From contig LLEY01000014.1 in the NCBI GenBank assembly GCA_001414485.1, positions 496,001 through 560,000 on the forward strand: 64,000 nucleotides of DNA. Direction: 5' to 3'. The translations under genes were made by a program, and so were the position numbers. The notes beneath the pieces are model-generated. The model saw nothing but the letters and a program-made list of their open reading frames with translations. It was not told the DNA's origin and ran no database searches. Each line of letters opens with the position of its first letter. Positions within the stretch are counted from its first letter, which is position 1. This document shows, piece by piece, positions 1-64,000 of this stretch. Source of the stretch: Calycina herbarum. Its lineage: Eukaryota; Ascomycota; Leotiomycetes; Helotiales; Pezizellaceae.

Positions 1-147
1 CTTTCTTTTTGTCTTTTCCTTACTTTTCCTTTCATCTTTCTTCCCAATAAGCTGGCTTATTGCTTCAATCAACCTTTCAACTTTACTTTCTTTCTTTTCA
101 ACAAAATCATCTCATACCACTTCTTTTTCTACTCGACAAACTTCATC
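1..147 (+). promoter_or_regulatory. Pyrimidine-rich leader of the first gene
   Basis: The 147 bases before the ATG at 148 are dominated by CT tracts (ctttc and cttttc repeats). Such tracts are common in promoters and 5' leaders of well-expressed ascomycete genes. No TATA box or defined factor site is claimed. An overlapping frame that starts near 60 looks like a shadow. Confidence 0.4.
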
Positions 148-606
148 ATGGGTGCAAACACCAGCTCCGTCCGTGGCAGCAGAACCCCCTCGACAAAATC
201 ACATTCATCAACAAGAGATCGAACTTCATCACAAAGACAAACTCGTCGAATCCAACAGGTGGTTATCCATCAACCCGACGGACAATACGCCGACCCATCA
301 CGCAGACACCGGGACCACGACCGCAAAAGACGCCAAGTAGCTGGGAGGAAAAGTCGACAAAGTGGACCAGAGATAGTAGAAGACCCAGTGGAAGATCATC
401 ACCGTTACAAGGTACGCCAAACAAGATACAAAAGCTCCGATGCCACTTATATGGAGAATTACGAGCGATACCGTGCGGTGGTGGATGCCAAAAGAAGAAG
501 TGGGAATTACGAGAGCAAAATCTATATTCCAACTCATCACGAAAAGTATCGGGGGACTGCGATCATAAGAGATGAGAAGCCATATACGTATGTACTCCCA
601 AGCTGA
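148..606 (+). CDS. Small basic hypothetical protein with possible N-myristoylation signal
   Basis: This is an intronless 152-aa frame that starts in a good context (atcATGG) after a CT-rich leader. I do not recognise the family. The N-terminus MGANTSS fits the N-myristoylation pattern (Gly2, Ser6), and it is followed by about 80 residues rich in Arg, Ser, Thr, Gln and His, with basic clusters (RDRTSSQRQTRR, RRHRDHDRKRR). A myristate plus a polybasic tail would suggest attachment to the inner face of a membrane; this is inference from sequence only. The C-terminal half is less biased and rich in Tyr (MENYERYRAVVD, KIYIPTHHEKYRG), which suggests a small fold. Overlapping frames on both strands exist; this one has the best start and leader. 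It could also be a rapidly evolving lineage-specific protein. Confidence 0.6.
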   Translation: MGANTSSVRGSRTPSTKSHSSTRDRTSSQRQTRRIQQVVIHQPDGQYADPSRRHRDHDRKRRQVAGRKSRQSGPEIVEDPVEDHHRYKVRQTRYKSSDATYMENYERYRAVVDAKRRSGNYESKIYIPTHHEKYRGTAIIRDEKPYTYVLPS

Positions 607-1008
607 ATATCACAGAGGTTTTACTGACGAGCCCTGTTAGATACTCTGGTGTTTGGAATTAGGACGGTTTCGCGGAGCTGTCTTTCATGGCAGGGATTTC
701 GATTGCTTGGGAGTCGTAGACCTTCTAGAACATTGGGTTTACTTGTTTGGCACAAAATATTGGTTGTTTAATGTTTTGTGTATACTTTGGTTAAGGCGTT
801 TCATCTTCTGCTATTGGAGTGGGTTGAAGCTGGCTTTGAATCTCGGAAGTTCGGTTAATTACAATACTTGTTCATATTTATTATTGCTACCTTGATGCAA
901 TCCCGCTACTTGGTCATTTATCAAAATTCAACTTCAATTGTAGGCCGTCCTTTGGTTCCAACTTTCCAATTTTTACCCGAGTATTTGCTTCTTTAAGTAC
1001 AACCTAGA
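607..1008. other. Intergenic, convergent gene ends
   Basis: This is the 3' region between the plus-strand small protein and the minus-strand acyltransferase. It is TG/TT-rich and probably holds both 3' UTRs. I see no supported gene. Confidence 0.5.
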
Positions 1009-2159
1009 CTAATACTTCCCGCTACTACAAGCAGCCCCCCAATTTATCGTGCTCAAGCCATTAGGAATATTAATCCCACTCGCAGTCCAACTCGCCAGAG
1101 CCGTTTCAAAACCCCACGCAAGAATAGCTTTCATCCAATGCTTCTTATGACCCCATACCATGGCTTCCGAAACAGTAGCTATCCCATTCAAAAAGAAGAA
1201 GAGTCCAATCCTCTGAAGAGCTTGATTCGTCAGAATTGGACTTAATGCATAAACATGAAATACGGCCATCAGTCCAAATGCCCCGATGACACCTAAAGAA
1301 CGTGCCACCGCGACAGGAAAGCCGTATTTCGGGAGACCATATCTCAACGGTGCATACGCGAGAGATGTGCAAGGAGATGCGAAGGCGTTGTGCCAGGTTT
1401 CAGACCTTCGAGTTATGTGTTAGCATTTCACTTCTCAATTTTAGAACGAGAATCAAATTACCAAAATCCCGTCAAGCTATCCGTTAAATAAAGCGGACCA
1501 AAAAGAGCAGGACTACTTTTGTATCTAAGGATCATCTGCATACAAGTCCAAATGATATAGATAGATAAAAGCACCTCGAACGCCAGAATCGTCGGGAAAT
1601 TCTGTGGTAAAGATTGTAAGACCGCAAAAGCAAGGACATGGAGAGCAAGCTGTAATGGCTCATTGAAATTCTCTTGGTTCTTGGGTACACGAATATTATT
1701 CGGCGCGAAACTCTCATAGCGAAGTTCAGTGAGAAGAATCAAGGCGAGTTTCCAATCGGGGAGTTTTCGACCCGCTGCATATTTCGGGAGGGAATCACTA
1801 CGGGCCCAGATATCAAGAAGTTTCATTGTCCCAATTGCGACTAAAAGTCGTCAGCAAAATCCCTCACAAAATTCCGAAATAAGCTTACTGGCAAAATTCT
1901 GAAGACATTTTGCTGGACCGCATGATATTGGTGCCAAATAAGGGGAAACCCAAAAAGCACCAAGCGAAAGAACCGTTAGAACCTTATAAATTCGGTAAAG
2001 ACGTTTTGTATGGAAGTAAATGGAAAAGTAGAGTAGTTCAGTTGGAATTAATGTGAAGGCTGCGGCTTTGATGACTTCTTCTCCGATCTGGTTGATTTCT
2101 GGTGGTACTTGAATATCCGACAAAGAGATCAGACCTCTGGGGAGCTCGGAGACGTTCAT
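1009..2159 (-). CDS. Wax synthase / TRI7-like membrane O-acyltransferase
   Basis: Three exons on the minus strand: 2159-1889, 1840-1462 and 1405-1009, with introns of 48 and 56 bp (GTAAGC and GTAATT donors, frame kept at both joins). The product is 348 aa. Several hydrophobic segments run through it. The conserved stretch AIGTMKLLDIWARSDS follows the first splice, and GFWSETWHNAF spans the second and supplies the likely catalytic His (residue 222). These features match the fungal wax synthase-domain family, MBOAT-related enzymes that transfer acyl groups from acyl-CoA to alcohols in the ER membrane. The family includes TRI7-type secondary-metabolite acetyltransferases, but no biosynthetic cluster surrounds this gene, so the substrate is unknown. 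It is shorter than the usual 380-450 aa, mainly at the N-terminus, where an upstream exon could have been missed. Confidence 0.85.
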
Positions 2160-3120
2160 TTTGATGTCCTCGACACAAGTTCGACACCTCCTTTCTTGAA
2201 GCCTTCAAAATAAAGATATTTTACTGTTACACAAGTGACGAACTGTGTACCAATTTTTCCCAGGTTCGTCTCTCGTAATCCTTTAGCCAGGATGACCCCG
2301 CTTTTATTGTTGGTGATGATAAACAATACTAGGTCGGAGTTTCATAGGTGATGAGATGGATTCTGTAGCTTAATCGGCTAGTCGAATATATTTCAAGCAA
2401 ACGAAAATTGAGAACTGGACGGCGGAAGCTTTAAATACAATGCAACTCCATCCTCGGACGAAATTCGCAGTCGTGGTCATTGCATTTAGGTCGCGCTTTC
2501 CCCCACACCGGATGCTTCGGCTGCCCAGGGATCACAGAGTTTTCAGAACCTGCGTGTGACGAGTTTTGAGTCACAGGAAACATCAAACGCCGGCCTTTTT
2601 TGTGGAGTTTTTATGAAGACTTTGTTCGTTGAGATGTCTTGTCGCCGTACCCATCAAAGTGATATCGTAAGATAGGTACACGATGTTGCTGACAGTGCAT
2701 ATTCGGACTTAAGGGCATCCCTCATTAGTAAACCCACCATTGAGAATGAATTGAGATCTCTTTCTGCAAGTGCTTTGATTCTTAGCCTAATATGCTCAAA
2801 GGAGCATCTTGTGGTCGGTATCGTTAATACCAAGTCTCCGAAGTCTATGAGCAAACAAGAATCAAGAGGTGGATTTCCTTGGGGTACAACATCATCATAC
2901 CCCAAGGGTAGCATCAATTAAATTTCTTTCTTCCCATAATCATCCCCCCAGTACATTTTACAGGAAGACTTTATCGCGTCATCTACTCACAAACTCCAGT
3001 GATGCGATTTTCATCCCAACGCCATTTTTCCATCCGTGATTCATATACACATTCCCCCCACCACTCCAGTAATAATAAAACATGCCAAAACCCATACTAT
3101 ACAAATCTTCTCAAACACAA
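2160..3120. other. Intergenic region upstream of the acyltransferase and downstream of SWR1
   Basis: The 961 bases hold the acyltransferase promoter (2160-2500) and the SWR1 3' flank. An 87-codon minus-strand frame at 2654-2917 has no recognisable domain and no clear leader, so I do not call it. A short inverted repeat sits at 2877-2907. Confidence 0.5.
2877..2907. repeat. 10-bp perfect inverted repeat (hairpin)
   Basis: The arms ccttggggta (2877-2886) and taccccaagg (2898-2907) are exact reverse complements around an 11-nt loop. It lies in noncoding DNA. The function is unknown: it could be a protein-binding palindrome or chance. Confidence 0.6.
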
Positions 3121-6100
3121 TCACCTTGCTCTGTGAGACCGGTGACTTCTATCTCTGTTCTTTTTGCTCTTGTCTCGTGGAATTTCCACAGGGGTATCTT
3201 TCAATTCTTCAGTCATGACCTTGAGCATATAGTCATCAGTAGACTTGACGTGGTCTCCCCAGGCATTGAGCTCTTCCTCTTCAACCGGTTCCACCACAGC
3301 CTCGGACTCGACCTCAGCCGCTGGAGTTTCTTCTCCTGGTGTCTCGTCTACCTCACGAGGAGTGTTTGTCGTCGCCGTAACAGCATTCTCGTCGAAATCT
3401 GCGGCATCCGTTTCGTTTATTTCTCGTTCAGCTACCCGAGCTGCTGCCACATCTTCTCGGTCCTCGGCTTGAGCCAATACTCGTTGAACATTTTTGTTAT
3501 TGCCAGGGCCACCGAGAACGCGATCCATAGCGGCACTTGCGGCAGCCGCATCTTCATCAAGAGGAGTCGTTTCGTCTTCTTCAATAAGTTCCTTGGTAGG
3601 TTTGTTGAAGTAGTCCGTCGTAAACTCTCCTTCCTGAATGACCACATCGTCCAACATACGTTTTTGGTTTGCTTTACGAAGGATGTTGGCCTCGATCGTG
3701 TGCTCTGAGACGAGGCGGTAGATATGTACCTCTCGAGTTTGACCAATTCGATGGCATCGATCTTGACATTGTGCATCCATGGCGGGATTCCAGTCAAGGT
3801 CGTAAAAGATAACAGTATCCGCTCCAGTCAAGTTGATGCCCAAACCACCAGATCGACTGGACAAAATAAATGCCAGGATGCGAGTATCATTGTTGAAACG
3901 ATCTGTAAGAATCTGTCTTTGTTCGACCTTTGTGTTGCCATCCAGCCGAAGGTATTTGTGGCCATGAATATTTAGGAATTGCTCGAGTATGTCGAGAACT
4001 TTGGTCATCTGGGTAAAAATGAGTACACGGTGACCACCAGCTTCCAATCTACGAAGAAGCTTAGCCAACGTCTGTAATTTCCCGCAATCATATTGTAGCA
4101 AACGCTTGTCTGGGAACTGGATAGATAACCGCATTCGTGCTTCGTGAAATGGATCCTTCTGCGACGTGTCGAGGGTCGACTGCACAGTAGTGATACCATT
4201 TTGCTTGAGAACTAGCGAGGATATATCCTTCGCGACAACTGGGGGAGTAACACAAGCAAACTTTCGGATTGTGGAATCCAATGTTTCCGAACGCGAAGCT
4301 AATGTAGGAACCATTGAATTCATTACCGGTGAATAGTTCGAAATCCAGTCCAACCATTTGCTTCGATTCTTGGGCTTGGGTTGATTAGGCCATTGTGGGA
4401 TACCAAATGTCAAAGTATCCAAGAGTTCTTTTCCATAAATGGGCCTTTGCTGCCGACGGAGGGCGTTGAGGTAAACACAGTGTTGAAGTTCTTCAAATCT
4501 TCCCCACCGCGACGCACTCTCTAGATATACCAGGTTGGAATTTGCAGTAGCTGGATTGAGTTGGGTAAGAGAGTTCTGTGCTCTTTGCCGTTGTGACTCC
4601 CGCATCTTCATCAGGAGCTGTTGCGCACTGAGTGTTCCGATTCGATTAGTGGCGGTGGTAGAAAGCCGCTCATGTTTAGTCGGAACAAGATTCAGGAATT
4701 CCAAGCTGACCGTGGACATCGGTTCTTCATTAAAGAGGCGCCTGCGAACAAGAAGCTCTTTGATCTCAAAGTCTGCAATGGCCGATTTTTCCATAGGGAA
4801 GGAGGTCATGATTGGGCGGTCCAGGAAGAGATCGGGGTGATTGCACACTTTCCTCAGTTGCATCAAACAATTGATTATCGACAAGTAATTTCCAGACGCC
4901 AAAGTACCTCTGGTGTCATCCCTGCTTAGGAAACTGTCATACAGTTCTCTCTGCCGCTTGGAAAGGCGACAAAATTCGACATGTTCATACTTTGCAGGCA
5001 TCTGCTTCTCGACGTCTGCTTTTAATCTCCGAAGAAGATAAGGCCTCAGCACTTTGTGAAGTTTGCTGATGATTGCTTTGGACTCGTCATCCATCTGGTC
5101 GCGACCATGTTCAAGAATCTGCTCGGAAGGCTTTTTGAACCAATCCTGAAACTCTTTCAAATTTGCAAACCCACCTACACCCGGCTCTGTACCATCCGAG
5201 GGCATCAGGAAATAAAGCAGAGACCAAAGTTCCGTCAGATTGTTCTGAAGAGGAGTACCGGTAAGGAGAAGTCGTGCTCGGGTATTGAAAGTCAACATTG
5301 CTTGCCACCTTTGCGACTGAAAGTTCTTGATGTTATGAGCTTCATCCAGGATCATGTAATGCCAAGGTCGGCGTTTAAAGATGGCTTGATCGCGAAGAAT
5401 GAGTTGGTAGGATGTGATACAGACATTCCAATTATTTTCTGCCTTCCACCCAATACGTTTTCTTCTGCGCTCCTCTATTGACCCGTAATAGGTTAATATT
5501 TTGAATCCTGGGCACCATTTCTTGAACTCCATTTCCCAGTTCAGAATGACACTAGTTGGGACAATCACAAGATGGGGGCCCCATACTTCATGCTCACACG
5601 CAAGATGCGCTAGTAAAGCTATCGTCTGTATAGTCTTACCGAGCCCCATTTCATCCGCCAGGATGCCGTTAGTGCCTGCATTATACAGCCCGGCAAGCCA
5701 GTCTAGACCATCGTGTTGGTACTCTCTGAGTGTTCCGCGCAATAGATGTGGAATTGGTGTTTTAAGTGTACTGGTCGGCTGTGGAGTAGAGCGCTGGCTA
5801 ACTTGCCCGCTGTTTTGGTGTAGCTCTACTGATGATGCTGAATCGGCCTCAGAGGGTTTTGTGTCGGTGGTCCTTGGGGTTGGTAGACTACTGCGGTCGG
5901 GACTTAGGGCTGTGACCTCTTGTATCTTCTTGATTGGCAACGGGGTTTCTGTGTCGGCATTGGTGGATATTTCGGTATTTTCAACAACGTAGATAATATC
6001 TTCCATGGGGAGGTCGTTTTGTGCGTTGCTCTCAACGACAGCAGAAGATGCTTCATGGCTGCTTTCAACAGCAGAAGGGGATGTTTCGTGGGTGCCTTCC

Positions 6101-7986
6101 AACCCATTCACAGTCGGTTCCTGTTCAGATTTGCCACTTTCTATCTCCATCGCTTTGATATCTAATGGATCAAGAAATCCAAGTAGACCCAAGGCACCAG
6201 TATTGTCGTCTGATTCCTCCTCGCTGCTCTCCTCTTCCTCTTCCTCCTCACTTTCTTCATCGCTGTCATCCATGTCGATTGACTCATCACTGTCTTCGGC
6301 AGCAGTACCATTCACTTCTGGTTCAGATTCCACCGCCACATCGGGCATCTCCACATCTTCTGTCTGAATCGACATACTCTCAATCCCAGAGTATTTCTCT
6401 TTGAGTTGCTCTTGCGTTAGCAGCTCATCCTCAGCAGTATCTGGCGAAACGTGCTCCTCTTCACCCTCAGATTCTGTTGATGACATATTGCTCTCCCCAT
6501 CATCGCCTTCAGAATCCGACCCGGCATCGTCACTCTCTTCGGAATTTTGAGTCTGATCATCCTCGCTTGTCACCTCGGAGTCTCTGAACGCACTCTGTGC
6601 TTGAAGTTTCAGGGTCGACTTGTCCACAGCTTCATTCAAAGCCCTACGAACTCGTTCCTGCTCTTGAGCCTCCCACTCCGCAAGACGCCTTCGGTTCACC
6701 TCTGCCTTGGCATTTGCCCAAGTAGTTTGTAGAGTTTTGACCAAGAACCGGTATTTGTTTGCCGAAACTTTGGCCTCCTCTGCTTCCAGTTGTTCCAGTG
6801 ACTTCGGTTGTTTCCGCTTCCACTCGTCTCTACACGCTTCTGCAAGTTTCTTTGCCATACCACGATGTTTCCGGTGCTCTAGCCCCATTAACCTATGGAA
6901 TTCAATGGCGGCCCTGTTTAGATGGTCTTGATGCGCGTATTGTACAGGAACTATGTGATCTTGCTGAGTCGGTTCATATGCACTACAAACTTGGGGACTT
7001 AGAAGGCCCCCCGACTTTGCAGCTTCCTCAAGCCGCAGGATAAGAAGGGCATCCCTTGAGACTGATTCTGGTGTATATCCTTGACCGTCTTCGACACTGT
7101 ACAAACCTCCCTCTTCAACCGGTATGGTTTTTGCTGCTTCAAAAAACTCTCCTAATGTTGGGTACCTCTTGGGGCGTTTGAGTTCTAGACCGGGATGTGT
7201 TATAGGTATCGATGCTGGCTTAATGAGGAACTTGATTCGTGAGAGCTTGGCCTTGGGACTTGCCCCCGAAAGGTCCGTTGGCTGAACGGTAGTTGTATTC
7301 AACTGAGTAATCTCCTCATCGTGGTTTATCTCCCGCCTGGAGCGGCGCAATTTATCTGGACGAGTTTGCGTTGGTGCTGATTGAGGCGCTTTGGGACTTG
7401 GAGAGCGTTTTTGATGGCGGACTGGAGTATGCTTTGGTTCACTCGGCATAGACTTGCGATGGCTTCGTTTCGGAGATGCTGCAGGTTTGGATGGAGAGCT
7501 AGACGGGAGCGCATGGTGAGCGCTGGATCCGCCGTTAGTACTGGCTTTTCGAGTTCCGTTGGATAATGTATTTGGTGCCTCCTTGGCCGGATGCCCATTG
7601 GTTTTTCCATTTTTTGGATTTGTCTTTTGGACAATGCCTCGCGTTTGGCGTCTATCTGAAGGCGGTTGAAGGTCATAAGGTATGTGGTTCGTCCGGCCCG
7701 ATTTCCTGATTCCATCTTGTGTAAAAGACGAAGGCCCTTCTGCTAGGATTTTCTTCCAAGGGGGGGACTCGGGTTTTCGACGCGGAATAGACGCGGCTTC
7801 ACCAACTCGCTGCTTCTTAGGTAGCGGACCCTCGTCATGCGCAGTATATCCATTTTCACCGTTTGTTTTCGCAACTTCGATTTCTGTAGGCGCGTGGGAT
7901 GGAGGAAGGGATTCGGGTGGATCTTTGGTGTTGTTTGGGGATTGCGATATTGTATTCGGCTCTTCAACTTCTGACGCGGTTGTCAT
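3121..7986 (-). CDS. swr1: SWR1 chromatin-remodelling ATPase
   Basis: A single 1621-aa exon, usual in length for fungal Swr1. It is the motor of the SWR1 complex, which swaps H2A-H2B for H2A.Z-H2B in promoter nucleosomes. In order: a disordered basic N-terminus (1-245); an HSA-type helical region for actin/Arp binding (about 342-450); a long acidic Ser/Glu/Asp tract (about 470-600) typical of the histone-binding part of Swr1; a SNF2 ATPase lobe 1 from about 750 with Walker A GLGKT (781-785), DEAH box (881-884) and LLTGTPLQNN (907-916); a large insertion (about 1065-1290) characteristic of the INO80/SWR1 subfamily; and helicase lobe 2 with motif VI QCQDRCHRIGQ (1406-1416). The C-terminus ends in a short Arg/Lys/Ser tail. 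The insertion and the acidic tract separate it from Ino80 and Fun30. It is divergent from the complex I gene at 8382. Confidence 0.97.
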   Translation of the reverse strand: MTTASEVEEPNTISQSPNNTKDPPESLPPSHAPTEIEVAKTNGENGYTAHDEGPLPKKQRVGEAASIPRRKPESPPWKKILAEGPSSFTQDGIRKSGRTNHIPYDLQPPSDRRQTRGIVQKTNPKNGKTNGHPAKEAPNTLSNGTRKASTNGGSSAHHALPSSSPSKPAASPKRSHRKSMPSEPKHTPVRHQKRSPSPKAPQSAPTQTRPDKLRRSRREINHDEEITQLNTTTVQPTDLSGASPKAKLSRIKFLIKPASIPITHPGLELKRPKRYPTLGEFFEAAKTIPVEEGGLYSVEDGQGYTPESVSRDALLILRLEEAAKSGGLLSPQVCSAYEPTQQDHIVPVQYAHQDHLNRAAIEFHRLMGLEHRKHRGMAKKLAEACRDEWKRKQPKSLEQLEAEEAKVSANKYRFLVKTLQTTWANAKAEVNRRRLAEWEAQEQERVRRALNEAVDKSTLKLQAQSAFRDSEVTSEDDQTQNSEESDDAGSDSEGDDGESNMSSTESEGEEEHVSPDTAEDELLTQEQLKEKYSGIESMSIQTEDVEMPDVAVESEPEVNGTAAEDSDESIDMDDSDEESEEEEEEESSEEESDDNTGALGLLGFLDPLDIKAMEIESGKSEQEPTVNGLEGTHETSPSAVESSHEASSAVVESNAQNDLPMEDIIYVVENTEISTNADTETPLPIKKIQEVTALSPDRSSLPTPRTTDTKPSEADSASSVELHQNSGQVSQRSTPQPTSTLKTPIPHLLRGTLREYQHDGLDWLAGLYNAGTNGILADEMGLGKTIQTIALLAHLACEHEVWGPHLVIVPTSVILNWEMEFKKWCPGFKILTYYGSIEERRRKRIGWKAENNWNVCITSYQLILRDQAIFKRRPWHYMILDEAHNIKNFQSQRWQAMLTFNTRARLLLTGTPLQNNLTELWSLLYFLMPSDGTEPGVGGFANLKEFQDWFKKPSEQILEHGRDQMDDESKAIISKLHKVLRPYLLRRLKADVEKQMPAKYEHVEFCRLSKRQRELYDSFLSRDDTRGTLASGNYLSIINCLMQLRKVCNHPDLFLDRPIMTSFPMEKSAIADFEIKELLVRRRLFNEEPMSTVSLEFLNLVPTKHERLSTTATNRIGTLSAQQLLMKMRESQRQRAQNSLTQLNPATANSNLVYLESASRWGRFEELQHCVYLNALRRQQRPIYGKELLDTLTFGIPQWPNQPKPKNRSKWLDWISNYSPVMNSMVPTLASRSETLDSTIRKFACVTPPVVAKDISSLVLKQNGITTVQSTLDTSQKDPFHEARMRLSIQFPDKRLLQYDCGKLQTLAKLLRRLEAGGHRVLIFTQMTKVLDILEQFLNIHGHKYLRLDGNTKVEQRQILTDRFNNDTRILAFILSSRSGGLGINLTGADTVIFYDLDWNPAMDAQCQDRCHRIGQTREVHIYRLVSEHTIEANILRKANQKRMLDDVVIQEGEFTTDYFNKPTKELIEEDETTPLDEDAAAASAAMDRVLGGPGNNKNVQRVLAQAEDREDVAAARVAEREINETDAADFDENAVTATTNTPREVDETPGEETPAAEVESEAVVEPVEEEELNAWGDHVKSTDDYMLKVMTEELKDTPVEIPRDKSKKNRDRSHRSHRAR

Positions 7987-8381
7987 GACTGGGGCCAGGC
8001 ACTACCGTGAGCTCAACGAAATGAACATTTGATGGGACGATTTTTACGTCGGCAGATGCGCGGAGCCTCAAAAAGTTCTGCCGTGAAGTCGCTGCAATGC
8101 CTAGACGTCTGTGGCGGATGTGGTTGACGAAAAAGTGAGCAACTATTCATGTCTGGTGTGTGTCAACACAAATCAAAAATTGACATGCGGCAACCGTGCA
8201 CGTGGACCTGGAGAAGCGACGCTAACTGATTAATGCCCGATCTCAGTGAGGCTGCTACCGAGCAGAGGTACCTCATTCAATCTCCAGATAGGTATCAAAT
8301 AGCAACACCCCTCATTCGAGGTACGACTATAAGTCCACAACTCAATCGCCCTCTTTACAGACCAACTGACCTTACCTGCAG
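7987..8381. promoter_or_regulatory. Shared divergent promoter of swr1 and the complex I subunit gene
   Basis: The 395 bases separate the two start codons. No named element is claimed. The compact head-to-head arrangement means both promoters and 5' leaders must fit here. Confidence 0.6.
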
Positions 8382-9048
8382 ATGTTGTCGCGGCGAATTG
8401 CAACAGCGCGCCCCGTGCGGGTTGCGTTCCCCATAGCTCAGCGAGCACTACTTGGACAACAACGAAAAGCGTCATCAGCGAATGCTGAGTATCCTGCCAT
8501 GGTCCGTAACCACTCAACTGCGCCCTATATATGTTCGCAATCGATTCGGAGCTTTAGACTGACACTGTAGATGGTAGACCGAGGCTGAAGATCCCCATAT
8601 GGTTGGTGATGGACCCCTCGAGGAACAGAGCAATTGGTTGACCATGTGTACAGAATGGAGGATATGTGAATCCACCTGCGGTCAAGAGACAGTTCCGCGA
8701 CCCCCATGGTGACTGGTGGGACAAGCAAGAGCGCCGCAACTACGGAGAGCCGGTTCACGAAGACAATGATATCCTTGGAATGTTTTCCCCCGAAGAATAC
8801 ACACATACGAAGCCAGGAAAGGGATTGTTTCAAATTGGATGCTTTGTGGCTGCTGTCTTTGGACTCTGCGGTGTTGTTGGTATGACCTATCCGGATAAGC
8901 CATCGGCACCACGGGAGTTTGAGGGAGGACTTGAAAAGGAATTGGGTGGACCACGCGCATTACGGGTACGTTGAAGATATGATTTCCCGTTTGATAATTC
9001 GTGTTGGTACTGACTGGTTGATAGGCTAGAGCTGCTGGTGATGCATAA
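8382..9048 (+). CDS. Mitochondrial complex I subunit, NDUFB8 (ASHI) type
   Basis: Four exons: 8382-8501, 8578-8601, 8654-8965 and 9025-9048, all joined in frame, giving 159 aa. The N-terminus (MLSRRIATARPVRVAF, Arg-rich, no acids) is a mitochondrial presequence. The conserved core includes VKRQFRDPHGDWWDKQER, then a single membrane segment at about residues 106-125 and the tail SAPREFEGGLEKELGG. These match the fungal 20-kDa NDUFB8-type accessory subunit of the membrane arm of NADH:ubiquinone oxidoreductase in the inner membrane. Exon 2 is only 24 bp (TEAEDPHM); it is required to join the presequence exon to NGGYVNPP in frame. The first donor is the weak gtccgt, so the exact first junction is the least certain part. 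Confidence 0.9.
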
Positions 9049-9646
9049 GAAAGGCCAGTTGGGTTCATTTGTACATACGGAATTGATGATTCATAATCAG
9101 ACATTCCAATTCACAAAATTGTTGTGTACCATGAGATAGAGAGAGACTGTACGAGGATCAACAAGGAGCTAAAAAACCCAAACTTAAAACCACTCTATTA
9201 GTATTGCCTAGTTCCTTACAGGCTACCCCTTTTAAGCTCGCAAGGGAGTTGGTGAACTACTGGTGAGCTACTCCCATCTATTATATTTTGGTAAATGGAA
9301 CACTTTCTAGTCATACTTGATATCGTTTTTTCTTAACACGGAAGGAACCATTCTGATGGTTGTATTGTTTCCCCGATTCCGGGGCCTCGGCAGCCTGATG
9401 AGAGCAGTCGCTCTTTCCTTCTTCGCTCCTTCCCATTTTCTCGAGAACGTCTTTAGTGCTTCGCGCATTCTTGTTTTGCAGCGATGGCGTACCTCGTCCG
9501 GTCACGGGTCAAACTCTTCTACACATCCTTCAACCTTCCAGGTCTGCTGAGTTGAATGAAACTGGCTTCGCAGATTCGTTTCTACTGCTTCTTGTCCATC
9601 AATTGCAAGCAGCCAAGGCGGACTTGGTTACGTCTCGAAAACCAAG
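9049..9646. other. Intergenic / probable 5' leader of the next gene
   Basis: This lies between the complex I subunit and the 520-aa protein. It contains short frames without recognisable features; part of it is probably promoter and 5' UTR of the gene starting at 9647. Confidence 0.5.
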
Positions 9647-11479
9647 ATGCGGTACCAAAATTGGGATGTTCTGCTCTTCCCCGATCAATCCAAGATTCCT
9701 CAGCAAGAATTCAAAACCGCCTGTCAAGTGATTCAAGACCATGGTAGGTACCTACCTGCCTGTTTATGGTCTTTCGGTCTGCTAATGCTAGTCCCAGAGG
9801 CGCAGAATTTGCAAACCAACCCTTCATTGCTACCAACCATTACCTCCTTCATCCCCGCTTTGCCTTCTGGTGCAAGCTTCCGAGTCTCCATACACTCCTG
9901 GGAGAACCCCGAAATCAGCCGGTACATCCAGAGTATCAAGAAGCCAACGGACAAGATTATGTTTGAGGCTCGAGTCTTTTTAGATGGACGGATTGCTGGG
10001 TACTATTTACACACCCTTCCCAACTCGACGGCTAGAGTGCTGATTCCGATTGTAGTTCGAAATGGTTTGGTCAAGAGGGGCCATGGCCAACTATTCTTGA
10101 GCTCAGCATCGGTAAGGAAGCTTGTATAGACTGTTGAGACAAGGTCTAATCATTGTGGTTTCTCGCAGATCTCGACAAGCATGGCGAATACGAGAAGCTC
10201 AAGTTTCCGGCTTTCCACCAGGAACTGTTATCCCAAAGTTATTGGAATGCCTGCGATGATTATGGACGCGTCAAAATTATTATTGCTGAGGGTTTCACTC
10301 GCGATAACATGACATATCCTTTCGAACGTGTCAAGAATCTTGTATCCTTCTCCTTTCAACATGCTCCACTCGGTAGGTTCTCCAGATGCACCTTTTCAGC
10401 TCCGATTTCACCTCCCAAGCAAATGATTGACTCTTTCCTACAGATGTACTCGAGAGTTCTTCCATTGCCTGGCCGAACGCGGCTATGTGGCGGCAAATAC
10501 CCGTCGTTGGACCTTATTTCGCACCGCACTTTTCTCCTCGACAGGCGGAGGAGGATGCGGAAGCTCACAGCCACTCTCCACGTCGTGCAATTATGGCAGC
10601 AAGACCACCTCTAGCAACCTGCAACATGGAATCCTTATATAACCAGCCAGTATTCCCACGACAGTCCGTACTTGACCCCTTCATCTCCGAGCCATTACAT
10701 CCCAACATCCCACATCCCAATTTTGGCGGCTGGCGCCAGTCATCAGTACGTCAGTCATCGGCAACGGATGTATCGATGCCTGATTATACCAAATCCAACA
10801 CCCGTACGAATAGTCTGCGACAGGTTACGGATCCAATGTCAGTTTCTGATAAGCCAGACCGAAGATTCGAATCGTTGCAGATGCCTGGAGCATACGAAAC
10901 CATCTGTGAAGCCCTGATGCCACGAGTTCCCGTAAACACTCCCCAAAATGGAGAACCAACCACAGTCAGACCAGAAACAGTCGCCACTTCGGTTACCCAA
11001 ACACCCTTGGCATCTGGGGCAACATTTCACGCCTTGGTCAAGAGGACTGATGCGACCGTTGGTAGGTTGCTGAACATTTCACACTTGACAAGCTAACAAT
11101 TATCATAGGTAAGCCAGACACTGACGCTGCAGCAACCACCTTGGCAATGACGGTGGAATCCAGCTCAGGCGGTATCAAAGGCAGAAAGGAGAATATGCAA
11201 GAATCCCCTCGTGGAGCGGAGCAGTCTCTTTATGGCAATGGAAATATAACACGCAAAGTCAGCCAGCCATTCCCAGCCGCCTCCAATCACGGCACCAATA
11301 AACGACAACGGGTCGTAACGCCGGCAGCCTCGAAAGTGATTGATGACGAGGACGAACCAAGAAGCTCTCCAGCGTTTAGGAAGACATCTGGATTAAGCAG
11401 CAAGTCAGAACCACCACCAAATCCAGCTCATAGGGAGAGCGAAGTACGGATCCTCAGTGGAAATGAGAACATTAGATAA
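9647..11479 (+). CDS. Conserved Pezizomycotina protein of unknown function
   Basis: Five exons: 9647-9743, 9792-10064, 10169-10372, 10444-11061 and 11109-11479, giving 520 aa. The N-terminal third (MRYQNWDVLLFPDQSKIPQQ, FRVSIHSWENPEISRYI, IIIAEGFTRDNMTYPFERV) and the FSFQHAPLD join to VLESSSIAWPNAAMW match, from memory, a family of uncharacterised fungal proteins that all begin with M-R-[YF]-x-x-W-D-V-L-L-F-P. No catalytic motif is visible. After about residue 250 the protein is low-complexity, rich in Ser, Pro, Thr and Gln. It is probably a beta-rich domain plus disordered tail. The second splice is uncertain: the strong donor gtaagg at 10112 breaks the frame with the good acceptor at 10168, whereas the weaker gtttgg donor at 10065 keeps frame and family alignment. 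I used the latter. Confidence 0.8.
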
Positions 11480-12101
11480 ATTTCTAATCCATTGTTATTG
11501 GTTTAGGGAGTGCGGTTTGATAGAAGTTTTTCGTCTTTGCATCATTTAGGGTTGGTACCTGTGGGGAAGAGATAATACTTCATACAAATCCTTCATACAG
11601 CATGTGAATCAGGAGATGACAATTAGACAGTGGCATGGTATTAGCATGGTATTAGTGGTTCACTCAAGATAGACACAGAAGGGTTCGTGGTTTGATCATT
11701 AAATATATTGTACAGGTCTTACTCACAAGGAATGAAATATTCATTCTTGTCTTATGAGCGTCTGTCCAAGCTGGAAACTCTAGTCTGTCAATTTCAGCCC
11801 TTTGAAAAAGAGGATAGGATCACCAAATGGATTTGGGGGGGGGGGGGGGTATGATGAGAAAATTGTAACAAAGACGCCTCGATGCAATGCCGCTCTTCCA
11901 ACCTAACCAAGGTGGCGCAAATCGCTGCTGTTGCAGTACCAGTAAAAGACGATGGATGAAGAAGAAGCAAGAAGAAGAAAAAAAGATGATCCGACGCCCT
12001 TTGCAATGCAGCTCATAAAACAAGAAGTAGGCCGCCCATGTGTACGTGTGGAACATGAATGGCATGAATGAAAGCCCCTTTTATCCCATATGCACCCCTC
12101 T
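11480..12101. other. Intergenic, convergent gene ends, with a 15-bp poly-G run
   Basis: The 3' flanks of two convergent genes. A run of 15 G lies at 11835-11849, and an A/G-rich stretch with gaagaa repeats lies at about 11955-11985. I see no supported gene. Confidence 0.6.
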
Positions 12102-12634
12102 CTACTTCTTTCTACCGCCCGCGCCGGTTGAGGTGATCTTGGATGTGGACATGAGGTCACCGATGTATTTTTGGAGAAACTTGTTGTTGTTGTCTAGTTT
12201 GTCGTGCTCCTCGCGGACGGCCTCGATTCGGTTGAAGATTTCCAGGAGGGACTTTTGGAGGTTCTTGGCGTGTCTGTTGGGAGGTTTGTATTAGGTACTG
12301 TATATTTGGAGGGTAATGGAGGGGGGGAGGGGAGAGCGTACTCATCAAGATGGGCACGAGCGTCTTGGGACATCTTCTCTAGGTCTTGACTGCTGCGTCG
12401 TGGTGACATGGTGCGCGCATCGTCCTCGTCGAATTCCTCCTCGCCATCCTCCATTTGGGTGCGTGATTCTCGGGGGACGATGATGGTGCCGCTTGACTTG
12501 CGGGTGGACATCTTGGGTCGCTTGAGGGTGGAGGTGGAGGATGCGGTGGGGGGGATGGGTTGAGTAGCGGCATCTAGGGAGACTTCTTCGTGAATTGAGG
12601 ATGAGGAGGATGTGGTGGTGTCTGGGGAGGCCAT
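12102..12634 (-). CDS. Short coiled-coil protein, SCOC family (DUF2205-like)
   Basis: Two exons, 12634-12342 and 12273-12102, with a 68-bp intron, giving 154 aa. I chose the ATG at 12634 for its strong context (gaaaATGG); the open frame extends upstream, but only to a TTG at 12769. Residues 1-95 are Ser/Thr/acid-rich and disordered. The C-terminal third is a heptad coiled coil containing FNRIEAVREEHDKLDNNNKF and LQKYIGDLMSTS, which matches the conserved end of SCOC proteins (dimeric coiled coils; in animals they act at the Golgi with Arl1 and in autophagy regulation). The fungal role is inferred from the family. The last residues are Gly/Arg/Lys (GAGGRKK). It is convergent with the 520-aa protein gene. 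Confidence 0.85.
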
Positions 12635-14395
12635 TTTCGGCTCGCTTGGGTATGAGGATTTGGTGTTGTGGTGTTTGGAGTATGTGGTGTGGTAACCGAT
12701 GGAGGTTTGGGTTGGAGAATATAGAATTTGAGGGTGAGGAGTTGTCTGGTTGTGGGCGCTGCTCCTCAACTCGACAATACCTGCCCGTGACGGTGGAATA
12801 GTGGGGAGGTATTTCGTCAGAAGTCGCTTTCACTTGACTCTTCCGGCGGTACTGTTCACAGCACAGCACAGCAAAAAATTGGAGAGGCTTTCAAGGTATG
12901 ACGTTATTCCGAGGTAGTGAATATGGCGCAGGTGTACGACGTAGAATTACACATTGGAGCCAAAGAAGCCTTCAGTCAGCTTTGATTTTGGGAGAGGGGA
13001 AGAAAAGAAGATTTTTTTGAACAAGAAGAAGATGTGTGTTGAGTGTGTGAGTGTGAGTGTGAGTGGAAAATGGAAGAAGCGGTCGGTTGGTCAGTCGAGT
13101 ATTTCCAAGGTGTGAGTGAATTGAAGATTGGGTTTAGGATGGGGGTGCTGCACTAGTTGCAGCAAGTACGAGTAGGTCCGGTTGGAATGGGCTGGGGTGT
13201 GGACCCTGAATCTGTGCTTGCAATGAAAAACAACAGGCGCATCCTTGGCCAGCAACTACCCTTGATGACCCCCTATGGCTATGAATGGAAGCCAGTGATA
13301 CCTACAGTTTGCGCTAAGCACCCTGTGAAAGCACCAAGCATCCTGGCAACAAGGCCTGTGAAGCCTGTGAAGCAATGGATCAAAAAGGAGCAAAAGTCGG
13401 TGCCACACGCGCACTTGCAGAGAGAGCCATTCAGGGGTCAATACCACAACAGAACTCTGAGCACAGCACCACGTACTGTACCAAGAGATGCCGATCAGCG
13501 CTTTGGGAACCCTGGACTACTCCACTACTCCACTACTGTTCATGCCCACCTCAGCGGGAGGACCTTTCCTTGTCTATCAAATGGAAAGGGAAGGAGAAAG
13601 CAGACTGTTTGCGAGCGGGTCATGATACTCTGTGCAGAGAGCGAGCGCTAGATACCATCCCTCCCCGCTAGCGAGTTGAGCAAAGCACCGAGAGATTGTC
13701 CTATACCATTTGGCAACGTGGGGTGTTTGAGGAATTACAATTGTCATAACTTATCACCTCCTTGTGAGGACCATTCAGAGAGCAGTGCAGTCTTCTGCTA
13801 AGAGTTGTCGGAACTTCCTAGCCTCAGACAAGGGGAGAGCTTCTTGCTAGGAATTTCTTTGCACTTTCCCCGCAGCCATCAAACTCTGTTCCTTCACCCC
13901 GTCATTGGCTCGGTATCAAATTTCAGGAAGAGAAGTTTGTCCGTCGAATCGGGTTACATATGGAGGGACTACTTGAGGCGGTGGAAAGAAAGGTTGCATT
14001 GCATCAGCCTCAAGGAGATTTTCGTTGAAGGAGGCTAACGTCCAAATCCCCAAGTCCCAGGAAGAGACGCCACCAAGAACGCCAGACGATTATGGCGCCT
14101 CTACCGTTGCTCAAGTCTGCAAGACCGGCATAAAAATCGGGGGAAATCCCAGCGTTAAATGGTTGACTACGGAGGACGGAGGGAGTCCTCTGCTTGGATT
14201 TTGGTTTGCCGCTACAGCTGTCGCGAGCTTGTGGCTCTGATGAGCTTCAGTTTAGTAGCGTTGTTCATAGTCTCCCGTCACCCGGAATTTTCAATTTACT
14301 ATCTCGAGCTACGGAGGCTCTCGCATCACTAAAAATCCACCCCATGGCTCAACTAGGAAGAGAAGGGTTCGAGTTCCCCACATCCTCATCACACT

Positions 14396-14434
14396 CTTCA
14401 GACTTCAGACTTCAGACTTCAGACTTCAGACTTC
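14396..14434. repeat. Microsatellite, 7-bp unit (cttcaga)n
   Basis: About five and a half perfect head-to-tail copies of cttcaga in noncoding DNA. Confidence 0.9.
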
Positions 14435-14582
14435 GCACCAACCTGTCTGGTCTGGCATCATCCTCGAACGGTCGGGTACCGTGCTCGTACTGTACACGTG
14501 CTGGATCTCACTACTTAGCAGGGACTAAGTGGTGACTACCACTCCAACTACTCGGGTAGAGGATGGTGGCGCTGAGAGCATC

Positions 14583-14606
14583 ACATCATAACATCATAAC
14601 ATCATA
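14583..14606. repeat. Tandem repeat, 8-bp unit (acatcata)x3
   Basis: Three perfect copies of acatcata, 150 bp downstream of the cttcaga array. Confidence 0.85.
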
Positions 14607-15132
14607 ACCAGCCTCTTCGGTTTCAGTTGTGTCTTTTATTTACTCTCGAAGGATGCTTGGATCCCACCTGTCCTCTCATTAATCATGCTCGTCTCCTCTC
14701 CTCACCCCGGCAGATGTCAGTGGTACGGAGAACTCACCGAACTGACGATGACCTCACCGCGCCGCCACCAAGCACAGAAACCCTTTCCCGTCAAGGGACC
14801 CCTGCATCGACCAAGCACGCGCGAGGCAGGTTCGCCGCACGATCAACATCAGAGATTGCCTCTTTCCGCCCCTTTGGCAAGAGGGGCAGCACTTCGGATG
14901 CGCAACACCCAATCAAACACTCTCCTATGAAACTTTCAAGTCGGAGCATGGTTCCCACAACCTGCATCATTTTGCACCCCAAGAAAGAGGGGTCCAAAAC
15001 CTTGACCGATGAGCGATTCCATTCCATATACCCTCCTCCACCCCCTCCAGCCCTCGCTTTTCACTTGCTGCCGCCGATGCTACTTATTTGGAGTCTTGCC
15101 TTGGGTGTGATGCCGTAAACCCTTGACGGTCA

Positions 15133-15162
15133 AGATGCTGGTAGATGCTGGTAGATGCTGGT
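15133..15162. repeat. Tandem repeat, 10-bp unit (agatgctggt)x3
   Basis: Three perfect copies of agatgctggt in noncoding DNA. Confidence 0.85.
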
Positions 15163-18100
15163 TGATACGGTAAAGGGTACGCTGTCCCTTTTTGGGTCCC
15201 CGGGAAGATGGATTGGATTTCCCACGATGGTTAGGATCTTCAACTTCTTCCCAGCAACAACCCTTCCCCTCCCTCCTTCCCAGTTTTTCCAACCAAATTT
15301 CACATTTCACATCATGGGACTCGAATACTCCGGTTTCACCATTTCGAAAACCACCACGCTAATAAACCCGACCCAAAAACAACGTGGCTAACAATACTCC
15401 AGTCGGGTGGTCACAAATTGGTGGGTTCGATGTAGGGAAATGTTTCTGCATCATCCTTTCTTTCAACCTTCAACCTTCAACCCCACGAAACATCTGGAAA
15501 ATGGTGAAGAAAAGAAAGTCCCAACCAGCATCGGCACTCGAAATGGTTGAAGGAATCAGTTCGTTGCCGTCTTACCAAATTATGACGAAAGGAAGCTGCA
15601 CGATGAGCACGATCTTCCTTTGCCATCCTCATCTTGGAAACGGTTCCCTGCACCACGCCTAAAAGTTTCACAGGGAACTTTTTGGATTGATCATCCAACA
15701 AAGTTGCCAATCAAAATAGTAGAGCCGCTCGGCCTCCAGCCTACTCTGTACTTGTCAGGAGAGACTTCTGCTGTGCAACGGTTCTGTTCAGAAATCATCT
15801 CCTCCTCTGGCTAGTGGTCAAGGAGAGATGCAGTCACATATTTTGTGGTTTTCATCGGCGGATTGCTGCGCTGAGTTGATAGTGCGTCTTGCAAATCTCC
15901 AGCGGTGAACAAGTGTCCATCAGCAAATTGAAATCCATGAAATTCTACGGAACAAGTCCCGACGAGAGCAAGCGCTGTAAATGATGGATGGCAGGGACCC
16001 CACAACAAACGGGCTATGATATCCTGGCCAAGAAAATACACCCTGTTGCATTTTCCGGTTGATATTAAACCTGTCAACCCAACCGCAAGCCTCCGTACAG
16101 CCTTATTTCCCCTCAAATTCGGCTGCCCTTTGACGACTTTTGAGACGACCAACTTTGGTCTCTTCATGCTTTGGGGGCTGTGAAAGGACTTGCTTGGCTG
16201 TCGATACTCGAGCAGACATACAGTAGCTTGTACTATTCACAGACCGTCAAGAGAGTTCACTTCCGAGTGGTCATCTGAGCCATCGAAGGAGGGGAGCTCG
16301 AAATCATGACGATGATCTCTTCATGGATGGATAAGAGAGGAACGATAACCGTTTCGTCCAATCTCCTTCCGTTCAAGATCGCTGCTTGGCATTCTATGTT
16401 TTCGAAAATGTCCGAAGTATCTGTCAGGATTTAAACTTCTCTTGACACTGGCAGCTCTCCAGGAACCACCTCCCGGGACTATTCTAGAGTTTCAAAAAGT
16501 CTTTGAAACATAAACACTTGCCTCTCCAAAACCACTTTCCCTCGTCACTATTTTCGTCACGGAGAATAATCGTAGGTTGTCTTCACGAGTGAGATAGCCT
16601 AGGATTTAGTTGACAACTAGACAGTACGCCTGGACTGGAGCTACTTCTGCGCCCGTACCACACCTTCTCTGGGTCAGAAGGTAGCGCCGCGCCGTCGACT
16701 TAGTTCCATATCAGAGTTTCGATATACATGGCTTCCATCGGGAAAACACCACCCTAGATGGTAGTCTCTACCTAGGGAGAAGCCGCATATTGAGATATGT
16801 GACCAAGGGAGTCATTATCCGTCAGGCTAGCAAATCGGGCACACCGTTTCTTGCTACGCTAGGAGAGAGAGCTACTCAAGTGGTGGCATTGGTCGCACTT
16901 CCTTCCCGTGAGTGCGTGAGGGGTTTCTTCGTCTGAGGAAACTACTCTGAATCTGTTTAGTCGACAGAAGACATCGTGTAGATAAGAAGCCCGAACAGAA
17001 ACGAGAGTTGAACCTGACCAGTTCAGGAACTTCCCAACTGATCGATATGCCAGAACTCCCCCCGTATCATTTAGAGTACGCCTCCAGGAAACATTTTAGG
17101 AAGAAGAAAAGAAAACGATAATAGCCGATTCGTCCTTCTCCTGCGCTCCCAGCGCTATTCGAGATTCGTCCCACAGATGGGTTGGCTTCTAGGGCAGCCA
17201 GCAACTCATGCACCACTTGGTGTGTGCTGCATAGGTACGTATGCAGTTGAAAAGACCTGTTGAAAAGAAAGTTGGCTGTATGGTTGCGCACGTACTGTAT
17301 GCAGTCTGAGAATGAGAAGAAGATATAGAAAACGAAGGAAAGAGAATCTAATCGAAACCCCCTCGCTGTATACAAGCAGAGAGTTGCAGAGAGAGATTGG
17401 ATGAACTGAGCAGTGAATACCCAACTGTCAGGTCAGATGTAAGGTTGAGAAGATGAACCTTTGTCAAGTCTGGCTGTTTTCCCATGGTGCGTTGACGACC
17501 TCTCAAGTCAAAATTGGAAATTGGAATTTGGAATTTACTCACTCGGCCACTTCGTCCCCCCTTTTTCTCTGGATTAATCCAATTGGAGAGGTGTCTTTAT
17601 CCCAAGTCACGTGGGATAGATTGGCACCGGGAAGAAAGGCATCTCAGTGTGCGACTAGCAAGCGATCTTGGCCATAATCCCACCCCTCCTTGCTCTCAGC
17701 TGCGAAAAGCAAACACTACACAAGGCTGCGACGAATACCTTTTACGTCAACACTCCCTCGAGACTCCCAAATCCTTACGGAATGGCCCCCATTTCAACGT
17801 TGTTCTCAACTTCTGACGTTTGATGGCGAATATCTGAAACTTGTTGCCTGTGTTTGCTGACAGCTGCTCCACGATTATTTGTCCGAAACATTTTTCCTTG
17901 CTGTGGGTTCCCTTTCTGTTCGAGGGGGTGCAGCTTGGTCTTGGATCGCTGGGTGGTCTTTGCGAGGGTGTGAACGCGCCATGCAGAATTTCAATATTTG
18001 GATATTGTATTTGGGGAGGGCTGACAGATTTTCTACTTTTGGATGAGAACAGATATCGATATATTTCAACTTAAATAATGCAATTGTTCATCACACCTTT

Positions 18101-18396
18101 GGAATTTGAAGGTGAATTTGATAGCAAGTGACTCAAGACCTGCCACGCTCAAAGATTTCAGCCTCACTTCATTCTATTCTCGGGGGTGGCACAGACCCAA
18201 CCGCGCCACCAATTTTCTGCCGATCATCCCAAAAACAGGTCCCCTTCTCTCTTCCCAATCCCAGCCAGAACCTGAAGCTTCTCCAAGCCGCGAGACTCCA
18301 AAAAAAGATTGAAGACTAAACGAATTCTTCAATATCTTTCTACTTTCTCCTTTCTCCTCCCAACCCTCACTATCCTCCTCAATCGCACAAACAAAT

Positions 18397-19048
18397 ATGG
18401 GATTCTTCAACCCGTCATCAACGCGTAGCCTCCTGGCCATCGCGCTCCTCTGCTTCTGCTCAATACGAAATGCGATAGCGCAATCCACCACTGCGAACGC
18501 CGCGTCACCATCATTGAGTTCTAGTAGCGCGACGATATACCCGGGGACTTCGAAATGGACGTATTACGGGTGTTACAATGAGACGACGGGAATCAATGGG
18601 ACGGCTGGACTAAGGGCGTTGAGTGGGGGGACGACGGATGCGGTTGATACCATGAGTGTGCCTATTTGTTTGAATCTCTGTGAGGGGGGGAATTATGCGT
18701 TTGCGGGGTTGGAATATAGGAGGTTTGTTCTCTCCCGCTCCCACTCCCACCTGTTCTCTTGATTTTGTGTTTTTGAAATGAATGGAACTTGGAGGCTAAT
18801 GCGATTGCGATAGGGAATGCTACTGCTCCAATTACCTCTCCTCTCTCTCCGTCAAAACAGACGATAAAACATGCTTCCTCTCCTGTCAAGGAAACGATAC
18901 GCAGATATGTGGTGGCACGTTGGCACTATCTGTTTACCAGGCGAAAAGTTCCAAGAAGAGTGCTAGTATCAAGGGGGTTAGCGATAGACCTGTGGGCTCT
19001 ATATTAGCCTTGGGAATTGCTATTGGGGTTCTGTTGTGTCTGGCTTGA
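18397..19048 (+). CDS. WSC-domain secreted, probably GPI-anchored protein
   Basis: Two exons, 18397-18722 and 18814-19048 (91-bp intron), giving 186 aa. Residues 1-28 are a signal peptide (hydrophobic LLAIALLCFC, cleavage near AIAQ). A single WSC domain spans about 54-151, with eight Cys (59, 91, 95, 111, 113, 129, 133, 141) and the hallmark ECYC and CGG motifs. The ECYC motif is created by the splice, which supports it. The C-terminus ends in a hydrophobic tail (ILALGIAIGVLLCLA) with no cytoplasmic segment, which fits GPI anchoring rather than a Wsc stress sensor. WSC domains bind glycans, so a cell wall or surface role is likely; the ligand is unknown. There are few potential N-glycosylation sites (NET, NGT, NDT). 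Confidence 0.9.
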
Positions 19049-19749
19049 ATAGACGCAAGAAGAATGGAAGAGGGGAGAAGGGGCGCGATGGCGGAGGAGG
19101 TAATGAAGGTTGTATATTCTGATGATTGTGCTTTGGGTTGGATGGATGGGGGAGTTTGTACAATTATTTGCTTTCGCTTGAGACGACACGACTAGGGAAG
19201 GACTTGTATATGGAAATTTGACGATGGGATGGATGGATGGATGGGGATTTGGGGGTGTTTTGTTGTCCGAAACACTTGGGACCTTTTTACGACAACGACC
19301 CTGAGAGCTGGAAGAGGTTGCCTGGGGAGTTTCTATAAGGAGTTTTTTTGAATGCACGAAGCACTCAATGGATAGACAAAAAATCTGAGCCTTGGATCCT
19401 GGGCTTTGGATAAGGCTTGTGGATTGTTGCTTGAATAGAGCGAATACCGAGATACATTTAGAAGAGAGGAACAGGCGAATTGAAATGCCCACTCTTGGTT
19501 TCGTACAAGAGATTTTCACATACTTCTCTCTCTCGATTTTGTGACATGGTGAAAAAAAATAAAAATTAAATGCGAAAGTTCACTGGCACTTTCACGACCA
19601 CGAATCGATTGCATGCGATATCATGAAGAACAACAACTCAACAGCTTCAGCTTCTTCACTTTGAAGTCATGTTCAAGTTTCCTTCCACCTACAACACCGA
19701 AGTGGTCGTTCTATTTCATCACGCGCTTTTGTGTTAACTCGAGGAGTGT
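19049..19749. other. Intergenic, 3' flank of the WSC gene
   Basis: No supported gene. It contains a short tggatggatggatgg run near 19232 and an A-rich stretch near 19555. Confidence 0.5.
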
Positions 19750-20092
19750 GGAGTAAGTCATTGATTTCCCTGTAAGCTATCAAGTGGAAAGTAACCCATC
19801 CGTTACCGAGTAAGCCAGACAAGTACCAAGTAAAAAGTAACCCATCCGTTATTGAGTAAGCCAAACAATCAACGGTAAGCTATGAGTTGACAGGTAAGCC
19901 GTTAGTTAACAGGTAAGCCATGAGTTAACGAGTAAGCTATCGCTTGACGTGTCAAAACTCGTGAGTAAGCTGTCAATTCGGCTGCGAGTAAGCTATGGGT
20001 AACTCGTAGGTAAGCTATGGATTACTCGTGGGTAAGCTACGAGTTACTTGTGAGTAAACTGCGATTACTTGTCACTTAACGGATGTCTCGCA
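19750..20092. repeat. Degenerate minisatellite with gtaagc core
   Basis: About 340 bp in which gtaag[ct] recurs more than ten times at 18-23-bp spacing, each copy followed by variants of tatgagttaac or tatggattactcgt. The left part has two copies of a longer unit (agtaacccatccgtta then gagtaagcca). Unit divergence suggests an old array. It lies between the convergent WSC and REV1 genes, about 200 bp past the REV1 stop. Confidence 0.85.
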
Positions 20093-20293
20093 AAGCTCGA
20101 ATATATACTTTAGGGACTATGACAGCATTGCTTCCTTGACCTCGTTCACTTGAGGCTAGTCACCTTGCCTGCACATTTTCCAATCAAGTACAATAGCGAT
20201 GAACGATGAACGATTTGCAGGAATTTCAGGTGTATTATAATACAGTAATAATACTTCATATCCACAATTGTGATATTTCCAGGTACAAACCCC

Positions 20294-23200
20294 CTATTCC
20301 AACTCCAAAGCTCCCAACCCCCTCTCCCCAACAGCAACCTGCACCCGCCCTTTAATCCCCTCAACCGCCCTCTTCCACTCCTCCTTCCCCCTCCCCTCCT
20401 CACTCTCCTCAACCAACCATCCCATCCACTTCACAACCCCAACCACCTTCCCCAAGTCCCTCTCCTCACTCACAACCCTCGCAAGATACCTTTCCATGGC
20501 CTTGACATCCTCCCCATGTGGTCCCTCCCCCTCAAACTCCTCATACCACTCCTTCAACGTTTCCCGCAACTCCGGCAGGGTACTCAACTCCTTGGTCGTG
20601 AAAGTAGGTCTCGGTGGTCGTTCTGGGAGTCGGATTTTTCGCTGGACGAGGGAGACGGTTTCTACTTGTCTGGTCGGAGCGCGTTTTTCATGGAGGGCGG
20701 TGGAGAGGTTTCCTTTTTTGGCAAGACGTTGGCGTTTGCGTTCGGCGAGGATTTCTTCTCGCATTTCTGGGGGGAGGGCGGCGAGGAAGGAGGGGTCTGG
20801 CTCAGAGGTGTAGCCTGATTCGTTTGGGATTGGGTCTTTGGATGATTCTTTTTTGTTCCCGGCGACGAAGTTTGATTGTGTGTGGGTGGAGTGAGAATCT
20901 TTTTGTTTTGGGGGCCGGCCGCGACCTCTCTTTTTAGTGGGTGTTGTTTTCTTGGTGTTGGGGAGGATGCGTAATTTTCTAGGGGATTGGGGGAGAAGGG
21001 TTTGTGCTTGTGGTCCGTGTACAGGGTGGTTGATGGAGTAAGAGGCTAGGACTTCTGCTTTCAAATCTTCCGGGAGGGATTCGAAGACTTCGAGGTCTAA
21101 TTGTGAGGGTAAAGGTGGATTTGAGGCTTCCCGAATTGGAGTATGAGAACGAGATCCACGCGCTGGGGTTGGACTTTTAGAAGGCAGTTTCTTTGGATGT
21201 TGAGCCATAAGCTTGCTTCTGATATCTTGTGGCAACGCCGCCAGGACTTCTGGGTCGATTTGAGAGGGTATGATGAACTGAGTTCCAGTGATGTTGAGGA
21301 ACTTCTTAGCACTCTCATCTGCGGCATTGGCTCTTGCAATTGCAGCGGCGGGATGAATGGGAGTGGCTCTTGCTTTCAGAGGACTGTCGTGGATAGGATC
21401 ACCTCTATTCGAAGAGCGATTGATGGCTGATTTGGGCTTCTGTGGAGTTGGTGAGTCGATAATGGAATCATAAGATCCGCTCCTTGGGCCGTTCGGTGAT
21501 GGTCCAGACTTTGGCTTCTTTGGTGTGACAGGGTCTTCAATGGCCTCCTTCTTGGGAGGAGCAGGTACACCAAAATTGATTCGTCTTTGGCTTCCATCTG
21601 GAAGAGCATCATTGATCGTCTTGACAGGATCAAGTTTCGTCATTTGAACACCAAGGCCTCTAAGCTCACCAGGAGAAAAGCCATAACTTCGAAGAATCGA
21701 TATCGCTTCTCGTCCGATGATATCAGCTTTATTGGTTGCAACTCCGAGTACAACACTCTTGTTGTATGTATCGCATTTTCCATGTCCCAAGTGTTTAGGT
21801 GGATCAAGGGGTGCATCCGCAGCCTTCTTCATAATCTTCATCGTAAGCTGCCTTCCCTTGACTCTCTGATCAACAAGTCGTCTCTGTAGCTCGATGCACA
21901 GATTTTGCACAAATTCTTCAGCTTCAGCCTGAGATATGAATCGTATCCCCCAGTTAACCTCGGCAGAGACTGATTTCCGAACAACTTGTTCTCCCACCTC
22001 AGTTCGATCAATTCCACGCGAGTACTCCCAAATTTTTTCGCCAGTCTTGGGACCAAGGGTAGTGACCAAGCGCTCTTTGGTCAATTGTCGAGCTTCCTTT
22101 ACAAGTTTGACGCCAATTTCCTCAAGTTTCCCTCCAATGCTATGAGCAACTCCAGGTAAATCCCTGACACTGAGTTCACCCATAAAGTTTAGAATGTCTT
22201 CCGGTTTGATTTGATGTTGTCCAGCAGGCTTCGCTTTTCGTAAGGCGACTTTTGCGAGTAGGATATTCCCACCTATTCCAACAGATACAGCGCATCCCGT
22301 TTTCTGCTTGATCTTGTCACGAAGATCTTTGGCTATTTCATCAGCTTTCTCCTGCTCTGCCCATATGCTACCCTCGTGCATACCAAGACCATCAGTACCA
22401 CCAGCGGGAAGACACAAGTTTGTGACGTCTACTAACGCTTCGTCGACGCTGACACTTTGCACGATCCCGCCCACATTCAAAACAGCTTCGTAGAAGCCTC
22501 GGCTCGCTTCTTCATAAGCTGGAAAGTCGTATGGAAGTACTTTGATGTCCGGACAAAGATTCAAGGCATTCTTCATCCACATGCCATTCTTAACTCCAAA
22601 TTCTCGAGCTGGATAATTACAGCTTGCAATTTCTGAACCAGTTCCACTGCCATGGGCGACGACTGCTGGCTTGTCCACATATTCTGGTGCATTCTTCAAG
22701 GACACGGCACAAAAGAAGCTGTCAAAGTCAACATGTAAAATGTATCTCCTGGATCCAGGTTTTCGTTTGAGAGTTCTTTTCTGGGAGGCTGATCTTTCGC
22801 TTGCCATCTGCTGGCATTTTGATTTGAGGTCTGCTTTCCAAGCCGAGAGGTGATGGAGACGAGATTCAGAATAATACTGTTTGATGAATTCAGGGTTGGC
22901 AGTTGTTGATTTTCTGATGTGGGGATTTTCCAATAATATGGCGTTATGCTCCTCTGCTGTCATCAACTTGGCTCTTTTGGACGGAGAATGTGTTTCGGCT
23001 TCATGTGAGCGCTTCCGGAAGATGTTATCTGGCTGGTTGTCTGGGGAGGCAATTCTAGCATGGGGAGGCGATACATTGTCGAGATGATTTTCCACAAGGG
23101 TGTCCGTTTCAGAGTATTTGACGTTTATGTGTCCTGGTGTATGCCTTTTCTCCTCGGGGGGCTTTTCGGCTGATACTGCATCTTTCAGAGCGTCTTCCAA

Positions 23201-23968
23201 CGAAGATGACAGCTCAAAGCTAGCCGAAGAGTTTGGTGTTGTGATTTGGGGTTTTTGCTGATTGCTAGTTGGCTCCTCAATGCTCTGCCTCAGCTCGTCC
23301 TCAGCAGGACTGGGTGAGAGATTCCCACTGGGCACGAGAGGCTGTGTGCTCGGAAAGTTCTCATTACCATCGATATCTTCTGCAACTTTCTTCACCTGGC
23401 TGGTATACCAACTAGTATTCATCTGATCACGATAACTCCTGGACTGGGTTCCAGCTTGGCTAACAACCTTGCCGGCATCGAATCCCAGAACCCGTTGCCC
23501 GACGCCTTCGTCAAGCACACGATACGAACTCCAAGGAAGTAATTTTCCAGCTTCGAGACTATCGACAATCCAAGCAGGCTTCACAATCCGATATTTCCGA
23601 AACTCAACAGCCTTTTTTGGTGTGAGATTTGACGCGATGATATGCGTGACCGTGGTTTTCCCATCCAGGTATTGCATAAAGGCACCTCCATGGCCAACAA
23701 TCATGCGATGGAGATCATTCAAGGACGGTTGGGTATAGCCATTTACATGACAACAGACACCTTTGAAGATTTGAGGCTTGCCCGAGGCAACCGCAGAAGA
23801 GCGTACATCCGCGTCGAGGTTTTGTAGTTTTAGCTTCTTGCGACGAAAGTAATCCGAGAAGCCCCCGAATTTCGAACCCTCATATTCGTCGCCCTCTTCA
23901 TTCTCGAATGTATGAGCCTCGATCCGTTTAAGGACCGATTTGGAGTTCTTCTCTAGTTGAGTTCCCAT
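20294..23968 (-). CDS. rev1: REV1, Y-family translesion DNA polymerase (deoxycytidyl transferase)
   Basis: A single exon of 1224 aa, usual for filamentous fungi. REV1 inserts dCMP opposite abasic sites and guanine adducts and scaffolds polymerase zeta during translesion synthesis in the nucleus. A BRCT domain occupies about 63-151 (with GHGGAF and WIVDSL). The polymerase starts near 405 with HVDFDSFF (Asp414, Asp416), followed by SVDEAL (Asp509, Glu510), which carry the catalytic metals. The little-finger domain runs to about 780. Three ubiquitin-binding-motif-like segments, each with Leu-Pro at the centre, lie at about 902-921, 955-974 and 1057-1074. The C-terminal helical domain that binds Rev7 and other polymerases is at about 1125-1220. 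The linker has AT-hook-like KKRGRGRPPK (1012-1021). Upstream, the Osh gene is on the same strand, 549 bp away. Confidence 0.97.
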   Translation of the reverse strand: MGTQLEKNSKSVLKRIEAHTFENEEGDEYEGSKFGGFSDYFRRKKLKLQNLDADVRSSAVASGKPQIFKGVCCHVNGYTQPSLNDLHRMIVGHGGAFMQYLDGKTTVTHIIASNLTPKKAVEFRKYRIVKPAWIVDSLEAGKLLPWSSYRVLDEGVGQRVLGFDAGKVVSQAGTQSRSYRDQMNTSWYTSQVKKVAEDIDGNENFPSTQPLVPSGNLSPSPAEDELRQSIEEPTSNQQKPQITTPNSSASFELSSSLEDALKDAVSAEKPPEEKRHTPGHINVKYSETDTLVENHLDNVSPPHARIASPDNQPDNIFRKRSHEAETHSPSKRAKLMTAEEHNAILLENPHIRKSTTANPEFIKQYYSESRLHHLSAWKADLKSKCQQMASERSASQKRTLKRKPGSRRYILHVDFDSFFCAVSLKNAPEYVDKPAVVAHGSGTGSEIASCNYPAREFGVKNGMWMKNALNLCPDIKVLPYDFPAYEEASRGFYEAVLNVGGIVQSVSVDEALVDVTNLCLPAGGTDGLGMHEGSIWAEQEKADEIAKDLRDKIKQKTGCAVSVGIGGNILLAKVALRKAKPAGQHQIKPEDILNFMGELSVRDLPGVAHSIGGKLEEIGVKLVKEARQLTKERLVTTLGPKTGEKIWEYSRGIDRTEVGEQVVRKSVSAEVNWGIRFISQAEAEEFVQNLCIELQRRLVDQRVKGRQLTMKIMKKAADAPLDPPKHLGHGKCDTYNKSVVLGVATNKADIIGREAISILRSYGFSPGELRGLGVQMTKLDPVKTINDALPDGSQRRINFGVPAPPKKEAIEDPVTPKKPKSGPSPNGPRSGSYDSIIDSPTPQKPKSAINRSSNRGDPIHDSPLKARATPIHPAAAIARANAADESAKKFLNITGTQFIIPSQIDPEVLAALPQDIRSKLMAQHPKKLPSKSPTPARGSRSHTPIREASNPPLPSQLDLEVFESLPEDLKAEVLASYSINHPVHGPQAQTLLPQSPRKLRILPNTKKTTPTKKRGRGRPPKQKDSHSTHTQSNFVAGNKKESSKDPIPNESGYTSEPDPSFLAALPPEMREEILAERKRQRLAKKGNLSTALHEKRAPTRQVETVSLVQRKIRLPERPPRPTFTTKELSTLPELRETLKEWYEEFEGEGPHGEDVKAMERYLARVVSEERDLGKVVGVVKWMGWLVEESEEGRGKEEWKRAVEGIKGRVQVAVGERGLGALELE

Positions 23969-24517
23969 GTCGGCGGTGGCGATTGGTGCTGGGATGTTAA
24001 GGGCATCGTTTCCTCACAGTATTCGCGATAGTTTCATGGAAATAGTCTGAGATAGTCGAGCAAAAGTTGGCAGGTGAGTTCACTAGGCCAAGGTTGGTGT
24101 TGAGAGGTTCGAGCCTGAATTTCTTTGATCGCGTCGCGTGAGGTCATATTCACGCAGTCACAGGATTATTAGTTTCCCGAAGAGACCCCGTGGAAAATTT
24201 GAGCCAGAAGCAGCGATTTAGTTTTAAAGAGCATTTTTGGTAATTTCGTGATTTGGAATAGTATCATAAAAAGAATTTTAATAGTCTATTATCGCTCACT
24301 ACAGGAAAATCGCTTTACCCCTTGTATTTGTAATATTACATTGGGGTGGATAAACGCCGCTCCATTTGATTTCTCATTAGTGCCCATCCACCAAATATCA
24401 CTCGTTCATTCACTTCCCCGTGCGCAGTGTTGAAAAGTACGCGATCCCTTGAATTCCTTCCGTAACCTTTCCCAAAATTCACCTTTTTCTGAAATATTCC
24501 TGGCCATATTGCCACTC
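23969..24517. promoter_or_regulatory. rev1 promoter / Osh gene 3' flank
   Basis: 549 bases between two same-strand genes. It holds the upstream region of rev1 and the 3' end of the lipid transfer gene. No other gene is visible. Confidence 0.5.
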
Positions 24518-26622
24518 TCAGCTCTTAGCATCAACGAATTCGTCTAGACTTTTGGTATCGGTGTCCTCTCTAACCAACGTAGCCGACGTACTCTCACTCT
24601 TCTTGTTCTCTGCCAAGGGTAGAGCTTTCTTGAGGTCGCTATGAAAATCAACAAGGCCACCTTGACTACTATCCGGGGATTTGCTAGTTGACCGAAGAGT
24701 TCGTTCTAGCTCCTTTTGTTGCTGTCCGTTATTTTGCGTTTGTGCCAGATGTAAATCTGCTGGTAACACAGGTTGAGCAGGTTGAGTTTGGGCCGGGGTT
24801 GCAGCACTATCATTCTGACCAAAGTTTATCAGGCCATTTTCTTCATGTGGAGGAGGGACTGATGAAGCTTCGGGTATGGTTGCAGGTACATCCGGGGATT
24901 TAGGGGGTAGTATTTGCGATGTTTCGGGGCTTGCTGTAGAAGCAATAGAGGGTACGCGATGATGGGACGGGGGAATCGAATTCTTTCGCTTCTGACCTGG
25001 TAGTATAGGGGCAAGCGCCAAGATTTGCTCCACTTGCTTTTCGGGGGTTTCTCCATCACTGAACAATTTGTTAGTACTTATTCATTGGCAATTCGTCTTT
25101 CGCACTTACATATTAGCACTCAAGATCCAGTCCAGATCCTCCTCGCCTTCGTCTGGGCCCCCTGGACCGCCTTTGACTTGCCGAAACAACCTTGGGTGCC
25201 AATCTACATTCTCTTCTGCTCTTCTAGCAGCTTCATCCCTTTGCATGTCCTCAATCTTTGTCTTCTCGTCGGTCGCCGCAACGTGGTCCTGGGCTATAAC
25301 CGCTTGGGCTGTCTTGTACCAAAGTTTTTGAGATTCCCGTTCTTCTTGCTCATCAAGAGGTCGAGTTTGTGGGGGTGTGTGTCTCGACCTGGTGGCATCA
25401 AAAAGCAGGTCCTTTTTGCCAGTCTAGAGAAACCATCAGTACAAGGTACCACGGAGCCGAGTATACTTTCATACCTTCATGTCCTTGATGAACATCTCAC
25501 CTGTCCACATTCCAGAAAGCTCATACAATATTTCTCCGGTTTTGTCATTCTTTATCGTTCCTCCAATTGCATTGTAGGATCCGGTAAAATATCCTTTTGT
25601 CTTGAACTCCACATCTGCTGATAATCCCAGCTCTGAGCATCGCACGAAACTATGATCACCAAGCTCATACCTCATCTTCCCAAACAATATACCGCGTGCG
25701 TACATATTGGGTTGAGAAATGATATAGCTCTCCCCCTTTGGTCCATGACCCCGGTTCAGAAATCGCAATATGGCGATGCCTTCCATCAAACTCGCCGCCG
25801 AATTTCCCAAAAATTTACTTCGTGGTTTTAGGCAGCCATCGATTCGGATATGATGTTCCGGAGCCATGTAGAAGTAGCTCGACTTTGGAGGGTGGTGGGA
25901 GGTTTGTTCTGAGATGTAATAACCCTTGTTACCATCTGCGAAGTTCCAGTAGCAAGTGTACGTTTCTCCCAAGATCGGATTCAGAGGCTTCTTTACCCCT
26001 CTACACAAGCCAGTCAGTAATCGTCTATACAGAATGGGGGAAAAGGCTCTCACGGTGGTTTGATGTGCCATCCACTCAAGTAGAATTTGACCACAGATAC
26101 AAATCTCTCGATCGGATCTTCAATCTGCGGCATAAGTAAAAGTGTCTCCGGGTGTGCCATGAAGCTATGCGACGTCAGCATTTTAGTACTCTGTATACCC
26201 CGCGCCCCCGTATCCTAATATGTTCACCTACTTTGTGATTCTCTCCAACATGCTCCTAGGTTCCAATATAAAGGTCGGGAGGACTACTCGACTCAAATCG
26301 GCCCCGGGGCGTAACTGCCCAATGATATGTGAAAGAACTGCACCTCTATCAGCCATTTTGCTTCCCCTCCATTATTTCTTGCAGCGGCTCTCACCATTGC
26401 CTTGATCCGGTTCTACGACTTCGTCCTCTGCACCGCCATCGGACCGTACCTCATCGACCGAGGATCGGTTGGATCGGTTGCCTAGTTGAAGGAAGATATT
26501 AGCAACTGGCAGCACGTACAATCCTTCACTGGCTGCCCTTGGGATACTGAAATTTGACGACATGAAATTGGCTTTGACTCACTTGCCGCGGAAGCTCGGC
26601 GATGGGAATGTCCTAAGACCAT
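24518..26622 (-). CDS. Oxysterol-binding-protein-related lipid transfer protein, Osh6/Osh7 type
   Basis: Seven exons: 26622-26583, 26481-26395, 26343-26232, 26164-26054, 26000-25475, 25423-25110 and 25058-24518. All are in frame (introns 51-101 bp; the last has a perfect TACTAAC branch site), giving 576 aa. The ORD core starts near residue 44. [10 protein letters not shown] (64-73) is the lid/PS-binding signature of the Osh6/Osh7/ORP5/ORP8 branch, which exchanges phosphatidylserine for PI4P between ER and plasma membrane. [12 protein letters not shown] (120-131) and the family fingerprint EQTSHHPP (148-155) follow, with His152-His153 contacting PI4P. There is no PH domain or ankyrin repeat, as in short Osh proteins. 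The last 180 residues are Pro/Ser/Gln-rich, disordered and not part of yeast Osh6. The exon 2-3 join uses an unusual GAG acceptor, so it is the weakest splice. Confidence 0.9.
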
Positions 26623-28339
26623 GTTTGCTGGTAGGTCTTTGCCTTCGATCTTCTTGGGTGAGGTAGGTATGTATTGGTATAATGGATTTCGTGAAGATGG
26701 CGAGGCTGTAGAGCCGTGTGGGTGGTGGGTATCGGTACTTGTAGGGAGAGAGGTAGAGGGGCGAATGCGAGCGAGGGGGTTGACGCAGAAGGAGAGGCAA
26801 TCCGAAGAAGCTTTGGAAGGAGGGGGTTGACGCCGAATAGCGGACAACGCGGAGACGAAGGGAAATGACGCGGGCGGACGCAAGTGGAAAATGGCTAGGA
26901 TGTTTTCGCCGGCAGGGCTGTCTGGCTGTCCGCAAAGGCAGCTGTGCTGTGTTTTGTTACCTGGGTAAAAAGAGCACATGGTTGGTGGGGTCAATCCTTG
27001 GCATCTGGGCTCACTCAAGACCACGCAGAATGAATGGTTCGGCTCTCTCGGTGCCCAGGTGATTCACGCATATTAATAATCCCATATTGGACTTGATTAT
27101 ACAGAAAACGCCGTAGTGCCTGAAAATCTTCAACATGGATGAATTGGGTATTAATTACAGACGGTGATGGTAGCTCTATTTTGTTTGATGGAGAATAACT
27201 CCTAGGCTGCTATTTTTGGGGGTTTTCTTCTAGACTAGACCTAGGTAAGACACAACAACATGGAACTAGAACATTTGTTATACTAGTGCATTCCTGTAAC
27301 TTCGAGGCCCTTTTGGTTGTAGACACGGTCTCGCAGTAGACATATTACCTAAAAGCAGCAGTAAAACTTTCAAGATTACAAAAGAAAACACCTGAGTTAG
27401 TAGTCCTTTATTATTCTAAGTACGTAGAATAATTTGCTTGACTTAACCTAAAACTTTGGAACAACAAGAGTAGAGTAGGTACGAACCTGATTAGCGACCT
27501 GGAGTATTGTAATATCACGTGACTGGCGTCGACCTTTTCGGAAAAAAGGAAGAGAAAGAATGAAGACACTATTAAAAGAAAACTACTAGTGCATCTTTAT
27601 GTATCTAATGGTATTAGATGTAGAGTTCTTTTCGAAATTTCGGGTCACGTCCGAGGCTAACTCAGATGGAGAGGAGACAGATTATGGTCCGTGCTTTGTA
27701 TTAGATACCCTTTTAATTCTCCAACAACTTACACTGAAATATCTTTAATGTAGATTCTAAGAGTGTAAGTTATAGATATTTAATAGAAAAGATAAACTTA
27801 TACCAAAAACTTATTTATAACTGGCGTTGTTCAGGTTCTAGAGAAGGTTGAAATAAAGGTCGGTTGTAAGCACAAGCACAATCTGTCTGATTTAACCTTG
27901 GTCTCAACTACGTCATCCCGAAGCTACCCCCGCCACCTCATCATTTGGATCTAGCTGCATAGCTGTCTCAATGGTATGGAACACAGCAAACAAGGAAAGT
28001 CAATGTCAAGTAGAGCTTCAATTTAATCCATCATCTCAACCTCAACTCCAGAGTGACCTTTCTCCTCCTCTCTCAACTTCCATCCTCTCATCCACTTACT
28101 GCTCTACCTTCCAGTCTACCCATTGCTCGATTGACGTGTCTAGCCTACCAGACTCCGACCTACGAAGCTCCGTCTGCAGTTGAAGGGTGTCACTTTTGGT
28201 GAGGAATTCGGACGTCAAAGCTAACTGATGTCGACATAAAAACCTACTGCGGAGAAGCTCTAGACTCGGACTACTGTCCTGAATATTCGACCCAACAACC
28301 TGTCACTCCAACAACTTACCGCCCTCTAGCACCGATACC
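26623..28339. other. Divergent intergenic region with an AT-rich patch
   Basis: 1717 bases between the divergently transcribed Osh-type and Mug190-type genes. It carries both promoters. About 27060-27880 is AT-rich with no frame, and looks like decayed repeat DNA. The segment 28020-28180 is CT-rich leader DNA of the SMP-C2 gene. A 70-codon plus-strand frame at 27971 is probably a leader frame rather than a gene. Confidence 0.5.
27443..27490 (+). repeat. Copy 1 of a short dispersed repeat
   Basis: About 48 bp (taacctaaaactttggaac through gtacgaacctga) resemble 29778-29826 at roughly three quarters of positions by eye. It lies in the AT-rich patch of the divergent promoter region. Confidence 0.5.
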
Positions 28340-31300
28340 ATGGCTACAACGAATAAGTCCGCCCCAGGCGGCCATTATTCTGGCAAGAATCCAATCCCGA
28401 ATATCCAAAAGTTTATGGAGAGTTTGGACAAGGATAAGAAAGAACGAGATGCAAAGATCAACGAGCAGGCAAAGTCTAAGCCAACTACTGCTTCGCCCGA
28501 GGTCCAAGATCATAAAAATGGTCAACCAACGGGCGTGGAAGGCTCGAAAAAGACAGTTACAGACCCAACCACTGGCCGGGAAGTCCAAATCGAAGATGTC
28601 AATGCTGACTTCATGAAAGCTGTTGAGAATCCTCAGGTACTCTCGATTCGCCCCTCTCTTCGCGAAATAACTTCGACTAACTTGTCACTTCTTAGCTTTC
28701 AGTACCAAATGCCAACCTTGGCAAAGACACACCTGTCAAGACAACCCCCAGTCAGTCGGGAGAAGAATATAGCCGCAATCAAGATATTACCGCCCCGCCA
28801 GACCCAATTGAACCCAATTCCACCTCCGATGTCCCTATCCATGGCGAGAAAACCAATATTCTTTTCCATCCCACACCCTCCGTCAGCTACGAACCCATGT
28901 ACGAGTCTCTGGAGAAGAGCACATATGTGTTATGTGGTGGAGTTTTGATATCAGTTGTTGTCTTAGGAAAGATGTTCGGTGGAGCACTTTATGGATTGAT
29001 ACCCCTTGGATTGTGCATATCCTCTGGAATTTTTCTTTGGATGAAGGAACTTGTCCGGAAAGGACGTGATGTGGAATGGTCTAGTGAGAAGGAGCGTGGC
29101 CAGACGGTAAGGACATCTCAAGTATATTTTAAATTGCTTCTTTTGCTGACATTAGAAGGCTACTGCGAATCTAATTCCCGAGTCCGTTGAATGGATGAAC
29201 ACATTTCTCGGAGTAATGTGGGGATTAATCGACCCGGATATGTTTGCTGCTGTTGCAGATACACTAGAGGACGTTATGCAAGCTTCAGTTCCGGGAGTTA
29301 TCGAAAACGTTCGAGTTGCCGAAATCAACCAAGGCAATAACCCGATCCGGATTCTTAGTCTGCGTGCACTTCCAGACGGCCATGTTACAGAAATGAAGGA
29401 CGATATCCACAGACAAAACGAGAAAAACAAGGATCCTCAAGAACTCGCGGCAGATGAGGAGGGTGGAGATTACTACAACCTAGAATGTTCATTTGCCTAT
29501 CACGCTCAGCCATCAGGTACTGGGGCTTCGGCAAAAGCGAAGAACATGCATATGCAACTTGTCTTTTATCTAGGTATCAAGGGACTTTTCGGCGTTCCAT
29601 TACCTATATTTGTCGAGTAAGTGCCCCTTGCCCCTCTCCTGGAGTATGATGAAGCGCCAGTAAAAGGTCAATTGTTTCAAGCATTTAGGCAGATTCAAGG
29701 GAATTGGCCTAGATAGTTGGAGTAATTGAGCCTCGTTGTTCCAAATTGTCCTAAGTATTTAGATTGGTTGTCATACATTACCTAAAGGCTTGGAACAGCG
29801 AGAGCATCAGGCAGGTACAAACCTGAGATGTTTTCTGTCGCTTTTACTATCCATTGCAGCCCCTCTATAGCAGCGGCTTTCCTCGCCATCTTCATTCGAA
29901 TGACATGGGAAAACTACTGACTAGAATTTCTCAGACTCCAAGGACTTGTCGGAACGGTCCGAATTCGCCTGCAAATGTCACCAGAGCCACCTTTCTTGAA
30001 AGCTCTGACTTTTACTTTGATGGGTTTACCAAAGGTTCAAGCCGGATGCATCCCAATGATCGAGACTGGAGTCAATATCCTCAACCTTCCTCTCATTTCC
30101 AACTTTGTGAATTACGCAATAGGTGCGGCAGCCAATGAGTATGTGGCCCCGAAGTCCATGACTCTTGATATGGGCAAAATGCTGCAGGGTGACGATATTC
30201 AGAAGGACGTTGAAGCTCTGGGCGTATTATGGATTCGAATTCATAAAGCTACCGGTCTCAGTAAGCAAGATGCTCGTGGAAGCGACGGAGGTGGAAGCGA
30301 TCCATACATCACTGTTTGTTTTTCCAAGTATGGAAAGCCAATGTACTGCACGCGAGTTATCCAAGACGATCTCAACCCTGTATGGGAAGAAACATGCGCA
30401 CTTTTGGTTACGCCTGATCTAATCAAGGCCGACGAGCAGCTCTCGATGGAATTATGGGACTCTGATCGATCTACTTCTGATGATGTCGTTGGAAAGGTTG
30501 AACTTTCCATGCAGAAGATGATCCAACATCCAGGAAAGATGTATCCTCAGCTCTCAAAGCTTCGTGGCATGGATGCAGATAGTTCTATGCCTGGCGAGCT
30601 CCACTGGGAAGTTGGATTCTTCGGAAAGCCCCAATTCAGACCAGCTCTTAGAACCCACGGCAAGGATGTCAACCTACCAGATCAACTCAAGGATAAGCCG
30701 GAACTCCAGGATGATAAGGGAACACTCGACAACGCAGAAGAAGACGCTGTTGTGCACACACCTCCAGACCCATTGTGGCCCAGTGGCGTTTGCAGTGTCA
30801 TTATCCATCAAATCGTCAACCTTGAACTTCAAAATATCAAAGGCAGCGAGGGTAAGCGTAAGGGTAGGGAATTTGAACCGGCTCATGAAAGTGGTGAAAA
30901 CAAGGAAGAGGAGAACAAGAAGTTACCCAGCAGCTACTGCACGATCCTCTACAACGACGAACTGGTATTTTCAAATCGTTCACCCGTTCGAGGCCCATTT
31001 TTACTAATTATTTCATAGGTATATCGAACACGTTCAAAGGTCGTCAGCAGCAAGCCCATCTTCAATGCCGGTACCGAGCGATTTATGCGAGATTGGCGAT
31101 CTGGAATCGTGACTGTTACAGTCCGAGATCAGCGTATGAGGCAGCATGATCCAATCCTTGGTGTTGTCCCTCTCAAACTCTCAGATATTCTTCAAACCAG
31201 TTCTCAAGTCACTAGATGGTATCCCCTCGATGGTGGCATTGGTTTTGGTCGCATCAGAATCTCTCTTCTATTCCGAAGTGTTGAGACTCGCTTACCCCCA

Positions 31301-32464
31301 ACACAACTTGGATGGGATGTCGGTACCTTCGAGTTCACCTCTGACAAAATTCTCGCTACGGGCTACAGCCAGAACGCAAAGCTCAAGATGAGAACAGGTG
31401 GCAGCTCTGGTAAGATTGGACGTGTACAATGCAAGAAGACCGACGAGGGCGATGGTATTTTCTGGGACATTTCCAAGAAGGATGGAAAAAACAATGTTCG
31501 ACTTCCAGTAAAGTATCGTTACCGATCTCCTGTTGTTTTTGAGTTTCACACAGCTGGCAAGCGTAGTGCTGATGCATACGCTGTTGTCTGGTTGCATCAT
31601 CTTGAAGATAACAAGGAAGAGAATATCAGTATCCCAATCTGGAAGACAGATAAAGGTATGCGATTAACACAGAACTACATTACCGAAGAGAACTTCCGCG
31701 ACATTCCGGATCTGAAAATCGAAGAGGTCGGCCGTCTTCAATTCCGTGGTCGATTCAAGGCAGGAACGGATGCAGATCACAGTGCTTTCGTTTCCGACAA
31801 CGACTCTCGCGAAACCCAAGAAACATGGGAAGCCTGCAACTCGGAAGGTGTACGAGAAACCATTGTCACCAAGGAACTTCCTCCTGCTGTCCAACAACTC
31901 CACGATCAATCCCTTACCCAGGGCCGAGATGTCCTCTCTCAAGCCGACGACGACGAAAAGAAGAAGTGGCTTTCAAAGGATGGAACGGATTGGAGTGGTG
32001 CATTTGGCAAGGATCCAGCGGAGTATGCACAGCGTAGTGGTTCTGTCAGAAGTCTTCGAGCTAACTCCCTTCCTAGCGCAGCAGGAAGAGGTCAAAGAGA
32101 GGGAACCCTGAACGAAAACATGTCGGAAGATGAAGACGACGAAGAAGACGAAGACGATTCTGACTCCGATTCTTCGAGTTCAAGTAGTGATCTTGGTGTT
32201 CAAGATGCTTCTACGGCACCTGCTGATGCTCCGGAAGGAGATGCTGCTAATGGCGATGCTGGCCATTCTAATAATCCGGTTAAGCAGGTTCAGGGATATA
32301 ATGAGAAGAAGAAGGGTTTGCATCGTAAGCAACGGGGTCTTATGCAATGGAAGCCGATGAGGAATTTGCAGTTTGCGAAGAATGAGGCGAAGTTTGCAGT
32401 CCGAAGAACTTTGAAGAAGGGTAGCTTGTCTGGACGACAACCGGATGTTGAGACTGAGACTTGA
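28340..32464 (+). CDS. SMP and C2 domain protein, Mug190/tricalbin-like membrane contact-site protein
   Basis: Five exons: 28340-28636, 28696-29106, 29156-29616, 29935-30964 and 31019-32464, all in frame, giving 1214 aa. The first 170 residues are polar. A hydrophobic hairpin at about 176-216 anchors it in the ER. An SMP lipid-transfer domain follows (about 240-475, with NTFLGVMWGLIDPDMFAAVA, RIRLQMSPEPP and KVQAGCIPMIETGVNILNLP). A C2 domain begins at about 485 (GVLWIRIHKATGLSKQDA, then GGGSDPYITV), and a second C2-like region (about 655-800) is split by the last intron. The C-terminus has an acidic Asp/Glu/Ser run and a basic tail. This order matches fission yeast Mug190 and fungal tricalbin relatives, which tether ER to plasma membrane. 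Intron 3 is 318 bp, five to six times the others, and contains an inverted repeat. The gene ends about 380 bp from the transposon compartment. Confidence 0.92.
29729..29828. repeat. Small inverted-repeat insertion inside intron 3 of the SMP-C2 gene
   Basis: Arms cctcgttgttccaaattgtc (from 29731) and cctaaaggcttggaacagcg (from 29781) are imperfect inverted copies. The right arm and its flank resemble 27443-27490. This may be a MITE-like or other short dispersed element that enlarged the intron. Confidence 0.45.
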
Positions 32465-32842
32465 GTTGGCGTGTTTGTGACTTTTTTTACAATTTATTTA
32501 TCTGGGAAAACTGCCTTGTTTTTTTTGCGAAGGGGTTTATAATTAGGTGATAAAGTGGATTTTCCAATTGCACTGCTAGTTGGTATCTTTGGGGTTTTCC
32601 TTTCTTGACTTCTTTCTCTTCTTCCTTTTGCGAGCGGGTAAGGGTTTAAGCGAGTAGACAACTTTGAAGAGAGTGAGATATATTTTAGTATATTAGGCTT
32701 TATTCTATTTAGTAAGTTAGGTAGTATTTATTAGTCTAGTAATTAAAAACTATCTAGATTAATTTTAAATTATTTCTAGTATTTAATAGCTAGTTCTAGA
32801 CTTAGATACTAATATTATTAATAGAATATTAGAGAGTATATA
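32465..32842. other. Transition from gene DNA to RIP-altered DNA
   Basis: Up to about 32650 the sequence is ordinary 3' flank with T-runs. From about 32680 on it becomes almost pure TA-rich DNA lacking CA/TG, with no assignable element before the P1 terminal repeat at 32843. Confidence 0.7.
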
Positions 32843-32890
32843 ACGTGGTTTATCACCGAGTGGCGTATATCACCGAGTGACGCACTTTCC
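32843..32890 (+). repeat. P1 left terminal inverted repeat
   Basis: About 48 bp containing two copies of a subrepeat (atcaccgagtg), the probable transposase-binding arrangement. It pairs with 61470-61517. Confidence 0.85.
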
Positions 32891-33100
32891 CCCTACTCTA
32901 CTACTTTAATATCAGATTAATCAACTATAATAAATAATATTAATTAAAACTACTTAGAATCTAATAAACTAGATATATCTATAACCTCTTAACAAGTTCG
33001 TATATTATAACCAGTCTTTCTGTAAGTGCTATACTGTCGCCTAGAGGTTTGCCTCTTATTTTGCCTACCTCTCTTAGAACGCTTGTCGCGTCGAGCCTGT

Positions 33101-33562
33101 TGTAACGAAACTTAAACAAACTAAACAAAGATGACTAAGTCTCGAAGGTTGGTTTGTAGGTAAGAAGTATAGACGCGATAGGTTATTTACTTAGAAGTAA
33201 ACTCGTTACTTGTATTAAAGATATTAAACAAGATAATAAGATTAATAACTAAAGTTGAGTACAAAGCTCCTATCTAATAGTAGACGTGCTAGTCTTATAT
33301 AGAACCTTCGTTCTCTATATATATTACCTATATTACTCGTATTACCTATATCGCTTGTAATTAGAGCGATTAGGTTAATTAGAGCGATTACGTTATATAA
33401 TTATATATAACTTCTAATAATATTATAATAGTAAGATCCTAAAACCCTTATATATCTTTTATATTACTGATTTCCTCCTATATTACCTTTCTTTCCTAGA
33501 TGTTATATCTTATCTTATTAGAGCGCTGTCTAGACTACTTACTACTTTCGTAATTCGTAATA
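33101..33562 (-). repeat. G1 left LTR (3' LTR in element orientation)
   Basis: 462 bp from tgtaacgaaactt to gtaattcgtaata. The canonical end CA has become TA. Confidence 0.88.
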
Positions 33563-33779
33563 CTATCCCCTTCTTAGCTTAGCGTATTCTTACGCTTAAG
33601 TATAAGCTAAGAAATGTTGTTTAGGAAGCTAGTAAGCTTCTCTTCCTTCTATTATATTATTAATACCTATTTATAAAGATAGACTTAAATAATATAGAAT
33701 TCTAAATACTCTTTAAATTAAACGATTAAGATATAAAATGATTCTCTATATCTAATATACTTAAGTAAAGACCGGTTAT

Positions 33780-34247
33780 TACTATATTAGCGTTACTAGT
33801 GGTTCTAAGTACTCTAAGTATACTAGAAAAGGCAAACCCTATAACGTTGAATAATAAAACCGAATACTCTTACTTTTCGAATAAGAGTCTATTAATACCT
33901 AGTAGTAGCGGTTATAGTAAGAGGAAGAGATAGTCTTTAAAGTTTAAGAAGAAGCTATATAAAAGAGTTCTAAGGCTATATAGAAAATCCTCTAATTATA
34001 GTAGTAGTAACGTTTTCTTACTAAGTAGAAGTAAGAGATATTCTAACATAGTCTTATAAACCTATAAGAGCTTGATAAAGCTAAGGAGAGAGAAAGAGAA
34101 GAGAAAGAGCAGTAGAAGACAGAGGAAAAACAATAGAAAGCAGAGATTATACGTCTAGCAGCTCTACCTATCCTCGCTAGTTCCTAATTTAAGCTAAGTC
34201 TCGACTTAGCCTTTCTTAAAGCTTTTCCTTCTAATTATAAGATATAG
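33780..34247 (+). pseudogene. G1 copy of the antisense passenger gene (coiled-coil protein)
   Basis: Plus-strand remnant opposite in direction to pol. Around 34065-34247 one frame reads ELDKAKEREREEKEQ, a stop, KTEEKQ, a stop, then RLAALPILASS, and ends LAFLKAFPSNYKI before a TAG at 34245-34247. It aligns with the clearer G3 copy (46332-46852). The internal stops sit where Gln codons are expected, as RIP predicts. The start position is approximate. Confidence 0.6.
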
Positions 34248-34399
34248 GTAAACCTAGGTTTTACTAGTAGAACTCCTAAAGTTATACTAGGCAATAGTTA
34301 AGATTACTTCTTAGTTCTTAAGTGTTTTTTAAGTATAGGTAATTTAACTATTTAATTAAGTATTTAACTTATTCTCTAATAAGTCTATAATTAAGAATC

Positions 34400-34631
34400 A
34401 GTTACGATCTATAACTAAAGGCAAAGGTATAAGAGTATATATATATATATTCGAGAATTTAAAGCTATAGTTCTAAGAACGAGGGAATACGGAATATATA
34501 CCCTACGAAAAAGAGGTATTTCTACTAACTATAAAGAGCCTTTAATCTCGTTATAAATCCGTCTAAGTGTTACAGCTCTGACGGTCACGTGTAGGACCGA
34601 GAATCACGTGTTATAGACCAGCGCTGTAACA
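34400..34631 (-). repeat. B left LTR (3' LTR in element orientation)
   Basis: 232 bp, agttacgatc to gcgctgtaaca. It contains the pair tcacgtg at 34585 and 34614. Confidence 0.88.
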
Positions 34632-37250
34632 TTACCCCCTCTTTTAGAAAAAGCTTGTCTATAAGCTTTGTATTACGACTGAATCGTCTATTAGATAATC
34701 GTAATCTTCTATTCCGTCTTTCTACGCTCGTATCTAGCTTTATAAAGCCCTTAGCGGACCAGCGCGGGCTAGATTAGCGAGGTGAAAATCGTGTAATTTA
34801 TATAGATAATACTTAAAATTCGAGGCTAGATACTACTATAGATCAGGGTTATAGCCTAACTATTAAACCCTATATTAGAGCTTTCTACGAACTGCTTTTA
34901 TAGCTAAGACTTCTTCTACTTCCTACTCTTCCTAATCTATAACCTGTATTAGCGGGGGTAGTTCGTTTACCTATCTAGGTAACGGATCTATAACAGCCTT
35001 ACGGAGCAGTGACGGGTAGAATACAAGGTGTATACAGAAGTGGTCTAGTAGTTCGAGCCGGAAAGAGTGTCCTTTACGAGCTGTAATCTGGAACGGACCC
35101 TCGTTTTGTCTATCTAGCTTATAGCTCGGCCGGTCTGTCTTCTAATTATAAGTCGATACCTAAACAAAGTCGTCTACGTCAAAGTCTACCGCTCTTCGAA
35201 TCCGGTTTATAGACCTTATATAGCAGTCTTATACTTTACTAACTAATTCCTTTGCCACGGTCTAAGTGTCGTATATTCTCTGTACGAGTGCCTCTACATC
35301 GGTCTAGTTAAGCTATTCGTAGACTATTACGGATTTATCTAGATAGTTCTAATCGAAGGACGTAGTAGCTACGTATCTGTTAATTACTTTAAAAGGCGAG
35401 AGCCTACCTAGACTCTTGTATAGAAGCGTAAGCTAAGCATAGTCTAGAATAGAGACAAGTTCGCTCTAGTTGTTCTAATAGTAACTAACAAAAGGCTATA
35501 AGCGTTGATTAATCTATTAGTTTATGATTTCGGTTTATCTATTAGTTTATAGGTAGAAAGTAGTAGATAGCTTAAGCTTTATACTAAGGATTCCGTAGAA
35601 TTTAGACTAGAAAGAAGAAACAAACTGTAGTCTATGATCTGAAATAATACTTTATAGATAGCCGTAGGTTTAATAGATCTATATAATATATATTCGAGCT
35701 ATATCTCGGGCTATAACTGTCTTTAGATAGGGGATCGAGACCGATTACTTAGTTAGGCGATCTATAACTACCTATAAGGTATTGTAACCTTGTTTATTAG
35801 TAGAGAAAGACTTATAGTCTATAGTGATATGCTGCTAGGGACGTTCTAGAACTGGTAACAGGTGTAAAAACCTAGGTTTACGGTCGCGAGGAACCGTAGC
35901 ACGTCGACAGTCTCCGTAGTTACTAATATAGGTTTCTATAGACGTCTGTAAACCTTTCTACTAGTATCTACGGGCGAGAATAGCTACCGTCTTTGTTCGT
36001 CCAGGGTGAGCCGTAGATACTTGTACGTGAGCCTCACGGATTAGGTCCGTCCGTAAGGTGCCTTGATTAGGAACCACGAGTCTCTTTTGCTAAAGAAGTA
36101 AGCTGTTCTCTATTGTCTAGTTTTGGTACCCGCGGGTAGCTTTCGTTCGGTCGTCTTCTAAGTCCGAAGAGTTACGGTTAGCAGTGAGTAACTGGTCGAC
36201 AAGGTTTCGTAGCGGGGGAAGCTCGTCTGAAGCTCTCTTTGAAAAGACATCCTTGAAGTCCGTGTATTCCTGGCGAACGTTCTGTTCTACTAGTTGTTTG
36301 TCTAAAGCGTAATCTACTGAAGAGAGCTCTGTACGTAACCTGTCTACAAGAGCATAGTCGATCTCTTATAAGCTAGTGGAGAAGACTTCGTTATCGCGCT
36401 TTTGAAGGTTAAGTTTAAAAGCAGCAGCTCTAATATAATAGATATTAATAGCGAAGTCTTCTATAGGTTTACGGATGTCTATAAGCGAGCTCACAGCCGC
36501 TTTACGGTCTGTAACTAAACGTTTTCCTAAGAAGGATCGACGACGTTATTAGCAGTTAGGAATAAGGACCTGTATTCTATTCTAAGCAGAGACGAGGTCT
36601 TGCTAAAAGCTTTTGTCTGGAATTTCCTCGAAAGTAACTGGTAGCGGGGTTTAACGCTGGCTTCGAGGCAGTATTGAATAGATTAATATAGGTTCCTCTA
36701 TAGTATTCTAGCAGAGGTCGCGGTTCTCTATATCCTTCTAAGCCTAGAGGTCTAGTAGGGAGATAGTTATCGATTCCCTAGTAATAGATACTAAGTAATT
36801 GAATCGATAAACTAGGGGGAGGGATTCTAGCTACTTAATCTTATAGCTATAGACTGCTAACTTTACGTTTACGTCTATAAGCTATTAACAGCTGATAATA
36901 ATATCGTGTCTGCTGATATTAGTAATTAGGAAGGGCGTATTAGTAAACTGTTGTCTGTCGATACTTAGCGTTAAGCGAATAACACGAGTAATCGCTAGTC
37001 CTTTATGTCTATTAAACCCTATAATTAATATTACGTATAATAGCTTTTCCGTAGCCTATCTATAATATTAACTTAACTAGTCGGCTAAAGCTGTGTTAAT
37101 AAATAGCTATCTATTCGCTCTAGTATTAATAAGTCTAGTAGTATTAAAAGTATATCTATTCTTAATTAAAGTATATATAGTTATAAAAGCCTTTCTGCCT
37201 ATTATATAACTTAGATTAAGAGGTTAAGATCTAAGTTTATTTTACTCTAA
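34632..37250 (-). pseudogene. B pol remnant: integrase present, RT/RNase H missing
   Basis: Minus-strand reading near 35900-36060 shows the Gypsy integrase zinc-binding region (RTKTVAILARRY, two stops at expected Trp, KGLQTSIETYISNYGDC, then RDRKPRFLHLLPV). Just upstream in coding order, around 36215-36260, is the linker that normally precedes RT (QEYTDFKDVFSKRASDELPP). Within a few codons it runs into sequence typical of the RNase H-integrase junction (DQLLTANRNSSDLEDD). The whole RT plus RNase H core, normally over 1.2 kb, is absent at about 36205-36215. The outer limits given are approximate. Confidence 0.6.
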
Positions 37251-38823
37251 AGAGGAGACTTGCTTTAGAGCTGTTCTTTTCCCGAGTCCTTATAGACGAG
37301 TTCCTCGTTAGCCGATTCTTCTCTAGACGCTTGTAGTCCGTAGGAGTCTATAAGCGAGTTTTTAGCGTCTTCTAATAGCTTAATAGCTATAGAGGGTTTT
37401 CGAGGAAGAGGGTATTTACTGGTATAGTACCTAGGTTTATTATAATTATAATAGATAACGTCTACTATATCCTAGACAGGAGTTGTACTCTTACGAGTAG
37501 ACAAAGGAGTCTTACAGTCTGTAACTGGGGAGTAATAGACTGGGCTTTAGGTTAGCGGATAACTAATAGTAGTATATAGAGCCGGAAGTTAGTAAGTTGA
37601 TCCGTAGCTGGCAGGGAAACCTCTTATAGGTAGGCAGCGGTTGTAGCGAGCTGTAAGGCGTTTTTTGATAGTTACTCTGTCTTGATAGACAGAGTAACAG
37701 CGGTTATATAACTGGTTAAAGGTTGCTAGGGTGATTTAGACTAGCGAGATGCTTACTTAGAGAGCTGGCGTAAGCTTCTGATATAAATCTTCGGACTACT
37801 TACTTAACGGGATATAAGCCTTAGTTGTAAGGCTTAAGAAGGTTGCTTTAAACATAGTAAAAGTCTTGTCCTCTTATATTAAGAGTTTATAGAAGACCTT
37901 ACGAGCCTCTACAGCTTCGTTACTGTCTACGAACAAGGTATCTAGATATATAAGCATATCTGTAACGTTTGTAAATAAGGTAGGGGAACTGAAATCTATC
38001 TATGGTTCTAGGTGCTCTTATACTACGCTAGAAGTAGCTATAAAGACGAAGGTAAGTTTATCTTATTCGTTCTTAAAGAGGTTCTTTCTTATTTTACTAG
38101 CTAGGATAATCTACTAGGCCTTATATAATAGAGAGATGCCGTCCTTAAGTTTCTTACTATCTTAGAACTTATGAGTAGAATTGTTAGAACTAAATCGGGA
38201 ACGGGAGGAGTCGGTAGTAGCCTCTCGAAGGGCTTGTATATACTTACGGCTCAGGAGAGGGTTGTTAGAGTAGTTTACAGGTAACGGGGTTTAGTAGAGT
38301 TGCGTATATAAAGAGAGGATTTCAGCTTATAAACGAACGTTTTCGTCTATAGGAGGCTCGCTTATCATAGAGGAGGCAGGAGAGGGAGGGGCGACTCTAG
38401 GGGTGTTATCCGGTTGTTAAGGCTCGGTTTAAGACGAGCTAGTAGGTGTCTTCCCTTTTCTACTATAACTACTTCGAGTGTCGGCTATTGTATTGTTAGA
38501 AAGGAAGGAGGGGAAGGTAGGGAGAGGTTGTAAAAAAGGTTATATAGGCTGTTACAGGCGTGTCTTTCGAGGAGGTGAGTCGTTACGGACGCAGAGATGC
38601 TTAAGGGATCTGTTTATAGGAAGAGGATGCTGTTATAGGTAGAAGGGGCGGGCTGTTACAGGCGTGCTTGTCGAGGAGATAAGTCGTTACAGACGTAGAG
38701 ATGCTCGAGGGATAGTCGTAGTTATACTATTACGAGTATAAGATCTTCTAGCTGTTATAAGCGTAGAATCCGGTCGATATTATAGTCCTTTGTAGGGAGT
38801 TAGGTTGTTTAAGCTTTAAATAA
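37251..38823 (-). pseudogene. B protease/gag remnant region
   Basis: By position, this is the gag end of element B, between the pol remnant and the 5' LTR. I could not read a confident motif on the minus strand. It is GC-richer than the G elements, with many short interrupted frames. The boundary with pol is a guess. Confidence 0.35.
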
Positions 38824-39055
38824 TATCACGATCTATAACTGAAGGCAAAGGCATAAGAGTATATATGTATATATTTAAGAATTTAAAGCTACAGTTCTAA
38901 GAACGAGGGAATACGGAATATATACCCTACGAAAAAGAGGTATTCCTGCTAACTGTAAAGAGCTTTTAATCTCGTTATAAATCCGTCCAAGCGTTGCGGC
39001 TCTGACGGTCACGTGTAGGACCGAGAATCACGTGTTACGGACCAGCGCCGTAATA
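38824..39055 (-). repeat. B right LTR (5' LTR in element orientation)
   Basis: 232 bp, tatcacgatc to gcgccgtaata. It differs from the left copy by scattered, mostly transition changes. Confidence 0.88.
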
Positions 39056-39060
39056 GAATC

Positions 39061-41392
39061 CTTTTAACTTTATACTCGGTGTTTAGGTTTACTAGTTAAA
39101 TTTCTATAATTAGAGCTAGTAGGGCTTCTAGTAGTACTAGTTTAAGTAGAGATATATAGAATACTAGGTAGATGTTTATTATTTTTAATAGTACTAATTT
39201 ATAATTTAAAGATCTCTTAACTTATTTAATTTTAAATAGTCTAAGTTTTTTATAATCTAGTTTATTACTTAGTCTTTTTATATTAATATTTTTTTATAAT
39301 AAGTAGACTTTATCTCTCTCTTTTAGTATTAGCTCTTAACTACGTCGTTTATTATAATAGTACGTATTCCTTTTAGCTATAAACTATAAGTCTTCTATAA
39401 GTTCTTTATATAAGCTTTTAATTTTTAAGACTTAAATATAAGTAAGTTAATTATTAATAGTCGTAGATAGTAGTTCTTAGTATACTAATAATTTATATCT
39501 ATAATTAGTATAGAATAGTATAATAAGTATTATTTCTATTACGAAACTATTATAGGTAAACTATACTCGAGGCAGTAGTTCTACCTAGTTATTTTACTAG
39601 TAGTTTATATAATAATAAAGGTATATTTCTATAACCTAGTTTATACGTTCGTTTCCTTTATTTATCTAAGAGTAGAAAGCTATAAAAAGCTTTCTTTTTA
39701 TACTTAATTGTTTTATAAGAGCGATTTAAAATTTAAAGGTAAAGAGTTTATCTCTATCTAAGATTATTTCTTCTAGTAGTCTATGTCTTAAGACTATTTC
39801 TCTAAGAAATATAAATATTAATTCCTTAGTTATACTTAACTCTATATATATTATTAGAATTATATACTTTATAAGTCGTTTTATAATAACTAGGATTATA
39901 TTATACTTAACTTCTATTATTAAATCTTTAGATTTTAGTAATTTAATAATAAAATTTATAAATATCGATTTCTAAGATATCTATAGTATTAGAGTAGTAT
40001 TTATCTATCTATAAGAAGTATAGTAGGAAGCCTTATTCTTAGTATAAGTATTATATTCTACTATTACTTTCTTAACTATTATAGATAATTAATTAATATA
40101 GTAGTATTATCTTATTCTCTATAAAGTCCTACGAATTCCTTAGTAGCTATAAGTAGACGTAGTATAGTATTCTTATATAAACTCCTTTATATATAAACTA
40201 GGAACTTATAATTTCTCTTTTATATACTAGTTATAACCTTTATATATATTCTAAATTTTATTTATTTAGATATTATTTATTACTACTATTTTATATATAG
40301 TAGGTACTAAGTCTCTATTCTTAAGAGTTTTTAAGATTATAATCTTCTTATACTCTTTATTTCTCTTATATCTAGGTTTCTAGCTAAGAGTATTAGCTTA
40401 AGTATTCAACATTCTCTTTATATATTAAATAATAATATTAAATCTTCTTAATATTTCTAACTATCTAGCTAGTTATTTAGTTATAAGTTCCTTAGTTATT
40501 ATAAATATCTTAAGATTCTTATAGTTAGATAAAACTATAACTTAGTATTTTACTAGCTAGAGATAGATTCTCTAGTATTCTAAAGCTAATACTATAGTAA
40601 GTAATTCTTTATTAAAAATATTATAGTTTTATTATACTAGGTTAAATGTTTTAGAATAATATATAATAAGTATAAGTCTTCCTTTATTATTTAGTTATAG
40701 GTAAATCGTACCTACTACTATATCTAAGACGTTTATTTCGATTATACTAGGTTTATTTATATTAAAATCGTATAGAATCGGTTTTTCTATAAACCTTACT
40801 TTAATTTTCTAAAAAGTATCTTCTATCTATTTATTCTAAATAAACTTAATAGCTTTCTTAACTAGTACTAATATTAGTTTAGTAATCTTTATATAGTCTT
40901 AGATAAATAGATAGTAAAAGTTTATAAATCTAAGAAAGGATTATATATCTTTTATATTCTTTAGTAACTTCTAGTTTAAGATATCTTAGATCTTTGCTAG
41001 ATCTATTTCTATTTTCTCTAAGCTAAATACTTATCTTAGAAAAAGTGTCTAGGTTATTTTAAACTTGTATTTTAAGAGTTTTAACTAAGAGTTTACTTTT
41101 ATAAGTTATTATAAAACTTCTTTAATATATCTCTTATATTATTCTTCTTTTTCTAAGAAGATTAAGATATTATCTAGGTAATAGATTACTATTACTTTTA
41201 AAAGATCTCTTAAAATATTATTATTTTATCTTTAATATATAGCTAGTATATTATAAAGTTTAAATAGTATAACTATATATTTATAAAAGCCTAATAGTAA
41301 AGTAAATACTATCTTTTATTCGTCTTTGACTTTTATTTATATAAGTTTATAAATGTTTTATTAATCTAGTTTCGTAAATCGTACTACTTTAC
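39061..41392 (-). pseudogene. G1 pol remnant, part 1 (chromodomain, integrase, RNase H, part of RT)
   Basis: Continues G1 after the B insertion and parallels G3 46.9-49.3 kb. On the minus strand the RT active-site box is at 41169-41180 and reads YLDN instead of YLDD. Stops occur throughout. The frame is cut within RT by G2 at 41393. Confidence 0.7.
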
Positions 41393-41838
41393 TATAACGA
41401 AACTTAAACAAACTAAACAAAGGTAACTAAGTCTCGAAGGTTAGTATACAGATAAGAAGTATAGATACGCCGGGTTGTTTACTTAGAAGTAAACTCGTTA
41501 CTTATATTAAAGATATTAAATAAGATAATAAGATTAATAACTAAAGTTAAGTACGAAGCTCCTATCTAATAGTAGACGTGCTAGTATATATAGAACCTCT
41601 TATACTACTTAGATCCTTATATAAGCCTAGATCTCTAAATCTCTCTAAATCTCTTAAGAGATCTAAGAGGATCTATTATATAACTACTAACGGTTATCTA
41701 ATAGTAAGATTCTAAAATACCTAAATATCTTTATATTACTAATTCCCTCCTATATTACTTTCTATTTCCTAGATATCGTGTCTTATCTTATTAGAGCGCT
41801 GTTTAAACTACTTACTATATATAACGTGATTTATAATA
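41393..41838 (-). repeat. G2 left LTR (3' LTR in element orientation)
   Basis: 446 bp, tataacgaaactt to gatttataata. The original TG start has become TA. Confidence 0.85.
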
Positions 41839-42059
41839 CTATCCCCTTCTTAGCCTAGTATATCTTTACGCTTAAGTATAAGCTAAGAAACTCGGTTAGA
41901 GTGCTAGTAGTATCCTTTCCTTTCTATTATATCTTACCTTATATAAAAGAAGAAAGAAGAATAAATACTTCTTATAAAAAGTATTAAAATAGTTTATAAT
42001 AAAATATTACTATGTTCTTACTATACTTTCTAAAAGCGTAGATACTTTATTAATACCTC

Positions 42060-42480
42060 TTAATCTTCTTAATATTCTAAATATATTTAGTTAAAGCTAA
42101 AATATAATAGAACTAATAATGCTTAGAAGAAGAACGTTCTCTATACTAGTAACTAGACCTTTATTAAAAGATAAGAGGAGAAGCTAGAGAGAGAGGAGAA
42201 GGAGGTAATAGCGAAGATTCTATAGTTACGAAAGTAGAAAGCCTTTCTTAAAGAAAGGTAACGTAAGATATCTTATTAAAGACTTCGTTTTCTTAATAAA
42301 CTTAATATTATTAAAGAGGTAGAAAAGAAAGAGAAGGAGGAGAAAGAAAGAGAGGAATAAGAGTAGCGAGAGGTAAAAGTTACCTATCTAGTAGCTCTAC
42401 CTATTCTTACTAATTCCTAATCTAAGATAGTCCTTAACCTAGCCTTCCTTATAGCCTTTTCTTTAGACTATGAAATATAG
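42060..42480 (+). pseudogene. G2 copy of the antisense passenger gene
   Basis: Plus-strand remnant with Lys/Glu-rich coding (gagaaggaggagaaagaaag around 42330), then a segment matching the conserved end of the G3 passenger (LAALP, then LAFL), ending ATA TAG at 42475-42480. It is in the same place relative to the LTR as in G1 and G3. The start is approximate. Confidence 0.55.
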
Positions 42481-44536
42481 GTAAACCTAGGTTTTTCTAA
42501 TAGAACTTCTAAAGTTCTATTAAGTAATAGTTAAGATTACTTCTTAGCTCTTAAGTGTTTTCTAAGTATAGGTAATCTAACTATTTAATTAGATACTTAA
42601 CTTATCTTCTAATAAGTTTATAGTTAAGAATCCTCTTAACTTTATATTTAATATTTAGGTTTACTAGTTAAATTTATATAAATAGAGCTAGTAGTGCCTC
42701 TAGTAGTACTAGTTTAAGTAAGAATATATAGAATATTAGATAGATGTTTATTATCTTTAGTAGTATTAATTTATAATTTAAAGGTCTCTTAACTTATTTA
42801 ATTTTAAATAGTCTAAGTTTTTTTATAATCTAGTTTATTACTTAGTCTTTTTATATTAATATTTTTTTATACTAAGTAGACTTTATTCTCCTCTTTTAGT
42901 ATTAGCTCTTAACTATGTTATTTATTATAGTAGTATAGATTTCTTTTAGCTATAAATTATAGGTTTTCTATAAGTTCCTTATATAGACTTTTAATTTTTA
43001 AGACGTAAATATAAGTAAGTTAATTATTAATAGTTATAGATAGTAGTTCTTAATACGCTGTTAATTTATATCTAAAGTTAGTATAGAATAGTATAATAAG
43101 TATTATTTCTATTACTAAACTATTATATATAAACTATACTAAGAGTAGTAGTTCTACCTAGTTATTTTACTAGTAGTTTATATAATAACAAAGGTATATT
43201 TTAACTACTTAATTTATCTATTTATTTCCTCTATTTATTTAAGAGTAAAAAGCTATAAAAAGCTTCCTTTTTATATCTAATTGTTTTATAAGAGTAATTT
43301 AAAATTTTAAGATAAAGAGCTTATCTCTATTTAAGAGTATTTCTTTAGATAGTCTATATCTTAAGACTACTTCTCTAAGGAATACGAATGCTAATTCCTT
43401 AGCTATACTTAACTCTATATATATTATTAGAATTATATACTTTATAAGTTAATTTATAATAACTAGGATTATGTTATATTTAACTCTTATTATTAGGTCT
43501 TTAGATTTTAGTAATTTAATAATAAAATCTATAGATATTAATTTCTAAGGTATCTATAGTATTAGAGTAGTATTTATCTGTTTATAAGAAGTATAGTAGG
43601 AGGCCTTATTCCTAGTATAGGTATTATATTCTACTATTACTTCTTTAACTATCGTAGATAATTAATTAATATAGTAATATTATCTTATTCTTTAAAGGGT
43701 TCTACGAATTCCTTAGTATCTATAAGCAAGCGTAGTATAGTATTCTTATATAAACTCCTTTATATACGAGCTAGGAACTTATAGTTTCTCTTTTATATAC
43801 TAGTTATAACCCTTATATATGTTTTAAATTTTATCTATCTAGATATTATTTATTACTACTATTTTATATATAGTAGGTACTAAGTCTTTATTTTTAAGAG
43901 TTTTTAAGATTATAATCTTCTTATACTCCTTATCTCTCTTATATCTAGGTTTCTAGCTAAGAGTATTAGCTTAAGTGTTTAATATTCTCTTTATATATTA
44001 AATAATAATATTAAATCTTCTTAATATCTTTAACTATCTAGCTAACTATCTAGTTATAAGTTCCTTAGTTGTTATAAATGTTTTAAGATTCTTATAGTTA
44101 AATAAAACTATAACTTAGTATTTTACTAGCTATAAATAAATTCTCTAGTATTCTAAAGCTAATACTATAGTAAGTAATTCTTTGTTAAAAATGCTATAGT
44201 TTTACTATACTAGGTTAAATGTTTTTAAATAATATATAATAGATATAAGTTTTCTTTTATTATTTAGTTATAAGTAAATTATACCTACTACTATATCTAA
44301 GGCGTCTATTTCGATTATACTAGGTTTTTCTTTATTAAAATTATATAAAATAGGTTTTTTTATAAACCTTGCTTTAATCCTCTAAAAAGCGTCTTTAACT
44401 TATTTACTCTAAATAAATTTAATAGCTTTCTTAACTAGTACTAACATTGGTTTAGTAATCTTTATATAGTCTTATATAAATAGATAGTAAAAGTTTATAA
44501 ATCTAAGAAAAGACTATATGTCTTTTATATTCTCTA
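42460..44536 (-). pseudogene. G2 pol remnant, part 1 (chromodomain, integrase, RNase H)
   Basis: Homologous to G3 46.8-48.9 kb throughout, with heavy TA conversion and stops. It is interrupted by P2 at 44537. Confidence 0.65.
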
Positions 44537-45662
44537 ACGTGTTTCATAAGCGAGCTGGCTATATAAGCGAGCTAGCTACTTTTCCGAATAACTTATTTTT
44601 AAATACAAATTACTTAATACTAGAATAAGCTATTATATTATATAAGATACTATAAGATTATTCAGAGTCGTTACTATCTTTAGTATCTACTATTTCTACT
44701 TAATAAGTACGAGAATTATGTCTAATTTTACTATAACGTCTATAGTACCTCTCTACCCGAACCTTCTTTTTTATCTCTCTACTACTCTTCTAATTACTAT
44801 TTTCTATAGAAGTAATTAAACTAATTACCTCCTCTACTATTAATATCTCTTAACTCTGAATATATTTCCTTTTATAACTCTTATACTTAGTTATCTTACG
44901 AAGATCTGTGATTTCTTTCCGTATTAACACTATTATCTAACCTGTTATATTAACTTCTTAAATAACTATAACTTATTTACGATTACCTAGCTGAACTTTT
45001 TTACGTTACCCGTGTATCTCTAAACTTGTAATAATAAGCTAAGATAATATAACACCTATTATAAAACCAGTCTCGTCGAAATTATATATATCCTCGTCTA
45101 TAATACTATGTTTGTTCTTAAATAACTGTACAAGTGTAAACTATAGGCTAATAATCCGCGGATCTTCAGTTAAAGCTCGCTAATAATTATAAGAACGACT
45201 CTATCGAGTTTTTAGCTTAGGTATACGCCGAATAAAGTTGTCCGGCTAGTTCCTGTCTATAGGCTGTCTATCGCGCTCCTTTAGCAAGTTATTAGCTATA
45301 TCTTATACTATATCCTTTATAAGCGAAAACCCTCTCGAATCCTGCTTTAATATATACCTAATTATCGCCTCCTTCTCTAGCTTCGTAAGTTTCTTCGAAT
45401 TAGGCTCGCAATCGCTTCTTAGTTGGATTCCGACGCGTCGGCTTGAAATAGTAGATCGAGGGGTATTATAAGCCTTCGTAGCGCTTCGTTAGGTAATTAA
45501 CACGTCGTTTTCGAGTGCTTAGATAGCTAAGTTAATCTTGTTTTCGTTAGAAGACATTTAGACGTTGTTTAGTAGAGATAATATAACTAGAAGTTAATAA
45601 TTATTATAAAGTTTGAAAAGTAACCAGCTCGCTTATGTAGCTAGCTCGCTTATAAAACACGT
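44537..45662 (-). mobile_element. P2: shortened pogo/Fot-type transposon
   Basis: 1126 bp with terminal inverted repeats of about 48 bp (acgtgtttcataagcgag at left, its counterpart ending ataaaacacgt at right) and a TA duplication (44535-44536 and 45663-45664). Each repeat holds two copies of ataagcgagct. The unoccupied site is seen in G1 and G3. On the minus strand from about 45558 a transposase start (MSSNENKINLAI) is followed by helix-turn-helix and Tc5-type DNA-binding sequence. The catalytic segment begins (DEDIYNFDETGF near 45090), then the rest of the DDE domain is largely missing. Stops are at expected Gln codons. Confidence 0.87.
44900..45558 (-). pseudogene. P2 transposase fragment (HTH, Tc5-type DNA binding, start of DDE)
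   Basis: Minus-strand frame from the ATG at 45558. Recognisable stretches are MSSNENKINLAI, AYNTPRSTISSRR, KKLTKLEKEAIIRYI and DIYNFDETGF. It is broken by RIP-type stops and truncated in the catalytic domain. Confidence 0.7.
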
Positions 45663-45753
45663 TAGTAACTTCTAGTCTAAGATATCTTAGATCTTTACTA
45701 GATCTATTTCTATTTTCTTTAAGCTAAATACCTATTTTAGGAAAAGTGTTTAA

Positions 45754-46189
45754 TATAACGAAACTTAAACGAACTAAACAAAGATGACTAAGTCTCGAAG
45801 GTTGGTATATAAGTAAGAAGTACAGATGCGCCGGGTTGTTTACTTAGAAGTGAACTTGTTACTTATATTAAAGATGTTAAATAAGATAATAAGATTGATA
45901 ACTAAAGTTAAGTACGAAGCTCCTATCTAATAGCAGACGTGCTAGTCTTATATAGGTGCTTCCTTCCTCGTGCTAGCCTGCTAGCTTGGTCGCTCTGTCG
46001 CTGCTAGACTACTAGACCTGTCGCCTCGTCTAGCGAACTCTTATTACGTGATTATAACTAAAAGAAATCCCTGGATCGCTTAGCTAACCTAACCGATCCC
46101 TATCTACTTATAAGAGTATTCTAATAGTGCTTAACCTGTTAGGACGCTGCCTAGTCTTTACTTATCACGTGTATATGTGATTCGTGACA
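45754..46189 (-). repeat. G3 left LTR (3' LTR in element orientation)
   Basis: 436 bp, tataacgaaactt to gattcgtgaca. It differs from the right copy only by transitions as far as I compared them by eye. Confidence 0.9.
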
Positions 46190-46331
46190 CTATCCTCTTC
46201 TTAGCTTAGCGTGTCCCTACGCTTAAGTACGACCTAAGAAATATCGTTAGAAGGCTAACGGCCTTCTTTCTTTTCTAATATAAATACCCCTCGTTCTCTA
46301 CGACGAACCGACTACGAAGCCCTTGGTAGAG

Positions 46332-46852
46332 TAATTAACTTATCGGGTAAGAAAATAGCTCTATATACCCGTTGTAAAAACGCTAATAAGGAACATAAGT
46401 ATTTTAGTCCTAGAGACTAAAAGTTGTTATAGTATAGCTGTTATACTACTATGAACAAGTCTTACGATGTTCGCGTCGTTAATTAAATACCTGTAGTAAA
46501 TAAGTAGGAGAGCGTCGACTCCTAGATCGAGTAGCTAGATAATAAAGAGGAGAAGAGCTATGCGGTTATAGCCGAGGCCATGGCTCGTATTCGCCGGCTA
46601 AAGAAGTAAAAACGCTAACTCTATGAGAAGCGTTAAAGGATGATAGCTGCTAGTCTTAACTTGCTTAACGAGTTAGATGCTGCTAAAGATTTGGAAAGAA
46701 AGAAGAAAGAGAAGGAGGAAGAAAAGAAGCAGATAGAAGAAGAGGCTGCTAGGCTGGCCGCTCTTCCTACGCCCGACGTTTCTGACCCTGCCCTCGCCCT
46801 AGGCCTTAACCTAGCCTTTCTTAAGTCTTTTCTTACTAACTATATGATATAG
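46332..46852 (+). pseudogene. G3 antisense passenger gene (Cys-containing N-terminus plus coiled coil)
   Basis: Plus-strand frame that can be followed for about 170 codons. A short Cys-bearing segment (ALYTRCKNANKEHKYF, then YSCYTTMNKSYD) is followed by an acidic part (EQLDNKEEKSYAV read across a stop), a basic helix (AEAMARIRRLKK), and an uninterrupted stretch from 46640: MIAASLNLLNELDAAKDLE, a run of Lys/Glu heptads, then LAALPTPDVSDPA and LAFLKSFLTNYMI, stop TAG at 46850-46852. All internal stops are TAA/TAG where Gln codons are expected, so it is a RIP-killed gene. From memory it resembles fungal proteins with a CxxC-type N-terminus and a coiled coil that are found around Gypsy elements; the function is unknown. 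Its end overlaps the pol stop (46836-46838) tail to tail. Confidence 0.65.
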
Positions 46853-49800
46853 GTAGACTTGGGTTTCGATAGTAGAACTCCTAAAGTTCCTTCGAGTACT
46901 GGCTAATGTTTTTTCTAGGTTCTTAAGTGTTTTCTAAATATAGGTAATCTAACTATTTTATTAAATACTTAACCTATCCTCTAATAAGTCTATAGTTAAG
47001 AATCCTCTTAACTTTATACTTAGCGTTTAGGTTTACTAGTTGAATTTCTATAAGTAGGGCTAGTAGTACTCTTAGTAGTACTAGTTTAAGCAAGGATATA
47101 TAGAATACTAGGTAGATATTTATTATTCTTAGTAGTGTTAATTTATAATTTAAAGGTCTTTTAACATGTTTGATTTTAAATAGTCTAAGTTTTTTATAAT
47201 CTAATTTATTACTTAGTCTTTTCGTATTAATGTTTTTTTATACTAAGTAGACTTTATCTCTCTCTTTTAGCGTTAGCTCCTAACTACGTCGTTTGTTATA
47301 GTAGTATATATTTCTTTCGGCTATAAATTATAAATCCTCTATAAGTTCCTTATATAGCCCTTTGATTTTCAAAACGTAAACACGAGTAAGCTGGTTATCA
47401 ATAGTCGTAGACAGCGGTTCTTAATACGCTAATAATTTATACCTAAAATTAGTATAGAATAGTGTAATAAGTGTTGTTTTCGTTACTAAACTATTGTAGG
47501 CAAACTATACTAAGGGCAGCAGTTCTACCTAGTTATCTTACTAGTAGTTTATATAATAACGAAGGTATATTTTAACTACTTAATTTATTTGTTCGTTTCC
47601 TTTATTCGTTTAAGAGTAGAAAGCTATAGATAGCTTCCTTTTCGTACCTAATCATTCTATAAGAGCGATCTAAAATTTTAAGGTAAAGAGCTTGTCTCTA
47701 TCTAAGAGTATCTCTTCTAGTAGTCTATATCTTAAGACTACTTTCTTAAGGAATGTAAATACTAATTCCTTAGCTATACTTAACTCTATATATATTATAA
47801 GAATTATATACTTTGTAAGTTGTTCTATAATAACTAGGATCGTATTATATTTAACTCTTATTATTAGGTCTTTAGATTTTAATAGTTTAATAATAAAATC
47901 TATAAATACTGATTTCTAAGGTACCTATAGTATTAGAGTAGTGTTTATTTATCTATAAGGTGTATAGTAGGAAGCCTTATTCCTAGTATAAGTATTATAT
48001 TCTGTTATTACTTCCTTAACTATCGTAGATAATCGATTAATATAATAGTATTGTCTTATCTTTTAGAGGGTTCTACGAATTCCTTAGTAACTATAAGTAG
48101 GTATAGTATAGTATTCCTATATAAATTCTTTTATATACGAGCTAGAAACCTATAGTTTCCCTTTTACATACTAATTATAACCTTTATATATATTCTAAAT
48201 CTTATCTATTTAAATATCGTTTATTACTACTATCTCGTATATAGTAGATACTAAGTCTCTATTCTCAAGAGTTTTTAAGATCATAATCTTCTTATACTCC
48301 TTATTTCCCTTATATCTAGGTTTCTAGCTAAGAGTATTAGCTTAAGCATTTAACGTTCCCTTTACATATCGAATAATAATATCAAATCCTTCTAATATCT
48401 CTAACTATCTAGCTAATCGTCTAGTTATAAGTTCCTTAGTTGTCGTAAACGTCCTAAGGTTCTCGTAGTCAGATAAAACTATAACTAGGTATTTTACTAA
48501 CTATAAATAAATTCTCTAATATTCTAAAGCTAATACTATAGTAAGTAATTCCTTATCGAAGATACTATAGTTTTATTATACTAAGTTAAATATCTTAGAA
48601 TAATATATAATAGGTATAAGTTTTCCCTTATTATTTAGCTATAAGTAAACCGCACCTACTACTATATCTAAGGCGTCTGTTTCAATCGTGCTAGGTTTAT
48701 CTACGTCAAAATTATATAGAATAGGTTTTTCTATAAACTTTGCTTTAATTTTCTAAAAAGCTTCCTTTACTTATTTATTCTATATAAACTTAATAGCTTT
48801 CTTAACTAGTCCTAACATTAGTTTAGTAATCTTTATATAGTCTTATATAAATAGACAGCAAAAGTTTACAAATCTAAGAAAGGACTATACGTCTTTCACA
48901 TTCTCTAGTAACTTCTAGTTTAAGACGTCCTAGATCTTTACTAGATCCATTTCTATTTTTCCTAAGCTAAATACCTATCTTAGGAAAAGTGTCTAAGTTA
49001 CTTCGAACTCGCATTTCAAGAGTTTCAACTAAGAGTTTACTTTTATAAGTTATTATAAAACTTCTCTTATATATCCCTTATATTCTTCTTCTTTTTCTAA
49101 GAAGATTAGGATATTATCTAGGTAATAAATTACTATTACTCTTAGAAGATCTCTTAAAATGTTATTATTTTATCTCTAACATATAGCTAGTACGTTATAA
49201 AGTCTAAATAGCATAACTATATACTTATAAAGGCCTAATAGTAAGGCAAATACTATCTTTTATTTATCTCTGACTTTTATTCTTATAAGTCTATAAGCGT
49301 TTTATTAATCTAGTTTCGTAAATTATACTACCTTACCTAACTTATCCTATAAGTATTAGCTAGGTAGTAGCGGATAAGCGTCCTTAACTATAGTATAATT
49401 TACTTCTTAATAATTAATATATACTCTCCTATCTAGGTCGTCTTTCTTTTTAATAATAAGTATATTTAAGGTAATTAGCGACTCAGATCTCTTAATATGT
49501 CCCTTCTTAATACCTTCCTTTATATAACTTTCTATTCTCTATAGGCTTTTCTAGTTATATAACCGAAGCTTCTACTTCAAAAGGTGATAACCCTCTTTTA
49601 ATTTAATCTTATAATCTTATAAGCAATGTTCTAGTAAAGCTTACAAGTCTTCTAGGTTTTCGAACAAAGCCCTAAATTCTCTATACTACATAGGTATTTC
49701 GTTATTAGCTTTCTTACTAACCTGTAAAGGACCCTAGACAAGGTATCCTAGCGCTTTAGAAGAGGTAGCACTAACCTCGTTCTAGCCTTAAAGTTATAAA

Positions 49801-50900
49801 TATAATCCTTTATATTTATATCGACTAAAAGTTATTTTCCTATCTTTCTAGTCGATTTCTAGATTATGTTCCTAAATCTATAGTATACTAAGTATTACTT
49901 CCTTACTTCCTATTTTAATAATATCGAATTATATATCTAAACAGTGTCCTTTAATATTAATTCTTGTTAGAACGGTTTACTAATTAATAATCCCGTCTTA
50001 GTATATAACGTCTGTTCTATTAACTACTCCTAGTCGATATAGTCTTATTTCCTTAATTAGGACGTTTAGCTTCTCTTAAGCTATTAGGGAAATAAAGTTG
50101 CTCGTTGCTCCTAAGTCTATTATAACTTATAACTTCTTCTCTTTTACTTCTATAGTTATTACTAACTGTCTTTCTCCTAAAGTAGTGTCTAACTTTGCTT
50201 TAATATATTAGACTTTAAAAGATCGATTCTCTTAATTATACTTCTTTCTCTCCTTATCCTTATACTATAAAAAGAATCTTACTCTTTCCTTATCAGCGTA
50301 TACTACCTTATATACTAATCTATATTCTACAATTCCTATAGTTTTAGGAATTTCCTTTATAAATTACTTTAGTATTTGTCTATAGTTATATTAGATCTAT
50401 TTATAACTGGTTTCTAAAATAGCTTCTATAGACTATAGTTCTCCTATATATAGATAATCTAAAGTAGCCTCTAGTATACTTATCTCTAGTTTTATATAGT
50501 AAACCTTGAATATATAGTCTCTTAAATTCTTTTCCCTAACAGCTCTAATTCAAGACTAAGGAAAGAATACTACTCCTTCTTCATCTGATAATACTACTTC
50601 GTATATCTAATAATATTCTACTATTCTAGTAGGCTCTAGTAATATTCCTTCGAATCGCTTCTATAATAACTAGTCTAAAGTCAGACTTGATTTATATCAT
50701 ATCTATTATACTATTATTTCTTAAACTGTTTCTATAAACTATAGTTCTCTTACTAATAGATAGTATATTTCTTCTAGTTCTATCTTAGCCTATCTAGTTA
50801 TATTAAATTCCCTTCGCTCCTAGAATAATATACTAAACAGTTATTATAAGTCGTATTTTCTTAGTACTAACCTATTATTTCTAATTAACATAACTATAAT
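46836..50900 (-). pseudogene. G3 pol remnant (RT, RNase H, integrase, chromodomain)
   Basis: Minus-strand coding, many RIP-type stops. RT: the active-site box lies at 49113-49124 as YLDN, followed by ILIFLEKEEEYK. Upstream RT sequence (KDAYPLL, LGLYKYIVMLFRLYNVLA) is recognisable. The C-terminal chromodomain is clear at about 46880-47060 (GQVKYLIK pattern with a stop at Gln, LDYLYLENT, stop at Trp, EPRKNISQYSKEL), and the frame ends TAG at 46836-46838. Integrase lies between, about 47.3-48.4 kb. The right limit is approximate. Confidence 0.75.
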
Positions 50901-51599
50901 ATATTACTTAAATTCCTCTAATATAACATCTTTAGATAGTATCTTAAAGAAAGGATTTTTAATTCGTCCTTTAAATCTTATTAGAACTTATTATATCTAT
51001 ATACTAATTTTATCTAACATATTATATATTTTCTATATATCCTCTACTTTAGAGTAGCTAGGTTTTTTAATTAGTTAGCGTTTCTATTCTAGTTCCTTTT
51101 CTTTAATAGTTTTCCGTCTAGTAATTAAGCTAACTAGAGTTATCGTTTTAGGGTTATTACTTATAACTATATACGTTATTAAGATAGTTAGGTTAACCCC
51201 TTATATTATATAAGGACTCTAGAAATCTAGTTTCTAATTATTAATATATACCTATTAATTTCCTTATTTAAAAGTTCTAAGGAAAGCCTAAGTTTCTCTA
51301 ACTTCTAGGTCTTTATTCTTTATTTCTCCTTCCAAACTAGAAGATAAACCCAATGTCTCTAAAGAACTAGTTAATAGTAGTAATTCGTATTCTACTTAAA
51401 GAGGTTGCTTATATTCTATTACTAATTATATATCGTAATATTCCTCAAAGAGTAGATCCCTATTATCATTAGTATCTTATACTCTACTAATTCCTTCGTT
51501 ATTTTCAATCTAGGTTCTATATCCTTATACTTTAAGCTCCTTATCCATAAGTTTAATATAATCAGTTAAAGCTACCTATTATTAAATAGTAGTATTAAT

Positions 51600-52562
51600 T
51601 TATTTCTTTCTCTTAGAATCTTTCTTCTTACTATACTTATTTACTCTATAGCCTAGTTAGCTATAATTATAATATAAGTTCTACTCACGTCGATGATTTC
51701 GTTCTTCCTAGGAAAGTCCTCCTTTCTTTAAAAAGGTTTTCTTTTGTATAGCGTTTACCTCCTTACTATACTTACTAACGTAAGAGTGCTTCTACTTTCC
51801 TAACCCTTTACTCTTTTCCCCGTATCTAGGGTTACTCTTCCTAAATTCATATAGGCAGTTATCTAGCTAGACGACTTCCTTAATTATACCTATAATAGTT
51901 AAGAACTATATATTCTACTTAGCTATTTCCTTATAAATATATATCTTCAATCCTCTATAAAAGAGTTCTATAAGAGTAATCGCGTCCTATCCCGACTTTG
52001 TTCTATAATATTAAAACTTATTAGTATAATCTATTGCTAATCCAGTCTAGTATAATTCTAAAAGCTTGTATATAGCTGTTCAGATTATATCGAAGTCTCT
52101 AAAGACTTTCCTAATAGTTGTTTTAAATCCTCTCTAAGATTTAAACATAACCTTAGTTAATTCCATCTTTTTGTCTTTATCCTTATTTTCAAAGAAGTCC
52201 TCTAAGTATAGCTAAGCCTATTCTAATACTAATCCTCTAAGATAGAAGATAGTAAAGATAGTTTATAAATTATAATTACCTTCGAACTTATTAGAGTTAA
52301 AGTTAAAGTAGATGTCTATTTAGAGAAGGAATAAGTCGAGTTCCTTTCGCTTCTCGTAATACGTATCTAACATCTTAACTTTAATAGATTTAAGTACTTT
52401 AACCTTATAGAGCTCGGAGGCGTCTAGCATGCTAACATTGTCGTCGTTCCTGGTTAACTATATACTAGCAGGTGTCCTCCTAGTCACACCTCTAGATGTT
52501 CCGGCGACGTTAACTCGACTAGTATTCGGGCTAGCTGCTGCGGCGGGGGTTGCTAGGGCTAT
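51600..52562 (-). pseudogene. G3 gag remnant with mutated zinc knuckle
   Basis: Minus-strand frame. The likely start at 52562 now reads ATA. Readable parts are NDDNVSMLDASELYKVKVLK, DTYYEKRKELDLFLL and FEGNYNL, and a capsid-like helical region with YRGLKIYIYKEIA. The nucleocapsid CCHC box near 51650-51700 has its Cys codons changed to Tyr (NLYYNYS, then HRVNEC-like NKYSKK), as expected from TGT to TAT. Match is to Retrotrans_gag-type Gypsy Gag. Confidence 0.7.
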
Positions 52563-52593
52563 GGCGACTGAACTTCTAAGTAGGTGCTCAAAG

Positions 52594-53029
52594 TGTAACG
52601 AAACTTAAACAAACTAAACAAAGATGACTAAGTCTCGAAGGTTGGTATATAAGTAAGAAGTATAGATGCGCCAGGTTGTTTACTTAGAAGTGAACTCGTT
52701 ACTTATATTAAAGATGTTAAACAAGATAATAAGATTAATAACTAAAGTTAAGCACGAAGCTTCTATCTAATAGCAGACGTACCAGTCTTATATAGGTGCT
52801 TCCTTCCTTATGCTAGCCTACTAGCTTAGTCGCTCCGTCGCTGCTAGACTGCTAGACCTGTCGCCCCGTCTAGCGAACTCTTATCACGTGATTATAACCA
52901 AAAGAAATCCCTAGATCGCTTAGCTAACCTAACCGATCCCTATCTACTTATAAGAGTATTCCGATAGTGCTTAACCTGTCAGGACGCCGCCTGGTCTTCA
53001 CTCATCACGTGTGCACGTGATTCGTGACA
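52594..53029 (-). repeat. G3 right LTR (5' LTR in element orientation)
   Basis: 436 bp with intact TG and CA ends (tgtaacg to gtgaca). It preserves several CA/TG sites lost in the left copy. Confidence 0.9.
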
Positions 53030-53034
53030 TTTAA

Positions 53035-55430
53035 GTTACTTTAAACTTATATTTTAAGAGCTTTAATTAAGAGTTTACTTTTATAAGTTATTATAAAACT
53101 TCTTTAATATATCTCTTATATTCTTCTTCTTTTTTTAAGAAGATTAAGATATTATCTAGGTAATAGATTACTATTACTCTTAGAAGATCTCTTAAAATAT
53201 TATTATTTTATCTCTAATATATAGTTAGTATATTATAAAGTTTAAATAGTATAACTTTATATTTATAAAAGCTTAATAGTAAGGTAAATACTATCTTCTA
53301 TTTATCTTTGACTTTTATTTATATAAGTTTATAAGTGTTTTATTAATCTAGTTTCGTAAATTATACTACTTTGTCTAACTTATCTTATAAGTATTAGCTA
53401 GGTAGTAGTAGATAAGCGTTCTTAACTATGATATAATTTACTTCTTAGTAATTAATATATACTCTTCTATCTAGGTTATCTTTTTTCTTAATAATAAGTA
53501 TATTTAAGGTAATTAGTAACTTAGATTTTCTAATATATCTCTTCTTAATACCTTCCTTTATATAACTTTCTATTCTTTATAAGCTTTTCTAGTTATATAA
53601 CTAAAGCTTCTACTTTAAGAGGTAATAACCCTCTTTTAATTTAAACTTATAATCTTATAAGCGATGTTCTAGTAAGACTCGTAAGTCTTCTAGGTTTTTA
53701 AACAAAGTCTTAAATTCTTTATACTACATAGGTATTTCGTTATTAGCTAGCTTACTAACCTATAGAGAACTCTAGGTAAGGTGTTCTAGCGTCTTAGAAG
53801 AGGTGGCGCTAACCTCGTTCTAGCCTTATAGTTATAATTACAAACCTATATAATTATATTAACTAAAGGTTATTTTCTAAGCCTTCTAGTTAATATCTAG
53901 ATTATGTTTTTAAATCTATAGTATACTAAGTATTACTTCCTTACTCTCTATTTTAATAATATTAAATTATATATCTAAGTAGTGCTCTTTGATAGTGATT
54001 CTTATTAGAATAGTTTACTAATTAATAATTCTATCTTAGTATATAACGTCTATTCTATTAACTACTCCTAAGTAGTATAGCCTTATATTTTTGATTAGAA
54101 CGTTTAGCTTCTTCTAAGCTACTAGGGAAAGGAAATTACCTGCTGTTCTAGAATTAATTAAGACTTAGAGTTCTTTTCCTCTTATCTTCGCTATTACTAT
54201 AAGTTGATTTTCTCTAGATATAGTGTTTAACTCTCTTATAGTAGTATAATTTTCTAGTTTAATATAATAAACCTTGAATCTTCTTTTACTACTGTCTCTC
54301 TTTTTAGATCTTAGGAAGAATATTACTTTTTTATTATTAGAAAAAGCTACTTTATATATTAAACTATCTTCTATAGTTCTCTTAGGTTCTAGAAGTGTTC
54401 TTATAAAACGTCTTTCTATAGACTAGTCTAATAATACTCGTGGTTTATACTAAACCTATTTAATAGTTGCTTTATATAATGTTTTAGTAGTCTATTTCTC
54501 ACCTTTTATAGGTTAGTAGAATTCCTAGATTAGGTTAGCCTAGAGGTCTACCTTAGTAACCTTGAATATTTACTAATCTTCTAATTCTTTAAATACTATT
54601 ATAACTTCTTTCTTAACTCTTAATATCTAATATTTCTTGTTAATTACTAATTTATAATCTTAACTAGGTAGGTAGGTAGTAATATCTAACTTTAGATATC
54701 TATTATATTTATTAAATCCCTCTAGGTAATACTACTACTATTTAGTAGTATTATTTTTTAAACTAGTAACTATTTATAGATCTCTCTTTTCTAGGTAGTT
54801 ATTTAGTATTGTCTATTCTAGTCCTAGTTCTTTAAACTTAATAGTTTCTCTACTATTAATAGAGCTAACTATAGTTACTTGATCCTAATTATTCCTTACT
54901 ATCTTATAGGTAGTTAAGATAGTAGAGTTGATTCCTTAAGTGGAATATAGGCTCTAAAAATCAGGTTTTTATCCTTCTATATATACTTATCTATTTCCTC
55001 TTTTAAAGGTTTTAATAAATACCTATATTTCCTCTTCTTTAGGTTTATATATTCTAGGATCTACCTTCGACGAGTTAGATTTTAACTCTAATAATTCTAA
55101 TAAACTTGTTAATAGTAGTGATTTATATTCTTTTTAAAGAGGCGATTTATAATCTATTTCTAACTATATATTATAATTTTCTTTAAGGAGTAGATCTCTA
55201 TTGTTATTAGTATCCTATACTCTACTAACTTATAACTCGGTTCCTTTGTTTAGCTATAAGTATATAGTGTCTGCTGTTATATCTATAGTGTCTATTTTAA
55301 TTTATATACTATATTCTTAGGCTTCGAGTTCCTTATCTATAAGTTTAATTTTATCGAGTAATACTACTTCTTTATAGACTATAGAGTTGATTCGTTCTTT
55401 CTTATTAGAGTCTTTCTTCTTACTATACTT
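53035..55430 (-). pseudogene. G2 pol remnant, part 2 (RT, protease region)
   Basis: Resumes G2 after G3. The RT active-site box is at 53151-53162 (YLDN again). It parallels G3 49.0-51.6 kb. Many stops; the right limit is approximate. Confidence 0.65.
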
Positions 55431-56345
55431 ATTTGCTCTATAGCTAGAGAGGCTATAGTTATAATATAAGTTCTACTTATGTTAACGATTTCGCTCCTCC
55501 TAGAAAAGTTCTTCTTTCTTTTAAAAGGTTTTCTTCTATATAGTGTTCACTTTCTTACTATGCCTAGTATAGAAGTACTTCTACTTTCCTAACTCTTAAC
55601 TCTTTTCCTTATATCTAGGGTTATTCTTTCTAAATTTATATAAGCGGTTATCTAACTAGATAACCTTCTTAATTATACTTATAATAGTTAAGAACTATAT
55701 ATTCTACTTAGCTATTTCCTTATAGATATATACCTTTAATCCTCTATAGAAGAGTTCTATAAGAGCAATAGTATTCTACTCTAATTTCGTTCTATGTTAT
55801 TAAAACTTATTAGTATAGTCTATTATAGAACTAGTTTAGTATAACTCTAAAAGCTTATATATAGCTGTTCGGATTACGTCGAAGTCTTTAAAGACTTTTC
55901 TAATAGTTGCTTTAAATTCTCTCTAAGATTTAAATATAATCTTAGTTAATTCTATCTTTCTATCTTTATTCTTATTCTTAAAGAAGTTCTCTAAATATAA
56001 CTAAGCCTATTCTAACGCTAATCCTCTAAGGTAGGAGATAGCGAAGATAGTTCGTAAGTTATAATTACCTTTGAATTTATTAGAATTAAAGTTAAAGTAG
56101 ATGTCTATTTAGAGAAGGAATAAGTCGAGTTTCTTTCGCTTCCTATAATACGTGTCTAGTATCTTAACTTTGATAGACTTAAGTACTTCGACCTTGTAAG
56201 GCTTAGGAGCGTCTAGTATACTAATATTATTGTCGTTCCTGGTTAGTTATATACTAGTAGGTGTTCTTCTAGTTATACTTCTAGATATTCCTACGACGTT
56301 GACTCGACTAGTATTTAGACTAGCTGCTACGGGGGTTACTAGGGC
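55431..56345 (-). pseudogene. G2 gag remnant
   Basis: Homologous to G3 gag (51.6-52.56 kb), including the zinc knuckle region near 55465. Stops throughout. The sequence before the LTR (gctatggcaactaaact) parallels the G3 gag start. Confidence 0.65.
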
Positions 56346-56379
56346 TATGGCAACTAAACTTCTATATAGGTGCTTAAAG

Positions 56380-56729
56380 TATAACGAAACTCAAATAAAC
56401 TAAACAAAGGTGACTAAGTCTCGAAGGTTAGTATATAAGTAAGAAGTACAGATACGCTAGGTTGTTTACTTAGAAGTAAACTCGTTACTTATATCAAAGA
56501 TATTAAATAAGATAATAAGATTAATAACTAAAGTTAAGTATAAAGCTCCTATCTAATAGTAGACGTGCTAGTATATATAGAACCTCTCGTACTACTTAGA
56601 TCCTAAAATACCTAAATACCTTTATATTACTAATTCTCTCCCGTGTTACCTTCTATTTCCTAGATATCGTGCCTTGTTCTATCAGAGCGCTGTCTAGACT
56701 ACTTACTACGTATAACGTGATTTGTAACA
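56380..56729 (-). repeat. G2 right LTR (5' LTR), with a 96-bp deletion
   Basis: 350 bp. Relative to the left LTR it lacks about 96 bp following cttagatcc (near 56606). Confidence 0.85.
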
Positions 56730-56734
56730 TTTAT

Positions 56735-58540
56735 CTAACTTATCTTATAAGTATTAGCTAGGTAGTAGCAGATAAGCGTCCTTAACTATAATATGATTTA
56801 CTTCTTAGTAATTAATATATACTCTTTCTTCTAGGTCGTTCTTTTTCTTAATAATAAGTATATTTAAGATAATTAGTAACTTAGATTTTCTAATATATCT
56901 TTTCTTAATACCTTCTCTTATATAACTTTCTATTCTTTATAGACTTTTCTAGTTATATAATCGAAGTTTCTATTTTAAGAGATAATAACTCTTTTTTAAT
57001 TTAATCTTATAATCTTATAAGCGATGTTCTAGTAAGGCTTATAAGTCTTCTAGGTTTTTAAACAAAGCTTTAAATTCTCTATACTATATAGGTATTTCGT
57101 TATTAGCTATTCTACTAACTTATAAAAGACCCTAGATAAGGTGTTCTAGTGTTTTAGAAGAGGTAGCGCTAACCTTGTTCTAGCTTTATAGTTATAATTA
57201 TAAACCTATATAATTATATTAACTAAAGGTTATTATTTAAGCCTTTTAGTTAATATCTAGATTATATTCTTAAATCTATAATATACTAAGTATTACTTCC
57301 TTACTTTCTATTTTAATAATATCGAATTATATATCTAAGTAGTATTCTTTAATATTAACTTTTATTAGAATAGTTTACTAATTAATAATCTTATCTTAGT
57401 AGATAATATCCGTTCTATTAACTACCTCTAAGTAGTACGGTTTTATATTCTTAATTAGAACGTTTAGCTTTTTTAAAGCTGTTAGAGAGAGGAAATTACT
57501 TATTACTCTAGAGTTAATTATAACTCGAAGTTCCTTCTCTTTTATCTTTATAGTTATAACTAACTGATTTTCTTTAGAAGTAGTATTTAGCTCTCTAATT
57601 ATTAGTTAGTAGAGTTCTCTTTATACTAACCCTGTTTCTTAGTCTATATTATATTTATTTATTTCCTAAAAGATTATACTAAATAACTTTCTACTTCTAG
57701 ATTCTTAAAATATTACTCTAACTTTTCTAACTAAAGCAACTATAGTATACTAGTCTTCTATTTCTAGTATAGCTTTCTTATTATTAGATAGCGTGCCTAA
57801 GAAACTAGGTTTTAGATATTCTATAAAATCGTTAGAACCCTACTATTACTATAAGCTGGTTTCCTCTTATAGATCTACGACTATCTATAAGTCTCCTATC
57901 TTAGGTAGACTAGATAGCTTATTAGATATTATCTATTCTAGTCTAGGTTTCTTAAATTCAATAGCCTCCCTTCTAATAATAGGCTTACTAATGTTACTCT
58001 ATCTTATTTATTCTAAACTATTTTATAAGTAGTTAAAATAGTAGAGTTAATTTCTTAAGTAGAATATAGGCTCTAAAAATCAGGTTTCTAGTTTTCTATA
58101 TATATCTATTTATTCTCTCTTTTAAAGGTTCTAATAAATACCTACGTCTTACCTTATTTAGGCTTATACGTTCTTAGATCTACTTCTAGTAAATCAGATT
58201 CTAATTCTAATAACTCTAATAAACTTATTAATAGTAGTAACTTATATTCTACTTAAATAGATAATTTATATTCTATTTCTAACTATATATTATAATATTC
58301 TTTAAGAAGTAGATTTCTACTATTATTAGTATCCTATACTTTACTAACTTATAGCTTAATTCCTTCGTTTAGCTATAGATATACAGCGTCTACTATTATA
58401 TCTAGAGTATTTATTTTAATCTATATACTATATTCTCTAGTCTTAAGTTCTTTGTCTATAAGTTTAATTTTTTCTAGTAAAGCTACTTCTTTTTAGATAA
58501 TAGTATTAGCTTACTTCTCTTTAGAGTCTTTCTTCTTACT
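56735..58540 (-). pseudogene. G1 pol remnant, part 2 (rest of RT, protease region)
   Basis: Resumes G1 after G2, in register with G3 from 49.34 kb rightwards (taacttatcttataagtatt). An apparent plus-strand 79-codon frame at 57793 lies here and is a by-product of TA conversion, not a gene. Confidence 0.65.
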
Positions 58541-59447
58541 ATACTTATTTACTTTATAGCTAGAGAGGCTATAGTTATAATATAAGTTCTACTTATATCA
58601 ACGATCTCGCTTCTTCTAGGAAAGCTCTCTCTTTTATAGGTTTCTACTCTAAGTTTCTTTCTTTAGAACCTAACGCTTCTAAGTAATATTAATTTCTATA
58701 GGATCTCTATAATTCTTTTTTCTATCTTTTCCTTATTAATATCTATAACTACCTTTCTTTTCTAGACTCTGCTTATAATTCCGATTATCGATCTTAATTA
58801 TATTATTAGTTAATTTATTAAATATGTCTAGGAAGTCGTCTTTAGCTAACTCGTTCTTAATACTATTCTTTAATCCTCTATAGTACTATTTATATAAAGC
58901 TTTATTATTCTAACTAAGATACATAGAGTATTACTAGAATATTAATATATACTTAGTAGTTAAACTCTTTTATTAGAGGCTATATAAAGCTTATACTACT
59001 TTTTTCTTTAAATCTATATCTACGAATACTTAGTTAATTTCTTTCTTAAATCTAGCGACGGTTAAGAATAATCTCTAAGTACTCTTACTTATAAGGTTTA
59101 ACACTTTTCTATTTAATGTTTTATTCTTTTAAAAATCTTCTAAATATAGTTCTATCTAGTTATATACTACTCTCTTAAGATAAGTAGTAAGCTATATAAC
59201 TTAATCTATTTTATAAGTAAACTATACTAAGTAAAAGTTTAAATATATTAAAGCTTTTATAATAAACTTAGTAAGTTTCTCTAAGAAGCTATTAAACGTT
59301 CTTAGTACTAGTAACTTCACTTCCTTTCTAAGAGTAGTAACTGGCGCTACCGGTATTATTAGTACTAGAGATAGTATAGAGGTAAAACCTAAGAATAGCG
59401 TAGTTTTTAATATTATATCAGTAGTACTTCTAAGTAGATACTTAAAG
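58541..59447 (-). pseudogene. G1 gag remnant
   Basis: The zinc knuckle region near 58585 parallels G2 and G3. The rest is the most diverged of the three gag copies and has no intact frame. Confidence 0.6.
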
Positions 59448-59909
59448 TATAATAAAACTTAAATAAACTAAATAAAGATAACTAAGTCTCGAAGGTTACT
59501 TAATAAGTAAGAAGTATAAACGCGATAGGTTGTTTACTTAGAAGTAAACTCGTTACTTATATTAAAGATATTAAATAAGATAATAAGATTAATAACTAAA
59601 GTTAAGTACGAAGATTCTATCTAATAACAGATATACTAGTCTTATATAGAACCTTCGTTCTCTATATACATCGCTTATATCGCTTATATCGCCTATATCG
59701 CTTACGATTAGAGCGATTAGATCGATTAGAGCGATCACGTTATATAATCACACGTGACTTCTAATAATATTACAATAGTAAGATCCTAAAACCCTTATAT
59801 ACCTTTTGTATTACTGATTTCCTTCTGTGTTATCTTTCTTTCCTAGATGTCGTATTTTATTCTATTAGAGCGCTGTCTAAACTACTTACTACTTTCGTAA
59901 TTCGTAATA
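59448..59909 (-). repeat. G1 right LTR (5' LTR in element orientation)
   Basis: 462 bp, tataataaaactt to gtaattcgtaata, exactly the length of the left LTR. The ends are TA/TA instead of TG/CA. Confidence 0.88.
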
Positions 59910-59949
59910 TCTATTCCTCTGCCTTCTTTTAAGCTAATACGTCCTATAT

Positions 59950-61440
59950 ATCCTCTATAGTAAGTATACCTCCTTAACGGACCCGAGTCTTTTTAGCCCT
60001 GCGGCGCTTACTAAGTACTTTATTTACTTTACGAAGAGTATAGACTTTAGCTAATAACAAAGTTATCTTATAAGCTAATAGCTCTATACTCTTTACTAAT
60101 ATAGCTATAGTCTTAAAAATAGAGGTTAGCGAGCTTTCTTAATAGCGTGAAATACGATTCTTAACTAAAGTTATTTATAAAAGAGCGTTAGTTAGGTTAC
60201 GAGAGATCTATAAGACCTAAGGGTTAGCGGCCGCAGAGAGAGGTCTAGTAGATATAGAAGTTCGTAATCAGATATCAAGCTTTAATATTATAGCCTAGGG
60301 ATTAAAAGGTACTAAGCTAGCTCCGTAGAATCTAGCCTAGGCGTTTTAAGTTATTATTAATTACTTATAAGCTATGTAAAAGACTAAAAAGAACTCGACC
60401 TTAGTAATATAGTTAATATAAGCTTTAATAAAAGTCTTAATTTAACGCTCGTATATATGTTTAAGAATACTAAAACATCTAACGTCGAGTAGCTAGGTTA
60501 AATAAGAGAAATAAGAAGATAGACAAAGAGTAATAATATTATTAGCTTTATAATACTCTTGAAATACAGCTAATTTATAACTCTTATATCTATCTAATAC
60601 TAGTATTCGATATAGCTCTTTCGCGTAACTACGAGTATATTTATCGAAGTATTATAACTATTCTAGGCCTGTCTTATTATCGGTCTATCTATTACTTATA
60701 GATTTAATAACTTAGTTATATAGAAGGCCGCTCTTAGTATACTAATTCGTAAGATAATTCTTCTTTTAAACTACTAAAAACGGAGGCACGTCTCGACTCT
60801 TACTATTAATATAAGTAATTACTATAGCTTATTCCCGATTACTAGGCTAAACTGTCTTATCTCTACTACGTCGATTAGCGCGAGTTATAACTATTACTAG
60901 GTAGATAATTCCTATTATAAACTCTATCTTATTAAAGTTATAAAAGTCGTAGTCTAAAACACTGTATTTTACTCTTATATTATCTATAAGTCGAAACTAC
61001 GTGTTAATAAGCTCTAGATCTTTATATAAGGCTCTTTAAAAGTCGTAAACACGATTAAAACACGTCTTTAATTCTAGTTAACGTTATACGAATCGATATA
61101 TCTAGAGCTTACTAACGCGTTTTCCTCTCTACGATTCGAGAATATAATTCGCTATATCTTCTATACTAGCTAGTTAGAGAGCAAATCCTCTTATATCTAG
61201 ATTAAGTATATATCGAACAAGTGTCTCCCTCTCTAAGTCGTTTAATTTATAATAATTAGGTTTAGTTTCGAGGTAATAGGTTTAGCTAGCTATTCTATGT
61301 CGAAGTGTTGTTTTAGAGACTTTGTAGATTTTTATAGTAGAGCGACGACTAAGTTTTTTAGATGTTTAAATAGCCTCGATAGCCAGGATAATTCGTACTT
61401 CTTAGGTTTAGATTTCTATAGTTAGTTATTAAGAAAATAC
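59950..61440 (-). pseudogene. P1 transposase pseudogene (pogo-type HTH and DDE domains)
   Basis: Minus-strand remnants: N-terminal helix-turn-helix sequence near 61.4 kb, Tc5-type DNA-binding region near 61.1-61.2 kb (TLVRYILNLDIRGFAL), and the DDE_1 catalytic domain near 60.65-60.97 kb (DYDFYNF, VITRANRRSRDKTV, then DVPPFLVV). The first catalytic Asp-Glu pair has decayed (FNKIEF where NFDETGF is expected). Numerous stops at Gln/Trp positions. Confidence 0.75.
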
Positions 61441-61469
61441 GTATTAAAGTTAGTAGATAGTAAAGTAGA

Positions 61470-61517
61470 GGAAAGTACGCTACTTAGTAATATACACTAC
61501 TTAGTAATAAACCACGT
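61470..61517 (-). repeat. P1 right terminal inverted repeat
   Basis: The reverse complement matches 32843-32890 except for transition differences (the subrepeats read attactaagta). It is followed by the TA duplication. Confidence 0.85.
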
Positions 61518-61519
61518 TA

Positions 61520-61939
61520 ATAATAATTATATTATATTAAGTAAGCTAATATATCGGATTTCTAATAATAACTAATAATATATTAATAATCGTTACTAAG
61601 CTATACTAAGTATTATAAGCTGAATATAATAAGGTTAATAGATAAGATAGTCTTATTATAAAGAGAATTAACTAAGAAGAGAAGTCTATTCTACGTACGA
61701 GGAAAGAGGTTTTATATATATAAGCTATATATAATTACCGGTTATTAGAACGTTATTAGAACCTCTTACGTCGAGGTTACGTAAAGTCACGTTTTATACG
61801 AAAGTCGATAGACCGAGTACTCTTCGAGTATAAACTGTTATATCTATTTTAGATATAGTATTAGTATAGATAGTTATTAACTTTATAAGATATTCTAAAA
61901 AGTCTATATACTTAATTTTATTTACTAAATTATTCTATA
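61520..61939. other. Unassigned RIP-altered DNA between P1 and P3
   Basis: 420 bp of TA-rich DNA with no LTR, TIR or readable protein. It is probably the older host repeat into which P1 and P3 inserted, or a decayed element. Confidence 0.5.
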
Positions 61940-62199
61940 ACGTAGTTTATTATTAAGTCGCTTATATTATTAAGTCGCTTACTTTTCCTTAGTATTAAAC
62001 TTTAAATATTAATAAATTAACTATAATATATTAAATTAACTAAAACTAATTAGAATCCGATAAACTAGATATATCTATAGCTTCTTAATAAGTTCGCGTA
62101 TTATAACTAGCTTTTCTATAAATTCTATAGTACTACTTAGACAATTACCTCTTTTTATAACTCCTCTCCGTCGTACGTACGTCGCGTCGTATCTGCTTA

Positions 62200-63510
62200 T
62201 CTACGTCCTTTTATAATATAATATTCTATATATCCTTTATAATAAGTATACTATCTTAATATATATAAGCCTTTTTAGCTCTACGACGCTTACTTAGAGC
62301 TTCGTTTACTACTCGAAGTATACGTATCTTCGTAGATAAAAGAGTTATTTTATAAGCTATTCTCTCTATACTCTTTACTAACGTAGTAACTGTCTTGAAA
62401 AGTAGAGTTAGTAAGCTTCCTTAGTAATAGATAATTCGATTTTAAACAAGAGTTATTTATAAAAGAGCTTTAGCTAGATTAGAAGAGATCTAGGAGACCT
62501 AAGAGTTAGTATTAGTAGTAGAGAGTCTAGAGAGTATTAGAGTTTATAACTTTATATTAAGCTTTGAAATTATAGCTTATAGGTTGAAAGATACTAAGCT
62601 AGCTTTATAAAATCTAGTCTAAGCGTTTTAGGCTATTATTAATTCCTTATATACTACTATAAAGACTAGAAAGAACTCTACCTTTATAATATAGTTAATA
62701 TAGACTTTAATAAACGTCTTAATCTACCGACTATATACTCGCTTTAAGATACTAAAGTATCTAATATCAAGTGGCTAGGTTAGATAGAATAAGTAGAGAG
62801 ATAGTCTAAGAGTTATAATATTATATATCTTATAGTATTCTTAGAACTTAGCTGATTAGTAACTCTTATATCTATTAAGAATAGGTATTCGATATAGCCT
62901 CTTTATATAAGTAGTAGTATATTTATTAAAGTATTTTAACTATTCTAGACCTGTCTTATTATTTGTCTATCTATTACTATTACAGCGCTGGTTTATAACC
63001 TAGAAGAATATATATAATAGTATATAATAATATATAACCTCGGTAATTACCTCGGGATATATAGATCTATAACAAGAGCTATAATAAGAGCTATAGCGAG
63101 ATCTTAGCTTCTTTATAGCTATAACAAAAGCTATAACGAGATCTTAGCTATACGTACTTCTAGCTCTTTATAGCTCGTATAAGATTTCAGCTTCTTATAG
63201 CTTATACTTACTTAGTAACCTCTTTTCCCTAGGTATATAACCTGTATTACCTTCGTAGATAGAACTATAGCTTTAAATTCTCGTATTTATATATATATAC
63301 TCTTATATCTTTGCTTTTAGTTATAGTTCGTAATAATTACTTATTAGTTTAATAACCTAGTTAGGTAGAAGGCCGCCGTCGGTATACTAGTTTATAAGAT
63401 AATTCTTCTTTTAAACTACTAAAAATAAAGAAACACTCTAGTCTTTACTATTAATATAAGTAATAGCTATAGCCTATTCTCTATTCTCTAGCTAAACTGC
63501 TTTACCTCTA
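62200..63510 (-). pseudogene. P3 transposase pseudogene, partial
   Basis: Minus-strand remnant aligned with the P1 transposase C-terminal and DDE regions. It is split by the 358-bp insertion and ends at G4. No open frame survives. Confidence 0.65.
62978..63335 (-). mobile_element. Solo-LTR-like insertion (358 bp) related to the LTR ends of B
   Basis: Starts tattacagcgctgg and ends tagttcgtaata, flanked by a perfect 5-bp duplication ATTAC (62973-62977 and 63336-63340). Read on the minus strand, the first 80 bp match the start of the B LTR and the last 20 bp match its end. The middle is different and contains a repeated block (gctataacgagatcttagct). The P1 copy near 60.7 kb shows the empty site. 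Confidence 0.82.
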
Positions 63511-63975
63511 TATAACGAAACTTAAACGAACTAAACAAAGATAACTAAGTCTCGAAGGTTAGTATATAAGTAAGAAGTATAGATACGCTAGATTGTTTAC
63601 TTAGAAGTAAACTCGTTACTTATATTAAAGATATTAAATAAGATAATAAGATTAATAACTAAAGTTAAGTACGAAGCTTCTATCTAATAGCAGACGTACT
63701 AGTCTTATATAGAACCTTCGTTCTCTAAGTATATTACTTTTATCGCTTATATCACTCGCGTCGCTCGCGATTACAACGATTAGAGCGATATAAACGATCA
63801 CGTTATATAACTACACGTGACTTCTAATAGTCTTATAATAGTAAGATTCTAAAACTCTTAAATACCTTTTTATATTACTAATTTCCTTCTATATTACCTT
63901 CCTTTCTTAGATATTATATCTTATTCTATTAGAGCGCTGTCTAGACTACTTACTATATAGCTGTGATTTATAATA
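63511..63975 (-). repeat. G4 left LTR, element runs off the window
   Basis: 465 bp, tataacgaaactt to gatttataata, then the start of the internal region (ctatcctcttcttagac) up to 64000. The U3-type part is closest to G1 (aaccttcgttctct). It interrupts P3 at acctcta. Confidence 0.85.
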
Positions 63976-64000
63976 CTATCCTCTTCTTAGACTAGCGTGT

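What the first reader, a model, noticed from the sequence alone, without database searches (positions are those of the whole stretch)
46332..46852. Antisense passenger gene conserved in three nested Gypsy elements
G1, G2 and G3 each carry, between the end of pol and the 3' LTR, a reading frame on the strand opposite to gag-pol. In G3 it can be followed for about 170 codons: a Cys-bearing N-terminus, a basic helix, Lys/Glu heptads and a conserved LAFLKSF-type end. In G1 (to 34247) and G2 (to 42480) the same end and the Lys/Glu tract are recognisable. In all copies the breaks are Gln-to-stop changes explained by RIP, so the frame was intact when the elements were active. An extra antisense gene in a chromovirus, maintained across subfamilies, implies a function for the element (for example regulation of transposition or chromatin targeting) or a captured host gene.
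Basis: partly seen in the sequence, partly recalled or inferred. Interest (0 to 1): 0.82.

Follow-up and report, generated by a model that had tools for sequence, protein, structure and literature searches.

The report
Retrotransposon antisense regulator paired with promoter
A decayed fungal jumping gene carries, on its back strand, a gene for what looks like a Gal4-type DNA-binding protein, and its DNA-binding half changes from subfamily to subfamily together with part of the element's own promoter, which suggests that each subfamily carries a private switch.

Summary
Related frames lie at 150 or more places in this genome, and 99 public proteins, the named ones from ascomycetes, match its profile. 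Of 91 relatives of 160 aa or more, 83 hold six cysteines and 66 the Zn2Cys6 (Gal4) spacing (0 of 4550 shuffles). A predicted coiled coil and an acidic tail follow. So it is a known kind of thing (antisense ORF between pol and 3' LTR, as in Botrytis Boty brtn) with a content not found in print.

The surprise is a pairing. Most subfamilies share R-U5, pol and the gene's 3' end, yet differ strongly in two separate places: the gene's DNA-binding/coil half, and a ~110-nt U3 block beside the LTR TATA-like box, repeat-rich in 7 of 11 types. Of 124 U3-block hits, 52 lie next to a listed DNA-binding end; all 52 are type-matched. Evidence that the two places travel together apart from the leader between them rests mainly on one pair of types.

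Best reading: an element-encoded regulator of its own LTR. Expression and binding were not testable.

The parts
46280..46906 (+). Antisense gene of G3 (208 codons and a stop), decayed: start lost, in-frame stops
   Evidence: frame and stops; tblastn match 46292-46903; 10 stops in the matched stretch (same copy as L009); ends checked
46364..46465 (+). Six-cysteine Zn2Cys6-like cluster (some Cys changed to Tyr in this copy)
   Evidence: alignment to relatives, Cys/Tyr counts in copies, spacing test in relatives
46280..46669 (+). Type-specific half of the gene: helix, cluster, linker, coiled coil
   Evidence: near-fixed differences between types A and B, type matrix
46690..46906 (+). 3' part of the gene, much less variable between types: Lys/Glu tract and acidic tail
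   Evidence: charge of the tail in relatives
46868..46906 (-). End of the pol chromodomain frame, facing the last codons of the antisense gene
   Evidence: found in 6 of 29 copies by text key; chromodomain in L046
45754..46189 (-). 3' LTR of G3
   Evidence: LTR comparison, TTTAA on both outer sides
52594..53029 (-). 5' LTR of G3
45955..46068 (-). Type-specific U3 block with near-repeats; proposed target of the protein
   Evidence: near-fixed differences 45970-46063, repeats, GCGA/TCGC, coordinate pairing with the DNA-binding end
45947..45955 (-). TATA-like box in gag-pol orientation, next to the U3 block
46069..46279 (+). Leader (start of U3, purine tract, antisense 5' region), identical or near-identical between types A, B and C
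46238..46270 (+). Stretch with an inverted repeat (possible hairpin) just before the start of the gene
   Evidence: on alignment A5 (G3 copy itself not among the 15 rows)
41929..42534 (+). Antisense gene of G2 (type G), decayed; ends by DNA alignment
41593..41710 (-). U3 block of G2
33654..34301 (+). Antisense gene of G1 (type I), decayed; ends by DNA alignment
33302..33437 (-). U3 block of G1

Best explanation
The element, a Gypsy retrotransposon whose relatives have a chromodomain at the pol end, carries an antisense gene between pol and the 3' LTR. It encodes a protein of about 200 residues: N-terminal helix, six-cysteine Zn2Cys6-type cluster, linker, long coiled coil, Lys/Glu tract and acidic tail. 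Most likely it is a dimeric, Gal4-like, sequence-specific regulator that binds a block in the U3 part of the element's own LTR next to the TATA-like box and so controls transcription of the element, more likely as an activator or autoregulator. DNA-binding half and U3 block come in matched types, so each subfamily has its own specificity on a shared pol. Shown by sequence: the gene, the cysteines, the types and their matching. Inferred: zinc and DNA binding, dimer, the U3 target, the direction of control.
For: Zn2Cys6 spacing in 66 of 91 relatives, looser pattern in 83, shuffles 0 of 4550; Zn_clus the most frequent Pfam match, 19 of 29 at E<=10, best 0.00075; four relatives named Zn(2)-C6 fungal-type by UniRef; two models with cluster and coiled coil; realigned PDB rows are Zn2Cys6 proteins in 10 of 10 and 10 of 11 entries; acidic tail in 73 of 73. 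Coding: 40 of 80 near-fixed RIP-free changes at codon position 3; 0.44, 0.51, 1.45 per close pair. Target: U3 block and DNA-binding half are the two variable places; 52 of 52 adjacent pairs matched; near-repeats in the U3 block in 7 of 11 types; GCGA/TCGC 25 seen, 8.9 expected; distances correlate for U3 block and DNA-binding half, not for neighbours.
Confidence: 0.58

Rival explanations
1. The protein is a repressor that keeps elements of the same type off (immunity or copy-number control) rather than an activator.
For: Many specificity types on one shared backbone is what type-specific immunity would leave (analogy with lambdoid phages, recalled).
Against: The acidic tail (73 of 73 relatives) behind a Zn2Cys6 cluster is usual in activators (recalled).
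Confidence: 0.2
2. The gene codes for a DNA-binding protein but its target is not the U3 block; both differ between types only because each type descends from one founder and the two places lie within 700 bases.
For: Each type is a set of close copies; the correlation over types is weak without C or c; U3 variation alone is known in Tnt1 and crapaud (passages of PMC1838419; PMC10787394).
Against: The leader between the two places does not follow them: A, B, C and D share it, C and c do not; 0 mismatches among 52 adjacent pairs.
Confidence: 0.25
3. The frame is no gene: its openness and likeness are a shadow of pol and LTR function on the other strand.
For: The last 13 or so codons face the chromodomain end, and in types A and B the pol frame may run further.
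Against: The N-terminal half lies beyond pol, shows its own codon phase, and public proteins keep six cysteines in it.
Confidence: 0.04

Closest known systems
brtn of Boty-like retrotransposons, Botrytis cinerea (Zhao et al. 2011, not read; known through passages of PMC8365987, PMC7264820, PMC4227169, PMC5987419)
   Same: Antisense gene between pol and 3' LTR of a chromodomain Gypsy element in a leotiomycete
   Different: No BRTN sequence was held, so homology is untested; a zinc cluster and a pairing with U3 types are not mentioned in the passages seen
Antisense additional ORFs of plant Gypsy elements (Grande gene23, RIRE2, Retand TRP28; passages of PMC7264820 and PMC11963269)
   Same: Same place and orientation; nuclear location or DNA binding proposed; regulation suggested
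   Different: Other protein domains (TRP28); no matched U3 types mentioned in the passages seen
crapaud of Podospora anserina (PMC10787394: abstract, sections 8 and 12, passages)
   Same: LTR subfamilies (14) that differ mainly in U3, with interiors that do not follow them, under RIP; cause left open
   Different: Two sense ORFs drawn, no antisense gene mentioned (0 occurrences of 'antisense'); not examined here
Tnt1 superfamily (passages of PMC1838419)
   Same: Subfamilies set apart by U3, conserved RNase H
   Different: Plant element; no element-encoded U3-binding protein mentioned in the passages
Gal4-type Zn2Cys6 transcription factors (Gal4, Put3, Ppr1, Hap1, Leu3)
   Same: Cysteine spacing, order cluster-linker-coiled coil, acidic tail
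   Different: Small, element-borne, no long middle region (recalled for the family); first-half residues between Cys 2 and 3 often acidic
HTLV-1 HBZ (recalled; mentioned in passages of PMC11963269)
   Same: Antisense-encoded nuclear regulator of a retroelement
   Different: bZIP protein by recall; no homology claimed

Membership tests
Zn2Cys6 (Gal4-type) proteins | Six cysteines C-x2-C-x6-C-x5-12-C-x2-C-x6-8-C | tested here: met
   66 of 91 relatives strict, 83 of 91 looser, 0 of 4550 shuffles; in the genome copies the positions read Cys or Tyr with 3 other cells
Zn2Cys6 (Gal4-type) proteins | Match to Pfam Zn_clus above its curated cut-off | tested here: inconclusive
   19 of 29 match at E<=10, best 0.00075, one score shown 17.9 against 21; 0 of 10 distant relatives at E<=0.1
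Zn2Cys6 (Gal4-type) proteins | Binuclear cluster fold with two short helices | tested here: inconclusive
Zn2Cys6 (Gal4-type) proteins | Binding of two zinc ions and of DNA | not testable with these tools
   needs protein
Antisense ORF between pol and 3' LTR (aORF-3R) | Place between pol and 3' LTR, opposite strand | tested here: met
   G3; two sampled copies with pol end beside it
Antisense ORF between pol and 3' LTR (aORF-3R) | Present in many copies, not a one-off capture | tested here: met
   150 places scored, at the cap
Antisense ORF between pol and 3' LTR (aORF-3R) | Antisense transcription | not testable with these tools
   no RNA data
brtn of Boty | Sequence homology to BRTN | not tested
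   no BRTN sequence held; no row carries a Botrytis name, but most rows carry no organism
crapaud-like U3 subfamily pattern | U3 differs between subfamilies while R-U5 and interior are shared | tested here: met
   (exceptions: L047 and L074 in R-U5; interrupted or unlike pol in G1, L074, L075, L076, L079)

The most novel reading that the evidence does not exclude
The element has an immunity-region-like specificity module: an antisense zinc-cluster regulator and its operator array in U3, which stay matched while leader, gag and pol are exchanged or homogenised between subfamilies. This would explain the unexplained U3 subfamilies of fungal LTR elements such as crapaud.
Probability: 0.36. Interest if true: 0.88.

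Novelty: new variant of a known kind. Interest (0 to 1): 0.72.

Why it matters
Antisense genes between pol and the 3' LTR have been reported for decades without a known function (review passages, PMC7264820). Here the gene gains a likely identity (zinc-cluster regulator), a candidate target (the U3 block) and a genetic signature (matched types). If true, it joins two open questions, what such antisense genes do and why LTR elements split into U3 subfamilies with shared interiors, and shows a retroelement with a private, type-specific transcription switch. Both halves can be tested directly.

Tried and rejected
Known host family: Pfam gave Zn_clus-like and scattered sub-cut-off matches; NCBIfam only sub-cut-off matches for 1 of 5 relatives. 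DUF7900 (E 0.0035, under its cut-off) was not pursued; no paper of the library names it. Viral contigs: 452 pattern matches, no relative, with the 70-residue piece as query. PDB by sequence: nothing significant; the profile lists Gal4 and Put3 at E 0.6-0.8 among unrelated coils.

Pure pol shadow: rejected for the N-terminal half, kept as a caveat for the last codons; the pol end was found by text key in 6 of 29 copies. Plain physical linkage as the whole cause of the pairing: weakened by the leader pattern, not excluded.

Rows dropped and limits: one search used 25 of 44 rows (partial or weak hits left out) and 40 of 42 rows (two short reverse-strand hits left out), and all rows; DNA hit lists stop at about 40 scored candidates, so pairs beyond the lists were not seen. 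One search aligned 29 of 57 distinct copies; searches use one or two copies per type (11 types), and the type-C copy differs. L048_452 has no U3 in the alignment. L074 (C-like DNA-binding half, unrelated LTR stretch) was not given a type. G1 pol was left out because another sequence interrupts it. The type-B U3 query is shifted by one base against the part listed. The heading printed says 200 shuffles; 100 were made. In one search only the kind of base change was checked, not its neighbour.

Papers: passages only of PMC8365987, PMC7264820, PMC11963269, PMC4227169, PMC1838419, PMC5987419; abstract, sections 8 and 12 and passages of PMC10787394; Zhao et al. 2011 not seen. Nothing on an antisense zinc-cluster gene or on its pairing with U3 types was found in searches (listings; open-access PMC library only).

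Full report
What is there. The window is part of a 68.8-Mb genome; the first named relatives (Hymenoscyphus, Cadophora, Lachnellula) make a leotiomycete fungus likely (inference). Element G3 lies on the minus strand with LTRs at 45754-46189 and 52594-53029 and TTTAA on both outer sides. Just inside the 3' LTR a plus-strand frame, broken by stops, runs from 46280 to 46906. tblastn with a related open frame also finds G1 and G2. Matches were scored at 150 places of this genome, the cap. One copy, in L039, is open over 208 codons counted from stop to stop, 201 from its first ATG. In two sampled copies the pol end beside the antisense gene matches the Tf2-1-like SH3 domain, in one of them also a chromodomain.

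Decay. In 67 unique copies there are 465 in-frame stops; for 367 other copies carry a Gln, Trp or Arg codon one C-to-T or G-to-A change away, and 98 have no such witness. At the six cysteine positions the copies carry Cys or Tyr, apart from three cells.

Is it coding? Counting only purine/pyrimidine changes, which RIP does not make, 13 copies of type A and 25 of type B differ at 103 near-fixed sites; inside the gene these fall 22, 18 and 40 on codon positions 1, 2 and 3. The 451 closest pairs of copies show 0.44, 0.51 and 1.45 per pair. Across 11 very different types the skew is weak (88, 71, 100; p 0.086), while pol shows its own phase (18, 24, 5; p 0.002). About the last 13 codons face the pol chromodomain end, and in types A and B the pol frame may run further.

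The unexpected pattern. With 0 as the first base of the gene, types A and B have 22 near-fixed differences between -310 and -217, none from -216 to -3, one at -2, 80 in the gene up to 410, and none after that in the stretch compared. With 5 A and 3 B copies, 3000 nt of pol hold 2 fixed differences. Eleven types were set up over 29 copies. Between types, in changes per site: leader 0.00-0.18, gene end 0.00-0.15, U3 block 0.08-0.36, DNA-binding part 0.06-0.43, coil part 0.01-0.35; pol stays within 0.05 apart from the interrupted G1; R-U5 within 0.05 except L047 (0.10-0.14) and L074 (0.34-0.36). L074, L075, L076 and L079 have unlike pol stretches. Some U3-block values are so high that alignment there is doubtful: the unrelated stretch in G1 gives 0.27-0.29.

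The U3 block lies beside a TATA-like box in gag-pol orientation. It is rich in near-repeats in A, B, C, D and E (0 of 100 shuffles as high), G (1) and H (3), not significantly in c (9), J (6), I (18) and F (28); the leader is not, except in F (1), and R-U5 is raised mildly in some copies (3 to 5 of 100 in A, D, E, G). GCGA/TCGC, the top 4-mer of the list, is seen 25 times against 8.9 expected, in 9 of 11 types.

Are the two variable places matched? In the copies where both can be read, none joins the U3 block of one type to the DNA-binding half of another; L074 is left aside. By coordinates alone, of 124 U3-block hits for types B, C, E and G, 52 lie next to a listed DNA-binding end, all 52 of the same type (19 B, 16 E, 15 G, 2 C); 72 have none listed (5' LTRs, solo LTRs, or ends beyond the capped lists). 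Common descent of each type could give this. Against that: A, B, C and D share the leader between the two places, C and c share both places but not the leader, and type A comes with two versions of the far region that is gag by position (L039, L046, L050 against L042, L043). Over 11 types distances correlate for U3 block and DNA-binding part (r 0.36, p 0.027) and for leader and gene end (r 0.52, p 0.001), not for the neighbours U3-leader (0.08) and leader-DNA-binding part (-0.03). The first correlation rests on C and c: p is 0.16 or 0.22 without one of them, and above 0.05 in 6 of 11 leave-one-out runs. Independent co-transfer is suggested, not proven.

Reading. The account that joins these facts best is a Gal4-like regulator that reads its own U3. 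Placing the DNA-binding end next to U3 also lets one template switch move both (inference; template switching between packaged RNAs is discussed for crapaud in PMC10787394, section 8). An activator is favoured over a repressor by the acidic tail (inference).

Known or new. An antisense gene between pol and the 3' LTR is known from Boty (brtn) and plants (passages of PMC8365987, PMC7264820, PMC11963269). U3 subfamilies on shared interiors are known from Tnt1 (passages of PMC1838419) and crapaud (PMC10787394, abstract, sections 8 and 12), where the cause is left open. The zinc-cluster identity and the pairing were not found in searches, which cover open-access papers only.

Noticed in passing
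window 46238-46270 and the same place in 15 copies (alignment A5): A 7-pair inverted repeat just before the antisense start is kept with changes on both sides in 4 of 7 pairs (88.6% of cells paired). Against: the +3 slide has a higher covariation score (0.305 against 0.273). It could be a hairpin in the leader or a palindromic protein site.
   Followed up: partly
element nt about 4200-5700 of G3 (gag by position), L042, L043, L048, L049 and the window right of 53029: A second region of strong divergence between copies that share pol; type A occurs with both versions. No domain search was made there.
   Followed up: partly
L041 (type D): Its DNA-binding half has one full match (itself) and two weak ones in the genome, so some specificity types are rare while others have 200 or more first-look candidates.
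   Followed up: no
window 46108: A TATA-like word in antisense orientation in the G3 leader region; with the gag-pol TATA-like box it would put the U3 block between two divergent promoters. Not found by the same patterns in G1 and G2.
   Followed up: no
P0062 (public protein, 337 aa, Pseudogymnoascus destructans): A gene model joins the zinc-cluster family to a stretch with Pfam PF11917; chimera or annotation artefact not examined.
   Followed up: no
window 31085-32464: An ordinary gene with a Mug190 third C2 domain (E 5e-57) stands just left of the AT-rich, element-filled part that begins near 32 kb.
   Followed up: no
L074 (G000:C18): C-like DNA-binding half (0.12 from C) with an LTR stretch that does not align: a truncated, nested or truly exchanged element.
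   Followed up: no
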